A stretch of 64,000 nt of DNA from positions 124,001 through 188,000 of the forward strand of contig NZ_FXXQ01000009.1 in assembly GCF_900184815.1 (NCBI RefSeq), in the 5' to 3' direction. The stretch is from Boseongicola aestuarii. Its GTDB lineage: Bacteria; Pseudomonadota; Alphaproteobacteria; Rhodobacterales; Rhodobacteraceae. Positions within the stretch are counted from its first letter, which is position 1; each line of letters begins with the position of its first letter. This document shows, in pieces, positions 1 to 64,000 of the stretch. The notes under the pieces are model-generated. The model made no database searches. It was not told the DNA's origin and was given only the letters and a program-made list of their open reading frames with translations. The position numbers and the translations under genes were made by a program.

Positions 1-222
1 GATCAGGTCGATCTGGCTTGCGGGTGGAGCGCGCATGACGGTGAGATCGTCCATCAGGCGCGTGACGTTCATCAGGTTGACGAGGCGACGCTTGGTTTCG
101 GGATTTTCGGGCAAGCCGCCCGTGGCGGCCGGTTGTATCAAACCGCCGACGGGCGCCAAGAAGGAATAATTGCCACCAGAATGCCAGAAGCTTTGCTCGT
201 CGTAAAAAAAGGCGGTGCTCAT
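1..222 (-). CDS. Class II histone deacetylase-like amidohydrolase, N-terminal part
   Basis: Only the first 74 codons lie in the window, and the gene runs off the left edge. The protein opens MSTAFFYDEQSFWHSGGNYS and continues through a PVGGLIQP segment and an ETKRRLVNLMNV helix. This pattern is typical of the start of bacterial class II histone deacetylase or acetylpolyamine amidohydrolase proteins, zinc enzymes that remove acetyl groups from lysine-like amines. The catalytic His and Asp residues lie beyond the visible part, so the assignment rests on the N-terminus alone. It is read on the minus strand, 22 bp after the small gene ending at 245, so the two probably share a transcript. Confidence 0.7.
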   Translation of the reverse strand, partial: MSTAFFYDEQSFWHSGGNYSFLAPVGGLIQPAATGGLPENPETKRRLVNLMNVTRLMDDLTVMRAPPASQIDLI

Positions 223-244
223 GTCGGGAACTCGGTTGACTGGA

Positions 245-490
245 TCATTTAGGCGCGTCGGGTTTGTTGCGCAGGTACACACCTTCGGGAAGATTGAGCG
301 ACGCTGTCAGATCGGCGATCTGTGCCAGCGACAACGTTATCTTCTGCATGGTGTCGGTGCGCGGATCGAGTTGTTCAATGGTCACGCAATCATCAAACGC
401 CGTGACGATGATGTCTTCCTGACGGTGTGCTGCGGCATCATCCACAAGGGTGACGACCGTGGCGTCGAATTCGTGCTCGATGGTAAACAT
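245..490 (-). CDS. Conserved hypothetical protein, 81 aa
   Basis: A small acidic soluble protein opening MFTIEHEFDATVVTLVDD, with no signal peptide, membrane segment or familiar domain. The open frame extends 14 codons further upstream, but the internal ATG at 490 gives a more protein-like start. It lies just upstream of the deacetylase-like gene on the same strand. The regular alternation of hydrophobic and acidic residues suggests a beta-rich fold. I do not recognise a function. Confidence 0.6.
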   Translation of the reverse strand: MFTIEHEFDATVVTLVDDAAAHRQEDIIVTAFDDCVTIEQLDPRTDTMQKITLSLAQIADLTASLNLPEGVYLRNKPDAPK

Positions 491-604
491 GGCCGCTAAC
501 GTGACGGCATCGGCGGGTCTTCGCAAGGGCAACTGCTTGAGAGTGGCGGTCTTTTCGTTATCGTGCCAGAGGTGAACCTATCAGCTGAGTGAGGAGTTTC
601 GGTG

Positions 605-1315
605 ATGCGGTCGGTGTGTATTTCTCTTGTGGCGATTCTGGGTCTGGCGGCCTGCGATATACAGGTCGAAGGGCCTTCCGGAGTCTCGCGGCCGACCGAG
701 GCGCCGGTCAGCCAGTCGCGCACGGGCGGGCCTCAGTCTTTGGCCGATTTCCGTGCCGTGGTGCGTCAGGTTGAGCCCGTGGCCGAGCGCACCTGCCGCG
801 AGCTACGGCCCCGCGCGAACTGCGATTTCCGCATTTTCATTGATGATCGTGAAGGATTGCCGCCGAACGCCTATCAGACGCTGGATGAAAACGGGCGACC
901 TTTGATTGGATTCACGCCTGCGCTGTTTGCCGAGATGCGCAACCGGGATGAGTTGGCTTTTGCTTTGTCCCATGAGGCGGCGCACCATATCGAGGGGCAC
1001 ATTCCGCAAATCCAGAATTCTGCGGCCGCAGGCGCGATTTTGGGCACGCTGATCGGGTCCTTGGCGGGGCTCGATCAGGCAGGTGTTGAGACTGCGCAGA
1101 ACATAGGCGGGACGATTGGTGCCCGACGCTATTCAAAGGGGTTTGAGCTTGAAGCCGATTCTCTTGGCGCACGCATCGCGCAGCGGTCCGGGTATGATCC
1201 TTTGCGGGGCGTCTTGTATTTTGCCCGATCCGCCGACCCCGGTGACCGGTTTCTGCGCACCCATCCCCCGAACGCGGACCGGATCAACACCGTACGACGC
1301 GCCATCGGTGGCTAG
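605..1315 (+). CDS. M48 family zinc metalloprotease, lipoprotein
   Basis: The first 20 residues form a lipoprotein signal (LVAILGLAAC), so the mature protein should be anchored by an acylated Cys. A zinc-protease motif HEAAH lies near residues 123-127, followed by an ELEAD segment near residue 182 that would supply the third metal ligand, as in the M48/Oma1/BepA family. A Gly-rich amphipathic stretch lies between them (GAILGTLIGSLAGLDQAG). Related periplasmic proteins take part in outer-membrane quality control; that role is inferred. An AGGAG stands at 590-594. A GTG at 602 is the alternative start; I chose the ATG three bases later. Confidence 0.85.
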   Translation: MRSVCISLVAILGLAACDIQVEGPSGVSRPTEAPVSQSRTGGPQSLADFRAVVRQVEPVAERTCRELRPRANCDFRIFIDDREGLPPNAYQTLDENGRPLIGFTPALFAEMRNRDELAFALSHEAAHHIEGHIPQIQNSAAAGAILGTLIGSLAGLDQAGVETAQNIGGTIGARRYSKGFELEADSLGARIAQRSGYDPLRGVLYFARSADPGDRFLRTHPPNADRINTVRRAIGG

Positions 1316-1392
1316 GCCGGAAATTTGATCTGGATCAGAGCGGTGGGGTTTTCTGTCAGGCAGGCTTGAGGCAACCAGACAGGAGAAACCCG

Positions 1393-1647
1393 ATGAGCAC
1401 AACATCCAAGACGGCCCACCATGAGCAGCTTTTGGAGCGTATGGCCACGCGAAATGGCGCGGATCTTGATCTTGCGCGTCAGTCCGGTTTGATCGACGGG
1501 ACGGAAATCGTCGAGGCTTTGGTGGCTTGCATGGGTTGCAGCGACGCTGGCGGCTGCAAATCTCGGCTGGATCGTGATGTGCCGGGCTTTCCCGACTATT
1601 GCCGCAACGTGTCCATGATCCAGCGCGTGGAAGCTTTGACACATTGA
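1393..1647 (+). CDS. DUF6455-like small Cys-containing protein
   Basis: An 84-residue cytoplasmic protein with two helices and a short motif ACMGCSDAGGCKSRL that holds three cysteines. The layout resembles the DUF6455 family common in Rhodobacteraceae, whose function is unknown; the cysteines could bind metal or be redox active. The ATG at 1393 follows a CAGGAGAA ribosome-binding site and is a better start than the upstream TTG at 1366. A strong terminator follows directly. Confidence 0.7.
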   Translation: MSTTSKTAHHEQLLERMATRNGADLDLARQSGLIDGTEIVEALVACMGCSDAGGCKSRLDRDVPGFPDYCRNVSMIQRVEALTH

Positions 1648-1654
1648 GTTTTCT

Positions 1655-1678
1655 AGAGGCCCTTGCGGGCCTCTGTTT
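1655..1678 (+). terminator. Rho-independent terminator after the DUF6455-like gene
   Basis: An 8-bp perfect stem (AGAGGCCC / GGGCCTCT) with a TTGC loop, followed by GTTTTGG. It starts 8 bp after the stop codon at 1647. The same hairpin lies downstream of the convergent rimO gene and may serve both strands. Confidence 0.75.
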
Positions 1679-1679
1679 T

Positions 1680-1701
1680 GGATATTTTTGCCAAAAAGAA
1701 G
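1680..1701 (-). repeat. Stop-codon-adjacent repeat, copy D
   Basis: Read on the minus strand this holds TTTTTGGCAAAAATATCC, starting directly after the rimO TAA. The same core follows argD, moeA and the methyltransferase gene elsewhere in the window. No G-rich tail is attached at this copy. Confidence 0.6.
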
Positions 1702-3066
1702 TTAGCTATTGCGCTGACCCCAGAGGTCATACTCGCTGGCTTCGTCAATCTCGACGGTGACGAGATCGCCGGGTGCGAGGTCATTCGTGCTTTCGTCGAT
1801 AAACAGGTTGCCGTCGATTTCGGGGGCGTCTGCCATGGTGCGGCAGGTGGCGATGCCGTCCTCGTCGATGTCATCCACGATGACTTGCAGGGTGGTGCCG
1901 ACTTTCGCGGCCAGTTTGGCAGCGGAAATGGATTGGGCCTTTTCCATGAAGCGGTTCCAGCGGTCTTGCTTGATGTCGTCGGCGACATGATCCGGCAGCG
2001 CGTTTGAACGCGCGCCGTCGACGTTTTCGTATTTGAAACAGCCGACGCGGTCGAGTTTTGCTTCGTCGAGCCAGTCCAGAAGTGTCTGGAATTCGGCTTC
2101 GGTTTCGCCCGGGTAGCCGACGATGAAGGTTGAGCGCAGAGTGATGTCCGGGCAGTCGGCGCGCCACGCTTGGATTTCGTCCAGTGTGCGGGCGGATGCT
2201 GCGGGGCGGGCCATACGTTTCAGCACGTCGGGGTGTGCGTGTTGGAAGGGTATGTCGAGGTAGGGCAGGATTTTCTGCTCTGCCATAAGTGGGATCATCT
2301 CGCGCACGTGAGGGTAGGGGTAAACGTAGTGGAAGCGGGTCCAGACGCCGAGGGTGCCGAGGTCGCGGGCAAGGTCTAGAATCGGGGCTTTGGTGTCGCG
2401 GTCTTTCCAGTCGGTGCCGTAGGCGGAGGTGTCCTGACTGATGACGAGGAGTTCCTTCACGCCGTTTTCGACCAACTTTTCGGCTTCGCGCATCACCGCC
2501 TTCAGCGGGCGCGAGGAGAGGCGGCCGCGCATGTCGGGGATGATGCAGAATTTGCATTTGTGGTTACAGCCTTCGGAGATCTTCAGGTAGCTGTAGTGCC
2601 TTGGCGTGAGTTTGATGCCTGTGGCCGGCATCAAGTCGATGAAGGGATCGGGGCTTGGCGGGACGGCGTTATGGACGGCGTCGAGGACGTGTTCGTATTG
2701 GTGCGGGCCGGTGACGGCGAGCACTTTGGGATGCGCGCCGGTGATGTAGTCGGGTTCGGCGCCGAGGCAACCGGTGACGATGACTCGGCCATTTTCGGTC
2801 AGTGCTTCGCCGATGGCGTCGAGGCTTTCGGCCTTGGCGCTGTCGAGGAAGCCGCAGGTGTTCACGATGACCGCGTCCGCGCCGGAATAGTCAGGGCTGA
2901 TCGCGTAGCCTTCTGCGCGCAGGCGTGTGAGGATGCGTTCGCTGTCGACCAGGGCTTTGGGGCAGCCGAGGGAGACCATGCCAATGGTCGGTTGTCCGGG
3001 GCGCGCGGCATCGGGGACGCGGGCGCGGGCAAGGTCGGGGCGCAGGTTTGGCGGGTTTTGGGTCAT
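1702..3066 (-). CDS. rimO: Ribosomal protein S12 methylthiotransferase RimO
   Basis: A radical-SAM enzyme of 454 aa that adds a methylthio group to the conserved aspartate of ribosomal protein S12 (RpsL). The N-terminal domain carries the three cluster cysteines C35, C71 and C100. The radical-SAM CNHKCKFC motif gives C167, C171 and C174. The C-terminal part, near residues 380-450, is the TRAM domain expected in this family ([12 protein letters not shown] onward). Length and motif order match RimO; the S12-type [11 protein letters not shown] context favours RimO over MiaB. The gene stands alone on the minus strand, convergent with the DUF6455-like gene. Confidence 0.95.
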
Positions 3067-3189
3067 AGCTGCGCTATAGCGGGAGAATCTGGAAGGCTCA
3101 ACGACGCAGGTGCCGCATACGTGGGGCGGATTCAGCTTGCGATGGCGCGGGTCGGGAAACTTTGTGGCGCCGCGGCGACGGACCAGTTC

Positions 3190-4734
3190 CCAATGTAGCG
3201 GGTGATCTTATGGACGGGGCGGCTTTGCCAATAGGGTGGCCCTGAAGCATGTCGACGCTGATACGTCTCAGGATTGGACGCTGGCTTCCGGTTTCGACAC
3301 CCTCGGTGATGATTGTCGTTGCATGTTGTGGCCGAGATCGGTGAGGGCCTGCACAATGGCGTAGTCTTTCGGGTCATTCACGAGGCCAATCACGAAGTTC
3401 GTGTCGATTTTCAAAGCCGTGCAGCGCAGGAGTTTCCGGATTGATATCGACGAGCTGCCGGTACCGAAATCATCGAGCGCAAAGAACATGCCCATTTTGC
3501 GGATCGCCTTCAGGAGGGGGGCAAATCATCCAGATTGAACGCGTTCCGGTCGCTTTCGGTCACCTCATCGCCAGAAAACGGGCCGGGAGATTGCGTTCCC
3601 TGTCCATCGTCGTGAGCGTCTTAACCAAATCGGTGTACTTGAGGTGGCTTTTGCCGAGGTTCAGGCACGCGCTGATGTCTAAGCCTAAGCTGTGAGATCG
3701 TTGACAACGGCGCGGGCCAGAAATCCAAGTGTCAGATGATGCTATCTGACCAAGGCGTCGACGCCCTCGAACACACCGCTTTGCGCGTTGATGATTGGCT
3801 GAACATCGGCCGCGATATCGCCAGCGCAAGCGGCGTTCTGAGTGCTGTTGATTTCCCATAGTCGGCGTTCGAAAGCGCCGGTCATGCCTTGCGAGCGTCC
3901 CCGAAGCCGGAACGCTGATCTTTCTTGAAGCTTTAAAGGGCAGGTCCGCGGCTTTCATCAGTTCGGCAATTGCACTGAGGGCAAGATCGCCCACGGGGGC
4001 CCGTATTGATCATTGATTTCCTTGAATTTATTCGCGTCGATCTGGACAAGGCAAGCACGGCGGCACGCCAAATCGCAGTCCTGGATCATGCGATTTACCT
4101 TGTTGCTGAAGCCAAATCTGTTGAGCGTTCTGGTCAATGGATCGCGCTCGGCAAGAAAACGGGCATGCTGCTCAAATATCTCTTCCGCCCGGCGCGATTT
4201 TGCGACCGCGTGAAAGGCAATGACCTCAAAGCTGGAGGTGATGCCGACGGGAACCCCTGTGACGATCCAGAAAATACCTCGAAACGGGATGGCATGGTCC
4301 GTTATGTCGTGAACCATGTGCAGAGTGAATGTCCGACCGCCGATGAGAGTCTGGGTTCTGTTCACACTTCCCATCAGGCGTTCACCATGAAGAGACGGAT
4401 AGCAGTATAAGGTGACCCGGGTGTCGACGTCGGATGATTGCGCAATCTCCCTTTTGGCTTCTGAGGGGATAGCGGTTTCCGGTGGATCGCTTTGTAAGCG
4501 TCCCGAGGAATTCCCTTCTAACAAGGCATGAAGGGCGGCGATGGTATTAATGCTGCGGCTTCCAGGCCATCGAATATGAGATCGGCCTATTGCCGCGATT
4601 CTGACCCTACGGAGGGTTCAAGCCATTGGTTGACGACAGGGCGCGCCACAAAGGCCTGCAAAGAGACAAACCAGACCGGCCAATACCATCTGCTGTAGCG
4701 ACCAGCGATTTGCCAGCCGGGTCAATACCATCAT
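3190..4734 (-). pseudogene. Decayed GGDEF-EAL (cyclic-di-GMP) membrane protein
   Basis: Pieces of one protein appear in order on the minus strand but in different frames. They are: a start and membrane helix near 4734 (LQQMVLAGLVCLFAGLCG); a second hydrophobic segment (FRGIFWIVTGVPVGITSSF); a GGDEF-domain start (RDPLTRTLNRFGF, then QIDANKFKEINDQYG); after a frame change GDLALSAIAELMKAA; then EAL-domain pieces (LDISACLNLGKSHLKYTDL, FALDDFGTGSSSISI) and finally, in another frame, TEGVETGSQRPILRR. At least four frame changes are needed, so no bifunctional cyclase/phosphodiesterase can be made. The GGDEF signature itself is lost. The ends are approximate. Confidence 0.85.
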
Positions 4735-4847
4735 TCTACCAATTCGTACTGCACCCCTCAGGGCTTGGAACAGGTCGGATGCTCTCAAATCACGACAATC
4801 AGCGAGCATTGGTAAACGGCTGACTAAACAGTCTGACGCTGCTTGGC

Positions 4848-5399
4848 CTAGCGGCGGCGGTCGCGGCGGCTGCTCATGGGCTGGAACGCGACACTGACGT
4901 GTGCTTCGCAGTAGGGCTTGCCCTGCTGCACCGACAGGCCGCAGAACCAGAAGTCCTCGGTTGCGGGATCGCCGATTGGCCATTTGCAGGTCCGTTCAGT
5001 CAAATCCATCAGACCGATCCGCTTGGCGGTCTTTTCGACCTCGCGCACATTGGCGAGCGTTTCGGGGCTGATTTCGTTTGCCGAGGGCTGTGGCGGAAGC
5101 GGTTGGCCCGCCGGGACAATCGGTTTTCTGGGCGTGACTGTCACCTCGATAACCTTGTCCTGCGGCGCGACTTTCGCCGCCGGCTTGGCTGCGGGCGCGG
5201 AGGTGTCCGCTTTTGCCGCCTTGCGTTCGGGCGCGGGGGTCGATGAGGCGCCAGCGCGGTTCGAAAGGCCAAGGCGATGCACCTTTCCAATGACGGCATT
5301 GCGGGTCACACCACCAAGTTCTTTGGCGATCTGGCTGGCCGACTGGCCTTCGCCCCACATCTTTTTCAGTGTCTCTACCCGCTCGTCAGTCCACGACAT
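4848..5399 (-). CDS. gcrA: GcrA cell-cycle regulator
   Basis: A 183-aa protein with the GcrA layout. The N-terminal helix-turn-helix (SWTDERVETLKKMWGEGQSA, then GVTRNAVIGKVHRLGL) spans residues 2-45. An Ala/Pro/Lys-rich linker follows to about residue 110. The conserved C-terminus (CKWPIGDP, then FWFCGL and YCEAHVSVAF) contacts sigma70 in known members. In Caulobacter, GcrA acts at promoters with CcrM-methylated GANTC sites and controls cell-cycle genes. The ATG at 5399 is the only sensible start. The gene is monocistronic here. Confidence 0.95.
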   Translation of the reverse strand: MSWTDERVETLKKMWGEGQSASQIAKELGGVTRNAVIGKVHRLGLSNRAGASSTPAPERKAAKADTSAPAAKPAAKVAPQDKVIEVTVTPRKPIVPAGQPLPPQPSANEISPETLANVREVEKTAKRIGLMDLTERTCKWPIGDPATEDFWFCGLSVQQGKPYCEAHVSVAFQPMSSRRDRRR

Positions 5400-5736
5400 G
5401 GATTTTTCCTCGGCCTCGATTGTTGAAGGCTTATATTAAGCACCGGCGCAGGCGGTCACAAGGCGCGTGACGCATGAATAACCCAGAGATCCGCGCAAAG
5501 TTTGCGGCCTGACGCAGGGATGCACCGGTTTTACGCCAATATCACGCTCGACAAGACGCCATGGATCGCCTATCCGGGCGCCATGACGATGACTGGACAT
5601 ACCGCGCTTCGACGCCGACGCTGAAGCGTCGCTTTTCCGCACTTACCTGTGCGTCCAGTCTTTCATGCCTTCCAAAATGTTGACACGCCTGACCGCCACT
5701 GGCACGTCTCAGGCTTCTGAATAAAGGTTCAAGCCG
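5400..5736. other. Intergenic region between gcrA and argD
   Basis: 337 bp between divergent genes. An AT-rich stretch TTATATTAAG near 5431-5440 could hold the gcrA promoter. On the plus strand a TTGACA at 5680-5685 looks like a -35 box for argD, but no good -10 follows at the right distance. The reading frame from 5520 (HRFYANITLDKTPWIAYPG) looks weakly protein-like but stops after about 31 codons. I could not identify it. Confidence 0.4.
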
Positions 5737-6900
5737 ATGATCCCGTCGATCCTGCCCACTTACAACCGCGCGCCGATGTCCTTTGTAGCCGGCGAAGGCG
5801 CCTGGCTGATCGAGAAGGATGGCCGCCGATTTCTGGATCTTGGCGCCGGGATCGCGGTGAACTCACTCGGGCACGCAAACCCCGATCTGGTCGCGGCCCT
5901 GACCGAGCAGGCGGGCAAGCTTTGGCATACTTCGAACCTCTATGAGATCCCGGGCCAGCAGGAGTTGGCGGACCGCCTCGTTGATGCGACTTTTGCGGAT
6001 ACGGTGTTCTTTACCAACTCCGGCACCGAGGCTTGTGAGTTGGCGGTGAAAATGGCGCGGAAACACTGGTTCGAGAAGGGCGAGGATCGCTTTGAGATCA
6101 TCGCCTTCACCGGGTCTTTTCACGGGCGTTCGGCTGCGGGAATCGCAGCAGCCGGGTCTGAAAAAATGACCAAGGGCTTCGGTCCGTTACTGCCGGGCTT
6201 CACCCATGTCGCATTCGGCGACCACGAGGGGCTGCGTGCGGCGTTGAACGACAAGACAGCGGCCGTCATCATCGAACCCATCCAGGGCGAGGGAGGAATT
6301 ATTCCCGTGCCTGATCAGTGCCTCAAGGGGCTGCGCGATGCCTGTGACGCTGTCGGCGCCTTGTTGATCTTTGACGAGGTGCAATGCGGCATGGGCCGTA
6401 CGGGCAAGCTTTTTGCGCATGAGTGGTCCGGTGTCACGCCTGACATCATGATGGTTGCAAAAGGAATTGGCGGCGGCTTCCCGCTCGGCGCCGTGCTGGC
6501 GACCGAAGCGGCTGCGGTTGGCATGACAGCGGGCAGCCACGGGTCGACCTATGGTGGCAATCCGCTTGCGATGGCGGTTGGAAATGCCGTTATGAAGATC
6601 GTCGCAGACGACGCTTTTCTCGCCGAGGTAAACCGGAAATCCGGTGCGATGCGGCAGGGGCTTGAAGGTCTGGTGGCAAATCACCCGGATGTCTTTGAGG
6701 CCGTGCGCGGCGCGGGCCTCATGCTTGGCCTCAAATGCAAAGTGCCCAATACGGACGTCGTAAAGGCTGGCTATGACGCGCAAATCCTGACCGTCCCGGC
6801 TGGCGATAACGCCATCCGCATCCTGCCGCCACTGAATATCCCCGATGAGGATATCTCCGAGGCGCTACGACGTCTTGACCAGGTGGCGGCAAGCCTCTGA
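5737..6900 (+). CDS. argD: Acetylornithine aminotransferase (class III)
   Basis: A 387-aa PLP enzyme that converts N-acetylglutamate semialdehyde and glutamate to N-acetylornithine and 2-oxoglutarate in arginine synthesis. Seen: a cofactor-binding NSGTEACE segment near residue 92, a GSFHGRS motif, an [12 protein letters not shown] motif with the PLP-binding Asp, and the Schiff-base lysine K242 in [14 protein letters not shown]. Length and order fit ArgD; succinylornithine or GABA transaminase activity cannot be excluded from sequence. It is followed after 85 bp by argF on the same strand, which strongly supports the arginine role. Confidence 0.93.
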
Positions 6901-6965
6901 CTTTCTTTTTGGTCCAAATATCCCGGGGGAGTCCGCGAAGCGCGAGGGGCAGAGCCCCAACTCCG
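6901..6965 (+). repeat. Stop-codon-adjacent repeat, copy A
   Basis: Begins right after the argD TGA: a CTTTCTTTTTGG tract, then AAATATCCCGGGGGAG, then a small hairpin GGGGCAGAGCCCC. It shares core and G-rich tail with the copy after the methyltransferase gene at 52555, and lies between argD and argF. The hairpin could weaken read-through or stabilise the 3' end. Confidence 0.65.
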
Positions 6966-6985
6966 GCATCGAAAGCGATACTGAC

Positions 6986-7912
6986 ATGAGCCATTTTCTC
7001 GATATCCACAAAACCCCGCCAGAGGCGCTGCGGTCTATCCTCACATCAGCGGCAAACATGAAATCCGCCCGTGCAGGGCGCACGCGAGGGGCAAAGGACG
7101 ATGACCCTGCTCTCGAGGGGCGGATGGTCGCGTTGATTTTCGAAAAACCTTCGACCCGGACGCGCGTTTCTTTCGATGTCGGCGTGCGGCAGATGGGCGG
7201 GGAAGTGATGGTCCTGTCGGGCAAGGAAATGCAACTGGGCAGCGGCGAGACGATCGCTGATACGGCGCGTGTTCTCAGCCGGTACGTGGACCTGATAATG
7301 ATCCGCACATTCGAAGAAGAGGCCCTGCTCGAGCTTGCCGACCATGCCACCGTGCCGGTGATAAACGGACTGACGAACCGCAGCCATCCCTGCCAGATCA
7401 TGGCCGATATTCTGACCTTTGAAGAGCATCGCGGCCCGATTAAGGGTAAGAAAGTCACATGGTTAGGCGACGGAAACAACGTCTTTGCCAGTTTCGCGCA
7501 TGCGGCTGGTCAGTTCGGATTTGACCTGACTTTCGCGGGCCCTCCGACGCTTGATCCTGAAGCCGAGTTTGTCGCGCTGGCGCGCTCGAAAGGCGTCAAG
7601 GTCGAGATCGTCCGTGATCCGGTTGAAGCCGTCGACGGTGCCGATCTGGTGGTGACGGACACCTGGGTGTCGATGCATGACAGTCAGACGACGAAAGAGC
7701 GGCGCCACAACCAGTTGCGCCCTTACCAGGTGAACGAGGCGTTGATGTCACACGCCAAGACGGACGCCTTGTTCATGCATTGTCTTCCGGCTCACCGCGA
7801 GGAAGAGGCGACGAGTGCTGTGATGGACGGACCAAACTCGGTGATCTTCGACGAAGCCGAAAACCGGCTGCATGCCCAGAAGGCCATCATGCGGTGGTGT
7901 CTGGGCGTTTAG
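6986..7912 (+). CDS. argF: Ornithine carbamoyltransferase
   Basis: A 308-aa cytosolic enzyme joining carbamoyl phosphate and ornithine to give citrulline. The carbamoyl-phosphate-binding STRTR motif starts at S56 ([10 protein letters not shown]) and the ornithine-site HCLP motif is near residue 265 (MHCLPAHR). RSHPCQ near residue 131 is the other phosphate-site segment. The start ATG at 6986 gives [12 protein letters not shown], the usual N-terminus. The frame is open upstream to 6845 but that part is not conserved and overlaps argD. Second gene of the argD-argF pair. Confidence 0.95.
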
Positions 7913-7915
7913 CGG

Positions 7916-8845
7916 TCAGGCGCGGATCGTTGCCGGCCCGTCCTTGACGGCGGCCAGAGCGTTCCAGGTAACGGAATGCGCAGGCGTTGGAACTCCGAGT
8001 TCCTTGCCCAAAGCGTGCACGCGGCCCGAGAGCCATTGAAGTTCGGTAGGTTTGCCCGCCTCGATGTCCACCAAAAGCGACGACGACTGTGCGCCGGGCT
8101 GCGCGCCGTATGTCCGGAAAACTGTCTCGCGGTGGTCTGGATCAAGCTGGATGCCCTTGGCAGATGCAACTGCGATGGCTTCGTCAATCATCTGAGCCAA
8201 AAGGACTTTTGCTTCCTGCGAGGCAAAGACCCCGCCCAAGGGGAGCCGGGTGAGCGCGGTGACGCCGGCGATTGACGCCTGGGCCGTGAATTTGCTCCAG
8301 ACAACCTTTTCCGCATCCCGCGAGCGCGTGACGTCGATGGCTTCGGCGCGGTCGATTTCGTCGAAGAGCGCGGCCATGGTTGCGTCGCCGTTCAGATCAT
8401 CCACAAGCATTTGATGCTTGCCGCCGGGGGTCATGATCGTGCCGGGTTCCTTAATATCGGCGGCAAGGTAGATGACACCCTGAGCGATGCGGTCTGCGTT
8501 GGTGAACTGTGCGATCATCGGCTTGGCATCAATACCGTTTTGCAGGGTTATAATGCGTGTAGTTTCTGTAATCATTGAGGAAAACTGACGTGCGACGTCA
8601 TTGAGGTCCGGCAATTTGACGGTTGCCAGAATGATGTCGACCGGGCCGATCGCGGCGATGTTGTCGGTGGCTTCGATGCTGGTGAGATGTGCGCAGCCAA
8701 AGGGGCTTTCGATCCGCAGTCCGTTCTGTCTGATCGCGTTCAGATGACCGCCGCGCGCCACAAGGGTGACCTGGTTGCCGGTTTGCGACAGCCGTCCACC
8801 AAGATAGCCGCCAATTCCACCGGCGCCGATAACTGCGATTTTCAT
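7916..8845 (-). CDS. panE: 2-dehydropantoate 2-reductase
   Basis: A 309-aa NADPH-dependent ketopantoate reductase of the pantothenate pathway. The Rossmann motif GAGGIGGYLGG starts at residue 7. The catalytic lysine is in KVVWSKFTAQAS near residues 175-183. Near the C-terminus SSSLLVDIEAGKPTEL holds the conserved substrate-binding Ser and Glu region. Several PanE-like paralogs with unknown substrates occur in this bacterial group, so pantoate specificity is probable rather than certain. Its stop lies 3 bp from the argF stop, convergent. Confidence 0.85.
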   Translation of the reverse strand: MKIAVIGAGGIGGYLGGRLSQTGNQVTLVARGGHLNAIRQNGLRIESPFGCAHLTSIEATDNIAAIGPVDIILATVKLPDLNDVARQFSSMITETTRIITLQNGIDAKPMIAQFTNADRIAQGVIYLAADIKEPGTIMTPGGKHQMLVDDLNGDATMAALFDEIDRAEAIDVTRSRDAEKVVWSKFTAQASIAGVTALTRLPLGGVFASQEAKVLLAQMIDEAIAVASAKGIQLDPDHRETVFRTYGAQPGAQSSSLLVDIEAGKPTELQWLSGRVHALGKELGVPTPAHSVTWNALAAVKDGPATIRA

Positions 8846-8860
8846 GGAGCTCTCCGTAAG

Positions 8861-9109
8861 TCAGTGCAAGCGCGCGTGGACGATGTAGGCCGAGATCGCT
8901 TCTTCACCCAAGGCGCGCATGGCTTCAAGTCTATGATATCCTTCAATCAATACGAACTTATCGCCGTCCTTGCGGACGCGGATCGGGGTGATCTGGCCGT
9001 GTTCCAGGATGTCTGTCGCAAGGGCTTCGACCTTGTCGGGATCAAGTGTTTTCGCCCGTTTGACCGGCACGCGAATGTCGTCAATGGCAAGGTTCTGTTT
9101 CTGCAACAT
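8861..9109 (-). CDS. Stand-alone ParB N-terminal (ParB/Srx fold) domain protein, 82 aa
   Basis: A single ParB/sulfiredoxin-fold domain: IRVPVKRAKTLDPDKVEALA, then HGQITPIRVRKDGDKFVLIEGYHRLEAM. It lacks the helix-turn-helix and dimer domain of true ParB, so it is not a partition protein; the ERR-type box is here a GYHRLEA variant. Such short domains may bind or hydrolyse CTP or nucleotides; the function is unknown. The frame is open to 9340 but the added residues are repeat-derived, so the ATG at 9109 is preferred. It is 15 bp upstream of panE and probably co-transcribed with it. Confidence 0.75.
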   Translation of the reverse strand: MLQKQNLAIDDIRVPVKRAKTLDPDKVEALATDILEHGQITPIRVRKDGDKFVLIEGYHRLEAMRALGEEAISAYIVHARLH

Positions 9110-9233
9110 GCGCGAAAGCCTAGCACGAAGTTTGGGGCCTGTATCGGATTTTCGCAACGCGCGGTGGGCGGCCTCGCCCTGAAACGGTGCGAAATGGGGC
9201 GGCCAGGAAAACAAGGGGTATCCCGGCAAATTA

Positions 9234-9317
9234 CAACGTCGGTATCGCGTCGGTGCAACGTTGGTATCACGTCGGTGCACGTTGCTATTCACGCCGGCAA
9301 CACCACGAGATGTGGTG
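9234..9317. repeat. 11-bp tandem repeat element with GAGATGTGGTG motif, copy 1
   Basis: Units of 11 bp of the form ACGTCGGTATC start at 9236, 9247, 9258 and 9269, alternating TATC and TGCA ends, so there is also a 22-bp period. A decayed unit follows. A perfect hairpin CACCACGAGATGTGGTG ends the element at 9301-9317. A second copy with the same order and spacing lies at 32978. This copy sits between the divergent mini-ParB and DUF4389 genes. Confidence 0.8.
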
Positions 9318-9404
9318 TTTGACGTCAGAAAGGTGAACAAGCTCTTAACGCGGAAGGCGGATCGGTCTTATAGTGGGTCGAACCGGCGATTTGAGGGGTG
9401 CGAC

Positions 9405-9713
9405 ATGGCACAGTCCGACGAAGACAAAACTGAGGGTCGTCTGAACGGCGAACAGATTGAGCCGACAGGGGACGAGAACCTGTTCCTGCGACTGGTCTAT
9501 ATGATCATCATCGCGCTGATGATTTCCATCGCGCAAACGGTTCTTGGGTTCATGACCGTGGTGCAGTTCGTGATCATGCTGATCAATAACAAGGAGCCGA
9601 ATGAACGCATTGCCGAGTTCGGCACGGACTTGGGTATCTGGATCGCCAAGGCCGCGCGCTTTCAGACCGCTGCAAGTCAGGTAAAGCCCTGGCCCTGGAC
9701 AGAACTGGACTGA
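9405..9713 (+). CDS. DUF4389 membrane protein
   Basis: A 102-aa protein with a charged N-terminus and one long hydrophobic stretch, roughly residues 28-58 (LVYMIIIALMISIAQTVLGFMTVVQFVIML). It is followed by NNKEPNERIAEFGTDLGIWI, the conserved part of DUF4389. It probably spans the inner membrane once or as a hairpin; function unknown. The start at 9405 (MAQSDEDK) is chosen over the open frame to 9261, which would translate the repeat element. Confidence 0.8.
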   Translation: MAQSDEDKTEGRLNGEQIEPTGDENLFLRLVYMIIIALMISIAQTVLGFMTVVQFVIMLINNKEPNERIAEFGTDLGIWIAKAARFQTAASQVKPWPWTELD

Positions 9714-9775
9714 GGTTTGTCCGGCGTTGCGACGTCGCCGGTCTGAAGCTCCGGAACCGATGGCCGGAAACGTGA

Positions 9776-9960
9776 GGTACGAGATATCTGTGGCTTGATC
9801 TTGGGGCGTCCGGGCTGAAGGCGATTGTATTTGACGACGCGCACCAAGTCGTTGTGCAGGCGAGCGGACGCCCTTGGTTAGTGCGTCGGTTCGGGTTGGT
9901 TTACTTGGGGTGGAGCACGCGACGGACAAGGCGGCGCGGTTCTTGAGCACCTTTCCTTAG
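9776..9960 (+). pseudogene. Remnant of a xylulokinase (FGGY kinase) N-terminus
   Basis: The frame from 9776 reads YLWLDLGASGLKAIVFDD followed by AHQVVVQAS. This matches the first beta strands and phosphate-binding DLGTSGLKA loop of FGGY-family xylulokinases. After about 30 residues the similarity fades and the frame ends near 9960. No start codon in a sensible position and no rest of the gene are present, so it is a small fossil of a sugar kinase gene. It is the only recognisable content of the 340-bp gap before the beta-propeller gene. Confidence 0.55.
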
Positions 9961-10054
9961 TCATCTGTGCTTTGATGCATTTCAGCGAAAAATTGTGATA
10001 TGTGTGGAGCTTAGGCCGTCGGACAAACTGTCGGTGAGTGTAGGAGGCGTAACA

Positions 10055-11302
10055 TTGGGTGAGAAGTTTGGGCGTTCCGGGTACGACGCTGCCGCCTGGC
10101 TGGTCCGATTTGGTCTGGTCGTTGCCCTGACGGTTTTGCCCTTTGCGGTCGTGGCCGAAACAGAGGCGCGGTTGATCCACTTCACAGAAGACGGACGCCA
10201 GGGCGGCACGCCTTTGTTGCCCGGCTTTGCGATGCATTCCGTGTGGTCGGGCATGGGGCAAGCCGAGTTCGGCACGATTTTCATTGCGGTGTCCAACCAT
10301 GATGAAGTGCTTGGAAATGTCGCGATTTTTGCGCTTGATCCGGGGGCGGATCGAATGCGTTTCGTCAATGACATCAAATCTGTGTCCGAAGCCGCGGGCA
10401 ATTGGCTGGAGGGTGAGGGACAGTACAAGGTCCACACATTCCTTGAGCAAGCTTCGGACGGGCGGTTATATTTCGCGACTATGCCGGCGACCAAGCCTGC
10501 GGGACGTCGCGGCGCGCATCTCTATGCGCTTGATCCTGCGACCGAGCAGATTGAGGACGTCTCGTCGCAGTTGCCGTACACGGTAACGCGAGAGGGAAAG
10601 ATTGTCGGCGGTCGTGGTGTTTTACTGGAGGAGTTGGGGATCAAGGGGCTGGGAGCGCATGTCGAGTTTGAAGACATGCTTTATCTGATGGCACACGACA
10701 ACGGCGCGCTGTTGCGGCTTGATCTTAGGACGGGGAGCGTATTGGCCATCGGGCATTCGCCGCGGGTGTCTTATGCGTTTCACGTCGATGCGGAAGGGGA
10801 TGTGTATTACCTCGGGGGGACGCCGGGTGAGGCGCAGGCATTTCTTCATTTTGATGCGCAAACAGGAGAGACGACGCCTTTGGTGTCCGGGATTTCGGAA
10901 GACGAAGAGGTCGGGATGATCGTGGCGACGGCGAACCCGGATTTGATCCTTGTTTTACTGGCCAAGTCGAAAGAAGTCTTCCCGGTCCAGACTAAGTCGG
11001 AAAAGCGGTTGCGGGGCGGGACGTCTTGCGGAGAGAATTGGTGGCGGTTGTTCAATATGACGGTTTCACCGGACGGGAAGGACGTCTATTTCGTATCCAA
11101 CAACAACAGTCGCGCGGCAATCTGGCGGGCACCTGTGGGTGGCGGGAAATGCGTTGAGGTGTTGGATGCCGAGGGCCTGTTGGGGTCGCGAAATCTGGCA
11201 TTCGGGGGGCGAAATATCTGGGTGGGTGACCGCTTTTATACTCCTGTCTGGACGCATGAGGGCCCGAACGATCTGGCAATTTTGGAAGTGACGGTGGAGT
11301 AG
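10055..11302 (+). CDS. Exported beta-propeller-like protein, unknown function
   Basis: A 415-aa protein with a signal peptide (AAWLVRFGLVVALTVLPFAVVAE) and a mature part made of repeated blade-like units such as GNVAIFALDPGADRM, GAHLYALDPATEQI and GALLRLDLRTGSV. This suggests a six- or seven-bladed propeller in the periplasm. No catalytic motif is seen; two cysteines (TSCGENW, GGKCVEV) might pair. I chose the TTG at 10055 because AGGAGG stands at 10042-10047, exactly 7 bp upstream; the GTG at 9995 has no such site. It stands alone 60 bp before lepA. Confidence 0.7.
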   Translation: MGEKFGRSGYDAAAWLVRFGLVVALTVLPFAVVAETEARLIHFTEDGRQGGTPLLPGFAMHSVWSGMGQAEFGTIFIAVSNHDEVLGNVAIFALDPGADRMRFVNDIKSVSEAAGNWLEGEGQYKVHTFLEQASDGRLYFATMPATKPAGRRGAHLYALDPATEQIEDVSSQLPYTVTREGKIVGGRGVLLEELGIKGLGAHVEFEDMLYLMAHDNGALLRLDLRTGSVLAIGHSPRVSYAFHVDAEGDVYYLGGTPGEAQAFLHFDAQTGETTPLVSGISEDEEVGMIVATANPDLILVLLAKSKEVFPVQTKSEKRLRGGTSCGENWWRLFNMTVSPDGKDVYFVSNNNSRAAIWRAPVGGGKCVEVLDAEGLLGSRNLAFGGRNIWVGDRFYTPVWTHEGPNDLAILEVTVE

Positions 11303-11362
11303 GGTGCCCGCAGGCGATCGCGGCCACTTGCCAACCTCTCCAAACCCCTACATATCACCGGT

Positions 11363-13162
11363 ATGACCGATCTCGCACATATCCGGAACTTCTCGATCGT
11401 GGCGCATATTGACCACGGAAAATCCACTTTGGCGGATCGCCTGATCCAGCTGACGGGCACTGTTGCCGAGCGCGATATGAAAGCGCAGATGCTGGACAGC
11501 ATGGACATTGAGCGTGAGCGCGGGATCACGATCAAGGCCAACACCGTGCGCATCGAATATCCGGCAAAAGATGGGCAGACCTATATTCTGAACCTGATCG
11601 ACACGCCCGGACATGTGGACTTTGCCTATGAGGTTTCGCGGTCAATGCAGGCCGTTGAAGGGTCTTTGCTGGTTGTGGATGCGTCGCAGGGCGTCGAGGC
11701 GCAGACCTTGGCGAACGTGTATCAGGCGATTGATGCGGACCACGAGATCGTGCCGGTTCTGAACAAGATCGACCTGCCGGCAGCGGATGTTCAGCGGGTG
11801 TCGGAGCAGATCGAGGATGTGATCGGGATCGATGCTTCGGACGCGGTGCAGATTTCGGCCAAGACGGGGCTGGGTATTCCGGAAGTGCTTGAGGCGATCG
11901 TCGCGCGGTTGCCTGCGCCCAAGGGTGACCGGGATGCACCGTTGAAGGCGATGCTGGTGGACAGCTGGTATGATTCCTATCTGGGTGTCGTCGTGATGAT
12001 CCGGGTGATTGACGGGGTGATCCGCAAGGGTGACCAGGTCAAGATGATGCAGACTGGCGCGAAATACGGGATCGACAAGCTGGCCGTGCTGAAGCCGCAG
12101 ATGGTCGATATCAAAGAGCTTGGACCGGGCGAGATCGGTATTCTGACGGCCTCGATCAAGCAGGTGCGCGATACCAAGGTCGGCGATACGATCACTCATG
12201 AAAAGAAGCCTTGTGCCAAGCCCTTGCCTGGATTTGCGCCATCGGTTCCGGTGGTATTCTGCGGGCTGTTTCCGGTGGATTCGAACGACTTCGAAGACTT
12301 GCGCGATGCGATCGAGAAACTTGCGTTGAACGATGCGTCTTTCACCTATGAGATGGAAACTTCAGCCGCGCTGGGCTTTGGGTTTCGCTGCGGGTTCCTT
12401 GGGCTGTTGCATCTTGAGGTGATCCGGGACCGGATCGAGCGCGAGTATGACATTGATCTGATCACCACGGCACCGAGCGTTATTTATGACGTGTTCATGC
12501 GCGACGGCTCGAAGATCAAGCTGCACAACCCGGCGGATATGCCAGATATGAGCCTTGTGGATCACATCGAGGAGCCGCGCATCAAGGCGACCATTCTGGT
12601 GCCGGACGAGTATCTCGGGGATATCCTGAAGCTGTGTCAGGACCGGCGCGGGGTGCAGTTGGATCTGACCTATGCGGGCAGCCGGGCAATGGTGGTGTAT
12701 GACCTGCCGCTGAACGAGGTGGTGTTCGATTTTTATGACCGGCTGAAGTCGGTGACCAAGGGATATGCGTCTTTCGATTACCAGATGATCGGTTATGCGG
12801 CGGATGCTTTGGTAAAAATGTCCATCCTTGTGAACGACGAGCCTGTCGATGCGCTGTCGATGATGGTGCACCGCGATCGGGCCGAGACACGGGGGCGGGC
12901 GATGGTGGAAAAGCTGAAAGAGCTGATCCCGCGCCACATGTTCAAAATCCCGATCCAGGCGGCTATTGGCGGCCGCGTGATCGCGCGCGAGACCTTGTCA
13001 GCGATGCGCAAAGACGTGACAGCGAAGTGTTACGGCGGCGACGCGTCCCGGAAGCGCAAATTGCTGGATAAACAAAAGGCGGGTAAAAAGAAGATGCGCC
13101 AGTTCGGGAAGGTCGAGATCCCGCAGGAAGCGTTTATCAATGCGCTGAAGATGGATGGGTGA
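11363..13162 (+). CDS. lepA: Elongation factor 4 (LepA)
   Basis: A 599-aa translational GTPase that acts on the ribosome, affecting initiation and elongation under stress. GTP-binding motifs are in order: AHIDHGKST near residue 14, DTPGHVDF near 80, and NKIDLPAA near 131. Then come the domain II barrel and the EF-G-like domains. The C-terminal domain unique to LepA includes [20 protein letters not shown], near residue 555. Length matches the family (about 600 aa). The stop codon touches the next gene's GTG. Confidence 0.98.
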
Positions 13163-13969
13163 GTGCGAACCACAGGTTTCAATGAACTGACAAAGTGGTC
13201 GAACCTTGCGCGGCTTGCTTCCGGGAATTTGCCTAAGCTTACGATAGTTGCGCCTTTCGTCGCGTTCATAATCCTGCACAACGAACCTCTTCAGCCTGTT
13301 CTTGAACTTTCCGACAACCGACATTCGAATCCCGTTATTGATTATCTGGCACTTGCACGCTTCGATATTTTTTATCTCGGACTGATTATTATCGGGCTGG
13401 GGGTTGGGCTATTCTCTCTTTTCAGTCCGAAGCAGGTCACTGGTTATCGGAGCTATGATGCATTTCTTGAGGCAAAGCTGCGCTCGCAAAGTCCGAATTC
13501 AGTCATTGGAAGCCTCCGACTGTCTTTGGAGAAATTTCTGGCGGCATCTCGTGAGGAACCGGCCCTCGTCGATCCACATGGCCATAAAGCAAGCTTTCCG
13601 AGACGATTTAACGAGAGCATGGCGGCTTTGCTGGAGAATGCGCTTAGCCGCGAAGAGCTAAGCGAACATCAGCTTCTAAAGGACAATGACGAGCCAGCAA
13701 TTGATCGAATCTTGCAGATCATGCACCACCGAGAGCCGTCTCAGCGTAGTATTTGGAAGCACCTTTTCGCCGCGATGCCACAGAATGCGGTCGACATCTA
13801 CCGTATTGAATACCTTGTCGCGGACTACTCCAGACCCGCGATGCGGCTTTCAGTATTCTGCTTCTTGGGAATTGGCATCTGCGTGATGCTGGTGCCGACG
13901 ATTATCACGACCTTTCTTGTCATCGATGATTTGACGAATGCTGGCGCCGTTGCTGTGAGCACGCAATAA
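13163..13969 (+). CDS. Hypothetical membrane protein, 268 aa
   Basis: Begins at GTG directly after the lepA stop. There are hydrophobic segments near residues 27-40, 66-88 (FDIFYLGLIIIGLGVGLFSLF) and 228-250 (FCFLGIGICVMLVPTIITTFLV), with a polar domain of about 130 residues between the second and third. GC content is visibly lower than in lepA, suggesting later acquisition or weaker selection. I recognise no family. It may be translated by coupling to lepA. Confidence 0.6.
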   Translation: MRTTGFNELTKWSNLARLASGNLPKLTIVAPFVAFIILHNEPLQPVLELSDNRHSNPVIDYLALARFDIFYLGLIIIGLGVGLFSLFSPKQVTGYRSYDAFLEAKLRSQSPNSVIGSLRLSLEKFLAASREEPALVDPHGHKASFPRRFNESMAALLENALSREELSEHQLLKDNDEPAIDRILQIMHHREPSQRSIWKHLFAAMPQNAVDIYRIEYLVADYSRPAMRLSVFCFLGIGICVMLVPTIITTFLVIDDLTNAGAVAVSTQ

Positions 13970-14090
13970 CTCAACGCCGACAGGGGTTTTCTTCTCTTTT
14001 TGGTACCCTACGGTTGCAATACACCGCCAAACCCATGCCACAATTCCCTGTCATCTCCCTCGCTGCACGCAACCTAAAAGGGAAAAGCAC

Positions 14091-14222
14091 GTGGAAATTG
14101 TCTGGAGCCTCACGCCTCTTGGTTGGGCGGTCCTTATCCTTGGATACACCTGTGGTGTGATCCTAATGTACAAACTGATGGTCCGCACGATCCGCCGGAA
14201 CCGCGACAGCGCGGACGTCTGA
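14091..14222 (+). CDS. Small membrane protein, 43 aa
   Basis: A short frame from a GTG with AAAGGG upstream. It encodes WSLTPLGWAVLILGYTCGVI as one membrane helix, followed by a basic tail KLMVRTIRRNRDSADV. A positive-inside tail and clean length support a real gene. It precedes another small membrane protein gene by about 70 bp, and both may form one unit. Function unknown. Confidence 0.5.
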   Translation: MEIVWSLTPLGWAVLILGYTCGVILMYKLMVRTIRRNRDSADV

Positions 14223-14293
14223 GCGCGGTTTTTCTCGACAGGGGTGCGTAAAAGGCGCAGGCTTTCCTCATAATAATAGGGGAGCAATCAACC

Positions 14294-14647
14294 ATGTCAC
14301 CAGAACTACGCCAATCAATCGTGCATTCACGCACGACGAATTACATTTCCATAATGACGGCCACGATCCTCGTTTTTGCAATCATCGGGGGCGTTCTGCA
14401 TTTGGGCGACGGGGCCTATTCGGCGCCTTTGATGGTGCTGACGCTGACAGTGACAGTCTTCGGCGTGCTCGCTGGCGGGGTGGCGCTGGACGATCTGGCA
14501 AACCTCAAGAGCGACATGACGGACGAGATCCGCGCAACGGGCTATGGCAAAGGGATCGAGGCGCGCGACTTTGGCAAGCTCAAGATGATCTCAAGCACGC
14601 TGATCGGTCTGACCGGACTGGCGTCGGTTCTGGCGATCCTGCTTTAG
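14294..14647 (+). CDS. Small membrane protein, 117 aa
   Basis: Three probable membrane segments, near residues 18-36 (ISIMTATILVFAIIGGVLHL), 44-66 (PLMVLTLTVTVFGVLAGGVAL) and 97-117 at the C-terminus. A charged loop (DDLANLKSDMTDEIRATGYG) separates the second and third. An AGGGGAG ribosome-binding site precedes the ATG. I do not recognise a family. Confidence 0.65.
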   Translation: MSPELRQSIVHSRTTNYISIMTATILVFAIIGGVLHLGDGAYSAPLMVLTLTVTVFGVLAGGVALDDLANLKSDMTDEIRATGYGKGIEARDFGKLKMISSTLIGLTGLASVLAILL

Positions 14648-14651
14648 GCGG

Positions 14652-14792
14652 TCAGAACAGGTCGCGACCGCGGTCTTCGGAGGCCGAGTCGATGGCGACG
14701 GCGCCAACCGCGCCGATTGCGACCGGGACGCAGCCCGACAGGGCTGTGAGCGCGGCGATCAGGACTGCGAGGCGGGCGAGGGTCTTGGACAT
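14652..14792 (-). CDS. Small lipoprotein, 46 aa
   Basis: Starts MSKTLARLAVLIAALTALSG and has a lipobox LSGC at about residue 20, followed by a 26-residue mature part rich in Ala, Val and Gly and then acidic residues. An AGGAGA stands 8 bp before the ATG. It is convergent with the 117-aa membrane protein gene, with 4 bp between the stops. The size resembles entericidin-like or stress-induced lipoproteins, but no family is proven. Confidence 0.6.
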   Translation of the reverse strand: MSKTLARLAVLIAALTALSGCVPVAIGAVGAVAIDSASEDRGRDLF

Positions 14793-14921
14793 TGTGGTCT
14801 CCTTTGCCTGCCAGCTTGGCTGTGGTTTTGACGCGCGGCAAGGGGATTTCCGGGGTTCGTTGGGGTTGATGGGGCCAGGTTGGCGTGATTCAATCGCTGT
14901 GAGAACGGGTAGGAGACGGCT

Positions 14922-15827
14922 TTGCGGTTCTGGCAGATCGGTGGTGTGGCGTTACTGGGGCTTGGGCTTGGTCTGAGCGCGGCGGACGCGCGGGAGCGGC
15001 TTGGCTGGTCCCTGGCGATCTCGAATGATTCGATCGGCGAGTTTCTGGACCGGTGGCAGAGTTCTTCGGTGCAGTTCGGGACGTTTTACGGGCCGGAGTG
15101 GTCGGGGGTGGCACCGGAGCGGTTTGGCGAGATGCTGGAGTTCCGGTTTCGCACGGATATTCTGACACCGGCCAGTTTGGATGCGCCCGATCCCGATGAT
15201 CGCCGCCACGCCGGGGTTTTGGCGTTTGGCGTGCATACGTACGCGACGCCGGGGGCCTTGGAGGTGCAGGGCGGCGTCGATCTGGTGGTTGTTGGGCCGC
15301 AGACGGGTTTGCTGGGTTTGCAGCGGGAATCGCACAAGGTTTTGGGGTTCACGGTGCCCGAGCTGGAGGATTTCCAGATAGAGGATACGGCGCGGCTCGA
15401 TTTCAGTGGTGAGGTAGCGCGGGTCTGGGATTTCGGGGCGGCGCGGGTACGACCGTTTGTTGCGGCGCAGGTGGGGTCCGAGGATTTCGTGCGGGCTGGT
15501 TTTGATGTGACGTTTGGGGCTTTGGGGCGCGGGGATCAGATGGTTCGGTCGGTGACGACCGGGCATCGGGTGCCGGTGGGCCTTGGGACCGATGACGGGT
15601 TCAGCTTTGTTTTTGGAGCGGATGTGGCGCGCGTGGTGGACAGCATTTATCTGCCCGAAAACCTTGGATATGAGCTGACGCCTTTGCGCAAGCGTGTGCG
15701 GGCCGGGGTGCATTTTGGGGCTGATCCGTGGGATGTGTTTTACGGCATTGCCTGGCTTGGCGAGGAGTTTGAAGCGCAGCCTGAAGGGCAGCTTGTGGGG
15801 ACCTTCCAGATTGCGTGGCCATTCTGA
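14922..15827 (+). CDS. LpxR-like (DUF2219) outer-membrane protein
   Basis: A 301-aa protein with a signal peptide (GVALLGLGLGLSAADA) and a beta-barrel-like mature part. The opening SLAISNDSIGEFLDRWQSSS resembles the NDS...TDR...SSG start of LpxR lipid A 3'-O-deacylases. Later strands alternate aromatic and polar residues and the protein ends in Phe (FQIAWPF), as outer-membrane barrels do. Whether it deacylates lipid A is uncertain: the catalytic Asn-Asp-His set is only partly matched. The start is TTG at 14922 with AGGAGA just upstream. Confidence 0.65.
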   Translation: MRFWQIGGVALLGLGLGLSAADARERLGWSLAISNDSIGEFLDRWQSSSVQFGTFYGPEWSGVAPERFGEMLEFRFRTDILTPASLDAPDPDDRRHAGVLAFGVHTYATPGALEVQGGVDLVVVGPQTGLLGLQRESHKVLGFTVPELEDFQIEDTARLDFSGEVARVWDFGAARVRPFVAAQVGSEDFVRAGFDVTFGALGRGDQMVRSVTTGHRVPVGLGTDDGFSFVFGADVARVVDSIYLPENLGYELTPLRKRVRAGVHFGADPWDVFYGIAWLGEEFEAQPEGQLVGTFQIAWPF

Positions 15828-15850
15828 GCCAGCCCGTTATTTCTAGCATG

Positions 15851-15879
15851 TTGACAGGGGTGATGCCCCGGCCTATACG
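15851..15879 (+). promoter_or_regulatory. Sigma70-type promoter of rpsD
   Basis: A consensus TTGACA at 15851-15856 and TATACG at 15874-15879 with a 17-bp spacer. Transcription would start near 15887, giving a leader of about 130 nt before rpsD, with an AAGGAGAT ribosome-binding site just before the GTG start. No other gene lies between. Confidence 0.75.
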
Positions 15880-16015
15880 CCGGGCTTCATTGGTGTTGGT
15901 GGCCCTCGCAAGAGGATCCCTGTCAGGCCACGGCGGATCGCAAGAACAGCCCGAAGCCAGAGGACAACGCCCTTCATAGTTCCCGGATGGGGACGCTCTA
16001 AGAAGGAGATCAGCC

Positions 16016-16636
16016 GTGACCAAACGCACGTCTGCCAAGTACAAAATTGACCGCCGGATGGGTGAAAACATCTGGGGTCGTCCGAAATCCCCCGTCAACC
16101 GCCGCGAATACGGCCCCGGCCAGCACGGTCAGCGCCGCAAGGGCAAGTTGTCCGACTTTGGTCTGCAGCTGCGTGCCAAGCAGAAGCTGAAAGGTTACTA
16201 CGGCGACCTGACGGAAAAGCAGTTCAAGCGCATCTACGTCGAAGCTGCCCGTGTGAAGGGTGACACCGGCGAGAACCTGATCGGTCTTCTGGAGCGTCGT
16301 CTGGACGCTGTTGTTTACCGTGCCAAGTTCGTACCGACCGTTTTCGCAGCGCGCCAGTTCGTGAATCACGGCCACGTGACAGTGAACGGCAAGCGCGTCA
16401 ACATCCCGTCCTACCGCGTAAAAGAGGGTGACGTGATCGAAGTGCGTGAGCGTTCCAAGCAGATGGCTCTGGTTCTTGAAGCCGCTGGCCTGCCCGAGCG
16501 TGACGTTCCAGATTATCTGGAAGTCGATCACTCGAAGATGACTGCGTCCTTCGTGCGTACGCCTGGTCTGGGTGATGTGCCTTATCCGGTTCAGATGGAA
16601 CCAAACCTGGTTATCGAATATTACGCTCAGAACTAA
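16016..16636 (+). CDS. rpsD: 30S ribosomal protein S4
   Basis: A 206-aa primary rRNA-binding protein of the small subunit. The N-terminus opens [20 protein letters not shown] and the S4 RNA-binding domain ([32 protein letters not shown]) covers about residues 95-160. It starts with GTG after a strong AAGGAGAT. In enterobacteria S4 represses its own operon; here rpsD is alone, between its own promoter and a strong terminator. Confidence 0.98.
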
Positions 16637-16661
16637 TCGTTCTTCTGAGTGCCGAGATTGG

Positions 16662-16692
16662 AAAGGCCGCCCCAACAGGGCGGCCTTTTTCG
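16662..16692 (+). terminator. Rho-independent terminator of rpsD
   Basis: A GC-rich 8-bp stem GGCCGCCC / GGGCGGCC extended by an A:T stretch, a 5-nt loop and a run of five T. It starts 26 bp after the rpsD stop. Confidence 0.9.
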
Positions 16693-16730
16693 TTTATTGG
16701 CTTGGTGGCGCTGGGTTGAGCGGAGCGCCA

Positions 16731-17957
16731 TTACTGCGGATAGTCGGCGAGAATCTTGTCGGCGATGATCTCGGCGGTCGCGGCGGAGAGTGTCCAGCCG
16801 AGGTGGCCGTGGCCAGTATTGTAGTAGACGCCGGGGCGTTTGCCGGGAGCGACGATGGGCACCATATTTGGCATCATCGGGCGCAGTCCGGCCCACGGGA
16901 CGGCGTGTTCGGTTTGAACGTCCGGGAAGACGTCTTCGACCCATTTCACAAGCGGTCTGACGCGGTCGTCTCGGATATCCCAGTTGTAGCCGTTGAATTC
17001 GGCTGTTCCGGCAACGCGGAAACGGTCTTTGCCGAGGCGGCTGGTCACGACTTTGGCTTCGTCATCGAGAAGGCTGACCCAAGGGGCAGCAGCCTGGCTT
17101 TCCTCGTCGTCGAGTTTCACGGTGATGGAATAGCCTTTTACGGGGTAGACGTTGATCCGGTCGCCGAGGATTTTGCCGAACTTGCGGCTGCCAACGCCGG
17201 CGCAGACGACGATGCCGTCAAAGGCCGCTTCGTGGCGGAGTTTCTTTGAGTCTTTCCATGCCACGACGTGGCCGCAATCCTTTTGGGTGATCTCGGTCAC
17301 ATCGGCGTTGAAGTGGAAGTTGACGCCCTTTTTGCGACAAGCTTCGGACAGGCCCCGGCTGTAGAGGTGGATATCACCGGTTGCGTCGGACGCCGTGTAA
17401 TAACCGCCGTAGAAGTCGCTTTTGATCGCAGGCTCCAGCTTTTTGATGTCTTCAGGCGTGACGGCTTCGCGGGTGAGGCCGCCTTCCGCCAAAAGCGCGT
17501 TCACTTCGGTGGCGTGGTCGTATTCTTTCTTGGTGTTGTAGATATGAAGTATGCCGCGCTCTTCGATATCGAAGGCAAAACCCTCTTTTGCAGCCGTCGT
17601 CCGCAGCAATTCGCGCGCGGCGATTGCAAGGCGCACAGTGTCGATGGTGTTCTGGCGATAGTGCGGGATGTTGGCGACGAATTCTGCCATCCATGAGTAT
17701 TTGTGCCAGCTTGGCTTTGGATTGACGAGGAGCGGAGCGCCGCGTTTGAACATCCATTTCATGCCCTTGAAGACGGTGGACCAGCGGTTCCAGACCTCGG
17801 CGTTCGACGCGGAAAGTTGGCCACCGTTCGCAAAGGAGGTATCCATCGCAGCGTAGCGGTTCTGGTCGAAGACGGTGACGTCAAATCCCCGGTTCATCAG
17901 GGAATAGGCCGTGGTTACACCGGTCACACCGGCGCCGATGACAGCAATTTTCTTCAT
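16731..17957 (-). CDS. dadA: FAD-dependent D-amino acid dehydrogenase
   Basis: A 408-aa flavoenzyme of the DadA family that oxidises D-amino acids, or possibly glycine, to 2-oxo acids and passes electrons to the respiratory chain. The FAD Rossmann motif is at the N-terminus (IAVIGAGVTGVTTAYSL, with the ribose-binding acidic residue in VTVFDQN). The C-terminal flavin-binding segment is YYNTGHGHLGWTLSAATA. The chosen ATG at 17957 gives MKKIAVIGAG; the frame is open five codons further. A tandem glycine riboswitch lies directly upstream, so the natural substrate is probably linked to glycine; that is inference. Confidence 0.88.
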   Translation of the reverse strand: MKKIAVIGAGVTGVTTAYSLMNRGFDVTVFDQNRYAAMDTSFANGGQLSASNAEVWNRWSTVFKGMKWMFKRGAPLLVNPKPSWHKYSWMAEFVANIPHYRQNTIDTVRLAIAARELLRTTAAKEGFAFDIEERGILHIYNTKKEYDHATEVNALLAEGGLTREAVTPEDIKKLEPAIKSDFYGGYYTASDATGDIHLYSRGLSEACRKKGVNFHFNADVTEITQKDCGHVVAWKDSKKLRHEAAFDGIVVCAGVGSRKFGKILGDRINVYPVKGYSITVKLDDEESQAAAPWVSLLDDEAKVVTSRLGKDRFRVAGTAEFNGYNWDIRDDRVRPLVKWVEDVFPDVQTEHAVPWAGLRPMMPNMVPIVAPGKRPGVYYNTGHGHLGWTLSAATAEIIADKILADYPQ

Positions 17958-18007
17958 AAGGGTTCCCCCCAAAACAGATTCAGATCAGATGCGGATATCC
18001 GCACCGG

Positions 18008-18184
18008 CGATCCCCTCTGTCCCTGAACCTGAGAGTTTACGCAAAAGAGGTCTTTTGCTTTCTCCGTCGGTGGACCTGATGTGTCAGGCCGCTTTCCAGA
18101 TTGTCAGTCCATAGTGCAGTTCATTTGCCTGAGAGTTTCCGGGGGGTTGCTCCTTCGGCGCCGGGATGAACCGATCTCTCCTGC
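18008..18184 (-). ncRNA. Tandem glycine riboswitch (gcvT-type) upstream of dadA
   Basis: Read on the minus strand, the leader has GGAGAGA at 18181-18175 and the aptamer core AACTCTCAGGCAAA at 18138-18124. A second GGAGAAAGC follows, then AACTCTCAGGTTCAGGG at 18037-18021 with ACAGAGGGG. Two such cores in series are the hallmark of the cooperative glycine riboswitch. It ends about 50 bp before the dadA ATG. In known cases glycine binding usually switches expression on. The boundaries are by eye. Confidence 0.9.
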
Positions 18185-18247
18185 ACAGACCTTCGCGACA
18201 TCGCTCCGATAGGAGCATTGTTGATTCGGAGCAAGCGATTTTATGTG

Positions 18248-18281
18248 CGGTCGACCCAGCCGCAGCGGGTCGACCGTTTTT
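18248..18281. terminator. Perfect hairpin between fadJ and the glycine riboswitch
   Basis: A 10-bp perfect stem CGGTCGACCC / GGGTCGACCG with a 9-nt loop, followed on the plus strand by five T. On the minus strand, where fadJ ends 17 bp upstream, no U-run follows. It may still end fadJ transcripts, or stop antisense transcription entering fadJ. Confidence 0.5.
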
Positions 18282-18297
18282 GCGTGGCTTTGTTGCC

Positions 18298-20505
18298 TCA
18301 GGCGGCTTTCGCGGCGTGGCCCGAGCCGTAGCGTCCATAGAAGGTTTCGCCGGTTTCCGCGAGGTCGCGCAGCAGCGCGGGGGTCTCAAAGCGTATTCCG
18401 TGGGTTTCTGCCAGAGCGTCGCAGATTTCGACAGCTTTGGCAGCGCCGATCATGTCGAGCCATGAGAACGGACCGCCGGACCAAGGCGCGAAGCCCCAGC
18501 CGAGGATGGCGCCGACGTCGCCTTCGCGGATGTCGGTCAGCACGCCGTCTTCGAAAGAGCGGACAGCTTCGAGGGTTTGGGCCATCAATAGGCGGTGCTG
18601 GACCTCGGTGAGGGTAGGTTGGTCTTCGAGCAGCGGGTATTTATCGTGCAGGCCGTCCCACGTGCCGGTGCGTTTGCCGGCTTCGTCGTAGGCATACAGA
18701 CCGGCTTTGGCACCGCGTCCAAGACGGCCTTCGCTTTCGAGCCAGAACAGGATTTCATCGGTGAAGGCATCCGAGTAGGCGTCGCCCATGGCGGCCTTGG
18801 TCGCGCGGGCGATAGAGGCGTTCAGGGTAATCGTTGTGTCGTCGATAAGCTGCAAGGGGCCGACAGGGAAGCCAAGGAGTTTGGCTGCATTTTCGATCAG
18901 CGCAGGTTCCACGCCCTCGCCGACCATGCGCAGACCTTCGCGGCCATAGGGCAGGATGCAACGATTGGCGTAGAAGAAGCGCGCATCGTTGACGGCGATC
19001 GGCGTCTTGCGAATCTGGCGCACGAAGTCGAGCGCCTTGGCCACGGCGCGGTCGCCGGTCTTGGCACCTTTGATGATCTCGACGAGCAGCATCTTGTCGA
19101 CCGGTGAGAAGAAGTGGATGCCGATAAATTGCTCGGGGCGCGCGCTGGCCTTGGCAAGCTCGGTAATCGGCAGGGTCGAGGTGTTGGTCGCGAAGATCGC
19201 CGTGTCGGGGATGATCGGTTCGACTTTGGCTGTCATTTCCGCTTTGACTTTCGGGTCCTCGAAGACGGCTTCGACGATAAGGTCACAGCCTTTCAGGGCG
19301 TCGAGGTCGGTGGTCGCAGTGATGCGGTTGAGGACTTCTACTTTCTTTTCTTCGGTCACCTTGCGGCGTTGGATGCCTTTCTCGAGGATGCCTTCCGCAT
19401 GGGCCTTGCCACGGTCGGCGGCGTCCTGATCGCGGTCTATGAGGACGACTTCGATCCCGGCATTGGCCGAGACATAAGCGATGCCCGCGCCCATCATGCC
19501 TGCACCGAGGATGCCGACCTTCTGGACGGTTTCATCAGCGACATCGGGGCGGTTCGCGCCTTTCTCAAGTGCCTGTTTGTTGACGAACAGCGAGCGGATC
19601 ATTGCGGAGGAGCGTGGGTCCATCAGGATCGAGGTGAACCAGCGAGCTTCGATCTTGAGCGCGGTGTCGAAGGGGACAAGTGCGCCTTCATAGATCGAGC
19701 TGAGGAGGGCTTTGGCTGCCGGGTAGACGCCTTTGGTCTTACCGTTGATCATCGCCGAGGCTCCGACGAAGGTCATGAAGCCGGCAGGGTGGTAGGGCGC
19801 GCCGCCGGGCATTTTCCAGCCTTTTTGGTCCCAGGGTTTGACGATATCGGCGTCGGTGGCGTTCAGCACCCATTCCTTGGCGGCGGACATCAGGTCTTCG
19901 GCAGGGACGACCGCGTCGATGAGTTGCGCTGATTTGGCTTTCTTTGGGTCCAGCATCTTGCCTTCAAGGAGGACGGGAGCGGCAGCCATTGCGCCGACCA
20001 TACGGGAATAGCGGGTCGTGCCGCCGGCCCCGGGGAAGAGGCCGAGAAGGATTTCCGGCAGGCCGATTCTGCCTTTCGGGGTGTCGGCCATGACGCGGTA
20101 GTGGCAGGCGAGGGCGATCTCGGTGCCGATGCCGGCGCAAAGGCCGGGGATGGCGCAAGCGATGGGTTTGCCGCCCTTGTTGGTCTTGGGGTCCATGCCC
20201 GCGCGTTCAACTTTGCGCAAGATGCGGTGGCCGTTCATCGTAAATTCGAACAGGGCGGGGGCTGGGTTTTCGCCGCCTTCCGCGCGGATGGTCGCCAATG
20301 TGTTCAGGTCCATGCCGCCTGCGAAGGTGTCTTTGCCGGAGGTGATCACGATGCCTTTGACGGCGCCGTCGTTCAGGCCCTTGTCGAGCGCCGCTTCGAA
20401 GGTCTCGAAGGCCTCGCGCGACAGGACGTTCATCGACTTGCCGGGAACGTCCCAAGTGATGACGGCGACGCCGTCGTCGTGGAGGTCGTAGGTGAAATCA
20501 GACAT
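18298..20505 (-). CDS. fadJ: Fatty-acid oxidation multifunctional enzyme (enoyl-CoA hydratase / 3-hydroxyacyl-CoA dehydrogenase)
   Basis: A 735-aa two-domain enzyme. The N-terminal crotonase domain (to about residue 190) has the oxyanion-hole segments SGKDTFAGGMDL and CAGIGTEIALACHYR. The NAD-binding dehydrogenase domain starts with VGILGAGMMGAGIAYVSANA near residue 328. The C-terminal dehydrogenase domains contain GFAPWSGGPFSWLD. It carries out the hydration and NAD-dependent oxidation steps of beta-oxidation. It is the last gene of the minus-strand cluster with thiolase and acyl-CoA dehydrogenase. The length fits FadJ/FadB. Confidence 0.93.
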   Translation of the reverse strand: MSDFTYDLHDDGVAVITWDVPGKSMNVLSREAFETFEAALDKGLNDGAVKGIVITSGKDTFAGGMDLNTLATIRAEGGENPAPALFEFTMNGHRILRKVERAGMDPKTNKGGKPIACAIPGLCAGIGTEIALACHYRVMADTPKGRIGLPEILLGLFPGAGGTTRYSRMVGAMAAAPVLLEGKMLDPKKAKSAQLIDAVVPAEDLMSAAKEWVLNATDADIVKPWDQKGWKMPGGAPYHPAGFMTFVGASAMINGKTKGVYPAAKALLSSIYEGALVPFDTALKIEARWFTSILMDPRSSAMIRSLFVNKQALEKGANRPDVADETVQKVGILGAGMMGAGIAYVSANAGIEVVLIDRDQDAADRGKAHAEGILEKGIQRRKVTEEKKVEVLNRITATTDLDALKGCDLIVEAVFEDPKVKAEMTAKVEPIIPDTAIFATNTSTLPITELAKASARPEQFIGIHFFSPVDKMLLVEIIKGAKTGDRAVAKALDFVRQIRKTPIAVNDARFFYANRCILPYGREGLRMVGEGVEPALIENAAKLLGFPVGPLQLIDDTTITLNASIARATKAAMGDAYSDAFTDEILFWLESEGRLGRGAKAGLYAYDEAGKRTGTWDGLHDKYPLLEDQPTLTEVQHRLLMAQTLEAVRSFEDGVLTDIREGDVGAILGWGFAPWSGGPFSWLDMIGAAKAVEICDALAETHGIRFETPALLRDLAETGETFYGRYGSGHAAKAA

Positions 20506-20529
20506 AGTATTGAACCTTTCGGGTCTTTC

Positions 20530-21010
20530 TAGATCGCCGTCCCAGAAACAGGGGCGCGGCTTGAACTTTTTTTGGTGTCGCCGTTTGAAGGCAGCAGGGT
20601 TCGGATATCTTCCACCGTCGTGGGCAAGGTGAGGAACTCGAGTATTTCGAATTTCTGCGCGCCGTCGTCTTCGAAGATCGGAAGAACCTTACGTCATTGG
20701 AAACAGAACTCTCATCTTTGCTGTGCGACTTGGTGAATTTGTCCGAAACCTCTTTGCGTTGGTCTTTCGTTGGTTCCTCGTCGAAGTTCTGGTGATGCGA
20801 CTGGGTGACCTGATTGGAAACGAGCAGGTCTTTGTCGTTGCTGAACATTTCCGCCAACTGTGCTTCGTTATCTATGATCACAACACGCGCAGGGCTGTAG
20901 GCCACAGTGGGCATCGAAAATTGGTCGGCAAGAACAGCGAATTCGCCAAGCACGAGTGCGGACTCGATCGTTTTGAAAGACTCTTTCAAAGTTTCGGTTT
21001 CGGGCTTCAT
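20530..21010 (-). pseudogene. Hypothetical gene with a frameshift
   Basis: The N-terminal part from the ATG at 21010 reads LKESFKTIESALVLGEF and ADQFSMPTVAYSPARVVIID, clearly protein-like, and continues to VSNDVRFF near 20670. The reading then fits only another frame, IFEDDGAQKFEILEFLTLPT then TVEDIRTLLP, ending at a TAG at 20530-20532. One frame change joins the two halves. The whole would be about 160 aa and small-domain-like (SnoaL/NTF2-like size). It may be a true pseudogene or a sequencing error. Confidence 0.6.
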
Positions 21011-21057
21011 GATTGGCAATACTTCCGGCTTGCAAGGGTCTCGGGCGCCGACGGATG

Positions 21058-22269
21058 TCAGACCCGTTCGATAATCGTCGCGGCCCCCATTCCGGAGGCC
21101 ACGCAGAGAGTGGCCAAACCGAGCGTTTTGTCAGCGCGTTCCAATTCATCCAGCAGGGTGCCGATGATGATCGCGCCGGAAGCCCCGAGTGGATGGCCCA
21201 TGGCGATGGCGCCGCCGTTCACGTTGACCTTGCTATGGTCGACGTCGAAGGCCTGCATGAAGCGCAGGACGACGGACGAGAAGGCCTCGTTCACCTCGAA
21301 AAGATCGATATCGCTGATTGAGATTCCGCTGTCGGCGAGGATTTTCTGGGTCGCGGGCACGGGGCCGGTCAGCATGATCGTGGGATCAGTGCCGATTTTG
21401 GCCGTGGCGCGGATGACGGCGCGAGGCTTGAGGCCGTGGGCTTGGCCGAACTCTTTCGAGCCGATCAGAACACCTGCCGCACCATCGACGATGCCGGATG
21501 AGTTTCCGGCGTGGTGGATGTGGTTGATCTTCTCAAGGTGCGGATACTTCATCATCGCGACGGCGTCGAAGCCGGGCATGACTTCGCCCTGATCTTTGAA
21601 GGCCGGCTTCAAGGCACCCAACGCCTGCATGTCGGTGCCGGGGCGCATGTATTCGTCGTGATCGAGGATAGGCAGGCCGTTCATGTCCTTGATGGCGATG
21701 ATCGAGCGGTCGAACCGTTTTTCCTGCCACGCCTTGGCGGCGCGGTCCTGGCTTGCGACGGCGAGTGCGTCGGCATCATCACGGGAGATGCCGTATTCCG
21801 TCGCGATGATGTCGGCCGAGATGCCTTGCGGGACGAAGTAGGTGTTCATGGCGATGGAGGGATCGACTGCGATTGCGGCACCGTCGGCACCCATAGCGAC
21901 GCGGCTCATGCATTCGACGCCTCCTGCGATGTAACCGTCGCCGGCACCACCTTTGACCTGATTGGCGGCGAGGTTCACGGCTTCCATGCCGGAGGCGCAG
22001 AAGCGGTTGATCGAGAGACCGGGGATACGTTCGTCGAGGTTCGAAGCGAGAACCGCGGTGCGTGCAAGGCATCCGCCTTGTTCCATGACCTGGGTTGCGT
22101 TGCCCCAGATCACGTCTTCAACGGTATGGCCTTCAAGGTTGTTGCGCGATTTCAGTGCGTTCAGCATGTGGGCGGACAGCTTGGCGGGTGTCACTTCGTG
22201 CAGGCTGCCGTTGGCACGGCCTTTGCCGCGAGGGGAGCGAACGGCGTCGAAAATGTATGCGTCGCGCAT
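21058..22269 (-). CDS. fadA: Acetyl-CoA C-acyltransferase (thiolase)
   Basis: A 403-aa thiolase that splits 3-ketoacyl-CoA to acetyl-CoA and a shortened acyl-CoA. The nucleophile Cys is in NRFCASGMEAVN near residue 91. The catalytic His is in NGGAIAMGHPLGASGA near residue 359 and the second Cys in LCVASGMGAA near 389. It could equally be labelled an AtoB-type acetyltransferase, but its position between acyl-CoA dehydrogenase and fadJ supports beta-oxidation. It is 16 bp downstream of the GST gene. Confidence 0.92.
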   Translation of the reverse strand: MRDAYIFDAVRSPRGKGRANGSLHEVTPAKLSAHMLNALKSRNNLEGHTVEDVIWGNATQVMEQGGCLARTAVLASNLDERIPGLSINRFCASGMEAVNLAANQVKGGAGDGYIAGGVECMSRVAMGADGAAIAVDPSIAMNTYFVPQGISADIIATEYGISRDDADALAVASQDRAAKAWQEKRFDRSIIAIKDMNGLPILDHDEYMRPGTDMQALGALKPAFKDQGEVMPGFDAVAMMKYPHLEKINHIHHAGNSSGIVDGAAGVLIGSKEFGQAHGLKPRAVIRATAKIGTDPTIMLTGPVPATQKILADSGISISDIDLFEVNEAFSSVVLRFMQAFDVDHSKVNVNGGAIAMGHPLGASGAIIIGTLLDELERADKTLGLATLCVASGMGAATIIERV

Positions 22270-22285
22270 GGCGAAATCCTTGTGT

Positions 22286-22921
22286 TCAGGCCCGATCCGC
22301 AGGGGATCCGGGCATCAAGTCGTAGGGATGTTTCCATCCGGGTGTATCGGCAAGGCGGTCAAGCCAGCGGTCAATGTTGGGCCAGTCGGCGCGATCGAAA
22401 CCGAAGGGTTCCGGGTAGTAGAGGTAGCCACAGCACGAGAGATCCGCATTTGTGACGTTGCGACCGACAATGAAGTCACGTGACGTGAGATGGGTGTCGA
22501 GGACTGTATAGGCGGCTTTGAGGCGGCCTTGGGTGAAGGCGATCACCTGTTCGGGGCGCTTTTCCGGGGCGAGAAAGTTCATCAGGAATCGCAGCATTCC
22601 GGCCTGACTGGAGAGTTTGTGGTTGTCCCAAAGCACCCAGCGCAGGATTTCGCGGTTTTCTTCAGGCGTTGTGCCGCCGAATTTTCCGGTCTTCTCGGTG
22701 ATGTAGGACTGGATGACCCCGGATTGCGTGATGCGGGTGTCGCCGTCGACGAGGACGGGCGCTTCGCCCATCGGATTCAGGGCGGCGTATTCCGGCGTGC
22801 GGGCGGCACCGTTGAAGAAGTCGACCCAGACCGGTTCCCAGTCGAGGCCGGACAGTTCCAGTGCGAGGGCCGCTTTGTAACTGTTGCCACTTTCGCCAAA
22901 GCAGTGGAGGTGCATCGTCAT
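22286..22921 (-). CDS. Glutathione S-transferase family protein
   Basis: A 211-aa protein with an N-terminal thioredoxin-fold domain (MHLHCFGESGNSYKAALAL; the Ser-Gly-Asn-Ser stretch sits at the usual active-site position) and the cis-Pro segment MGEAPVLVDGDTRITQSGVI near residue 60. A helical C-terminal domain follows. It starts with ATGA overlapping the stop of the upstream 171-aa gene, which supports co-transcription. Substrate unknown; within a beta-oxidation cluster it may act on electrophilic acyl intermediates. Confidence 0.88.
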   Translation of the reverse strand: MTMHLHCFGESGNSYKAALALELSGLDWEPVWVDFFNGAARTPEYAALNPMGEAPVLVDGDTRITQSGVIQSYITEKTGKFGGTTPEENREILRWVLWDNHKLSSQAGMLRFLMNFLAPEKRPEQVIAFTQGRLKAAYTVLDTHLTSRDFIVGRNVTNADLSCCGYLYYPEPFGFDRADWPNIDRWLDRLADTPGWKHPYDLMPGSPADRA

Positions 22922-23433
22922 TTGGCGATCTCCGGCAAGGGCACGTCGGCGAAGTCGGGATAGGCTGCGCGGAAGATGAAGTAATGCTGGTCCAACTCGA
23001 TCCGCATCAGGTGCCACATGTTGTTGTCTTCGACGGCAAGGGTCAGGGTGTTAGCTTGCTGGATTGGCGCGTCGCCGACGGCGATGCGTGTCGTCGTTGG
23101 CAGGAAGGCGTAGTTGGTGCCGGCCCCGGTAGTGCCGCTGGTCATGGTGTCGACATCCATGTCAAAGCTTTCGATGGTCGCGCTTTGCATGATCGTCACC
23201 AACTGCGCCGTGACCGAGGTGCGGATGATTTCCGGCGACAGTTTGGCCTGTTCGGAAAGAAGTTCAATGACCCCGGGCGGGAGAGCATCGACGACGGCTT
23301 TGTAGTCGGCGGTTTCAAGGCTGTTTGCATAGGCGGCGAGAGCTTGTTCAAGTCGGGTCTGTTCGTCGCCGTCAAAGGCAATTGCCGGAGATGCGATCAA
23401 AAGAGCCGCTGATAATGATTTGATAAAGCGCAT
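22918..23433 (-). CDS. Exported hypothetical protein, 171 aa
   Basis: A signal peptide (FIKSLSAALLIASPAIAFD) precedes a 150-residue periplasmic domain with a helical first half (TRLEQALAAYANSLETADYK) and a beta-rich second half. No cysteines or catalytic motif are visible. It overlaps the GST gene by 4 bp and follows the 70-aa gene by 3 bp, so it is inside the operon. I do not recognise a family. Confidence 0.7.
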   Translation of the reverse strand: MRFIKSLSAALLIASPAIAFDGDEQTRLEQALAAYANSLETADYKAVVDALPPGVIELLSEQAKLSPEIIRTSVTAQLVTIMQSATIESFDMDVDTMTSGTTGAGTNYAFLPTTTRIAVGDAPIQQANTLTLAVEDNNMWHLMRIELDQHYFIFRAAYPDFADVPLPEIAK

Positions 23434-23436
23434 TTT

Positions 23437-23649
23437 TTATCTCTTTCTCGAATCTAGTTCAGCGTTAAACAATCTCAGGCGGGTGTAGAGGTTGTCGTGG
23501 TCCATCACCGAGTTGAAATTTTCAAACAGGAAGCTGAGCGCCTCGCCTTCGTCCAGCCCGGCCTCGGCGGAAAACTTCTTGAGGCGTCGATAGCCGTCTT
23601 CGGTCATGGCGACAGGAAAGCGGCGGGTCAGGCGAAGGCGTTTGGGCAT
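23437..23649 (-). CDS. Small basic helix-rich protein, 70 aa
   Basis: A short protein with a basic N-terminal strand (KRLRLTRRFPVAMTEDGYRR) and helices resembling a ribbon-helix-helix DNA-binding unit (FPVAMTEDGYRRLKKFSAEA). The fit is weak and could be coincidental. It sits 13 bp after the acyl-CoA dehydrogenase gene and 3 bp before the 171-aa gene, so it is part of the same transcript. Confidence 0.6.
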   Translation of the reverse strand: MPKRLRLTRRFPVAMTEDGYRRLKKFSAEAGLDEGEALSFLFENFNSVMDHDNLYTRLRLFNAELDSRKR

Positions 23650-23662
23650 GTCGGCTCCGGTT

Positions 23663-25441
<1,779 letters not shown>

Positions 25442-25467
25442 CGGGCGGTCCTTCGTATCGGATGTGT

Positions 25468-25872
25468 CTATTCTGCGGCGGAGGTTGACGTGGACGTCAA
25501 GGAGGCAATTACTTCGCTGCCCCAGTCCATCTGCTGGCGCAGATCGTCGATGGCGACTGTCAGTTCGTCGCGTTGGCGGATCATGTCGCCCAGACGCTCT
25601 TTGGCCAGTTCATGCGCACGTTGTATCTGCGCGAGGTTCTGGCCGGATGTATCGTAGAGGTCGAGCAACTGACGTATGTCTTCAAGGCTAAAACCAAAGC
25701 GTTTCCCGCGCAGTACCAGTTTCAGGCGCGCGCGTTCGCGGCGTGTATACAGGCGGCGTGTGCCCTGGCGAACAGGCGACAAAAGCTCTTTGGCCTCATA
25801 GAACCTGAGCGTGCGGGGGGTTACGTCGTAGGCGTCGCACATCTGGCGAATGGTTAGGTAGTGTTCTGGCAT
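25468..25872 (-). CDS. MerR-family transcriptional regulator 1
   Basis: A 134-aa regulator with the winged-helix domain typical of MerR ([40 protein letters not shown], then [14 protein letters not shown]) and a coiled-coil dimer helix. It has no metal-binding cysteine loop, so it is of the LiuR/PsrA-like kind that senses acyl-CoA or similar effectors. The ATG at 25872 is preferred over the upstream frame start. It directly precedes the acyl-CoA dehydrogenase gene, 26 bp away, and its last codons contain a perfect operator-like palindrome. Confidence 0.88.
25485..25500. promoter_or_regulatory. Perfect palindrome, likely MerR/LiuR-type operator of the beta-oxidation operon
   Basis: TTGACGTGGACGTCAA is a perfect 7-2-7 inverted repeat. 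It lies inside the last codons of merR1 (the Ser/Thr-rich tail) and 44 bp upstream of the acyl-CoA dehydrogenase ATG. LiuR-type MerR regulators of acyl-CoA catabolism bind palindromes of this kind. Binding by either regulator here is inferred. Confidence 0.65.
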
Positions 25873-25887
25873 GGATCTCTCCAATAG

Positions 25888-25900
25888 TTGGTCAGACCAA
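25888..25900. promoter_or_regulatory. Palindrome of GntR (FadR/PdhR) type in the merR1 leader
   Basis: TTGGTCAGACCAA, a perfect 6-1-6 inverted repeat, 16 bp upstream of the merR1 ATG. TTGGT...ACCAA palindromes are operators of GntR-family regulators such as PdhR and LldR. No GntR gene lies in the window. The overlap with the ribosome-binding region suggests repression. Confidence 0.45.
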
Positions 25901-25949
25901 TTGATTTGGTAGCTGACATGACAATCCGGAGTGAGTCTCGCAAGTGAAG

Positions 25950-25965
25950 TTGACGTGAACGTAAG
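25950..25965. promoter_or_regulatory. Imperfect copy of the TTGACGT-N2-ACGTCAA operator
   Basis: TTGACGTGAACGTAAG matches the left arm of the palindrome at 25485 fully and five of seven bases of the right arm. It is about 78 bp upstream of merR1, between the two regulator genes, where the merR1 promoter should be. It suggests autoregulation. Confidence 0.55.
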
Positions 25966-26038
25966 GGATACGTTGCGTCACAAGTCGGTTCGGCGGATCA
26001 GCGCGCGGTTTGAGTGCTGCTGCGTGCCGAAAAGCGCC

Positions 26039-26407
26039 TTATTCGAGCGATTTCAGAACATCAGCGCGGGCACGCTTCAGATCTTCGATGGTCTTTTTCA
26101 AGGTCGCGAACTCAGCGTCCAGAACCTCGATCTGACGATCTGCAAGCCGCACGAATTCGTGATATTGCGGCGCGGTTCCCTCGGATTCGTAGATCAGGAG
26201 CCACTGGCGAATTTCTTCAAGACTGAAGCCCCAGCGGCGTCCGCGAAGAATGAGGGTCATGCGGGCAATTTCGCGCGTGCCGTAAAACCGGGACCTGCCT
26301 TCTTTTTCCGGCTGAAGAAGCTCGATATATTCGTAATAACGCAAGGTCCGTGGCGTAACGTCGAAACGTGCGCACATTTCCTTGAAATTCAAGCGTTCTC
26401 CAGCCAT
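26039..26407 (-). CDS. MerR-family transcriptional regulator 2
   Basis: A 122-aa protein with a MerR DNA-binding domain ([40 protein letters not shown], then FSLEEIRQWLLIYES) and a C-terminal coiled coil. It is closely similar in layout to MerR 1, 165 bp downstream, so the pair arose by duplication. It has no cysteine metal site. It is the first gene of the minus-strand cluster and is divergent from a thioesterase operon, so the 118-bp gap between them could be controlled in both directions. A 12-bp palindrome CGTTGATCAACG lies there at 26444. Confidence 0.87.
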   Translation of the reverse strand: MAGERLNFKEMCARFDVTPRTLRYYEYIELLQPEKEGRSRFYGTREIARMTLILRGRRWGFSLEEIRQWLLIYESEGTAPQYHEFVRLADRQIEVLDAEFATLKKTIEDLKRARADVLKSLE

Positions 26408-26525
26408 GGGCTCTCCCTTGGATCAGGTTAACGGTGGTTTCGGCGTTGATCAACGGCCATGATGAAGACGACGCTTGCAACGACAGCGCGGCGCTGATTG
26501 ATAGTGACAGATTGGGAGAGATTTG

Positions 26526-26963
26526 GTGTCTGACGATCTCAGGGCGCAGGTGGCGCGACAGTTTATCGAAAGCATTCCGCATGCCCGTGCATTGGGGATG
26601 TCCTTTGTCGAGATCGGCGCCGGCACGGCGGAACTGTCGATGCCGTATGACAAACGCCTGATTGGCGATCCGGCAACCGGTGTTGTCCACGGTGGGGCGA
26701 TTTCAACGCTAATGGACACGTGCAGCGGGGCTGCGGTGATGGCGCATCCGGTCAATCCGGGCAGCACGGCGACGCTGGATTTGCGGATTGACTACATGCG
26801 CGCGGCGACGCCCGGACAGACATTGGTTGCACGGGCCGAGTGTTATCATGTGACGCGCACAGTCGCCTTTGTACGCGCCGTGGCGATGGATGATAATCGC
26901 GACAATCCAGTGGCCACCGCGACGGGTGCGTTTACCGTCGAGATCGCGGGGGCAGACGTATGA
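26526..26963 (+). CDS. PaaI-type hotdog thioesterase 1
   Basis: A 145-aa single hotdog-fold protein. The GVVHGGAISTLMDTCSGAAV stretch near residue 54 is the signature of PaaI/ACOT13-type acyl-CoA thioesterases, with Asp in the active site. ATLDLRIDYMRAATPGQTLV forms the central strands. It probably hydrolyses acyl- or aryl-CoA. I chose the GTG at 26526 (GGGAGAG upstream) over the TTG one codon earlier. It overlaps the next thioesterase by ATGA. Confidence 0.88.
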   Translation: MSDDLRAQVARQFIESIPHARALGMSFVEIGAGTAELSMPYDKRLIGDPATGVVHGGAISTLMDTCSGAAVMAHPVNPGSTATLDLRIDYMRAATPGQTLVARAECYHVTRTVAFVRAVAMDDNRDNPVATATGAFTVEIAGADV

Positions 26964-27451
26964 GGCGGCGACCCGAACCGATGCAGGTCGTCAAGAAGCG
27001 GCGGGATGCTGCGCTGGCGACTTTGGTTGCGGGTGTTCCCTATATCCGGTTCTTGAATATCACCTTTGATCGGCGCGGGGATGAGCTGACCTCGGTATTG
27101 AATTTTGACGATCAGATCATTGGCAATCCGACGCTTCCCGCAATTCATGGAGGCGTCACGGCGGCGTTTCTGGAAACAACGGCGATCATCCAGCTTGGAT
27201 GGCAGGAGTTGTGGCAAGAGATCGAGGGCGGCGACGCATCGGTGCCACACAGTTTGCCTCGGTTGCCGAAAACGATTGATTTCACGGTCGATTATCTGCG
27301 GTCGGGCTTGCCTCGGGATGCCTATGCGCGGGCGCGTGTGAACCGCTCGGGACGGCGCTATGCAAGTGTGCATGTCGAGGCGTGGCAGGACAATCGCAGC
27401 CGTTTGTTTGCGCAAGCGACGGGCCATTTCCTGATGCCTTCGGACACCTAG
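26960..27451 (+). CDS. PaaI-type hotdog thioesterase 2
   Basis: A 163-aa hotdog-fold protein, a diverged relative of the preceding gene. The signature here is LPAIHGGVTAAFLETTAIIQ near residue 55, with Glu in place of Asp at the catalytic helix position; IDFTVDYLRSGLPRDAYARA gives the middle strands. The two proteins may form a hetero-oligomer or act on different acyl-CoAs. Translation is coupled by the ATGA overlap, and the MATE gene starts immediately after the stop. Confidence 0.85.
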   Translation: MRRRPEPMQVVKKRRDAALATLVAGVPYIRFLNITFDRRGDELTSVLNFDDQIIGNPTLPAIHGGVTAAFLETTAIIQLGWQELWQEIEGGDASVPHSLPRLPKTIDFTVDYLRSGLPRDAYARARVNRSGRRYASVHVEAWQDNRSRLFAQATGHFLMPSDT

Positions 27452-28786
27452 ATGAGCATGGCGGATGCTGGAAAAGTCGCCAGGCCGATCACGCATCGGC
27501 GGGTTCTGGCGATTGCGATCCCCATCGTCGTATCGAATGCGACGATCCCGATATTGGGGATCGTGGATACAGCGGTGGTTGGCCAATTGGGTGATCCGGT
27601 TCCGATTGGCGCGGTGGGCATCGGCGCGATCATTTTGTCGGCGATCTACTGGGTGTTTGGGTTCTTGCGGATGGGTACGGTCGGGCTGACCGGGCAGGCG
27701 CTGGGTGCCGATGATCAGGCGGAAGCGGACGCGCTCTTGAGCCGCGCGTTGCTGATCGGATTAACGGGCGGTGCGGTGATCATCATCTTGCAGGCGGCTT
27801 TGTTCGCCGGGGCGTTTCAACTGTCGCCCGCGTCGGCCGAGGTCGAGGCCATGGCGCGCGGCTATATGGAGATCCGGGTCTGGTCGGCGCCGGCGGCCAT
27901 TGCGCTTTATGGCATTACAGGCTGGCTGATTGCAGCCGAGAAGACCAAGGCGGTGCTGGTCATTCAGGTTTGGATGAACGGACTGAACATCATCCTGAAT
28001 TTCGTCTTTGTGCTGGGGTTCGGTTGGGGTGTGAACGGGGTCGCCATCGCAACGTTCGTGGCAGAGTGGTCCGGGTTTGCCGTCGGGTTATGGTTTTGCC
28101 GCGATGCGTTTCTGCGGCCCTTCTGGAAGCAATGGGGCCGGGTTCTGGACCGGACGCGATTGATCCGCATGGCGGCAGTCAACGGTGATATCCTGATACG
28201 GTCGTTGCTGTTGCAGGCGATTTTCGTGTCGTTCCTGTTTCTGGGCGCGGATTTCGGCGATGTGCCCTTGGCGGCCAATCAGGTGTTGTTGCAGTTTCTG
28301 CATGTGACTGCCTATGCGCTTGACGGGTTCGCTTTTGCCGCCGAGGCCTTGGTGGGGCAGGCGATGGGCGCAAAATCCGTGGCGCGGCTGAGGCGGGGAG
28401 CGGTGGTGACAAGCATTTGGGGCGGTGGCGTGATGGTCTTCTTCGCGCTTGGCGTCTGGGTGTTCGGTCCGGCAGTAATCGATTTGATGACGACCTCCGA
28501 GGATGTGCGAGCAGAGGCGCGCATTTACCTGCCGTGGATGATCGCGGCTCCGGTGCTGGGCGTGGCGTCATGGATGCTGGACGGCATATTCATCGGCGCG
28601 ACACGCACCGCCGACATGCGCAACATGATGGTGGTTTCCGCAGCGATTTATGCTGTCGCGGCCTGGGCGTTGGTGCCGGCCTACGGCAACCACGGGCTTT
28701 GGATGGCGCTTTTGATTTCGTTCATTGCGCGCGGTGTCACACTGGCCGTGCGCTATCCGGCCTTGGAACGTTCGGCGCGGGTCTAG
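27452..28786 (+). CDS. MATE family efflux transporter (DinF-like)
   Basis: A 444-aa inner-membrane protein with about 12 hydrophobic segments in two related halves. It opens with the conserved PIVVSNATIPILGIVDTAVV and continues to GAIILSAIYWVFGFLRMGTV, typical of the DinF branch of MATE antiporters. Substrates of this branch are varied (drugs, bile salts, oxidised compounds). It begins directly after the stop of thioesterase 2, so it is third in that operon; its stop overlaps that of arsC by 4 bp in convergent orientation. Confidence 0.9.
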   Translation: MSMADAGKVARPITHRRVLAIAIPIVVSNATIPILGIVDTAVVGQLGDPVPIGAVGIGAIILSAIYWVFGFLRMGTVGLTGQALGADDQAEADALLSRALLIGLTGGAVIIILQAALFAGAFQLSPASAEVEAMARGYMEIRVWSAPAAIALYGITGWLIAAEKTKAVLVIQVWMNGLNIILNFVFVLGFGWGVNGVAIATFVAEWSGFAVGLWFCRDAFLRPFWKQWGRVLDRTRLIRMAAVNGDILIRSLLLQAIFVSFLFLGADFGDVPLAANQVLLQFLHVTAYALDGFAFAAEALVGQAMGAKSVARLRRGAVVTSIWGGGVMVFFALGVWVFGPAVIDLMTTSEDVRAEARIYLPWMIAAPVLGVASWMLDGIFIGATRTADMRNMMVVSAAIYAVAAWALVPAYGNHGLWMALLISFIARGVTLAVRYPALERSARV

Positions 28787-29127
28787 AGGATGTCGAGCAC
28801 GGCCTCCGGGGGGCGTCCGATGCGTGCTTTTGCGTTCGCGAAAACAATGGGGCGTTCAATCAGGCTCGGGTGGGTCGCCATCGCAGCGATGAGGACGTTT
28901 TCGTCCGCCACGTCTTTCAGGCCAAGATCCTTGAACAGTTTCTCACCTTTGCGCAGCAGGTCTTTGGCCGGCAGACCAAGCTGAGACAGCGCCCAATGGA
29001 GCTCCGCCTCGGTCGGGGGCGATTGCAGATAGTGGCGCACTTCGACGGAAGTGTCCCTCGCTTCGAGCAGGGCAAGCGTTTGGCGCGACTTCGTACAGCG
29101 CGGATTGTGCCAGATCGTGACCGTCAT
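28783..29127 (-). CDS. ArsC-family arsenate reductase-like protein
   Basis: A 114-aa thioredoxin-fold protein. The N-terminal [16 protein letters not shown] carries the single catalytic Cys near residue 11. The arginines of the ArsC triad are present (SIERPIVF region near residue 91). The family includes glutaredoxin-dependent arsenate reductases and YffB/Spx-like proteins; no other ars genes are nearby, so the arsenate role is uncertain. It overlaps pyrD by ATGA and is last in a pyrD-containing operon. Confidence 0.85.
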
Positions 29128-30170
29128 GCGTAGTCCTTTGCCGTCGTGCCGACGGCTTCGCTGATATGTTTGAAGTCATCGTGCGCAAGGCGTTCATCAA
29201 GGCCGTGCACGATGCGCGGGATCAGGGACATGCCCAAATACACCATCGCTGTGTAAAGCTGGACGGCTGAAGCGCCAGCGCGGATTTTGGCGTAGGCATC
29301 GGTGGCGGAGGCGATGCCACCGACGCCGATCAGGGGAATCTTACCTCCGGTTTCGAGATAAAGCCGGCCCAGAACGCGGGTTGAGGGGGCGAAAAGCGGC
29401 CGGCCCGACAGACCCCCGGCCTGATTTTTATGTGCGCTTTGAAGGCCTTCGCGCGAAAGCGTTGTATTGGTTGCGATGATCGCATCAACGCGTGTTTCAG
29501 CGGCGACCTGGGCGATTTCCGCGATTTCGCCATCTGTGAGATCTGGCGCGATCTTGAGGAAGACCGGCGTGTCGCCCTTGATCTCCATCACGCCTGCAAG
29601 AAGGGCGCGCAGGGCGTCGGCCCCTTGCAGGTCGCGAAGTTTCTCGGTGTTGGGCGACGAGACATTGACGGTGGCGAAATCGATGTGGGGTGCAGCGATA
29701 CGCAGCACCTCGACAAAGTCGCGCGCCTTGTCGGCGCTGTCTTTATTGGCGCCAAGGTTCAGGCCAACCGGAATGTCATGGGGGCGGTTTGCGAGGCGCT
29801 CTGTGATGGCCTCGACGCCTTCATTGTTAAAGCCAAAACGATTTATTGCAGCGCGATCCTCGGACAGGCGAAACAGGCGCGGGCGCGGGTTGCCCGGCTG
29901 CGGACGTGGCGTGGCGGCGCCGACTTCGAGAAAGCCAAAGCCCGACCGCATCAAGGGGGCGATGACCTCGGCGTTTTTGTCAAAGCCCGCTGCGAGCCCG
30001 ACCGGATTGGGCATCTTTAAGCCAGCGATGCTGGTCGCCAGTGCAGGCGAAGTCGGAGGCGTGATATTGGGCGCAAATGGGGATTTCAGGGCCCTCAGGG
30101 CGAGGCTGTGGGCTGTTTCGGGATCGATGCGGCGCAGTGCGGCCAGACCAATGCGTTCTAACCCGCTCAT
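29124..30170 (-). CDS. pyrD: Dihydroorotate dehydrogenase (quinone), class 2
   Basis: A 348-aa FMN enzyme of pyrimidine synthesis, attached to the inner membrane, that oxidises dihydroorotate to orotate and reduces quinone. Seen: the N-terminal helix of class 2 enzymes ([20 protein letters not shown]), [34 protein letters not shown], the catalytic-Ser region [11 protein letters not shown], and the FMN phosphate-binding [13 protein letters not shown]. The ATG at 30170 overlaps the stop of the DUF952 gene (ATGA); the upstream open frame is not conserved. Confidence 0.95.
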
Positions 30171-30505
30171 TCGACGCCCTCGGGAAGGATATGGCCGTCT
30201 TTGCCCTTGGGATAGGGGCGGGCCCACAGGATGTCCGAAAGCCGCATTTCACGATACAGATGAGGAAACAGTTGGCCGCCGCGCGATGGCTCCCATTTCA
30301 GGTCCGCTCCAAGTAGGTCTGCATCAAGTGCAAGAACCATTAGGTCGCCGGCGCCTGCAAAATGCTTGGCGGCAGTCTCGGTGATCTGGGCGGCGGTTGA
30401 GAAATGGATGTAGCCATCCGTGACGTCAATCGGCGCGCCCTGCGTTGTGCCATTGACATGCATCAATTGCCATTCGGATGGGCGGAATATCTTGAAAATG
30501 AGCAT
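30167..30505 (-). CDS. DUF952 family protein
   Basis: A 112-aa protein with the DUF952 pattern: [11 protein letters not shown], then [20 protein letters not shown], then [19 protein letters not shown] and a final PEGVE. The family is thought to bind ligands in a cleft lined by His and Glu, but its activity is unknown. First gene of the DUF952-pyrD-arsC unit, with 4-bp overlaps at both junctions. The ATG at 30505 is chosen because the family starts there. Confidence 0.85.
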
Positions 30506-30633
30506 GGACCCGTCTGTGGCGCGCGCGCCGCGTTCGGTCAAGCGAGTTTACGTCAAGTCGTGTCATCTTTTTTTGACTCGGGCGCGCTAAAGGGTCAGTG
30601 TTGAAATTGATTACGACAGGGGAGTCTTCCAAG

Positions 30634-32196
30634 ATGATCAAAAAATTCATGTCCGGCGGAGCCATTCTGGCACTTAGCGCCGGCGCTGCCATGGCTGATT
30701 TCAGCCTTACGATTCTACACACAAACGATTTTCACGCGCGGTTCGAGCCAATCAGCCGGTTCGACAGTGGCTGCGGCGAAGAAGATAACCTGGCGGGAAG
30801 CTGCTTTGGTGGCTCAGCGCGCCTGATGACGGCGATCGAAACCGCGAAAGAGCGCACCGACAACTGGCTGCTTGTTGACGGCGGCGATCAGTTTCAGGGC
30901 ACGCTTTTCTATCAGTACTATAAGGGTGCTGCGGCTGCTGAGATGATGAACAACATGGGCTATGATGCGATGACCGTGGGCAACCACGAGTTTGACGACG
31001 GCCCGGAAGTTCTGCGTGGGTTCGTGAACGCAACGAACTTCCCGATCCTTATGTCAAACGCCGATATCTCGGGCGAGCCTTTGCTGGCCGGAGCGATCCA
31101 GAAGTCGACGATTGTCGCCAAGGGCGGTGAGCGGATCGGCCTGATCGGTCTGACACCACAGGACACGGATGAACTGGCAAGCCCCGGTCCGAATGTAATC
31201 TTCACCGATCCCGTTGAGGCGGTTCAGGCCGAGGTCGACATGCTGACGGAAATGGGCGTGAACAAGATCGTCGTTCTGTCGCATTCGGGCTATCAGACGG
31301 ACCTTCGGGTGGCTGAAGGCACAACCGGTGTTGATGTGATCGTTGGGGGTCACTCGAATACGCTTTTGTCGAACGTCAATGATCGCGCGGCCGGTCCGTA
31401 CCCGACAATGGTTGGCGAAACGGCTGTTGTGCAGGCCTATGCGTACGGCAAATACCTTGGTGAACTGAAGGTTGTTTTTGACGATGAAGGTGTCATCTCA
31501 TCCGCAACCGGCGAGCCGATCCTGATGGACCGTTTCGTGTCTGAAGACGAGACGATCAAGGCGCGTGTGAAGGAAATGGCGGCCCCTCTGGAGGAAATCC
31601 GGAACGCTGTTGTGGCCTCTGCGGCGGCGCCGATTGAGGGCGACCGTTCTGTGTGCCGTGTCGAGGAATGCCCAATGGGCAACCTTGTCGCGGACGCGAT
31701 GCTTGAGCGGGTGAAGGATCAGGGTATCCAGATTGCCTTCGCCAACTCGGGCGGTATCCGGGCGTCGATTGACGGTGGTGAAGTGACGATGGGTGAAGTG
31801 ATGACGGTGCTGCCGTTCCAGAACACCTTGTCGACGTTCCAGACCACGGGCCAGGTGATCATCGATGCGCTTGAAAACGGTGTGAGCCAGGTCGAGGAAG
31901 TTGCGGGGCGTTTCCCGCAGGTGGCGGGTATGACCTTCACCTGGAATTCTGCTGCGGAACCCGGAAGCCGGATCGTGGAAGTGATGGTTGGCGGTGAGCC
32001 GATTGATCCTGCAGCGACCTATGGCGTTGTGACGAACAACTATGTTCGCAACGGTGGCGATGGATACAAGATGTTCTCGACCGAAGCGATGAATGCCTAT
32101 GACTTCGGGCCCGACCTGGCAGATGTTCTGGCCGAGTATATGGCCGCGATCGCTCCGGCGAATCCGATGGTTGAGGGTCGGATTACCAAGCAATAA
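30634..32196 (+). CDS. Periplasmic 5'-nucleotidase / UDP-sugar hydrolase-like metallophosphatase
   Basis: A 520-aa exported protein with a signal peptide (MSGGAILALSAGAAMA). The metallophosphatase domain has its metal ligands in LHTNDFHARFEP near residue 32, GGDQFQGTLF, VGNHEFDDG and VGGHSNTLLSN. The C-terminal nucleotidase domain follows from about residue 335, with FANSGGIRASID and VVTNNYVRNGGDGY, the substrate-binding segment. This is the UshA/NT5E architecture and gives phosphate and nucleoside from external nucleotides. Start chosen at 30634; the upstream TTG would add residues before the signal peptide. Confidence 0.9.
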   Translation: MIKKFMSGGAILALSAGAAMADFSLTILHTNDFHARFEPISRFDSGCGEEDNLAGSCFGGSARLMTAIETAKERTDNWLLVDGGDQFQGTLFYQYYKGAAAAEMMNNMGYDAMTVGNHEFDDGPEVLRGFVNATNFPILMSNADISGEPLLAGAIQKSTIVAKGGERIGLIGLTPQDTDELASPGPNVIFTDPVEAVQAEVDMLTEMGVNKIVVLSHSGYQTDLRVAEGTTGVDVIVGGHSNTLLSNVNDRAAGPYPTMVGETAVVQAYAYGKYLGELKVVFDDEGVISSATGEPILMDRFVSEDETIKARVKEMAAPLEEIRNAVVASAAAPIEGDRSVCRVEECPMGNLVADAMLERVKDQGIQIAFANSGGIRASIDGGEVTMGEVMTVLPFQNTLSTFQTTGQVIIDALENGVSQVEEVAGRFPQVAGMTFTWNSAAEPGSRIVEVMVGGEPIDPAATYGVVTNNYVRNGGDGYKMFSTEAMNAYDFGPDLADVLAEYMAAIAPANPMVEGRITKQ

Positions 32197-32203
32197 AAGC
32201 TTT

Positions 32204-32240
32204 GCGGCGCGGGGGGTTAGCCTTTCGCGCCGCGCCTTTC
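32204..32240 (+). terminator. Likely terminator after the 5'-nucleotidase gene
   Basis: An 8-bp GC stem GCGGCGCG / CGCGCCGC with a 14-nt loop, then GCCTTTCGG. The T-run is short, so strength is uncertain. It ends about 17 bp before the SRAP gene. Confidence 0.5.
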
Positions 32241-32256
32241 GGGAGGGCGTTTTCGG

Positions 32257-32916
32257 ATGTGTGGGCGGTTTGCGATCACCCTTCCAGATGACGCGATGGC
32301 GGCCTTGTTCGAGGCGTCCCCGGCCAACGATCTACCCCATATTCCGAACTATAATGTCTGTCCGACCGTGCAGGTTCATACCGTCACGTCCGACGAAGGT
32401 GTACGGCGGTTGAGGCCAATGCGCTGGGGGTTTGTGCCGCATTGGTACAAGACGCCGACAGACGGGCCTTTGCTGATCAATGCCCGGTCAGAAACGATTG
32501 CCGAAAAGCCCGCGTTTCGCACGGCGGCCCGGGAGCGTCGGTGCCTTGTTCCGGCGACGGGGTTTTATGAATGGACAAAGGACAGCGAGGGTAACCGGCT
32601 GCCTTGGTATATCCATCCCAGCGAGGGCGAAATGCTAGCCTTTGCGGGGGTTTGGCAGGTTTGGGACAAGGGCGAGGAGCCGCTGGTAACCTGCGCGATC
32701 GTGACGACCGGCGCGAACCAGAAGATGTCGTCGATCCATCATAGGATGCCAGTGATTTTACGCGCCGAGGATTGGCCATTGTGGCTGGGTGAGGCCGGAA
32801 AAGGGGCGGCGACTTTGATGCATCCGCCGGCGGAGGATGCTTTGGCGTTTCATCGCGTCGACCGGGCAGTGAATTCGAACCGGGCGTCGGGACCGGGGTT
32901 GATCGAGCCGGTGTAG
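32257..32916 (+). CDS. SRAP family abasic-site processing protein (YedK/HMCES)
   Basis: A 219-aa SOS-response-associated peptidase. MCGRFAI places the catalytic Cys at position 2, which after Met removal forms a covalent thiazolidine link with abasic sites in single-stranded DNA. NARSETIAEKPAF, then ATGFYEWTK (active-site Glu), and MSSIHHRMPVIL (active-site His) are all present. It protects abasic sites at replication forks. No LexA-type box was seen directly upstream. Confidence 0.95.
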   Translation: MCGRFAITLPDDAMAALFEASPANDLPHIPNYNVCPTVQVHTVTSDEGVRRLRPMRWGFVPHWYKTPTDGPLLINARSETIAEKPAFRTAARERRCLVPATGFYEWTKDSEGNRLPWYIHPSEGEMLAFAGVWQVWDKGEEPLVTCAIVTTGANQKMSSIHHRMPVILRAEDWPLWLGEAGKGAATLMHPPAEDALAFHRVDRAVNSNRASGPGLIEPV

Positions 32917-32977
32917 CTGCGCGCGCGGATCTCAAAGGTTAATTTAATGAAATGAGGAGTTTGAGGCGTTCTGCTGA

Positions 32978-33060
32978 ACGTCGGTACAACGTCGGTATGA
33001 CGTCGGTATCACGTCGGTGCGACCGTTCGGTGCGTTAAGATAGAACCGCAAGATGTGGTG
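32978..33060. repeat. 11-bp tandem repeat element with AAGATGTGGTG motif, copy 2
   Basis: Four adjacent 11-bp units ACGTCGGTAYN start at 32978, 32989, 33000 and 33011, followed by a degenerate unit. AAGATGTGGTG lies at 33050-33060, 40 bp from the start of the last unit against 39 bp in the copy at 9234. This copy is in the convergent gap between SRAP and the SLC13 gene, so the element is not tied to promoters only. Confidence 0.8.
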
Positions 33061-33088
33061 CGCACGTTAACCTTGATTAAGTGTTCGA

Positions 33089-33108
33089 GACCGCGCCGCG
33101 CGGTCTTT
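33089..33108. terminator. Short hairpin, possible terminator between SRAP and SLC13 genes
   Basis: A perfect 7-bp stem GACCGCG / CGCGGTC with a CCG loop, followed by TTT on the plus strand. It is located 8 bp from the SLC13 stop and may end transcripts from both sides. Confidence 0.4.
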
Positions 33109-33115
33109 CAGGGCT

Positions 33116-34999
33116 TCAGAACACCACGTTCATCACGAAAAGCGACACGACCAGGAACAGGATGGTCATGATGCCTCCGCTCTTAACGAAGTCGATCACC
33201 TTGTAGCCCGCTGGACCCATGATGAGGGCGTTCACCTGATGGGTCGGGATAAGGAACGAATTGGACGTCGAAATCGCGACGGTGAGGGCGAAAATCGCGG
33301 GGTCTCCGCCTGCGGCGATGGCGATGGAGACGGCGAGCGGGACCAGAAGCACCGTGGCGCCAACGTTGGACATGATAAGCGTGAAGATCGTCGCGAGCAC
33401 GGCGAGGCCTGCCTGAAGCGACCAGATCGGCCAGCCATCGAGCAAAAGCAGGATTTGTTGCGCAATCCAACCGGCGGTGCCCGAGCTTTGGACGGCCTGA
33501 CCCAGCGGGATAAGGCTGGCGAGGAGGAACACGGTGCTCCAACTGACGGCTTCGTAGGCTTCGTCGATGTCGAGGACTTTGGTGAGGATCATGCCTGCCG
33601 CACCCGTGAGCAGGCACAGCGACAGGCGCAGATCGGTGAACAGGATCAGGGACAGGGCTATGACGAAAAACAACAGAGCCCAGCCGACCTTGGTGGGGCG
33701 CAGTTCTTCTTGCGGGTAGTCGGTGGTGACGACGACGAAATCGCGGTTGCGGCTGAGGCGCGTCAGTGCGTCCCATGTGGTGAGGATGACCAGAGTGTCG
33801 CCCGCGCGGAAGGGGACTTCGCCGATCTGGGTGTGCGTGTGGTCTTCGGATTCGACGAGGCTGAGGGTTTCTTCGCCGCGATGGATGGCCAGCATGCTGG
33901 CGCCATAGGTCTTGCGGAAGACCAGATCGTGGGCGCATTTGCCAATAACCGACGAGCCGGGCGGAATGACGATTTCGGCGACCCCGGATTTTGTCGGAGC
34001 GTAGTCCTCGGCGAAGACGTCGAGTTTGGCGTGGAGCGTGAAGCCCATGTCCTCGGTCATATGAACGACGTCTTTCCGGTTGCCCAGAATGGCGAGGCGG
34101 CAAGGGGTGGTAATCTCGGTCTGGATGACGGGCGCGAACCATGTCTTGCCGTGGTAGGCGCTGCCGATGATGTAGATATGGTACTGCTTGATGAGGTCAT
34201 CGAAGGTTTGTCCGGCGACCCGGTGACCTTCGGGGATGGTGATTTCGAAGATGTCGGTTTTCAGCCCGTAGAGGCTTTGCAGGTATTCCTTGGTGGATTG
34301 CGCGCTGGTGGCTTCGCCGTCTTTTTGACCGCTTGGCAGGACCCAGCGGCCAAAGATGGTGAAATAGAGGATGCCGGTGGCCACAAGAGCGATGCCGACG
34401 GGGGTGACCGAGAACAGGCCGAAGGGTTCCATCTGCGCGGCGGCGGGCAGGGCTTGGTTGGCCGTCAGGATGAGGTCGTTGAGGAGGATCAGCGGAGACG
34501 AGCCGACCATGGTCATGGTGCCGCCAAGGATCGCGCAAAAGCCCATCGGCATGAGGAGCCGGCTGAGCGGCAGTTCGGTACGCACGGATATGCGGCTGAC
34601 CACGGGCAGGAACAGGGCTGCGGCGCCGACGTTCTGCATGAAGGACGAGATGATGCCGACGGTACCGGAGATGATCGGCACGACGCGGGTTTCGGTGCTG
34701 CCGCCGTGTTTGAGGATGAAAGCGGCGACTTTGCTCATGAGGCCGGTTTTGTCGAGTCCTGCGCCGATGATCATCACGGCGATGATCGACACGACCGCGT
34801 TCGAGGCGAGGCCGTTGAACAACTGACTGACGTCAGCGAGATTGTGCAGGCCCGGCAGTTGGCTGATGAGGCCGAGGAGTACCATGACGAGGATGGCGGC
34901 GAAGTCTATCCGGACGATTTCGGAGACAAAGAGGATGACTGTGAAGGCAAGCAGGCCCAGAACGACCATCATCGGGTAGGTGAGTGTAATTGCCTCCAA
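33116..34999 (-). CDS. SLC13/DASS family anion permease with TrkA-C domains
   Basis: A 627-aa inner-membrane carrier. Two sets of hydrophobic segments (about residues 8-215 and 425-627) flank a cytoplasmic region with two TrkA-C (RCK_C) regulatory domains, near residues 230-305 and 320-405 (EITIPEGHRVAGQTFDDLIK; then EIVIPPGSSVIGKCAHDLVF). Conserved SNVGATVLL and NSFLIPTHQVNALIMGPAGY are ion/substrate-site segments of the family. Members with this layout carry sulfate or dicarboxylates with sodium; the substrate is not readable here. It stands alone on the minus strand. Confidence 0.9.
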   Translation of the reverse strand: MEAITLTYPMMVVLGLLAFTVILFVSEIVRIDFAAILVMVLLGLISQLPGLHNLADVSQLFNGLASNAVVSIIAVMIIGAGLDKTGLMSKVAAFILKHGGSTETRVVPIISGTVGIISSFMQNVGAAALFLPVVSRISVRTELPLSRLLMPMGFCAILGGTMTMVGSSPLILLNDLILTANQALPAAAQMEPFGLFSVTPVGIALVATGILYFTIFGRWVLPSGQKDGEATSAQSTKEYLQSLYGLKTDIFEITIPEGHRVAGQTFDDLIKQYHIYIIGSAYHGKTWFAPVIQTEITTPCRLAILGNRKDVVHMTEDMGFTLHAKLDVFAEDYAPTKSGVAEIVIPPGSSVIGKCAHDLVFRKTYGASMLAIHRGEETLSLVESEDHTHTQIGEVPFRAGDTLVILTTWDALTRLSRNRDFVVVTTDYPQEELRPTKVGWALLFFVIALSLILFTDLRLSLCLLTGAAGMILTKVLDIDEAYEAVSWSTVFLLASLIPLGQAVQSSGTAGWIAQQILLLLDGWPIWSLQAGLAVLATIFTLIMSNVGATVLLVPLAVSIAIAAGGDPAIFALTVAISTSNSFLIPTHQVNALIMGPAGYKVIDFVKSGGIMTILFLVVSLFVMNVVF

Positions 35000-35178
35000 G
35001 GCTGTCCCTCCCTCGCTCTTTTCGCGGGCCAGCTTGAGTGTGGCTTTCGCGGTGGCGGTTGTTCAGAGACTTTGCACTTGTTTTGGGGTGTCTGTCTATT
35101 GCCGTGATGATTGCGCGCAGGGATACACGCGCGAAAAGCAGTTCGCGGGCGAGTTCAATTGCGATTTAGAATAGAGGC

Positions 35179-35595
35179 CTAGCGCTTGCGCAGGCGGATC
35201 ACGACGTCGACTTTTGCGATCTCGGTGCCTTCGGGGGCATCGGGCAGGCGCAGGATTTCAAGCTGGTCGGCGGGCGCGTCGGTAAGGCGGGCGTCTTCTT
35301 CCCAGTAGAAATGCGGGTGATCGTCGACGCGGGTGTCGAAGTAGCTTTTCGAGCCGTCCACGGTGACTTCCCGCACCAGGCCCGCGTCGCAGAAAGCCCG
35401 CAGCGTGTTGTAGACTGTAGCCAGCGACACGGCGTCATCGCTGGATTGCGAGGCGGCGTGGAGGCTTTCGGCGGTGACGTGGCGGTTTTGACCGTCACCC
35501 ACCAGAAGCGACGCCAAAGCGAGGCGTTGGCGGGTCGGGCGCAGGTCGGCCTTTGCAAGCCAATCAGTGACGCGTGTCTGTGTGTCGGTATCCAT
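35179..35595 (-). CDS. irr: Fur-family iron response regulator Irr
   Basis: A 138-aa regulator. The winged-helix domain runs through LRPTRQRLALASLLVGDGQN and VSLATVYNTLRAFCDAGLVR. The later HPHFYWEEDARLTDAP segment holds the short HPHF motif where Fur has the longer His/Cys set. The absence of CxxC zinc sites and the alphaproteobacterial setting point to Irr, which represses or activates iron and haem genes when iron is low. It is divergent from fabA, with 184 bp between starts. ATG at 35595 chosen (MDTDTQTR). Confidence 0.85.
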   Translation of the reverse strand: MDTDTQTRVTDWLAKADLRPTRQRLALASLLVGDGQNRHVTAESLHAASQSSDDAVSLATVYNTLRAFCDAGLVREVTVDGSKSYFDTRVDDHPHFYWEEDARLTDAPADQLEILRLPDAPEGTEIAKVDVVIRLRKR

Positions 35596-35779
35596 CGGTC
35601 TCAAACCACCTTGTTTGGAAGAATATAGGGTGCTTGGGGTCTTGGTTTCAATGTGAAAACCGACGTTTTACAGGAATGTCACACCCATCTGGGCACTTGC
35701 GCCACATTCATCGGCCTTGATATGGGCGTCTGACGATGTGACAAACTGCAACAACGATAACATGACGGGACGTGCAGAC

Positions 35780-36289
35780 ATGGCTGATTATCCAACCTCA
35801 TTCGACCGCGAGGGTCTTTTGAAATGCGCACGCGGCGAGCTTTTCGGCCCCGGGAACGCGCAATTGCCCGAGCCTCCGATGTTGATGATGGACCGGATCA
35901 CGGACATTTCCGCGGACGGTGGAGAGCACGGCAAGGGGCATGTGGTTGCCGAGTTCGATATCAAGCCGGACCTTTGGTTCTTTGACTGTCATTTCCCCGG
36001 CAACCCGATCATGCCGGGCTGTCTGGGTCTGGATGGTTTGTGGCAGTTGACGGGCTTCAACCTTGGCTGGCGCGGCTGGCAGGGGCGTGGCTATGCGCTG
36101 GGCGTGGGTGAGGTGAAGCTGACGGGGATGGTGCGGCCCGATCGCAAGATGCTGACCTATTATGTGGATTTCACCAAGGCCATCCAGAACCGCCGTCTGA
36201 CGATGGGTGTCGCGGACGGACGTGTCGAGGCGGATGGCGAGACGATCTATCTGGTCAAGGACATGAAGGTGGCGCTGAGCGAGAGCTGA
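35780..36289 (+). CDS. fabA: 3-hydroxydecanoyl-ACP dehydratase / isomerase
   Basis: A 169-aa hotdog enzyme that dehydrates 3-hydroxydecanoyl-ACP and isomerises it to cis-3-decenoyl-ACP, the branch point to unsaturated fatty acids. The active-site His is in [18 protein letters not shown] near residue 70 and the conserved Asp is the one in GLDGLWQ, near residue 84. [20 protein letters not shown] follows. The frame is open 21 codons upstream, but [15 protein letters not shown] is the conserved start. FabB and FabI follow downstream, with one extra gene in between. Confidence 0.96.
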
Positions 36290-36405
36290 GTGCGGATCAG
36301 GCATTGGCACGAAAAAAGGCAGTTTGAATCGGTTCGATGCTCGGTGGCATCGCCGCACAGTTATTGATATTGCTTTGTGAGTATCCCCGGACCTAACGTC
36401 TGGCC

Positions 36406-37200
36406 ATGAGCATTCCTGTTTGGAGTGCGTTTTGGGGCAAACGCCCTGGTCGGGGAGTCGCATCTTTGCCTAATATCAATGAGTTGATAGGCGGCCTTGA
36501 TTTTCTCGACGGAGTGGGAACGGCCGGGGTGCTTGCCTATGTCGGCGCGTATCTTGCGTTGCAACTTGGCGTGGTTAAAGGCGACGTTTACATCTTTCCA
36601 TCGGTCAATCTTGCGGCTTCCCTCGCTGTTCTTTTCAGTCTTACGGGCGACTTCAACCCTTTTTCGGTCACGATCGAGATTTGCTGGTCAGTGATAAGCG
36701 TGATCGGAATAACGCGGATATATATCATCCATCGCTTCGTAAGATTGACCGAAGAGGAAGCCGAGGTCGCCCGCCGTATTGTTCCGTCCCTGAAAAAGGA
36801 TAGTGCCAGGAGGTTGCTGAAGCTTGGGCGTTTTACGGATGCTGACGAAGGAACCATCCTTACTGAGCAGGGAAAGTCCGTTGTCGATGTGGCGATGATC
36901 ATGGGCGGCCTTTGCCACATTGAAAGGAATGGCAAGCATATTGCCTCGATTTCAGTCGGGGCTTTGGTCGGTGAATTGACACTTGCCACTGGCGCGCCTT
37001 CCACGGCAACCGTTCGGTGTGTGGTCCCGTCACGATTGTTTCTGATAAGTCGTAATGTGCTTTGGGGATTCTTGCAGCGCAATCCCGAAGCCATGGCGGA
37101 TATGGAGCGATCAATTGCGGGAGACTTGCGGTTGAAGCTGACAGATACATCAACGCGGCTATCGAGTGCATTGGGAGACGGAAGTACTTTGTCGAATTGA
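36406..37200 (+). CDS. Membrane protein with cyclic-nucleotide-binding domain
   Basis: A 264-aa protein with hydrophobic segments near residues 40-55, 64-82 and 90-108 (TIEICWSVISVIGITRIYII). A C-terminal cNMP-binding beta-roll follows (GRFTDADEGTILTEQGKSVV, VAMIMGGLCHIERNGKHIAS, then GALVGELTLATGAPSTATVR). The GELTLATGAPSTATV motif matches the phosphate-binding cassette, but the usual Arg after Gly-Glu is replaced (Ala-Pro-Ser-Thr), so nucleotide binding is uncertain. The layout resembles Popeye-domain-like proteins. It lies between fabA and fabB on the same strand, with lower GC than its neighbours and no strong ribosome-binding site. Confidence 0.75.
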   Translation: MSIPVWSAFWGKRPGRGVASLPNINELIGGLDFLDGVGTAGVLAYVGAYLALQLGVVKGDVYIFPSVNLAASLAVLFSLTGDFNPFSVTIEICWSVISVIGITRIYIIHRFVRLTEEEAEVARRIVPSLKKDSARRLLKLGRFTDADEGTILTEQGKSVVDVAMIMGGLCHIERNGKHIASISVGALVGELTLATGAPSTATVRCVVPSRLFLISRNVLWGFLQRNPEAMADMERSIAGDLRLKLTDTSTRLSSALGDGSTLSN

Positions 37201-37474
37201 GCGTCCGGAAATGAGGCCGGTTCAGTCCGGCTGTCATGGGATCGAGACAGAATTGAAAGGCTCTTTGTTCGACTCGGCTGTCGAAGGGGGCGAAGCGAAG
37301 GTATTTGCTGTTCGCCACCTAAGGTTACTGAAGACTGCATTCTGCAAAAACTGGCTAATTCGGGCTTGAAGCAGGCCTTCACCGATTTTTGGTCTCGTGC
37401 CCCCTTCTCCTATCTGCTTGCCCCTTCACGCTCGCCTGTCCTAGATAGGCAGGAGCCTTGAAGCAGGAGAGAAC

Positions 37475-38695
37475 ATGCGTCGCGTCGTTATTACCGGGAT
37501 CGGAATCGTCTCACCCATTGGAAATTCGGCCTCGGAGGTCGAGGCGAGTCTGCGCGCCGGCAAGTCGGGTGTGGTTGCCGCGCCGGAATATGCCGAGCAT
37601 GGGTTTCGCAGTCAGATTCACGGCAAGCCGCAGATCGAATTGGCCGATCATATCGACAAGCGTCAGTTGCGCTTTATGGGGCCGACGGCGGCTTATGCCT
37701 ATCTGTCGATGGAGCAGGCGATTGCGGATTCCGGGCTGAAAGAGGCGGAGGTTTCGAACGAGCGTGCCGGTCTGGTCGCCGGATCGGGTGGCCCGTCGAC
37801 CTCGAACTTTTTCACGGCGTTCGATTGCGTGATCAATAAGGGTGCGCCCAAGCGCATGGGGCCGTTCATGGTGACGCGCTGTATGTCGTCGACCGTGTCG
37901 GCATGCCTTGCGACGCCGTTCAAGATCAAGGGCGTGAACTATTCCATTACGTCGGCCTGTTCGACGTCGGCGCATTGCATCGGCAATGGTGCCGAACTGA
38001 TCCAGATGGGTAAGCAGGATGTCGTTTTTGCCGGTGGCGGTGAGGAACTGGACTGGACGCTGTCCTGCCTGTTCGACGCGATGGGCGCTATGTCATCAAA
38101 GTATAACGACACGCCGGAGAAAGCCGCGCGGGCGTTCGATGCGACACGCGATGGCTTCGTCATTGGCGGCGGTGGCGGCATGGTTGTTTTGGAAGAACTG
38201 GAACATGCCAAGGCGCGCGGTGCCAAGATTTACGCGGAAGTGACGGGCTATGGGGCGACGTCCGATGGTTACGACATGGTCGCGCCGTCCGGCGAGGGCG
38301 GCGAGCGGTCGATGCGTCAGGCGATCTCGACGATCGGGGATCGCAAGGTCGATTACATTAATGCGCACGGGACGTCGACGCCGGTCGGTGACATCACCGA
38401 GGTCGAAGCGGTACGCCGCGTGTTCGGCGACGATCACGCGCCGATTTCCTCGACTAAGTCGATGACCGGGCATTCGCTGGGCGCGACGGGCGTGCACGAG
38501 GCGATCTATTCGCTGATCATGATGCAGGGCGGGTTTATCGCGCCGTCGATCAATGTGACCGAGCTGGACCCCGCGCTGCGCCCTGAAGAGATCGTGACCG
38601 AGACGCGGGATGCGGATCTCGATACGGTGTTGTCAAACAGCTTTGGATTTGGCGGCACGAATGCGACACTTGCGATGAGCAAATACCACGGGTGA
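37475..38695 (+). CDS. fabB: 3-oxoacyl-ACP synthase I
   Basis: A 406-aa condensing enzyme that elongates acyl-ACP, including the unsaturated intermediates made by FabA. The Cys-His-His catalytic set is seen: ACSTSAHC near residue 162, the first His in [12 protein letters not shown] near residue 297, and the second in [15 protein letters not shown] near 333. The ATG follows AGGAGAG. It belongs with fabA upstream and fabI 4 bp downstream. Confidence 0.96.
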
Positions 38696-38699
38696 TAGA

Positions 38700-39488
38700 A
38701 TGCCGGGATTGATGACAGGAAAACGCGGGCTGGTCATGGGCGTCGCGAACGAGCGTTCGATCGCTTGGGGGATTGCGAAGGCTTTGGCGGAAGAAGGCGC
38801 CGAGCTGGCGTTTTCATATCAGGGCGAGGCGTTCGGCAAGCGCCTTCAGCCTTTGGCCGAGAGCGTCGGGTCGGACATTCTGGTGGATGTGGATGTGACG
38901 GATGACGCGTCGATGGACGCGGCGTTCAAGGTTCTGTCGGAGCGTTGGGGGTCATTGGACTTTCTGGTGCATTCGATTGCCTATTCGGACAAGAACGAGT
39001 TGACGGGGCGTTTCATCGACACCAGTCGCGCGAACTTCAGGAACTCGCTGGATATTTCTTGCTATTCGTTTGTCGACGTGGCGCGCAGGGCGCGGCCGTT
39101 GATGACAAATGGCGGGTCGATGATGACGCTGACGTATATGGGGTCGATCCGGGTACAGCCGAATTACAACGTCATGGGGGTTGCGAAGGCGGCTTTGGAA
39201 TCGGCGGTGCGGTATCTGGCGAACGATCTGGGGCCCGAGGGTATTCGTGTGAATGCGATCTCACCGGGGCCAATGAAGACGCTAGCGGGGGCGGCGATTG
39301 GCGGTGCGCGCAAGACCTACAAGACCACGGAAATGAACGCGCCTTTGAGGTCCAACGCGACTCTGGAAGCGGTCGGTGGCACAGCGGTGTATTTGGCGTC
39401 AGATCATGGAGCGTTTACCACTGGCGAGATTATCCGCGTCGATGGCGGGTATCACATTCTTGGTATGATGCAGGCAGAGAATCTCTGA
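38700..39488 (+). CDS. fabI: Enoyl-ACP reductase (NADH)
   Basis: A 262-aa short-chain dehydrogenase that completes each fatty-acid elongation cycle. The NAD-binding segment is GLVMGVANERSIAWGIAKAL, and the catalytic Tyr-x6-Lys is in NYNVMGVAKAALESAV near residues 157-164. The FabI-specific GPMKTLAGAAIGG follows. As in triclosan-sensitive FabI, the binding-site Gly of GVANERSI is kept. It starts 4 bp after the fabB stop and is surely co-transcribed. Confidence 0.96.
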   Translation: MPGLMTGKRGLVMGVANERSIAWGIAKALAEEGAELAFSYQGEAFGKRLQPLAESVGSDILVDVDVTDDASMDAAFKVLSERWGSLDFLVHSIAYSDKNELTGRFIDTSRANFRNSLDISCYSFVDVARRARPLMTNGGSMMTLTYMGSIRVQPNYNVMGVAKAALESAVRYLANDLGPEGIRVNAISPGPMKTLAGAAIGGARKTYKTTEMNAPLRSNATLEAVGGTAVYLASDHGAFTTGEIIRVDGGYHILGMMQAENL

Positions 39489-39518
39489 AGGGGACCTGAA
39501 CCAACCGGCAGAGAATTG

Positions 39519-39541
39519 GATATTTAAGCCAAAAAGAAAGA
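39519..39541 (-). repeat. Stop-codon-adjacent repeat, diverged copy E
   Basis: On the minus strand this reads CTTTTTGGCTTAAATATCC, a diverged copy of the core found after argD, moeA and rimO. It lies 31 bp after the fabI stop but on the opposite strand. At 39655-39720 a second related stretch on the plus strand (AAAAATCCTGGGGGCGAGG) looks like a decayed G-rich tail. Confidence 0.5.
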
Positions 39542-39561
39542 CAATTTGAATAAAATTGTCG
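39541..39561. terminator. AT-rich hairpin downstream of fabI
   Basis: A perfect 8-bp stem GACAATTT / AAATTGTC with a GAATA loop. It is 53 bp after the fabI stop. No T-run follows, so it may be a weak or processing stem. Confidence 0.45.
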
Positions 39562-39744
39562 GCGCCGTGATGAGCGGTGGACGCTTGTCCAGCAGTCGCG
39601 CGCCGCCGTGTTGCGCACTTGAAAAGGCAATCCTTTCCCATCGTCAGTCCTTTGGGTCAGAAAAATCCTGGGGGCGAGGAGCCTTCGGCGACGAGCAGGG
39701 CGGAGCCCCGCCACCGCGACATCGGAGGTGGCGCAATAAAAGAG

Positions 39745-40695
39745 TCAGTTGCGCGGCGCAGCGGCCCGGGTGAGGCGGTCGTTTATCGCACGCCCAAGGC
39801 CTGTGTTCGGAACTGGGGCGACGCAAATGGCGCGCCCTGTGGCATCCGCAATGTGAAGGGCTTCGAACAGATGCGCGGCGGCTTCCTGAAGGTCCCCGTT
39901 TCGCGACAGCGAAATGTCACCGTCGATGGGCCCGAAGCCGATATGGAATTCCTCAGCTTCAGGCTTGGTTGCATTCAGCCGAACCCGGCTTTTCGGTGCG
40001 TAGTGCGAAGCGAGTTGTCCCGGGGCTGTTGGCATGCCTTTTTCCGTGTGCGTTCGCAGTTTGGTTCCAAGGCATGCCTCGATGGCTTCGGCAGGAATAC
40101 CGCCTGCGCGCAGCAGGACAGGGCCTTCGTCAAACCCCACGATGGTGCTTTCAAGACCGACCGGGCAGGGGCCTGCGTCGATTACGGCGTCGATCCGACC
40201 GGAAAGTCCGTTCAGGACATGTGCAGCGGTGGTGGGAGAAATCTTGCCGGAGGGGTTCGCCGACGGTGCGGCGATGGGTGTTTTGGCGGCCTGCAGAAGC
40301 GCGGTCGCGATGGGGCTTGATGGCACGCGCAGGGCGAGATGCGCGCCGCCTGCCGTGACCAACTTCGAGACCCGTGTATTTGGCTTCAGTGGCAGGACCA
40401 GCGTGAGTGCGCCCGGCCAGAAGGTGGCGGCAAGCCGGAGTGCATCCTCATTGAAGTCGCAGAGTGTTTCGGCGGCCCGAAGGTCGGCGACATGCGCGAT
40501 CAGCGGGTTGAAGCTTGGCCGGCCTTTGGCAGCGAAGATACCTGCGACGGCAAGGTCGTTCGTTGCGTCTGCTCCAAGGCCGTAGACGGTTTCGGTGGGG
40601 AACGCGACCAGTTCGCCGTCGGCAAGTCTTTGACCCGCCTCGGCAATCTCGGCCTGGCTTGTGCCAAGGATGCGTGTTTCGACCGTTTCGTTCAT
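39745..40695 (-). CDS. tsaC: L-threonylcarbamoyladenylate synthase (Sua5 type)
   Basis: A 316-aa enzyme making threonylcarbamoyl-AMP for the t6A37 modification of tRNAs that read ANN codons. The YrdC domain has FPTETVYGLGADATN near residue 32, IFAAKGRPSFNPLIAHVADL and LRVPSSPIATALL. The C-terminal Sua5 domain (from about residue 220) begins APGQLASHYAPKSRV. Length matches the Sua5 form rather than the short TsaC, so the alternative name is Sua5/YwlC. It is convergent with fabI and divergent from the acyl-CoA dehydrogenase gene. Confidence 0.94.
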   Translation of the reverse strand: MNETVETRILGTSQAEIAEAGQRLADGELVAFPTETVYGLGADATNDLAVAGIFAAKGRPSFNPLIAHVADLRAAETLCDFNEDALRLAATFWPGALTLVLPLKPNTRVSKLVTAGGAHLALRVPSSPIATALLQAAKTPIAAPSANPSGKISPTTAAHVLNGLSGRIDAVIDAGPCPVGLESTIVGFDEGPVLLRAGGIPAEAIEACLGTKLRTHTEKGMPTAPGQLASHYAPKSRVRLNATKPEAEEFHIGFGPIDGDISLSRNGDLQEAAAHLFEALHIADATGRAICVAPVPNTGLGRAINDRLTRAAAPRN

Positions 40696-40820
40696 TTGCC
40701 GCTTTCGTGACGCTGCGTTCAGGTTGTGGGGCTGCTGTGCTTGCGCGCAATGTGCGGGCAGCCTCGGGGGTGGGCTTAGCGCCGCCGGGGGAAATTGCCA
40801 AGCTGACAGATGAGGTCGGG

Positions 40821-42527
40821 ATGTCCTTTCGTTCGCCAGTTTCAGATGTTGAGTTCGTGCTTTCGGCGGTTGTCGGGTATAATCAACTTGCTGAAACCAA
40901 ACGTTTTGAAGATGCAGGCGCCGAGACCGTTTCTGCGGTTCTTGGGGAAGCGGGTCGTCTTTGCGACGAGGTTGTCGCGCCTTTGAACAGGGCCTCGGAT
41001 TTGCAGGGTGCGCGTCTGGAAGACGGTGTTGTGCGTGTCACGCCCGGTTTTGATGCGGCATATGCGGCGTTTTGTGACGGTGGCTGGGTTGGTCTGGCTG
41101 CGTCGCCGGAACGTGGCGGCATGGGGTTGCCGGAGACGGTTCAGTTTGCGGTGAATGAGTTTCTGTCGGGCGCGTGTCTGTCATTTCAGTTGCTCCCGTT
41201 GCTGTCGCAGGGGCAGATCGAAGCTTTGGAAGCCCACGCCTCGGAAGAGATCAAGGCGCTGTACATGCCCAAGCTGTTGACCGGCAAATGGTCGGGCACG
41301 ATGAACCTGACCGAACCGCAGGCGGGGAGTGACGTCGGCGCGTTGCGCACCAAGGCCGAGCTGAATGGGGACGGCAGTTTTGCGATCAGCGGGCAGAAGA
41401 TTTTCATCTCGTGGGGTGACCATGATCTTTCGGAAAACATCTGTCATCTGGTTCTGGCGCGACTGCCGGATGCGGCTGCGGGAACGCGGGGGATCAGTCT
41501 GTTCATGGTTCCGAAGTATCTTCCCAATCCGGATGGCACGCTAGGAACTGCCAATGCGCTGAACGTGGTCAGTCTTGAGCACAAGATGGGTCTGCACGGA
41601 TCGCCAACGGCAGTCATGAATTATGACGGCGCGACGGGCTGGCTTGTCGGTCCCGAGAACGGTGGGATGGCGGCGATGTTCACGATGATGAACGCGGCTC
41701 GGCTTGCCGTCGGTTTTCAGGGGGTCGGAGTGGCCGAGGCGGCGTATCAGAAGGCGGCGGCTTTTGCCTCGGAGCGCAAGCAGGGGGCTGTCGGCGGCAC
41801 GGGGGCGATTATCGAGTTCGCCGATGTGCGTCGGATGTTGATGGGCATGAAGGCCGACGTCTTTGCGGCGCGGGCGATTTGCTATGCCTGCGCGGTGGCT
41901 TTGGACATGGAGAAGGCCACAGGCGACGAGGCCTGGATGGCGCGGGCGGCGTTTCTGACGCCGATTGCCAAAGCCTTTGGTTCGGATGTGGGGGTTGAGG
42001 TCTCGGGAACGGGGCTGCAGATTCACGGTGGCATGGGGTTTGTCGAGGAAACCGGCGCAGCGCAGTTTGTGCGCGACGCGCGGATCACGCCGATTTATGA
42101 AGGTACCAACGGTATTCAGGCGATGGATCTGGTGGGGCGTAAATTGTCCGACGGCGGCGAGGCGGCGTTCAGGCTTCTGGACGAGGTCGAAGCGAATGCC
42201 GAGGCTGCGCGCGCGGTCCTGCCCGAGCTTGGTGAGCCGGTCTGGAGTGCGGCGGAGACGCTGCGCGAGACATCCGAGTGGTTGGTCGCGCAGGATCAGG
42301 GCGCGCGTAATGCAGTGGCGGTTCCGTTCCTGCGCGCTTTTGCGCGGGTCCTGGGCGCGGATGCGCATTTGAAGGCGGCTTTGGCGGAAGATGGAAAAGG
42401 GCCGCGGGCGGGTTTGGCCCGGTTCTATATCGACCGGTTGTTGCCTGAACATGACGCGCTCTGCGCACAGGTGCGGGTCGGGGATAAAGGGCTTTACGAC
42501 CTGAGCGTGGATGACCTACTTGCCTGA
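40821..42527 (+). CDS. Acyl-CoA dehydrogenase (long form), second paralog
   Basis: A 568-aa flavoprotein of the same long family as the gene at 23663. Seen: MNLTEPQAGSDVGALRTKAE, KIFISWGDHD, the catalytic-Glu segment [20 protein letters not shown] near residue 433, and a C-terminal extension. FSISGQK-type flavin contacts are kept. It starts at the ATG 40821 (MSFRSPVSDVEF), as the upstream open frame runs antisense to tsaC. It ends in TGATG shared with the MBL hydrolase gene, so the two are translated together. The substrate is unknown; it may be fatty acyl-CoA or methylmercaptopropionyl-CoA. Confidence 0.88.
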   Translation: MSFRSPVSDVEFVLSAVVGYNQLAETKRFEDAGAETVSAVLGEAGRLCDEVVAPLNRASDLQGARLEDGVVRVTPGFDAAYAAFCDGGWVGLAASPERGGMGLPETVQFAVNEFLSGACLSFQLLPLLSQGQIEALEAHASEEIKALYMPKLLTGKWSGTMNLTEPQAGSDVGALRTKAELNGDGSFAISGQKIFISWGDHDLSENICHLVLARLPDAAAGTRGISLFMVPKYLPNPDGTLGTANALNVVSLEHKMGLHGSPTAVMNYDGATGWLVGPENGGMAAMFTMMNAARLAVGFQGVGVAEAAYQKAAAFASERKQGAVGGTGAIIEFADVRRMLMGMKADVFAARAICYACAVALDMEKATGDEAWMARAAFLTPIAKAFGSDVGVEVSGTGLQIHGGMGFVEETGAAQFVRDARITPIYEGTNGIQAMDLVGRKLSDGGEAAFRLLDEVEANAEAARAVLPELGEPVWSAAETLRETSEWLVAQDQGARNAVAVPFLRAFARVLGADAHLKAALAEDGKGPRAGLARFYIDRLLPEHDALCAQVRVGDKGLYDLSVDDLLA

Positions 42528-43576
42528 TGGCAAAACTGACCCGAAAACTACGTTATCCGTTCGAGACACCGCCTCCTGAAGGTGAAGTCACTGAGGTGGT
42601 TGATGGAATCCTCTGGGCGCGCTTGCCGCTGCCGATGGCTCTGGATCATGTGAACGTCTATATTCTGGATGGCGATGATGGCTGGACCATCGTCGATACC
42701 GGCTTCAATTCGCGGCGTACGCGGGCGATCTGGCAAAAGTTGCTGGAGGGGCCATTGGCAGGCAAACCCGTCGCGCGGGTTTTGGTGACGCATCATCATC
42801 CCGATCATGTCGGGCTTGCGGGCTGGTTCGTCACCGAGCATGGGGCCGAGTTGCTGATGTCGCGCACGGCGTGGCTGATGGCGCGGATGCTGACGCTGGA
42901 CGAGCAAGCGGTGCCGCCGCCAGAGACGATGGCGTTCTGGAAATCTGCGGGGATGTCGGCCGAGATACTGGCAAGCCGCGCCAATGAGCGACCTTTCAAC
43001 TTTGCGGATGCGGTCGCGCCGATACCGCTTGGGTACACGCGTGTCACAGGCGATAGCCGGTTGGTGCTAGGGGGGCGTGGATGGCTGGTCCTGGAGGGCA
43101 ACGGTCATGCGCCGGAGCATCTGACGCTTTGGTCCGAGGATTCGCAGGTCGTTCTGGCGGGGGATCAGATCATCCCGTCGATCTCGCCCAACATCGGGGT
43201 CTATGCGACGGAGCCGGAGGCCGATCCGTTGGCAGAGTGGCTGGAGTCATGCGAGCGGTTTCAGACCTTCGCGACCCCGGGGCAGTTGGTATTGCCTGGG
43301 CATAAGCTGCCATTCATCGGCACCGAGACGCGGCTGGATCAGTTGATTCAGAACCATCACGGGGCGTTGCAGCGGCTGGAAGCATTTCTGGTTGAGCCGC
43401 ACACAGCAGCGGAGTGTTTCCGCACTCTGTTCAAGCGCGACATACCGAGCGGCGAATACGGGCTGGCTCTGGTCGAGGCCATGGCACATTGCCTGCATCT
43501 TTGGCATGATGGTCGCGTGACACGCGAGATGCGCGAGGATGGCGTCTGGGCATGGCAGGTGCGGGGAGACGTGTGA
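42527..43576 (+). CDS. Metallo-beta-lactamase-fold hydrolase
   Basis: A 349-aa protein with the metal-binding THHHPDHVGLAGW motif near residues 88-98, DDGWTIVDTGFNSRRTRA before it, and the later ligands in GNGHAPEHLTLW and VLAGDQIIPS. This is the layout of MBL-fold thioesterase/glyoxalase II-like enzymes. Coupled by TGATG to an acyl-CoA dehydrogenase, it probably hydrolyses a CoA or glutathione thioester; that is inference. It is followed by the DUF6173 gene with another TGATG overlap. Confidence 0.88.
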   Translation: MAKLTRKLRYPFETPPPEGEVTEVVDGILWARLPLPMALDHVNVYILDGDDGWTIVDTGFNSRRTRAIWQKLLEGPLAGKPVARVLVTHHHPDHVGLAGWFVTEHGAELLMSRTAWLMARMLTLDEQAVPPPETMAFWKSAGMSAEILASRANERPFNFADAVAPIPLGYTRVTGDSRLVLGGRGWLVLEGNGHAPEHLTLWSEDSQVVLAGDQIIPSISPNIGVYATEPEADPLAEWLESCERFQTFATPGQLVLPGHKLPFIGTETRLDQLIQNHHGALQRLEAFLVEPHTAAECFRTLFKRDIPSGEYGLALVEAMAHCLHLWHDGRVTREMREDGVWAWQVRGDV

Positions 43577-44037
43577 TGGATGAAAAGATCGAGACTACCG
43601 CAGAGCATGCCGAAGCCGCGGCAATGCGTTTGGCGCGCGCGGTGCATACCGGCGAGGGGCCGTGTCCCGGCCCGGAAGATGCGCCTCTGCCGGACGCGAT
43701 TGCCAAGAAGCCCGTCGCGCAGAAATCTGAGGCCGAATGGGCCTATGAGCGGCTGATCCTTTACATCAAGAATTTCGAAGAACAGCTCGACGGCGAACAA
43801 GAGGTCGCGATGGGCCTGACGGACACGGGTGCGGGGATTTTGCGGATCGAGGGTTTGGGGTATTTCGATCCCGATATTGTGACGTTTTACGGCACTGACG
43901 GTATGGGCGCGCGCATACAACTGGTGCAGCACGTAAGCCAGTTGAATGTCGTACTGCGCGCCAACCCAAAGCCGGATAATGCCACACCGGCGCGCCGCAT
44001 CGGTTTTGATCTGGTCAAAGCGCTGGACAACGGCTGA
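43576..44037 (+). CDS. DUF6173-like protein
   Basis: A 153-aa cytoplasmic protein. The second half fits DUF6173: WAYERLILYIKNFEEQLDGE, then ILRIEGLGYFDPDIVTFYG, IQLVQHVSQLNVVLRA and ARRIGFDL. The first half is a variable, Glu/Ala-rich helix. Function unknown. Its ATG overlaps the TGA of the MBL gene, so it is third in the acyl-CoA dehydrogenase operon. Confidence 0.8.
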   Translation: MDEKIETTAEHAEAAAMRLARAVHTGEGPCPGPEDAPLPDAIAKKPVAQKSEAEWAYERLILYIKNFEEQLDGEQEVAMGLTDTGAGILRIEGLGYFDPDIVTFYGTDGMGARIQLVQHVSQLNVVLRANPKPDNATPARRIGFDLVKALDNG

Positions 44038-44124
44038 GGTGCGGCCATAGGTCGTGCGGTTCGGTCGTGACACCGGCAAAAGATTGCGATAGCACCGTAT
44101 CAAACAGGAACCGGAGAGACCGCC

Positions 44125-44259
44125 ATGGCTGAACACAAGCACGGCAGCATGAACATCGAAGATCACGAGAAGACTTTCGCAGGCTTCATGAAGTGGTCAA
44201 AGAACGTCGTGATTTTTGCGATTGCCGTTCTGATTTTCCTCGCGATCTTCAATACTTGA
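44125..44259 (+). CDS. aa3-type cytochrome c oxidase subunit IV (small, bacterial)
   Basis: A 44-residue protein: a polar N-terminus MAEHKHGSMNIEDHEKTFAG, the motif FMKWSKNVVIFAIAVLIFLA and a short end. This matches the small subunit IV of alphaproteobacterial aa3-type oxidases, a single membrane helix of unclear role. A GGAGAGA ribosome-binding site stands before the ATG. The other oxidase subunits are not in the window. Confidence 0.85.
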   Translation: MAEHKHGSMNIEDHEKTFAGFMKWSKNVVIFAIAVLIFLAIFNT

Positions 44260-44278
44260 TCTGTCGGGCGTGAGGGCG

Positions 44279-44884
44279 ATGATCCTCCGCTGGCTGATTG
44301 TCTTAAGTTTGCCTTTGCTGCTGGCCGCCTGTGGTGGGCCGGCGGAACCCGTATGGGCGCCGGATTCGGTTGTGAAGCAGGCACGTTATGCCCACGCCGG
44401 GCCGCCGCGCGTGACGCTGTTCACGGTAATCAGCACGCGCAATGGCTCGGGTGGGCATTCGGGTTTGATGGTAAGCGGCGCAGAGCGGGTGATGTTTGAT
44501 CCCGCGGGCTCGTTCAAAGTGCCGTTTGTGCCCGAGCGCAACGATGTCTTGTTCGGCATGACTGATCGGGCTTTGGCGGCATATGTCGATTATCATGCGC
44601 GCCCCGCCTGGGAGGTCCGGGTTCAGGAACTGGATGTGTCGCCGTCGCAGGTGGCCGCCTTGTTGGCTGCGGTCAAGGCTTATGGCGCTGTTCCGAAGGC
44701 TCAGTGTTCATTGGCCATTTCGCGGATATTGTCGCGCGTGGAGGGGTTTGAAGGCGTCGGCGTCGGATATTTTCCGAATGCGCTGGCGGGAGATTTCGCG
44801 GCTTTGCAGGGCGTGCGTGAGAGTTTGGTAACGGACGCAACTGCCGACACAAGTCACAACGTGATTTTCGAGCCGCGGCCCTGA
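44279..44884 (+). CDS. Lipoprotein of unknown function, about 201 aa
   Basis: A lipoprotein signal LIVLSLPLLLAACGG gives an acylated Cys near residue 18. The mature part has a compact domain with the patterns VTLFTVISTRNGSGGHSGLM, DVLFGMTDRALAAYVDYHA and QCSLAISRIL near the end, which looks like a papain-like or permuted NlpC-type fold (Cys then His order is unclear). That is speculative. A GTG three codons earlier (44270) is an alternative start. Confidence 0.65.
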   Translation: MILRWLIVLSLPLLLAACGGPAEPVWAPDSVVKQARYAHAGPPRVTLFTVISTRNGSGGHSGLMVSGAERVMFDPAGSFKVPFVPERNDVLFGMTDRALAAYVDYHARPAWEVRVQELDVSPSQVAALLAAVKAYGAVPKAQCSLAISRILSRVEGFEGVGVGYFPNALAGDFAALQGVRESLVTDATADTSHNVIFEPRP

Positions 44885-44887
44885 GTT

Positions 44888-45211
44888 TCAAAGCAGCGCA
44901 TTCAGGGCGAAAAAGGTTGCGATGCCGGCCATGGCGCCGGGAAACAGGCCTTTGCGCCACCATCCGATAAGACTGGTCGCGACTGCCGCTGCAATCAGCG
45001 TCGGGTCCATTTGCCCATTCGCGTCGGTTGCCAGAACGAGCGGGGCCACAAGGCCCGGCAGCACCGCGACAGGCGTATAGCGCAGGTGCCGCAGTATCCA
45101 TTCCGGCAAGTCCCGTTTGCCAATGAGGCCAAGAAACGAAAAGCGGATCATGTAGGTGCAGATCCCCATGATCACGATGATTGCCCAGATTTGTGTTTCG
45201 GAATAACTCAT
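44888..45211 (-). CDS. azlD: AzlD-type small membrane protein
   Basis: A 107-aa protein with four hydrophobic segments (IWAIIVIMGICTYMIRFSFL first, then LRYTPVAVLPGLVAPLVLA). This is the small partner of AzlC in branched-chain amino acid export (YgaZH type). It overlaps azlC by 4 bp and must act with it. Confidence 0.88.
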   Translation of the reverse strand: MSYSETQIWAIIVIMGICTYMIRFSFLGLIGKRDLPEWILRHLRYTPVAVLPGLVAPLVLATDANGQMDPTLIAAAVATSLIGWWRKGLFPGAMAGIATFFALNALL

Positions 45212-45909
45212 CGCCCGCGCCTGCGTTCAATTTCGGCGCCGACGATCATTGCAAGCGCGGCGGCGACCAGAAGGCCAGTGCCCGAGGGCAGGAAGGCCAG
45301 CAACAGCGCGGCAATGATCGAAGTCACGGCGGCCGCGAGGTGGGCCAGCGTTTTGACCATTGGCGCGACAAGGGCCAGAAACAGGATCGGCATAGCGAAG
45401 TCGATATCGATCCCGACGAGAATGCTTTTGCCGAAGATCGCTCCGAGAAAGGTTCCGAGGAACCAGAGCGGTGTCATCAGCGAGACGGTGCCAATGAAGA
45501 AGCGGACTTTTTCGCGGACGTTCAATGGCGGGTTTTGTTCGTAGCGTGCCATCGAGATGGCGTAGCTGGAGTCGTAATTGAGGTAGGCTACAAAAGCGCG
45601 GTGCCAGAAAGGTGCGCTGCCGAGATGCGGTTGCAGACTGGCCGAATACATCGCCATGCGCAGGTTCACGGCTAGGGCGGCGGCGACGACGCTCCAGACC
45701 GGGGCGTCCTCGATCATCAGTTGCAGCGCGGTGAATTGCGACGCGCCTGCGACCACAACAAGCGAGAAGCCAGACGCCTGTGCGATGCTCAGGCCGGCTT
45801 CGGTCGCCACGATGCCGAAGAAGACGGAAAACGGAAAACCCACCGCGATAAACGGCATACCGGCCCAGAAGCCAGCGACAAACGGGGATTTTGGTATGGT
45901 GGAGGGCAT
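45208..45909 (-). CDS. azlC: AzlC-type amino acid exporter subunit
   Basis: A 233-aa inner-membrane protein with about seven hydrophobic segments, starting GFWAGMPFIAVGFPFSVFFG, with the conserved FSLVVVAGASQFTALQLM near residue 50 and ALAVNLRMAMYSASLQPHL near residue 78. With AzlD it forms a likely valine/branched-chain amino acid exporter. It is divergent from fdhD, with 55 bp between starts. Confidence 0.9.
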   Translation of the reverse strand: MPSTIPKSPFVAGFWAGMPFIAVGFPFSVFFGIVATEAGLSIAQASGFSLVVVAGASQFTALQLMIEDAPVWSVVAAALAVNLRMAMYSASLQPHLGSAPFWHRAFVAYLNYDSSYAISMARYEQNPPLNVREKVRFFIGTVSLMTPLWFLGTFLGAIFGKSILVGIDIDFAMPILFLALVAPMVKTLAHLAAAVTSIIAALLLAFLPSGTGLLVAAALAMIVGAEIERRRGR

Positions 45910-45964
45910 AAAGGCGTCCTAGTCTTGTGCCGCGCATATCGCAGGACAAAGGCTGAGGCAAATC

Positions 45965-46843
45965 ATGCTTCGTGATGACATCGATGAATATCTGATTGCG
46001 CCAGATCCGGGGCGAGTTGGATTGACGCGCGCGTTGACGGGTGTCGATGAGACCGGGGCCGAGGTAGAGCTTGGCGTCGTGGAGGAGCGGCCTTTGACGA
46101 TTTTCCTCAATGGTCACGAGATTGTCACGGCGATGACGATCGGGGATTACCCTGAGTATCTGGCGTTGGGCTTTCTGCACAATCAGGGGATGTTGGCGGC
46201 GGGCGAGGCCGTGACGGGTGTGGATTTCGACGAGGAACTGGAAACGGTCGTGGTGCGCACCGATGGGCAGACGACCTATGAGGAAAAGCTGAAGAAGAAG
46301 ACGCGGACCAGCGGCTGTGCGGTTGGCACGGTGTTCGGCGACATGATGGAGGGGCTTGAGGGTTTGGAATTGCCTGCGGCTTTGGTGCGGACCTCGTGGC
46401 TTTATGCCTTGGCCGAGCGGATCAATCGCACGCCGTCCCTTTATCTTGAGGCGGGGGCTATTCATGGCACGGTCTTGTGTCAGCAGGATCGACCCTTGGT
46501 CTATATGGAGGACGTCGGGCGGCATAATGCGGTGGATAAGATTGCCGGGTGGATGGTGTCGGAAGGTGTCACGGGCGAGGATAAAATTCTGTACACGACG
46601 GGCCGTTTGACCTCGGAGATGGTGATCAAATGCGCGCATATGGGGATACCTGTTCTGGCGTCGCGGTCGGGGTTTACGGCCTGGGGCGTTGATATCGCAC
46701 GGCAGGTTGGTCTGACGCTGATTGGGCGGATGCGCGGGCGGCGGTTTCAGTGTTTGTCGGGCAATGAACGTCTGGTCCGGGATGCGGACCCCAAGGGCGG
46801 GGCCGGTGAGGACCGCAAGCTTCGCCGGAAGGGATCTTTGTGA
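45965..46843 (+). CDS. fdhD: Formate dehydrogenase accessory sulfurtransferase FdhD
   Basis: A 292-aa protein that transfers sulfur from IscS to the Mo/W cofactor of formate dehydrogenases. Seen: EERPLTIFLNGHEIVTAMTI, the catalytic loop TRTSGCAVGTVFGD near residues 114-127, GAIHGTVLC, and the highly conserved EDVGRHNAVDKIAGW near residue 182. The loop has a single Cys: the second Cys of the E. coli CxxC pair is Gly here. First gene of the molybdenum-cofactor operon. Confidence 0.94.
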   Translation: MLRDDIDEYLIAPDPGRVGLTRALTGVDETGAEVELGVVEERPLTIFLNGHEIVTAMTIGDYPEYLALGFLHNQGMLAAGEAVTGVDFDEELETVVVRTDGQTTYEEKLKKKTRTSGCAVGTVFGDMMEGLEGLELPAALVRTSWLYALAERINRTPSLYLEAGAIHGTVLCQQDRPLVYMEDVGRHNAVDKIAGWMVSEGVTGEDKILYTTGRLTSEMVIKCAHMGIPVLASRSGFTAWGVDIARQVGLTLIGRMRGRRFQCLSGNERLVRDADPKGGAGEDRKLRRKGSL

Positions 46844-47370
46844 GCGATCATTTTCGATTTGAGGTCGACGGCGCCGGCGAAGCGCGGGCTGAAATTGCGA
46901 CGATGATCGCGACGGGACACGCGGATCGCTGGCAGGTGCAGTATGCGCGTTGGCGGGTGATGATGGCGATGATCGGGGCGGGGATGCTGACGCTGATCGT
47001 AGTCATGGTTTTGGCGCGTCTGATCACGGGTGGGCAGCCGTCTTTGTTGCTTGGATTTGGCGCAGCGATGATCGGGGCAGGTGCCTGGAATATGCTGGCG
47101 CGGCGGTCGGTGGCGCGGCTGGTGGGCGGCTTGTCCGATCCGTCGCCGGTGATGGACGGGCCGCAGGTCTGGACGTTTGATGCGGACGGTGTGCGGATCG
47201 TGTCCGATGTTGTGGACAGCCGTTTTACCTGGCGCGCGTTTGATCGGGTGTTGGAGGGGCAAACGGCCTTGGGGTTGGCCTCGGGGGCGGTCTATTTCGC
47301 GATGCCTTTGGAGAATGCTGAAGTGCGGTCCGATCTGTTGGAGAGGATTGAAGCGTGGATGCTGGCGTGA
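46840..47370 (+). CDS. YcxB-like membrane protein 1
   Basis: A 176-aa protein with two hydrophobic segments near residues 42-62 (MMAMIGAGMLTLIVVMVLAR) and 66-84 (PSLLLGFGAAMIGAGAWNML). A C-terminal soluble domain follows (VWTFDADGVRIVSDVVDSRF, then TWRAFDRVLEGQTALGLASG) that resembles the YcxB domain, a PH-like fold. It starts with GTG overlapping the fdhD stop. Function unknown; its position inside a Mo-cofactor operon is unexplained. Confidence 0.7.
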   Translation: MSDHFRFEVDGAGEARAEIATMIATGHADRWQVQYARWRVMMAMIGAGMLTLIVVMVLARLITGGQPSLLLGFGAAMIGAGAWNMLARRSVARLVGGLSDPSPVMDGPQVWTFDADGVRIVSDVVDSRFTWRAFDRVLEGQTALGLASGAVYFAMPLENAEVRSDLLERIEAWMLA

Positions 47371-47891
47371 CGCGAGATGTGATCGAGCTTCGGTATCGGT
47401 TTGATACCGGGCTGTTGCCCGCCGCCATGTCCGGCTGGTGGAGGAGTGCGGTGCCTCCGCAGAAGTTCGTGCATCGCGCTGCGTTCTGGGCGGTGGTCTG
47501 GCTGGGGCTATTGGTGCTGGCGGGGGCAATCGGGCAGGCGGGCTTGTCGCCGACGTTTGTCGTTGCGGGTATCCTTGGGGCTGGCGTGATGGTGGCGGCG
47601 TTCGCCTATTTGCAGCGCACGCGAATGCGGCAGTTTTACCGGATCGTTGGTGCGCATTGGGACCGGACCGGCGAGATTTCAGTGCGGTTTGATGCGCTAG
47701 GGGTCAAGATGCGCGATGAGGTGTCGGAGCGGCGATACAGTTGGGCGGCGATTGATGCAGTCCAGAAGGCGAAGGGCGCGACGGTGTTGCGCACCGGTAT
47801 GTCGATGATTGCTATTCCCGACACGGCGATGCCGGAGGGTCTTGGTGCGAGCGAGTTTCGGGCGCGGTTGAATGGATGGAGAGGCGCGTGA
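47355..47891 (+). CDS. YcxB-like membrane protein 2
   Basis: A 178-aa protein with two hydrophobic segments near residues 44-60 and 64-84, then EISVRFDALGVKMRDEVSER followed by YSWAAIDAV, matching the C-terminal domain of the preceding protein. The two are tandem relatives. A GAGAGG stands 8 bp before the GTG at 47355; the GTG at 47367 (GTGA overlap) is an alternative. Function unknown. Confidence 0.7.
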   Translation: MDAGVTRDVIELRYRFDTGLLPAAMSGWWRSAVPPQKFVHRAAFWAVVWLGLLVLAGAIGQAGLSPTFVVAGILGAGVMVAAFAYLQRTRMRQFYRIVGAHWDRTGEISVRFDALGVKMRDEVSERRYSWAAIDAVQKAKGATVLRTGMSMIAIPDTAMPEGLGASEFRARLNGWRGA

Positions 47892-48484
47892 AGCAACCTT
47901 ATGGCGTGATCCTTGCCGGAGGGCAGGCAACCCGGATGGGCGGCGGCGACAAGGGGTTGTTGAAGCTTCATGGCGTGACGCTTTTGGGGCGGGTGATTGA
48001 GCGGCTGGAGCCTCAGGTGGCGGGGCTTTGCCTGAACGCCAATGGTGATGCGGCTCGGTTTGCGGCGTTTGGTTTGCCGGTTGTGGCGGACGAGGTTGAC
48101 GGTTTTGCGGGGCCGTTGGCGGGGGTTCTTGCCGGGATGGATTGGGCGGCCTCCAAAGGGGGCGAGCATATCGTGACGGCAGCCGCAGACACGCCGTTCT
48201 TCCCCGGCGATCTTGTGCCGCAGCTTCAGATGGCGGCCGAGGCTCAGGGCAAACCGATTGCTTTGGCGCGCACCGATAATGGGCGACATCCGACGTTTGG
48301 GCTGTGGCCTGTTGTCTTGCGCGATGATCTGCGCTCCGCCTTGCGTGATGGGGTGCGCAAGGTGGTGCAATGGACCGACAGCCACGGCACAGCGATGGCA
48401 GATTTTCCGACGGCGCGTTTCGATCCTTTCTTTAATGTGAATACGCCCGAGGATTTGGCGCGCGCCGAGGGGTATGCATCATGA
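47888..48484 (+). CDS. mobA: Molybdenum cofactor guanylyltransferase MobA
   Basis: A 198-aa enzyme joining GMP to Mo-molybdopterin to give MGD, used by DMSO-reductase-family enzymes such as formate dehydrogenase. The nucleotide-binding loop is VILAGGQATRMGGGDKGLLK at the N-terminus, with VTAAADTPFFPGDLV (metal-binding Asp) near residue 98 and FFNVNTPEDLARAEG at the C-terminus. It starts with GTGA overlapping the upstream stop, with GGAGAGG just before. Confidence 0.94.
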   Translation: MKQPYGVILAGGQATRMGGGDKGLLKLHGVTLLGRVIERLEPQVAGLCLNANGDAARFAAFGLPVVADEVDGFAGPLAGVLAGMDWAASKGGEHIVTAAADTPFFPGDLVPQLQMAAEAQGKPIALARTDNGRHPTFGLWPVVLRDDLRSALRDGVRKVVQWTDSHGTAMADFPTARFDPFFNVNTPEDLARAEGYAS

Positions 48485-48975
48485 AGGTCTGGGGCGTCGT
48501 AGGCTGGAAGAATTCGGGTAAGACCGGGCTGATGGAGCGTCTGGTGAGCGAATTCGTGCGCCGCGGCATCAGAGTTTCGACGGTAAAGCACGCGCATCAT
48601 GCTTTTGATGTGGACCAGCCGGGCAGGGATTCGCATCGCCACAGGCAGGCCGGAGCGAGTGAGGTTTTGCTAAGCTCCCGGCAGCGCTGGGCGTTGATGG
48701 CGGAACTGCGCGGGGCGGATGAGCCCGATCTGGATGCATTGTTGTCGAAGCTGTCGCCGGTCGATCTGGTGCTGGTCGAGGGGTTCAAGTCAGCGGCGCA
48801 TCCAAAGATAGAAGCGCACCGCGCCGAGACGGGGACCAGTTTGCTGGCGCCTGAGATGCCGGGCGTGATGGCGATTGCCTCGGACTGTGGCGCCGGGTTT
48901 GGCGATTTGCCGCGCTTCGATCTGGACGATACGGGCGCGATTGCGGATTTCATCGTGGCGGAGTTGGGGCTGTGA
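48481..48975 (+). CDS. mobB: Molybdopterin-guanine dinucleotide biosynthesis adaptor MobB
   Basis: A 164-aa GTP-binding protein. The P-loop is VVGWKNSGKTGLMERLVSEF near residue 6; STVKHAHHAFDVDQPGRDSH and LVLVEGFKSAAHPKIEAHR are the conserved MobB segments. It is thought to help MobA; it is not essential in E. coli. It overlaps mobA and the following gene by 4 bp each. Confidence 0.94.
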   Translation: MKVWGVVGWKNSGKTGLMERLVSEFVRRGIRVSTVKHAHHAFDVDQPGRDSHRHRQAGASEVLLSSRQRWALMAELRGADEPDLDALLSKLSPVDLVLVEGFKSAAHPKIEAHRAETGTSLLAPEMPGVMAIASDCGAGFGDLPRFDLDDTGAIADFIVAELGL

Positions 48976-51077
48976 CGGTCTGGGACAGTTTTGTCGTCGT
49001 GGATTGGTCGGGCGGCAACGACACCGGGGCGAAGCCGCGCAAGGATGCGATCTGGGCGGGGGCAGTTTTGGGCGGAGTGGAGCAGGAGCCGGTGTATCTG
49101 CGCAACCGCGAGGTCGCTTACGCATGGCTTTGTGATCTGATCCGCGCAGAGCGCGCCTTGGGGCGCCGTGTGATGATCGGTTTTGATTTCCCGTTTGGCT
49201 ATCCGATGGGTTTTGCCGGCGCGCTGGTCGGGCGCGCGGATCCGCTGGCGCTTTGGGATTGGTTCGCCGCGCATCTGACGGACTCGCCAGACGGCAACAA
49301 CCGGTTTGAGCTTGCTGGTCAGATCAACGCGATGTGGCCGGGTGTCGGGCCGTTCTGGTTCAACCCAACGCAAGCCGATATCGCGCATTTGCCACGCAAG
49401 GGGCGCGAGCGGACACGGGATCATGGTCTGAAAGATCGCCGCCGGGTCGAGGCTCATGCCAAGGGCAGTTTGACCTGTTGGCAGATGGGCGGCGCTGGTG
49501 CGGTTGGCGGGCAGGTCATGACCGGAATGGCGTTCCTGTCCAGACTGCGCGCGGCGTTCCGCGACGAATTACGGGTTTGGCCTTTTCAATCGCTGGCAAA
49601 GCCGGTGGCGCTGGTCGAGGTCTGGCCGTCGCTTCTTGCGGCTGAGGTGGCCGCGCAGGATGACGCGATCAAGGATCGTGCTCAGGTGCGGCTTCTGGCG
49701 CGTGCGCTGTCGCGATTGGCCGGGGATGACCTCGGGCGCATGTTGAGCGTTGATGAACCCGAGGAGGGTTGGATTTTGGGGGTTGGTCACGAGCAAGCTT
49801 TGGCGGACGCGCTGACCGGCGGGTTGCAGCCACCTCGGTTGAAGAACGATTGTTTCGCCTTGCCGCCCGGCGTGGATTGGACTCCGGTGGACGAGGCGCT
49901 GTCGCGGCTTCGCGCGAACTTGCGCCCCATTGCGCGTATAGAGACGGTCATGTGCAGTGATGCGTTGGGCAGAGTGCTGGCGGTGGATGCGAAAGCACAG
50001 CGCGCAAACCCGCCTGGCGCCAATTCCGCTGTTGATGGCTATGGGTTTGCCCAAAGTGCGACCGGGTCCGGCGATCAGCTTTTGCCGTTGATCAAGGAAC
50101 GTGCCGCGGCGGGAGCGGCCTTTGAAGGTGAGGTGCCGCATGGGTCTGCGATCCGTATTCTGACGGGCGCGCTTTTGCCGAAAGGCGTGGATACGGTCGT
50201 CCTTGAAGAAGACACGACAAGCAATGGTTTCGAGATCGCATTCGAGGGCCCGATCAAGCCGGGTGCCAATACGCGAAAGGCGGGCGAGGACGTCGAAGCG
50301 GCGGCTGTTGCGGTGCGGGCCGGCACGCGCCTTGGGCCGTCGCAACTGGCGCTTCTGGCGGCGACCGGGGTGCGCGAGGTGGCGACTTTTACGCCTCTTC
50401 GGGTGGGTGTCCTGTCCACGGGCGATGAAATCGTCGCCCCGGGATCGACGCCCGATCCCGCCCGGACCTATGACGCAAACCGTCCGATGCTGCTGGCACT
50501 TTTGGACGACTGGCGCATGGAGGCTGTCGACTTGGGCCACGTGGGCGATGACCGCGCAAAACTGACTGCACTTCTCGACGCGGCGGCGCAAAAGGTGGAC
50601 GTGATCCTGACCTCGGGCGGCGCATCGGCGGGGGACGAAGACCACGTCTCGGCCGCACTGGGTGAGGCAGGCGTGCGCCATGACTGGAGGATCGCGCTGA
50701 AACCGGGACGACCGCTGGCGCTTGGAATGTGGCAGAGTACGCCAGTTTTCGCGCTGCCCGGAAATCCGGTCGCCGCCCTTGTCTGCACGCTGATTTTCGC
50801 TCGCCCCGCCCTTGCACTGATGGGCGGCGAAAGCTGGAGCGAACCTCAGGGCTTCATGGTCGCAGCGGCCTTCTCAAAGACCAAGAAACCCGGCCGTCGT
50901 GAATACATGCGCGCCCGTATGACCGACGGAGCGGTCGATGTGTTTCATTCCGAAGGGTCGGGCCGCATCTCGGGGCTGGCTTGGGCCGAAGGTCTTGTCG
51001 AACTCGGCGACGGGGCGCAAATCATTAGGCCCGGCGATCTCGTTCGGTATATCCCCTACGAAAGCTTCCGTGCCTGA
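48972..51077 (+). CDS. moeA: Fusion of a DUF429-like domain with molybdopterin molybdotransferase MoeA
   Basis: A 701-aa protein with two parts. Residues 1-300 begin FVVVDWSGGNDTGAKPRKDA, then VMIGFDFPFGYPMGFAGALV and later EVWPSLLA. This is an acidic, RNase H-like pattern close to DUF429. From about residue 300 (DCFALPPGVDWTPVDEAL) it is a full MoeA: PGANSAVDGYGFA, GSAIRILTGALLPKGVDTVV, VGVLSTGDEIVAPGS, LTSGGASAGDEDHV and the final GRREYMRARM. MoeA inserts molybdate into adenylylated molybdopterin. The frame is intact across the junction with no stop or frameshift, so the fusion looks real. Last gene of the Mo operon. Confidence 0.88.
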   Translation: MTVWDSFVVVDWSGGNDTGAKPRKDAIWAGAVLGGVEQEPVYLRNREVAYAWLCDLIRAERALGRRVMIGFDFPFGYPMGFAGALVGRADPLALWDWFAAHLTDSPDGNNRFELAGQINAMWPGVGPFWFNPTQADIAHLPRKGRERTRDHGLKDRRRVEAHAKGSLTCWQMGGAGAVGGQVMTGMAFLSRLRAAFRDELRVWPFQSLAKPVALVEVWPSLLAAEVAAQDDAIKDRAQVRLLARALSRLAGDDLGRMLSVDEPEEGWILGVGHEQALADALTGGLQPPRLKNDCFALPPGVDWTPVDEALSRLRANLRPIARIETVMCSDALGRVLAVDAKAQRANPPGANSAVDGYGFAQSATGSGDQLLPLIKERAAAGAAFEGEVPHGSAIRILTGALLPKGVDTVVLEEDTTSNGFEIAFEGPIKPGANTRKAGEDVEAAAVAVRAGTRLGPSQLALLAATGVREVATFTPLRVGVLSTGDEIVAPGSTPDPARTYDANRPMLLALLDDWRMEAVDLGHVGDDRAKLTALLDAAAQKVDVILTSGGASAGDEDHVSAALGEAGVRHDWRIALKPGRPLALGMWQSTPVFALPGNPVAALVCTLIFARPALALMGGESWSEPQGFMVAAAFSKTKKPGRREYMRARMTDGAVDVFHSEGSGRISGLAWAEGLVELGDGAQIIRPGDLVRYIPYESFRA

Positions 51078-51102
51078 GCTTTCTTTTTGGCAAAAATATC
51101 CA
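51078..51102 (+). repeat. Stop-codon-adjacent repeat, copy C
   Basis: Directly after the moeA TGA: GCTTTCTTTTTGG, then CAAAAATATCC. It is the closest match to the rimO copy. No G-rich tail is attached. Confidence 0.65.
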
Positions 51103-51209
51103 GAATCACGCCCCGACATGCGCGCGCAGCGCTGCAAGGAAGCCGCTCCGGGGCGATAGAGACCACCCGCCGCGAAGCGGCCCATCAAAAGAATGCAAAA
51201 GCGCTCAGA

Positions 51210-51584
51210 TCAATCCTCGACAGGACCGCCCGCGGCTTTCCAACCGGAAAATCCGCCAACGTTCGAAATGTTTGTATAGCCCATGTCCTTCAGGGTTTTG
51301 CCAGCCAGCGCCGCCTGTCCGCCCGCGCCGCAGATCAACACGATTTCGGCGTCTTTGCTCAGCGCCGGATCGAACAGGGCATGGCCGTCGTCCGCGCGAA
51401 ATTCCATCATGCCGCGCGGGATGCGCAATGCCCCCGCGATCGTCCCCGATGAGGCGATCTCGGTTCCGTCCCGCACGTCGATGAACGTCGTCTTGCCAGC
51501 AGCGTGTCTGGCAATGCCTTCTTCAGCCGTGATCTTCGGGACGACGGCATTGGCCTCTTCGAGATAATGGTTGGCGGTTTTCAT
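51210..51584 (-). CDS. Rhodanese-like domain protein
   Basis: A 124-aa single-domain rhodanese. TTFIDVRDGTEIASSGTIAG is the conserved entry. The active-site Cys is in VLICGAGGQAALAGKTLKDM near residue 90, followed by the last helix and GGFSGWKAAGGP. The loop CGAGGQA differs from the classical CxxGxR, so donor specificity is unclear. The ATG at 51584 has an AAAGGAGA site; the upstream start would include it. Convergent with moeA. Confidence 0.88.
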   Translation of the reverse strand: MKTANHYLEEANAVVPKITAEEGIARHAAGKTTFIDVRDGTEIASSGTIAGALRIPRGMMEFRADDGHALFDPALSKDAEIVLICGAGGQAALAGKTLKDMGYTNISNVGGFSGWKAAGGPVED

Positions 51585-51643
51585 AGGTTTCTCCTTTTGC
51601 TTCACGGCCAGATAGTGCTTTGTTCAGGTGACACAACGCAAGA

Positions 51644-52501
51644 ATGGATCAGTGTTTGAAAAATAAGATCGATACGCGCGCCATCGGGTTGGACATCAGT
51701 TTGTCGCTGGCACGATGGCTGACGGGAAGCGAGCATCTTCACTATGGACTATGGGCCGAGCTTGAGCCCTGCGCCGCCAATCTGGGTGCTGCGCAAGAAG
51801 CCTATACCACACATCTGCTGGGTCAGTTGCCCAAAGGCAAATTGCGTATTCTGGACATCGGCGGCGGTGCCGGAGAAACCGCCGCAAGGTTGGGCCAACT
51901 CGGGCACGAGGTCGACATCATCATTCCCTCGTCGCGACTGGCTGCGCGGTGCCGTGAAAATGCGCCGCAGGCCAAAGTGCACGAGATGCGCTTTGAAGAC
52001 TACAGTGGTGAAGGTCCATTCGATCTCTGCCTGTTTTCCGAAAGCTTTCAATATATCCCGCTCGCGCAGGGCTTGTCGCGCTGCGTCGAAATGCTCGCTC
52101 CGGGTGGTCACATCATCGTGGCGGATTGTTTTCGGTCGGGGGATCGGCCGAGCGAGGCACGTGCCGTGGGCGGCGGCCATGAGATCACGCGCTTCTGGGC
52201 ACAGGTCGAAAGCCTGCCGCTCGACGTTCTTCTGCGCGAGGATCTGACAGATCAGGTGGCACCCTCCATTGACATTGAGTCCGGCTTCCTAAGGATTTTC
52301 GGCGAAGCGCTCGTCCGCATCGACGAGGAACTTGCCTTGAAGAAACCCCTGATCCGCCGCGTGCTGGAGACGCTTTGGCGTGTGTCCGTCAACCGCCGCA
52401 GACGCGAGAGCATTCAGCGGCGCCTTATGGCGGAAGGGCGCAGCAGCGAGGTCTTTCGGGCCTGCAACCGATACCTTCTGGTCAAAATGCAAAAGACCTG
52501 A
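51644..52501 (+). CDS. Class I SAM-dependent methyltransferase
   Basis: A 285-aa protein. Motif I is LRILDIGGGAGETAARLGQL near residue 70, with the acidic motif II residue in HEVDIIIPSS, FDLCLFSESFQYIP as motif IV, and LAPGGHIIVADCFRSGD as motif V. The C-terminal third is helical and basic (ESIQRRLMAEGR). The layout resembles small-molecule (ubiquinone-, lipid- or natural-product-type) methyltransferases; the substrate is unknown. Monocistronic, upstream of the rplJ region. Confidence 0.85.
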   Translation: MDQCLKNKIDTRAIGLDISLSLARWLTGSEHLHYGLWAELEPCAANLGAAQEAYTTHLLGQLPKGKLRILDIGGGAGETAARLGQLGHEVDIIIPSSRLAARCRENAPQAKVHEMRFEDYSGEGPFDLCLFSESFQYIPLAQGLSRCVEMLAPGGHIIVADCFRSGDRPSEARAVGGGHEITRFWAQVESLPLDVLLREDLTDQVAPSIDIESGFLRIFGEALVRIDEELALKKPLIRRVLETLWRVSVNRRRRESIQRRLMAEGRSSEVFRACNRYLLVKMQKT

Positions 52502-52554
52502 CCAAGGCTCTCTCGGGCCTGCTCCGGAGCGGAAATCACGGCACCAATATCCAC

Positions 52555-52640
52555 GACTTTCTTTTTGGCAAAATATCCTCGGGGGAGTTTGAGGGGGCAG
52601 AAAGCCCCCTCATCGCCGCGGCGCCCGAAGGGCGGCGCAA
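52555..52640 (+). repeat. Stop-codon-adjacent repeat, copy B, with G-rich tail
   Basis: CTTTCTTTTTGG, then CAAAATATCCTCGGGGGAG, then hairpin GGGGGCAGAAAGCCCCC and a GC-rich second hairpin (GCCGCGGCGCCC near 52615). It is the fullest copy in the window and shares its tail with copy A after argD. It lies 54 bp after the methyltransferase stop. Confidence 0.65.
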
Positions 52641-52763
52641 TCGACATTCAGGCACTCCATCTGATCTGTTCTGGCCGCTTTCGTCGGCGGGGTAAGCGGT
52701 GCCCAGCAGATATCGGCGACATCGCTTCTGGTATGATTTCGGCACGGCAATCGGATTTACCCC

Positions 52764-52792
52764 TTCACAAGCCACAAGAATCCCTCTAGAGA
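52764..52792 (+). promoter_or_regulatory. Probable promoter of the rplJL operon
   Basis: TTCACA at 52764-52769 and TAGAGA at 52787-52792, spaced 17 bp. It places a start near 52799, just before the L10 leader. Both boxes deviate from consensus at one or two bases, so it is probable only. Confidence 0.45.
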
Positions 52793-52799
52793 CCGCGCG

Positions 52800-53013
52800 T
52801 CCGGTGGGCTTGCGTTGCAGGCCTTTCGTGCATTCGTCCGAGACGGTGGGTGAGCGCATGCTCATAATTCCTGCCTGAGACGGGAACCGAGATACCGTTT
52901 TCAGATGTCATCTGAAGCGCGATTTTGAAGGACCCGTAAGGACCCGTGGGGGTGGCATGAGTTGCTCCCCGTGTTGAGCCGGAGGGTCAAACCTCCTAAA
53001 TTGGAGTGAAACT
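52800..53013 (+). promoter_or_regulatory. Ribosomal protein L10 leader (autoregulatory 5' UTR)
   Basis: A 5' UTR of about 210 nt with the conserved kink-turn region (CTGAGACGGGAACCGAGATA near 52876-52895, preceded by GGTGGGTGAGC). In bacteria the L10(L12)4 complex binds this structure and represses rplJ-rplL translation. A later stem GGAGGGTCAAACCTCC at 52981-52995 may mask or present the ribosome-binding site. Confidence 0.75.
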
Positions 53014-53532
53014 GTGGATAGAGCCCAGAAAGAGAAAGTGGTCGAGGAACTCGGCCAAATCTTTGAAAGCTCTGGCGTTGTAGTGGTTGCCCACTACGCG
53101 GGTATCACGGTTGCCGAGATGCAGGACCTTCGTTCGCGTATGCGTGCAGAAGAAGGTTCCATTCGCGTCGCCAAGAACAGGCTCGCCAAAATCGCCCTTC
53201 AGGGAACCCCAAGCGAAGCGCTTGGCGATCTTCTGACGGGAATGACCGTAATGGCCTATTCCGAAGACCCAACGGCTGCTGCCCGGGTTATGGAAGCGTA
53301 TGCCAAGGACAACAAGAAATTGGAAATCCTTGGTGGTACGATGGCTGGCACGGCTCTTGACGCCGCCGGTGTCAAAGCTGTTGCAGATATGCCGTCGCGT
53401 GAGGAGCTTATCGCTTCGATCGTTGGTTGCATTGGCGCACCTGCTTCGAACATCGCTGGCGCGATTGGCGCACCTGCTTCGAACATCGCGAGCATTCTCT
53501 CAACCATCGAGGAGCGCGCCGAAGCGGCGTAA
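53014..53532 (+). CDS. rplJ: 50S ribosomal protein L10
   Basis: A 172-aa protein that forms the base of the ribosomal stalk and binds L7/L12 dimers through its C-terminal helix. It has GTG start and the conserved opening [20 protein letters not shown], then [13 protein letters not shown] and [11 protein letters not shown]. Near the end an 11-residue unit [11 protein letters not shown] occurs twice, before the L7/L12-binding helix. Translationally coupled to rplL, 66 bp downstream. Confidence 0.98.
53431..53489 (+). repeat. 33-bp period tandem repeat inside rplJ
   Basis: A 26-bp block beginning ATTGGCGCACCTGC recurs exactly, starting at 53431 and 53464. It encodes two copies of IGAPASNIA. The reading frame is kept. 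The DNA identity suggests recent duplication or gene conversion. Confidence 0.85.
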
Positions 53533-53598
53533 TCTTCGTGCCCGCGTGGGGTGAAATCTGCGCGTTGGAACACATCTTAGGAAACGGAAAGCATTAAA

Positions 53599-53979
53599 AT
53601 GGCTGATCTGAAAAAACTTGCTGAAGAGATCGTGGGTCTTACCCTTCTCGAAGCACAAGAACTGAAGACGATCCTGAAGGACGAATACGGCATCGAGCCC
53701 GCTGCTGGCGGCGCTGTCATGATGGCTGGTCCTGCGGGTGGTGACGCTGCTGCTGCTGGCGAAGAGCAGACAGAATTCGACGTCATCCTCAAAGCTGCTG
53801 GTGCCTCCAAGATCAACGTGATCAAGGAAGTCCGCGCAATCACGGGTCTTGGCCTGAAAGAAGCCAAGGACCTGGTCGAAGCTGGCGGCAAAGCTGTCAA
53901 AGAAGGCGTCGACAAAGCGGAAGCAGACGAGATCAAAGCCAAGCTGGAAGCAGCTGGCGCCGAGGTCGAAGTCAAGTAA
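53599..53979 (+). CDS. rplL: 50S ribosomal protein L7/L12
   Basis: A 126-aa stalk protein present in several copies per ribosome that recruits translation GTPases. An N-terminal dimer domain ([20 protein letters not shown]), an Ala-rich hinge (residues 40-56) and the C-terminal domain ([20 protein letters not shown], then [15 protein letters not shown]) are all present. Good ribosome-binding site; a strong terminator follows 21 bp after the stop. Confidence 0.98.
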
Positions 53980-54000
53980 TCGACGTTACAGTCGTGAGAG

Positions 54001-54032
54001 AGGGCCGGGCAGCGATGCCTGGCCCTTTTTTG
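54001..54032 (+). terminator. Rho-independent terminator after rplL
   Basis: An 11-bp stem AGGGCCGGGCA / TGCCTGGCCCT with one G:T mismatch, GCGA loop and a run of six T. It should separate rplJL from the downstream rpoB, which then needs its own promoter. Confidence 0.9.
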
Positions 54033-54354
54033 TTGCGGTGGGTTTGACCAAATTTCAGAGGTTTTGGATGGCGGATTTGCGGACTTTCGAGGCGTCGAAT
54101 AAGAAAACTCAATCTTTCGTTCTCAGATCAAACTGACCGTTCATAGCACTCTCAACCGCGGCTGCGCGATTTCTCATATGCGATAGCTATAAACCAGCTC
54201 TGTTGATGCATTTTGCATGCCGCAGCGAACCTCTCTGTCAAGGATGACAGCGTCCAGGACTGGAAACCGATAATCCCACACTTCGACGCTTAGAGACCAT
54301 ACTTCGTTTAGAACGAAATTCTGGCTGCCGGATTTTCACAATCGACCCCGTTTC
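54033..54354. other. Intergenic region at the left edge of the rplL-rpoB insertion
   Basis: About 320 bp of lower-GC DNA with no credible reading frame, repeat or insertion-sequence end that I can recognise. An AGAA-N5-TTCT inverted repeat lies at 54310. It may be the left flank of the inserted segment. Confidence 0.5.
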
Positions 54355-54424
54355 TGAACAACGTTCAAATAATTCGTGAACATTGTTCACGTCTGCGCTA
54401 GGTGTTGTTTATGAACAGCGTTCA
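54355..54424. promoter_or_regulatory. Three palindromic operators TGAAC-N3-GTTCA
   Basis: Perfect 5-3-5 palindromes: 54355-54367 (TGAACAACGTTCA), 54377-54389 (TGAACATTGTTCA, with G/C flanks making 15 bp symmetrical) and 54412-54424 (TGAACAGCGTTCA). Centres are 22 and 35 bp apart. They end 29 bp before the lipoprotein ATG, so they cover its promoter. The shape suits a dimeric repressor of the TetR class or similar; no such gene is nearby. Confidence 0.7.
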
Positions 54425-54452
54425 AATGAACTGTCTGAATAGGAAAAAAATT

Positions 54453-55022
54453 ATGAAACGCAAAATTGGTAGTCTTTTCATTGCATCAATCCTGTTGGCC
54501 GGATGTGGAGGCGGAACAACCGCTTACGAAGCATTCGATAACCAGGGACAATCAATTTCCGACCGTGCAAACTTGCTTTATCTTGAAGAGGGCTACACGG
54601 ATCCGAGCACCCTGCCGGCAAGCACAACCGCAACTTTCGAGGGCGTGATTGCAATCGCAACACTCGACGAAAGTCTCGAGGTGTTGGGAGATTTAGAATT
54701 AATTGCAGACTTCAACGGTCCCGGTGGCGTGGCAGGTTCAGCCACCAATTTCGTCGACGAGACGAGTAATCCGTACACAGGAACTTTGACGATTTCAAAT
54801 GGCGCAATAGACCGCACGGCGGACATCAATACAGAGTTTACCTATAGCGCGAGAATTGATGGCCCTCTTACTGGCGCGTCAGACACCTACGTCTTTGATG
54901 GTTTTTTGGACGGGGACTTCATCGGCAACGAATATGACTACGCGTTCGGGTTTGCCGAAGGAACCGTGACGTCCGATCTCGAAACCTCAGAGTTCACAGG
55001 AATATTCGCAGCCGAGCGCTAA
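54453..55022 (+). CDS. Transferrin-binding-protein-like surface lipoprotein
   Basis: A 189-aa lipoprotein (signal KIGSLFIASILLAGCGGG; acylated Cys near residue 17). The C-terminal 110 residues are beta-rich with the patterns YTGTLTISNGAIDRTADINT, YVFDGFLDGDFIGNEYDYAF and SEFTGIFAAER. These resemble the eight-strand barrel of TbpB/HpuA-like lipoproteins that often carry metal or haem cargo. The start at 54453 (MKRKIG) is better than the upstream TTG. GC is low for this genome. It lies in an insertion between rplL and rpoB under three palindromic operators. Confidence 0.7.
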   Translation: MKRKIGSLFIASILLAGCGGGTTAYEAFDNQGQSISDRANLLYLEEGYTDPSTLPASTTATFEGVIAIATLDESLEVLGDLELIADFNGPGGVAGSATNFVDETSNPYTGTLTISNGAIDRTADINTEFTYSARIDGPLTGASDTYVFDGFLDGDFIGNEYDYAFGFAEGTVTSDLETSEFTGIFAAER

Positions 55023-55112
55023 GCACTCCGCTGTCTTTTTTGCGGGCATCGGATCTCGAGCCCGTCGTGCAAGCCAAATTCGAGATTCATTTATCAAAAA
55101 AGGAAAATAGTT

Positions 55113-55550
55113 ATGATCAAACAAATTCTTACAGCAGCCGTCGTTTCGTGTTCCGCAATTATCCCGGGGACTGTCTTCGCAGAAGTCATAACATGCGAGC
55201 ATCTGGGTTATCGTGTTACGGGTCGATTTGTGAGCAAGGGGAACGACGCTGAATTGGTGAAGCAGATATTTGGGACAGTATTCCAAGTTGATTCCAAGAC
55301 ACCTGGCGAACTGCTCATGCAATTTGATGACACTTGGTATTTGGTTGAAGATGTTCGTGTTTCTCGGACGAAGAATTTCACGCTCTACAAGTGGCGGGCT
55401 ACTGGAAAGTACACAGACACTAACGAGAGCTACAAACATGACTATTCGTTCAGGATTTATAACGACGGCCGGGGTTCAGCCGGACGGCAGACTTATCCTT
55501 CCGGAAAATACGCCTACATTGAAGCAAAGGGTAAATGCGATAACGTCTAA
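55113..55550 (+). CDS. Exported hypothetical protein, 145 aa
   Basis: A signal peptide (MIKQILTAAVVSCSAIIPGT, cut before EVITC) precedes a beta-rich mature domain of about 120 aa: TCEHLGYRVTGRFVSKGND, LLMQFDDTWYLVEDVRVSRT, then SFRIYNDGRGSAGRQTYPSG. Two cysteines, near the start and end, could form a disulfide. I recognise no family. It is 90 bp after the lipoprotein gene, has an AAGGAAA site, and ends before a hairpin terminator, so the two genes probably form a unit. Confidence 0.65.
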   Translation: MIKQILTAAVVSCSAIIPGTVFAEVITCEHLGYRVTGRFVSKGNDAELVKQIFGTVFQVDSKTPGELLMQFDDTWYLVEDVRVSRTKNFTLYKWRATGKYTDTNESYKHDYSFRIYNDGRGSAGRQTYPSGKYAYIEAKGKCDNV

Positions 55551-55613
55551 GAGCATCTGAGAACTTCCAAGTTCTTTGCAAGAGTGCCATTTCGCGCCCT
55601 CGTCCACATCATT

Positions 55614-55650
55614 TGTCCTGGCTCAACTTAAAAAGGGGCCGGGACATTTT
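55614..55650 (+). terminator. Likely terminator of the inserted gene pair
   Basis: A 9-bp stem TGTCCTGGC / GCCGGGACA with one G:T pair, a 15-nt loop and four T. It is 63 bp after the stop of the 145-aa gene. Confidence 0.5.
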
Positions 55651-56175
55651 CTGCATGCGGACCCGTGACGGATTTGGGCTCAAAGCCGTCATTCTCTGCT
55701 GTGCCGTGTCCCGCTCTCCGATCTTCCGAATCGCATTAATCGGGGGGCGGTTTTACCCGGACTTGCCAAAGCGCAATTAGGCGGGCAGACTGAAATCCGC
55801 GCATCGGTTGCGATGGAACCGGTGACGCCCGATAGCAGACGCAGGACTGATGTGCTCGGTTTTGCGGCAATAAAATAACGCGTTAAATCGCTGTTAACCG
55901 CCTTTGTGTGGTTGAAAGCCGCGGCTGTGGTTGCTATCTCGTGCGCTCAGGCGGAAATTTGATTCGGTGATCGCGCAGTCACAAACCACATAAGTCATTG
56001 ATATTGCTCTATCATAGCGTTCCAGGAATGGTGCGCTTTGATAGGGCAGTTGACGTTTCGGGCGAGGGATCTTTGGGAGGTCTCTCTGGTATGGAAACGA
56101 AAACTGTCCCGATCTGGCACTGCTGCGGACGCCCAAACCGTGTCAGCGCCGATTAAAAACGGAGATCCATATCCT
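55651..56175. other. Long upstream region of rpoB
   Basis: About 525 bp without a convincing gene. It holds a CtrA-type box at 55883 and AT-rich stretches near 56000-56030 (CATTGATATTGCTCTATCATA) that may include the rpoB promoter. Frames in it are short and have no protein-like pattern. Confidence 0.4.
55883..55898. promoter_or_regulatory. CtrA-type binding site (TTAA-N7-TTAAC)
   Basis: TTAAATCGCTGTTAAC is an exact match to the full CtrA box of alphaproteobacteria. It is about 280 bp upstream of rpoB. Chance matches occur in AT-rich gaps, so binding is unproven. Confidence 0.45.
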
Positions 56176-59100
56176 ATGGCAACGACCTATCTCGGCCAGA
56201 AACGTCTTCGCAAGTACTACGGCAAAATTCGTGAAGTTCTTGAGATGCCGAACCTCATCGAGGTTCAAAAATCCTCCTATGACCTTTTCCTTGGCAGCGG
56301 CGACCAGCCCGAGCCGATGGACGGCGAAGGTATCATGGGTGTTTTCCAGTCGGTTTTCCCGATCAAGGATTTCAACGAGACAGCTGTTCTTGAGTTCGTG
56401 AAGTACGAGCTTGAGAAGCCGAAGTACGATGTTGAGGAATGTCAGCAACGCGACATGACCTATAGCGCGCCACTGAAAGTGACGCTGCGCCTTATCGTGT
56501 TCGATGTGGACGAAGACACTGGCGCGAAGTCGGTCAAGGACATCAAGGAACAAGACGTGTTCATGGGCGATATGCCTTTGATGACGCCGAACGGCACATT
56601 TGTCGTGAACGGTACCGAGCGCGTGATCGTTTCCCAGATGCACCGTTCGCCTGGCGTGTTCTTTGACCACGACAAGGGCAAGACGCATGCGAGCGGAAAG
56701 CTGTTGTTCGCCTGCCGGATCATTCCTTACCGTGGGTCTTGGCTCGATTTCGAATTCGACGCCAAAGATCTTGTGTTTGCGCGCATCGACCGTCGCCGCA
56801 AGCTGCCTGTCACGACCCTGCTTTATGCGCTGGGTCTTGATCAGGAAGGTATCATGAATGCTTATTACGATACGGTTAACTTCAAGCTGAAAAAGAACAA
56901 GGGTTGGGTGACCAAGTTCTTCCCGGATCGTGTGCGTGGCACGCGTCCTGCGTTTGATCTGGTGGACGCCAAGACCGGTGAAGTGATTGCGGAAGCTGGC
57001 AAGAAAGTTACGCCGCGCGCCGTGAAGCAGTTGATCGACGACGGCAAGGTCAAGGAACTGCTGGTTCCGTTCGACAATCTGGTTGGCCGGTTCGTATCCT
57101 GTGACATCATCAACGAAGAAACCGGCGCGATCTATGTTGAAGCTGGCGATGAGCTGACTTGGGAGCTGGACAAAGAAGGCGAAGTCAGCGGCGGTACGCT
57201 GAAAGAACTGATGGATGCCGGTGTGACCGAGATTCCGACGCTGGATATCGATAACATCAACGTCGGTCCTTACATCCGCAACACGCTGGCTGCCGACAAG
57301 AACCTTGGACGCGACACTGCGTTGATGGACATCTACCGCGTGATGCGTCCAGGCGAGCCGCCAACCGTTGATGCGGCGTCGGCTTTGTTTGACACGTTGT
57401 TCTTCGACAGCGAGCGGTACGACCTTTCGGCTGTTGGCCGCGTGAAGATGAACATGCGTCTGGCGCTTGATGCCGAAGACACGCAGCGCACGCTTCGCAA
57501 AGAAGACATCGTTGCCTGTATCAAGGCGCTGGTCGATCTGCGTGACGGTCGTGGCGACATCGACGATATTGACCACCTTGGAAACCGCCGGGTTCGCTCG
57601 GTCGGTGAATTGATGGAAAACCAGTATCGCGTTGGTCTGTTGCGCATGGAGCGCGCGATCAAGGAGCGTATGTCGTCGGTCGAGATCGACACGGTGATGC
57701 CGCAGGATCTGATCAACGCCAAGCCTGCCGCTGCTGCGGTGCGCGAGTTCTTTGGATCGTCGCAATTGTCTCAATTCATGGACCAGACGAACCCACTTTC
57801 GGAAGTCACGCACAAGCGTCGTCTTTCCGCGCTTGGGCCCGGCGGTCTGACCCGCGAACGTGCCGGCTTTGAAGTGCGCGACGTGCACCCGACACACTAT
57901 GGTCGGATGTGCCCGATTGAGACACCGGAAGGCCCGAACATCGGTCTGATCAACTCGCTGGCGACATTCGCCCGCGTCAACAAGTATGGCTTTATCGAAA
58001 CGCCGTACCGCAAGGTGGAAAACACCAAGGTAACCGACGAGGTTATCTATCTGTCGGCAACCGAAGAGATGCGGCACACGGTGGCTCAGGCCAACGCGAA
58101 CCTCGATGAGAACGGCAAGTTCGTAAACGACCTCGTGAATACGCGGCGGTCGGGCGAATACACGATGTCGCAGCGCGAAAGTGTTGATCTTATTGACGTT
58201 TCGCCAAAGCAGCTTGTGTCGGTTGCGGCCTCGCTTATTCCGTTCCTCGAAAATGACGACGCGAACCGGGCGCTTATGGGCTCGAACATGCAACGTCAGG
58301 CGGTTCCCCTTCTGCAGGCCGAAGCGCCTCTGGTTGGAACCGGCATCGAGGAAGTCGTGGCCAAGGATTCGGGCGCGGCCATCATGGCGAAGCGTGCGGG
58401 CATCATCGACCAGGTCGACGCGCAGCGTATCGTTGTGCGCGCGACGGAAGATCTTGAGCCGGGCGATCCGGGTGTGGACATCTACAGCCTGCGTAAGTTC
58501 CAGCGGTCGAACCAGAACACCTGCATCAACCAGCGTCCGCTGGTGAAGGTGGGTGACACGGTTGGCAAGAACGAAGTGATTGCGGACGGTCCGTCCACCG
58601 ATATCGGTGAATTGGCCCTTGGTAAGAACGTCGTCGTCGCCTTCATGCCGTGGAATGGTTACAACTATGAGGACTCGATCCTGATTTCCGAGCGTATCGT
58701 TCGCGATGACGTCTTCACCTCGATCCACATCGAGGAATTTGAAGTCGCAGCACGTGACACGAAGCTTGGGCCGGAAGAGATCACTCGCGATATTCCGAAC
58801 GTCGGTGAAGAAGCTCTGCGCAACCTCGACGAGGCTGGCATCGTTTACATCGGCGCGGAAGTTGGACCGGCTGACATTCTGGTTGGCAAGATCACTCCGA
58901 AAGGCGAAAGCCCGATGACGCCGGAAGAAAAGCTTCTGCGCGCCATCTTTGGTGAGAAAGCATCCGACGTGCGGGACACGTCGCTGCGTCTGCCGCCGGG
59001 TGACTTTGGCACGGTTGTTGAAGTTCGTGTCTTCAACCGTCACGGCGTCGAAAAAGACGAGCGTGCATTGCAGATCGAGCGTGAAGAAGTCGAGCGTCTG

Positions 59101-60336
59101 GCCCGTGACCGGGACGACGAATTGGGCATCCTTGAGCGCAACATCTATTCGCGTCTGAAGGACAGCCTTCTTGGCAAAGTTGCCGTGAAGGGTCCGAAAG
59201 GCGTGAAGCCAAAGTCGAAGATCGACGAAGATCTGCTTGAGCAGTTGTCTCGTGGTCAGTGGTGGCAGTTGGCCATCGCGGACGAGAAAGAAGCGCAGGC
59301 GATCGAGGCTCTGAACGCTCAGTACGAAGCGCAAAAGCGTGCTTTGGATCACCGTTTCGAGGACAAGGTCGAGAAGGTCCGTCGTGGTGACGATCTTCCG
59401 CCAGGTGTGATGAAGATGGTCAAGGTCTTTGTAGCCGTGAAGCGCAAGCTTCAGCCCGGCGACAAGATGGCTGGTCGTCACGGCAACAAGGGTGTGATTT
59501 CGAAGGTGGTTCCGATGGAGGACATGCCGTTCCTTGCGGATGGCACGCCGGTTGATTTCGTACTGAACCCGCTGGGTGTGCCGTCGCGTATGAACGTCGG
59601 TCAGATCTTGGAAACACACATGGGTTGGGCGTCGCGCGGTCTGGGTATCCAGATTGACGAGGCTCTGGGGGAGTATCGCCGTTCCGGTGACATGACTCCG
59701 GTCCGTGACGCGATGAAGATCGCCTATGGTGACGACGTTTACGACGAAGGCATCAAGGATCTGGACGAGGATCGTTTGCTGGAGATTGCGGGCAACGCCA
59801 CGCGCGGTGTTCCAATCGCCACACCGGTCTTTGACGGTGCGAAAGAAGCTGACGTGAACAACGCTCTGATGCGGGCGGGCTTCAACGAAAGCGGTCAGTC
59901 GGACTTGTTTGACGGTCGCACGGGCGAGAAGTTTGCACGTCAGGTGACTGTCGGCATCAAGTATCTGCTGAAACTGCACCACCTTGTGGACGACAAAATC
60001 CACGCACGTTCCACAGGCCCTTACAGCCTTGTCACGCAGCAGCCTCTGGGTGGTAAAGCCCAGTTCGGTGGCCAGCGTTTCGGGGAAATGGAAGTCTGGG
60101 CTTTGGAAGCCTACGGCGCGGCATACACGCTTCAGGAGATGCTCACCGTCAAGTCGGACGACGTTGCAGGCCGTACCAAGGTCTACGAGTCGATCGTCAA
60201 GGGCGAGGACAACTTTGAAGCGGGCGTGCCCGAAAGCTTCAACGTGCTTGTGAAAGAAGTCCGGGGCCTCGGCCTCAACATGGAACTCCTGGATGCGATT
60301 GAGGACGACGAAGAAGGAGGGATCGCGGCCGAGTAA
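56176..60336 (+). CDS. rpoB: DNA-directed RNA polymerase subunit beta
   Basis: A 1386-aa beta subunit. The rifampicin-pocket region [15 protein letters not shown], then [13 protein letters not shown] and [18 protein letters not shown], is wild type at the classical D516, H526 and S531 equivalents, so sensitivity is expected. [17 protein letters not shown] lies near residue 1100 and is a core active-site segment. The ATG at 56176 ([17 protein letters not shown]) is the conserved start; the frame is open to 56038 without conservation. It is followed by rpoC after 49 bp. Confidence 0.98.
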
Positions 60337-60385
60337 TCGGCCCGCCCCGACGTCTTTCTCAAACGCCAGCCTTTAAGGATTTAAA

Positions 60386-63300
60386 ATGAACCAGGAACTT
60401 ACAACAAACCCGTTTAACCCGCTTGCTCCGGTCAAAACGTTCGACGAGATCAAAATCTCGCTGGCCTCGCCCGAGCGGATCCTGTCGTGGTCTTACGGTG
60501 AGATCAAAAAGCCGGAAACGATCAACTATCGGACATTCAAGCCCGAGCGCGATGGTCTTTTCTGTGCCCGTATCTTTGGCCCGATCAAAGACTACGAATG
60601 TCTCTGCGGTAAATATAAGCGCATGAAGTATCGCGGCGTTGTCTGCGAGAAATGCGGTGTGGAAGTGACGCTTCAGAAGGTGCGTCGCGAGCGGATGGGC
60701 CATATTGAGCTGGCCGCTCCGGTTGCGCACATCTGGTTCCTGAAGTCGCTGCCAAGCCGCATCGGCCTTATGCTGGATATGACTTTGCGCGATCTTGAGC
60801 GTATTCTCTACTTTGAGAACTATGTGGTGATCGAACCCGGCCTGACGGACCTGCAGTACGGCCAGTTGATGTCGGAAGAAGAGTTCATGGACGCGCAAGA
60901 TGCCTATGGCATGGACGCGTTCACCGCGAACATTGGTGCCGAAGCGATCCGCGAGATGTTGCAGAACATCGACCTTGAGTCCGAGGCTGAGCAGCTGCGT
61001 GCTGATCTGGCCGAGGCGACGGGTGAATTGAAGCCCAAGAAGATCATCAAGCGTCTGAAGATCGTCGAGTCGTTCATTGAATCGGGCAACCGTCCGGAGT
61101 GGATGGTTCTGACTGTGATCCCTGTGATCCCGCCAGAGCTTCGCCCGCTGGTGCCACTTGATGGCGGTCGTTTTGCGACGTCCGACCTCAACGACCTCTA
61201 TCGCCGAGTGATCAACCGGAACAATCGTCTTAAGCGTCTGATCGAGCTTCGCGCGCCGGATATCATTGTGCGGAACGAAAAGCGGATGCTGCAGGAATCT
61301 GTGGATGCGCTGTTTGACAACGGCCGTCGCGGTCGCGTCATCACGGGGGCTAACAAGCGTCCGCTGAAGTCGCTGTCCGATATGCTGAAGGGTAAGCAGG
61401 GTCGTTTCCGTCAGAACCTTTTGGGTAAGCGCGTGGACTTCTCGGGTCGTTCGGTCATTGTGACCGGTCCGGAACTCAAGCTGCACCAGTGCGGTTTGCC
61501 TAAGAAGATGGCTTTGGAGCTATTCAAGCCGTTCATCTATTCGCGTCTTGAAGCCAAAGGTCTGTCGTCGACTGTGAAGCAGGCGAAAAAACTGGTTGAG
61601 AAAGAGCGTCCTGAAGTTTGGGATATTCTCGACGAGGTTATTCGCGAGCATCCGGTTCTTTTGAACCGTGCGCCGACGTTGCACCGACTTGGTATTCAGG
61701 CGTTCGAGCCTGTGCTGATCGAAGGCAAAGCCATTCAGCTGCACCCGCTTGTGTGTTCGGCGTTCAACGCTGACTTCGACGGTGACCAGATGGCCGTTCA
61801 TGTGCCGTTGTCGCTTGAAGCACAGCTTGAAGCCCGTGTTCTGATGATGTCGACGAACAACGTTCTGTCGCCAGCCAACGGCGCGCCGATCATCGTTCCT
61901 TCGCAGGATATGATTCTGGGTCTCTACTACGTGTCGATGGAGCGTCAGGGCATGAAGGGCGAAGGCATGATCTTTGCCGATGCCGACGAAGTGCGTCACG
62001 CTTTGGATGCAGGTGAGGTTCATCTGCACGCCAAGATCAAGGCGCGCGTCAAACAGATCGACGACGAAGGTCAGGAAGTGATCGTTCGTTTTGACACGAC
62101 TCCGGGCCGCGTCATGTTGGGGGCTTTGTTGCCGCTGAATGCGAAAGCGCCGTTCAGCCTGGTTAACCGTTTGCTGCGCAAGAAAGAAGTGCAGCAGGTC
62201 ATCGACACCGTCTACCGTTATTGCGGTCAGAAAGAGTCGGTTATCTTCTGTGACCAGATCATGACCATGGGTTTCCGCGAAGCGTTCAAGGCTGGCATTT
62301 CGTTCGGTAAGGACGACATGGTCATTCCTGACAGCAAGTGGACCATCGTTGATACGGTGCGCGAGCAGGTCAAGGAATTCGAGCAACAGTACATGGACGG
62401 CCTGATCACTCAGGGCGAGAAGTACAACAAAGTTGTTGATGCCTGGTCGAAGTGTTCGGATGACGTTGCTGACGCGATGATGGGCGAGATTTCCTCGGTC
62501 AAGATCGACGATGCGGGTGCCGAAAAGGAACCGAACAGCGTTTACATGATGTCGCATTCCGGTGCGCGTGGTTCGCCTGCTCAGATGAAGCAGCTTGGCG
62601 GTATGCGTGGTCTTATGGCCAAGCCGTCCGGCGAGATCATCGAAACGCCGATCATCTCGAACTTCAAAGAGGGCCTTACGGTTCTTGAGTACTTCAACTC
62701 GACCCACGGTGCTCGTAAGGGCCTTGCGGATACGGCGTTGAAGACGGCGAACTCGGGCTATCTGACGCGTCGTCTGGTGGACGTGGCGCAGGATTGCATC
62801 GTACGTATGCACGACTGTGGCACCGAACTGGCCATCACGGCTGAACCTGCGATCAACGACGGTGAAGTTGTTGCCACTTTGGGTGAGCGTATTCTGGGCC
62901 GTGTTGCGGCTGAGGATGTGTTGGCTCCGGGCACTGACGAAGTGTTGGTGACCAAGGGCGAGCTGATCGACGAGCGTAAGGCCGATCTGGTCGAGCAGGC
63001 CAAAGTTCCGACGATGCGGATGCGGTCGCCTCTGACCTGTGAAGCGGAAGAGGGCGTTTGTGCAATGTGTTACGGTCGTGACCTTGCACGCGGCACGCTG
63101 GTCAACCAGGGCGAAGCTGTCGGTATCATCGCGGCTCAGTCCATCGGTGAACCCGGCACGCAGCTGACGATGCGGACATTCCACATCGGCGGTATTGCTC
63201 AGGGTGGTCAGCAGTCATTCCTTGAGGCGTCTCAGGCTGGCAAGATCATGTTCAAGAACGCGAACCTGCTTGCCAACGAGGCTGGTGAAGAGATCGTCAT

Positions 63301-64000
63301 GGGCCGCAACATGCAGCTTGTCATCATCGACGAGAACGACATTGAGCGGGCCAGCCACAAACTGACGTACGGCACCAAGGTGTTCCCGAAAGAGGGTGAC
63401 ACGGTGGCGCGCGGCGACAAGTTGTTCGAGTGGGATCCCTATACCCTGCCGATCATCGCCGAGAAGGCCGGTACGGTTAAGTTCGTCGATCTGATTTCGG
63501 GCATTTCGGTGCGCGACGAGACCGACGATGCGACAGGCATGACCCAGAAGATCGTGACCGACTGGCGCTCTGCGCCGAAGGGCAGCGATCTGAAGCCTGA
63601 GGTTATTCTTGTGGGTGCCGATGGCGAGCCTGTGCGCAATGAAGCCGGCAATCCGATCACCTATCCGATGTCGGTTGACGCGATTTTGTCGATTGAAGAA
63701 GGGTCGGACGTGAAAGCCGGTGACGTGATCGCGCGTATTCCACGCGAGGGTGCCAAGACGAAGGACATCACCGGTGGTCTGCCGCGTGTTGCCGAACTGT
63801 TCGAGGCACATCGTCCGAAGGACCACGCGATCATCGCCGAAATCGACGGCTATGTGAAATTTGGACGCGACTACAAGAACAAGCGTCGGATTTCGATCGA
63901 ACCGGCTGACGAGACTGGTGAAGCGGTCGAATACATGGTGCCGAAAGGCAAGCACATCCCGGTGCAGGAAGGCGACTTCGTGCATAAGGGTGACTACATC
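60386..64000 (+). CDS. rpoC: DNA-directed RNA polymerase subunit beta', N-terminal 1205 codons
   Basis: The open frame runs from the ATG at 60386 to the window edge in phase. Seen: the zinc-finger cysteines C72, C74, C87 and C90 ([19 protein letters not shown]), the catalytic [15 protein letters not shown] near residue 460 with three metal-binding Asp, and the trigger-loop region [20 protein letters not shown] near residue 915. The last 200 or so residues lie beyond the window. Starts 49 bp after the rpoB stop. Confidence 0.98.

Follow-up and report, generated by a model that had tools for sequence, protein, structure and literature searches.

Two short stretches of a Boseongicola aestuarii contig, both within the 64,000 nucleotides analysed here (the window), carry four direct repeats of an 11-bp unit, which raises the question of whether such arrays are a simple satellite, a protein-binding site, or a mobile intergenic element. 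A sequence-only reading of the window had described them as two copies of one composite element, in which the units are followed at a fixed distance by the motif AGATGTGGTG, and had favored the latter two explanations. The features concerned are as follows.

9236–9279, plus strand: copy 1, four 11-bp units, ACGTCGGTATC GCGTCGGTGCA ACGTTGGTATC ACGTCGGTGCA (unit starts 9236, 9247, 9258, and 9269)
9275–9299, plus strand: variant tail of copy 1, GTGCACGTTGCTATTCACGCCGGCA, found at one other genomic place (contig C38, L148/L240)
9299–9319, no strand assigned: hairpin AACACCAC-GAGAT-GTGGTGTT with a perfect 8-bp stem, containing GAGATGTGGTG at 9307–9317
32978–33021, plus strand: copy 2, four 11-bp units, ACGTCGGTACA ACGTCGGTATG ACGTCGGTATC ACGTCGGTGCG (unit starts 32978, 32989, 33000, and 33011)
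33019–33029, plus strand: terminal motif of copy 2, GCGACCGTTCG (family consensus GCGMCCGTNCG)
33035–33038, plus strand: TTAA of copy 2, +24 from the last unit, the first half of TTAR-N7-TTAA, with the second half absent
33051–33060, plus strand: AGATGTGGTG of copy 2 at +40, a minority variant

The array family and its anatomy

Both positions carry tandem units on an 11-bp period, as the sequence-only reading had stated, and the units recur more often than expected by chance: two adjacent units matched exactly at 76 places in the B. aestuarii genome compared with none for a reversed control, at 133 compared with none when up to one mismatch was allowed, and at 199 compared with 54 with up to three mismatches. 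In this 4.0-Mb genome, at least 53 arrays, including both window arrays, were called in fetched surroundings by a caller that tolerated few mismatches (32 of the 40 stretches fetched gave a called array; L130, L132, L134, L149, L161, L162, L167, and L168 did not). Outside this genome, the two-unit matches listed comprised at least 96 arrays, of which 89 were retained after removal of seven on off-target or unassigned records (dropped loci: L032, L039, L043, L045, L049, L096, L123, and L124). Among the retained arrays, 28 come from Boseongicola MAGs and 61 from other records. A genome of the window's genus, G001, corresponds to the Boseongicola Site_C11 MAG, with which it shares 200-base stretches in three of four contigs compared (the fourth pair does not overlap), so that these 28 probably lie within the genus.

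The unit consensus is (A/G)CGTCGGTNNN, mostly present four times per array. When the 53 B. aestuarii copies, from which a position-specific consensus was derived, are aligned on the last unit, the unit reads (A/G)CGTCGGT followed by three bases, the first two of which are mostly AT. The last unit ends in GCG (ACGTCGGTGCG) and is followed by MCCGTNCG, which forms the 3' terminus of the family; 3' of it, TTAR-N7-TTAA is often found, with TT at +24/+25 and TAA at +36 to +38 in the same 53 copies. The number of units is four in 41, three in nine, two in two, and six in one of the B. aestuarii arrays (n = 53), and four in 22 and three in six of the Boseongicola arrays (n = 28). Arrays in the other records (n = 61) comprise five units in 24 cases, four in 17, three in 15, two in three, and six in two. 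In 51 B. aestuarii arrays (copy 1 and L148 were left out of this test), A/T content follows the helical period both upstream and downstream, at −125 to −46 and at +19 to +60, where none of 1000 jittered sets was as strong, whereas phasing at +40 to +120 was not significant (p 0.16). In the other records, phasing was significant in all intervals, but five-unit arrays extend into the upstream ones. The arrays are not palindromic (folding z from −1.60 to +0.95 for 8 copies, DNA parameters), and neither terminal inverted repeats, target duplications, nor pairing after the last unit were noticed by eye.

Against this background, copy 2 is a typical member of the family and copy 1 an atypical one. 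Between the two, the order and spacing of units and motif are indeed kept within 1 bp, AGATGTGGTG starting at +39 in copy 1 and at +40 in copy 2, and in copy 1 the motif does lie inside a perfect hairpin with an 8-bp stem. The genome-wide search that the sequence-only reading had called for returned further arrays in abundance but the motif at its fixed spacing in one other B. aestuarii array, L146 (+39); L148 has AGATATG at +39 instead of the full motif. The combination of units and full AGATGTGGTG is present in 3 of 53 B. aestuarii arrays and in 0 of 89 arrays in other records (both searched to +160); it is therefore a minority variant, and AGATGTGGTG was rejected as the general partner, a place taken by GCG-MCCGTNCG and next by TTAR-N7-TTAA. 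Copy 1 has the tail pattern GTGCACGTTGCTAT.C..GCCGGCA, of which the genome contains two instances. Its hairpin, the sole perfect 8-bp stem with a CGTC tag and A/T-first pairs in approximately 315 kb of B. aestuarii DNA examined (with overlaps), was rejected as a CGTC-tagged REP on account of this single instance.

Elsewhere in the window, positions 46952–46999 and 47494–47542 hold other short tandem repeats, with 24- and 19-bp periods. A search of the window at the Rfam gathering score gave two matches, neither at an array: a glycine riboswitch aptamer (18107–18193, minus strand) and a Rhodo-rpoB RNA motif (56055–56148, plus strand).

Strand, gene context, and spacing

The strand on which an array reads is the G-rich strand of its flanks in 51 of 53 B. 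aestuarii arrays, 38 of 40 arrays in genome G273, 26 of 27 in Boseongicola, and 51 of 60 in other genera (one array from each of the last two sets was omitted because its flanks were short). The agreement extends over the surroundings: when the region from −1.9 to +1.9 kb is divided into 380-bp bins, 85–94% of B. aestuarii arrays agree with GC skew in every one. Array strand is independent of the direction of neighboring genes: within tandem gaps it is random relative to the genes (14/15 in B. aestuarii, 13/13 in G273), and where both neighbors oppose the array, the skew still agrees in 14 of 15 and 12 of 13 cases, respectively. Of 169 genes of at least 600 bp in 20 B. aestuarii samples, 98 are on the strand with positive skew.

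On a larger scale, contig C1 of genome G214 shows a clean switch. Arrays there are 15 plus and 3 minus before 1.45 Mb and 3 plus and 11 minus after it (p 0.0009), and the sign of the skew, measured after the strand switch had been seen, changes from the sample at 1.38 Mb to that at 1.50 Mb; 25 of 32 arrays agree with the nearest skew sample. In contrast, around the single-contig chromosome C1 of G273 the GC skew forms a mosaic (20 samples), which may reflect numerous inversions or an origin not located at dnaA. If dnaA marks the origin, only 33 of 74 arrays in G273 run along the leading strand; dnaA may not be at the origin, rearrangements may have moved skew and arrays together, or the alignment may have been set when the arrays arose. 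Agreement with 12-kb skew samples within 60 kb is also lower, at 21 of 31 in B. aestuarii (p 0.07) and 40 of 57 in G273. Taken together, the failure of the dnaA-based arms, the mosaic skew, and the weaker agreement at 12 kb mean that the alignment is one with local skew, and an alignment with present-day replication is seen in G214 only.

The arrays are intergenic in 52 of 53 B. aestuarii cases, 17 in convergent, 29 in tandem, and 6 in divergent gaps, with genes called by a home-made codon model. Compared with 63 array-free gaps of at least 90 bp in the same genome (7 convergent, 37 tandem, and 19 divergent), convergent gaps are enriched (17/52 versus 7/63, p 0.006) and divergent gaps depleted (6/52 versus 19/63, p 0.02). 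The corresponding numbers are 12 convergent, 26 tandem, and 1 divergent among 39 gaps in G273, and 17, 49, and 11 among 77 in the other records, for which there is no baseline and where a convergent preference is not evident. Some arrays begin within 20 bp of a stop codon and some stand just before a start codon (L140, L143); the functions of the neighboring genes, judged from sequence, are mixed. In G273, 74 hits (of 77, as used for the spacing and strand tests) have a mean spacing of 49 kb and are more even than expected (CV 0.75 versus 0.98 by chance, p 0.003), and the 32 hits listed on C1 of G214 gave p 0.05, so that evenness is firm in one genome, G273. No gradient toward the terminus was found in G273, where counts from dnaA to the opposite pole are 14, 11, 17, 12, 7, and 13.

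Retention, sequence constraint, and taxonomic range

At least 19 of the 53 B. aestuarii arrays have a same-strand array at the syntenic place among the matches listed in other records, giving at least 28 pairs in total: 17 have partners in Boseongicola and three (L001, L133, and L138) in other records, one having both. The search pattern used for those records fixed units −11 and 0, so that unit −22 is the one unaffected in identity comparisons. In 19 pairs aligned without gaps, its core is 97% identical (133 sites), compared with 26% at its last spacer base (19 sites); positions −44 to −34 are 37% identical (209 sites), and the flanks 48% (−60 to −45), 71% (+19 to +40), and 60% (+41 to +59). 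A neighboring gene homologous to the neighbor of a B. aestuarii array (cut-off 45% identity or more, with one pair at only 48%) was found for 12 of the 40 G273 arrays with the best scores, and side and strand are the same in all 12; the remaining 28 share no neighboring gene with any B. aestuarii array. When these 12 pairs are anchored on the last two units, the core of unit −22 is 88% identical (84 sites) compared with 33% (12 sites), 50%, and 8% at last spacer bases, and the flank stretches are 27–45% identical (45% over the 132 sites of −44 to −34). Unit cores are thus conserved, in contrast to the drifting last spacer bases and outer flanks.

Array strand can nevertheless differ at one gene pair. 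The serC–serA gap holds an array on the same strand in B. aestuarii, G273, G221, and G155, one on the opposite strand in G059 and G270, a diverged opposite-strand array in G184, and a degenerate remnant in G255. Skew of the serA strand is +0.06 to +0.22 at the same-strand arrays and near zero at the opposite-strand ones (G059, G270, and G184). In this gap (L199, L201, L217, and L232), the genera with same-strand arrays have an altered SerA N-terminus (MQDKPK-, METKPK-, and MTQKPK-); the usual AAGGA-type ribosome site is missing there, an arrangement that would fit replacement of the gap together with the array. A convergent gap (L025/L044) likewise has arrays on opposite strands in B. aestuarii and a Boseongicola MAG; the flanking genes are approximately 80% identical, while the remainder of the gap is unrelated. 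An array approximately 700 bp before mraZ in B. aestuarii (L153) and G273 (L276) is one common position among many.

All five genomes of the genus carry arrays. Across Rhodobacteraceae, sampled as one genome per genus, exact two-unit matches were found in 17 of 295 genomes, and a profile search (E ≤ 0.01) matched at least 38 of 295 genera, at least 18 of which hold seven or more arrays; the other 257 gave no match among the candidates scored, as a rule 19 per genome in the family and 15 in the class, which makes the profile counts lower bounds. In a sample of 385 genomes of the class (E ≤ 0.001), at least five matched, namely B. aestuarii, three more members of the family, and one weak single match elsewhere. 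The arrays are therefore numerous in some genera of Rhodobacteraceae and almost lacking in the remainder of the class. Carriers among the matches listed include, besides Boseongicola MAGs, Pseudooceanicola, Roseobacter, Sulfitobacter aestuariivivens, Salinihabitans flavidus, and Thalassovita taeanensis; in complete or near-complete genomes, profile hits at E ≤ 0.001 number 77 in G273, 77 in G214, and 21 in G059. In a SerA tree of 39 of 40 genomes (G034 was left out), B. aestuarii, G155, G273, G221, G146, and G184 form one array-rich group (support 99/98), and the other array-rich genera are scattered (10 changes versus 13.3 for shuffled labels). A search of 72,556 plasmid records with copy 2 (76 bases) found no match, a weak test with so short and repetitive a query. 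Open-access text searches, including one for the string ACGTCGGTA, yielded no description of the element among the matches listed, and to that extent the family is undescribed.

In other genera, diverged units read CGTCGGCANN or CGTCGGAGTN (L186, L191, L192, L194, and L205), and this drift of the unit by lineage suggests a co-evolving binder. A long tandem repeat around CCCGCGTCGGTATCN in G112 (L195) has a similar core on a different period and is not the 11-bp array.

Proposed role, alternatives, and known systems

At the level of sequence, these results establish a dispersed family with a defined anatomy, constrained units, intergenic placement, helically phased flanks, and alignment with local GC skew. 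The sequence-only reading's preference for a protein-binding array over a satellite is borne out by the constrained cores, near-constant unit number, intergenic place, phased flanks, and skew-tied strand. We propose that the arrays are polar sites on the chromosome to which a putative protein binds head to tail, and that their logic is similar to that of KOPS but without a terminus gradient, a reading to which we give about an even chance. Each array would be one polar DNA site in a dispersed, vertically kept family, to whose (A/G)CGTCGGTNNN units a putative sequence-specific protein might bind, one protomer for each turn of the helix; binding on one face of the helix would fit direct repeats spaced by a helical turn, a conserved core, and variation at the last spacer base. 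Such head-to-tail binding would give the complex a direction, and the terminal GCG-MCCGTNCG together with the phased A/T flanks may mark its end and aid bending. Since array strand is independent of gene direction and follows the G-rich strand, a role in replication or segregation rather than transcription is suggested. If GC skew reflects replication direction at most sites, as we infer, approximately 50–80 intergenic sites around the chromosome would be oriented along the leading strand and could tell a chromosome-scale machine (a translocase, or a segregation or topology factor) its direction, as KOPS, which the FtsK gamma domain binds, do for FtsK.

More tentatively, and in our estimate possible rather than probable, this could be a whole-chromosome direction system of some Rhodobacteraceae, in which the putative protein reads 50–80 leading-strand arrays approximately 50 kb apart, and in which arrays re-form on the other strand of a gap when its strand environment changes and decay where the system is lost. 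The skew contrast at serC–serA is our ground for the former, and the G255 remnant for the latter. Whereas the polar chromosome signs known so far are single octamers detected statistically, each sign here would be an array of 44–55 bp that can be seen, counted, and aligned singly, and that is long kept at named gene pairs. Since arrays occur in some genera and not in their sisters, a reader protein should be findable by comparison and pull-down. MraZ was rejected as this protein, as it occurs in 37 of 38 genomes irrespective of whether they are rich in arrays.

The main rival is a strand-biased mobile repeat, non-autonomous and entering the single-stranded lagging-strand template between genes, with later maintenance by descent; we consider it unlikely, though the most serious of the alternatives. 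Single-strand transposition of the IS200/IS605 type gives a replication-linked strand bias, with which the array strand would agree, and the random strand relative to the dnaA-based arms of G273 fits a mark made at the time of insertion. Inverted copies within one gap (L025/L044, and serC–serA in G059 and G270 versus B. aestuarii, G273, G221, and G155), a patchy distribution on the tree (10 changes), turnover (28 of 40 G273 arrays without a common neighbor), and a preference for tandem and convergent gaps as in REPs, according to the available part of PMC3733652, also favor it. The arrays, however, lack a palindrome, keep their cores while last spacer bases drift, and are evenly spaced in G273. 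The Y1/RAYT transposase (PF01797) is absent from B. aestuarii, for which reason RAYT mobility was rejected, and from G273, and was found in only 2 of 14 array-rich and 0 of 14 array-poor genomes. The mobile intergenic element that the sequence-only reading had offered as an alternative is thus disfavored by retention of place and strand and by the missing palindrome and transposase, and favored by strand bias and inverted copies. Even as such a repeat, the arrays would be missed by surveys based on stem-loops.

Other explanations are considerably less probable. Strong DNA gyrase sites, in which the array would serve the GyrA C-terminal domain as a phased region for wrapping, could account for the 11-bp phasing of 44 bp and for the phased A/T that flanks it, but the E. 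coli motif is degenerate and symmetric whereas the array units are nearly invariant and polar, and gyrase is, as far as is known, universal whereas the arrays are not; we regard this as improbable. A regulon, with tandem sites for a regulator of the OmpR/PhoB or BldC type that would control adjacent genes or unannotated small RNAs, we hold to be quite improbable: some arrays do stand just upstream of a start codon (L140, L143), and TTAR-N7-TTAA resembles the CtrA site, but divergent gaps are avoided, and array strand is random relative to genes in tandem gaps, yet fixed to GC skew. The head-to-tail binding of BldC to varying numbers of direct repeats, described in the available part of PMC5859096, speaks for this explanation. 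We give almost no credence to an RNA-level element in transcripts (3' UTR or terminator), which would suit the arrays close to stop codons; the arrays show no strand preference relative to genes, no folding signal with DNA parameters, and no Rfam match at either window array.

With regard to known systems, MraZ boxes are tandem and about one helical turn apart, but the MraZ operator differs from the arrays in its TGGG motif, its period of approximately 10 bp, and its position beside mraZ. TGGG boxes were observed in G214 and G014; six of them, with a period of approximately 10 bp, lie upstream of mraZ in G214 (L299) and are likely the MraZ operator.

Closest in logic to the proposed direction-giving sites are AIMS (architecture-imparting sequences), short polar sites with a leading-strand bias that, according to the available part of PMC5993296, are thought to guide replication, repair, or segregation and are single octamers increasing toward the terminus, and KOPS, mentioned for Dinoroseobacter in the available part of PMC7901474. 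The arrays resemble both in being polar, chromosome-wide, and strand-biased, the bias being found by local GC skew and not by the dnaA-based arms of G273, and differ from the octamers in being intergenic tandem arrays of 44–55 bp, 50–80 per genome, without a terminus gradient in G273. CGTC-tagged REPs, as given in the available part of PMC3733652, have an 8–9-bp stem, a 4–5-nt loop, a CGTC tag, and A/T in the first two pairs. As far as that part of the source goes, the arrays share with REP/BIME elements a dispersed, intergenic placement with convergent or co-directional neighbors and the presence of CGTC, and they are depleted at divergent promoters (11 of 77 divergent in other records, without baseline). 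Unlike REP/BIME, they are direct helical-turn repeats without the stem-loop, hence without the tagged hairpin, and no RAYT-type transposase was found in the B. aestuarii genome. In the portion of PMC5859096 available, the Streptomyces regulator BldC has a 9-bp A/T-rich protomer site at promoters, in varying numbers of tandem repeats; the arrays resemble such operators in their tandem direct repeats read head to tail, and share the repeat of approximately one turn with BldC, OmpR, and PhoB operators, but differ in their 11-bp CGTCGGT unit and their place, mostly away from promoters. Finally, the E. coli gyrase motif, as described in the available part of PMC6379681, spans approximately 130 bp with two flanks of G+C at a 10.75-bp period, and gyrase is recruited to BIME-2 as well as to DNA downstream of transcribed loci. 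Helical phasing over approximately 130 bp and a position downstream of transcription units may be common to the arrays and these sites, which within that description are degenerate, symmetric, and without a conserved unit; the phasing of the arrays lies on both sides of a center that is a polar direct repeat. BldC operators and the gyrase motif may serve as analogies for how the arrays could be bound and wrapped.

Follow-up and report, generated by a model that had tools for sequence, protein, structure and literature searches.

A species-specific pair of exported-protein genes behind a pspA-type promoter between rplL and rpoB in Boseongicola aestuarii

Introduction

In Boseongicola aestuarii, a marine-type alphaproteobacterium, the gap between rplL and rpoB measures 2196 nt and contains a lipoprotein gene (P0001) and a gene for an exported protein (P0002). 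This raises the question of how such a pair came to lie between two essential operons, one for ribosomal proteins and one for RNA polymerase, what controls it, and which cellular function it may serve. We addressed it in a stretch of 64,000 nt (contig NZ_FXXQ01000009.1, positions 124,001 to 188,000), referred to here as the window, through comparison with the rest of the genome, congeners, and other genera of the family. Our findings favor the view that P0001 and P0002 are a recently acquired, species-specific envelope pair that occupies a tolerant slot, is preceded by a pspA-type promoter, and belongs to a TetR-PspA membrane-stress regulon; we consider this account probable, though well short of certain.

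Organization of the interval

An earlier sequence-only reading of this DNA had pointed to the roughly 2.1 kb between rplL and rpoB, and the family comparison shows this distance to be exceptional: 113 other genera with both genes on a single stretch have a median gap of 251 nt. That reading had also placed a strong terminator past rplL and a hairpin past the pair, both of which were located. The features of the region are as follows.

53599..53979, + strand: rplL, the upstream neighbor (open reading frame and tblastn matches in relatives)
53996..54031, + strand: intrinsic terminator of rplJL, a strong hairpin followed by T6 (-33.3 kcal/mol for 53980-54040, z -5.2), common to the sister species L036
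54034..55757, no strand: species-specific segment by blastn and alignment against L036 and L037 (left edge ~54034, right edge 55757-55827)
54355..54367, + strand: TetR-type operator 1, TGAACAACGTTCA
54377..54389, + strand: TetR-type operator 2, TGAACATTGTTCA, overlapping the -35-like GTGAAC (54376-54381)
54399..54404, + strand: -10-like TAGGTG, 17 nt past the -35-like hexamer
54412..54424, + strand: TetR-type operator 3, TGAACAGCGTTCA, directly 3' of the -10
54453..55022, + strand: P0001, a 189-aa lipoprotein with a predicted helix and 8-stranded TbpB/fHbp-type barrel
55113..55550, + strand: P0002, a 145-aa orphan with a signal peptide, starting 90 nt past P0001
55614..55646, + strand: terminator-like hairpin followed by TTTTC, 3' of the pair
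55912..55940, + strand: promoter-like TTGAAA-17-TATCTC of rpoB (consensus match and conservation; the downstream sequence is nearly identical in three congeners)
56055..56148, + strand: Rhodo-rpoB leader RNA, RF03074 (45.9 bits, above the gathering score), also present in the sister species
56176..60336, + strand: rpoB, the downstream neighbor

The gap thus holds the two products that had been proposed, a lipoprotein with the lipobox LLAGC and a 145-aa exported protein whose signal peptide was recognized by inspection. The two genes presumably share one transcript. Scanning with a simple sigma-70 model gave no promoter. The lower GC content claimed for the interval was also recovered, with a value of 0.496 for the gap, 0.51 for P0001 and 0.47 for P0002, compared with a mean of 0.593 for window genes of at least 200 aa. 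The third codon positions follow the same trend (GC3 of 0.53 and 0.50 for the pair versus 0.68 for the window genes), and the codon use of the pair lies below that of the neighboring genes. The low GC of the interval is due in part to its non-coding stretches and not to the genes alone.

Distribution of the gap and turnover of its contents

Expanded gaps recur across the family. Of the 113 genera surveyed, 20 have a gap longer than 400 nt and 8 a gap longer than 1 kb, so occupation of this locus is not the oddity it had been taken for. In six further genera, a search of the ~5 kb upstream of rpoB revealed no rplL. The cargo of the gaps above 1 kb consists of unrelated genes, and a strong rplL terminator nearly always precedes it; the kinds found across expanded gaps include a sulphur transporter, a PPIC-type protein, a citrate-transporter-like protein, a PAS protein, CdiI-like proteins, and a DUF1801 protein. 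As a separate observation, the occupied interval of locus L157 holds two similar open reading frames, one of them a CdiI-like gene (contact-dependent inhibition immunity), with no recognized cdiA in the gap.

The P0001-P0002 pair was present in none of the other rplL-rpoB intervals read in the family. The congener genomes are incomplete, and two sister species have readable DNA upstream of rpoB, in both cases with cargo unlike that of the window. In L036, the gap measures 1804 nt and holds a sulphur transporter (PF04143). In L037 (G249, L037:932-5607), a divergent gene set precedes rpoB, and by eye its members resemble genes for a GntR regulator, a dihydrodipicolinate-synthase-like (aldolase-like) protein, an aldehyde dehydrogenase, and an MttB-like methyltransferase; no rplL lies within 5 kb, where the contig ends. 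The rplL terminator is common to the window and L036, and the last ~420 nt ahead of rpoB are common to all three congeners, with different sequences in between. This arrangement of shared edges and differing middle indicates, by comparison of the sequences, that the segment at 54034-55757 is species-specific and that the contents of the site turn over between congeners. A comparison of this interval across many roseobacter genomes had been proposed as a check, since an old arrangement would place the same pair there throughout the Rhodobacteraceae; the result instead supports a lineage-specific insertion. One congener calls for care in its use: two rpoB starts (G248 contigs C365 and C67; 100% and 93% identity) occur in one incomplete genome, which is probably a mixed assembly.

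The presence of a strong terminator distinguishes expanded from normal gaps. A folding-based scan looked immediately past rplL for strong terminators, defined as hairpins at or below -18 kcal/mol with T following, and found one in 19 of 21 expanded gaps and in 2 of 93 normal ones. On an rpoB tree, the gap switches between normal and expanded at least 16 times, and among independent pairs on that tree the terminator never runs the opposite way (sign test, median p 0.06, with few well-supported pairs). We read this as a slot that tolerates insertions through the separation of two operons, an association that leaves the order of events aside. We propose that inserted DNA would disturb neither side because, in this genus, rplJL ends at a strong terminator and rpoBC appears to have its own promoter and leader.

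On the rpoB side, the promoter-like TTGAAA-17-TATCTC is common to the three congeners, with one base different in L037; this conserved block is missing from the near relative L038, whose gap is 233 nt. Judged by consensus match and conservation, transcription of rpoBC in this genus appears to begin at a separate promoter and to include a leader of its own. The window copy of the Rhodo-rpoB leader shows nothing unusual; it lies, undamaged by the insert, on the rpoB side. Between this motif and the promoter-like site, a strong hairpin at 56005-56048 is nearly identical in the three congeners and may be part of rpoB leader control. On the other side of the gap, a tandem repeat near the C terminus of RplJ (53430-53500) is found family-wide and is thus ordinary.

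The two exported proteins

P0001 is clearly coding by its codon use, with a signal ~4.8 sd above composition shuffles. The cysteine of its lipobox (LLAG-C18) is invariant in an alignment with its three closest relatives. Distant relatives (~30-40% identity) were found in 20 of 247 other genera of the family, and one paralogue is encoded in the same genome. Structure prediction, which had been suggested for both proteins, succeeded for this one. The AF2 model, built from only four sequences, has eight main strands preceded by an N-terminal helix, at a pLDDT of 78. In Foldseek, its top rows are fHbp and TbpB, with a best E-value of 1.5e-3 and none at or below 0.001; fold matches also include HpuA and HphA. 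The best structural match is to fHbp/TbpB barrels (VIA, Z 12.4, 121 aligned residues, 2.6 A), and other small barrels, such as OmpX and Ail, score near Z 11.6. P0001 itself matches neither Pfam TbpB_B_D (PF01298) nor FHBP_C (PF08794); among its relatives, 8 of 17 match FHBP_C and 6 of 17 match TbpB_B_D, with a best E-value of ~1e-6. The TbpB-like character assigned from the sequence is supported at the level of predicted fold, and we regard P0001 as a predicted TbpB/fHbp-type 8-stranded barrel with moderate confidence. Like the lipoproteins of those families, it has a lipobox, an N-terminal helix, and a C-terminal 8-stranded barrel; unlike them, it is a single small barrel of 189 aa with no Pfam match of its own and no receptor partner gene adjoining.

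For P0002, the evidence of coding is modest: its frame scores best of the six and lies ~3.2 sd above shuffles. No credible relative was found in 248 genera of the family, four congeners, 385 genomes of the class, GTDB contigs, IMG/VR, plasmids, or phages. A single class-level match (E 0.004 over 64 residues) was taken as chance. Searches with both proteins against Pfam, NCBIfam, PHROGs, PADLOC, and PDB sequences returned nothing credible. The suggested structure prediction gave no usable result here, as the model (pLDDT 43) was too poor for a fold search.

A pspA-type promoter and the TetR-PspA regulon

A pspA-type promoter precedes P0001, a feature that is visible in the DNA and that the sequence-only reading did not mention. 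The palindrome TGAACNNNGTTCA occurs three times, at 54355, 54377, and 54412, compared with 0.07 occurrences expected in the window. The spacings of 22 and 35 fall within the ranges by which we recognized the regulon (~21-23 and 31-35). In the pspA promoters of relatives, operator 2 contains a -35-like TTGAAC, the -10 lies ~17 nt on, and operator 3 lies past the -10. The P0001 promoter has a -35-like GTGAAC and a -10-like TAGGTG, 17 nt apart; with operator 2 over the -35 and operator 3 past the -10, its geometry suits repression. The -10-like hexamer is identical to that of the genome's own pspA promoter, and the whole spacers are not the closest among those compared; the P0001 promoter may, or may not, have arisen as a copy of that promoter. 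None of these operators accompany relatives of P0001 elsewhere, and the presence of the promoter here is therefore no sure sign of a long-standing functional tie.

The genome as a whole contains 13 TGAACNNNGTTCA sites in six clusters, versus two sites for a reversed control, and both its TetR gene and its pspA carry the operator. One site precedes the TetR gene (C56:13736), and three precede the PspA/IM30 homologue (C40:42864-42934). Another cluster lies ahead of a 103-aa lipoprotein-like open reading frame followed by an acyl-ACP-phospholipid O-acyltransferase gene (PRK06814; aas). The cluster at L109:5661-6898 (contig C18 of this genome) precedes a gene for an Ala/Ser-rich exported 114-aa protein and then one for a DUF2145 protein, which may be an envelope-stress protein, with a KefC/B-like K+ efflux gene divergent. 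The fifth cluster is found ahead of a gene for a 399-aa multi-membrane-span protein (L113:4864-6122), and the sixth is the one ahead of P0001.

Relatives of the TetR were identified in 35 of 149 genera, and the palindrome lies just upstream of tetR in 27 of the 30 loci read; in many of those loci, a pspA with the triple operator adjoins tetR. The triple pattern was found in 56 of 394 genera and in none with the control. In readable loci, pspA follows all 47 of 47 triples (~41 genomes). A second triple occurs in two genomes only, the one studied here, where it precedes P0001, and G022, where (at L240:1755-1824) it stands ahead of a gene related to the operator-bearing one for the 399-aa membrane protein in B. 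aestuarii. This multi-membrane-span protein thus carries a TetR-type operator in two genera, as a full triple in G022, and would seem to be a second conserved component of the pspA regulon.

The link between the TetR and the TGAACNNNGTTCA operators is drawn from position and conservation, and a different regulator with matching specificity could be the one that acts through these sites. Among named NCBIfam models, the TetR scores best against FabR (E 3.7e-6). This likeness hints that the regulator senses lipid, and a phospholipid acyltransferase gene carries the operator; the score is far below the FabR cut-off (26.8 versus 151 bits), and the protein is not FabR itself.

Discussion

Under our preferred explanation, the insert would leave both neighbors undisturbed, since the rplJL operon ends at its strong terminator and rpoBC would be transcribed separately, with a promoter and leader of its own. 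The TetR encoded elsewhere (G000 contig C56, 13761-14354) would bind the three palindromes at the P0001 promoter and repress it. Membrane damage or a change in lipid state would lift this repression, and pspA, the gene for the Aas-type phospholipid acyltransferase, and the remaining genes with operators would be released at the same time. As a small lipid-anchored barrel, P0001 would then bind a ligand or a partner at the envelope, and P0002 would work with it in the periplasm. TetR binding, co-transcription, the stress function, and the partnership of the two proteins are inferred steps of this scheme. We think that the two proteins act for the envelope when the membrane is stressed, because the company their operators keep consists of pspA, a phospholipid acyltransferase, and membrane proteins. 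The two-component surface system originally suggested for P0001 and P0002 is possible.

In its core target, a PspA/IM30 homologue, and in the membrane-related nature of its other targets, the putative regulon resembles the phage-shock (Psp) response. In E. coli, pspA is run by PspF and sigma-54; here, in contrast, control is putatively of the TetR type with triple operators. The regulon also differs from known Psp systems in its set of genes with operators, among which are one for a phospholipid acyltransferase and, solely in this genome, P0001-P0002.

The predicted fold of P0001 invites a different explanation, surface nutrient capture, in which P0001 would be a TbpB/HpuA-like receptor lipoprotein for an environmental ligand, P0002 an accessory, and the locus chosen for its high expression. 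The matches to fHbp, TbpB, HpuA, and HphA, together with the relatives that reach FHBP_C and TbpB_B_D, speak for it. Yet the fold is shared with OmpX and Ail at similar Z, no receptor gene lies beside P0001 between rplL and rpoB, and the promoter is of the pspA type; we therefore consider this account quite unlikely. A specific attachment site at the rplL-rpoB junction, targeted by a mobile element, had also been entertained, and unrelated genes do occupy the junction repeatedly. Their occupation follows the rplL terminator instead, and neither a recombinase, attachment or direct repeats, nor a tRNA target was detected in or beside the segment, nor a phage or plasmid relative. An origin of the segment as an integrative mobile element is thus unsupported, and we give it almost no credence.

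The pair could also be a neutral passenger. In that case, the segment would have entered a tolerant gap along with a regulated promoter, and its two genes, of no great functional importance, would be undergoing loss or replacement from one species to the next. Rapid cargo turnover at the site among congeners, the orphan status of P0002, and codon use below that of the neighbors are all compatible with this. Three intact operators argue against it, as does an intact two-gene unit with lipobox and signal peptide in which P0001 is clearly coding, and we give it a small though real chance. Membership in the TetR-PspA membrane-stress regulon thus remains the reading we prefer.

Barrel lipoproteins and PspA responses are of known kinds. 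In the literature searched, which covers part of the field, we found no description of a TetR-pspA system with the triple operator, and nothing on insertions between rplL and rpoB. It is tentatively suggested, at somewhat under even chances, that part of the family has a TetR-controlled pspA system with a triple-operator promoter that apparently senses membrane state, and that P0001 and P0002 are a new exported effector pair captured via the same promoter type in the tolerant rplL-rpoB gap.

For the biology of the family, these findings offer a rule for the occupation of the rplL-rpoB interval, namely a terminator that separates the two operons. They also describe a putative pspA system under TetR control, whose highly specific arrangement of operators was found in roughly one-seventh of the genera searched (56/394). 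The pair in B. aestuarii would be an example of how orphan genes may join a conserved stress response: they land in a tolerant gap with a suitable promoter already in front of them.
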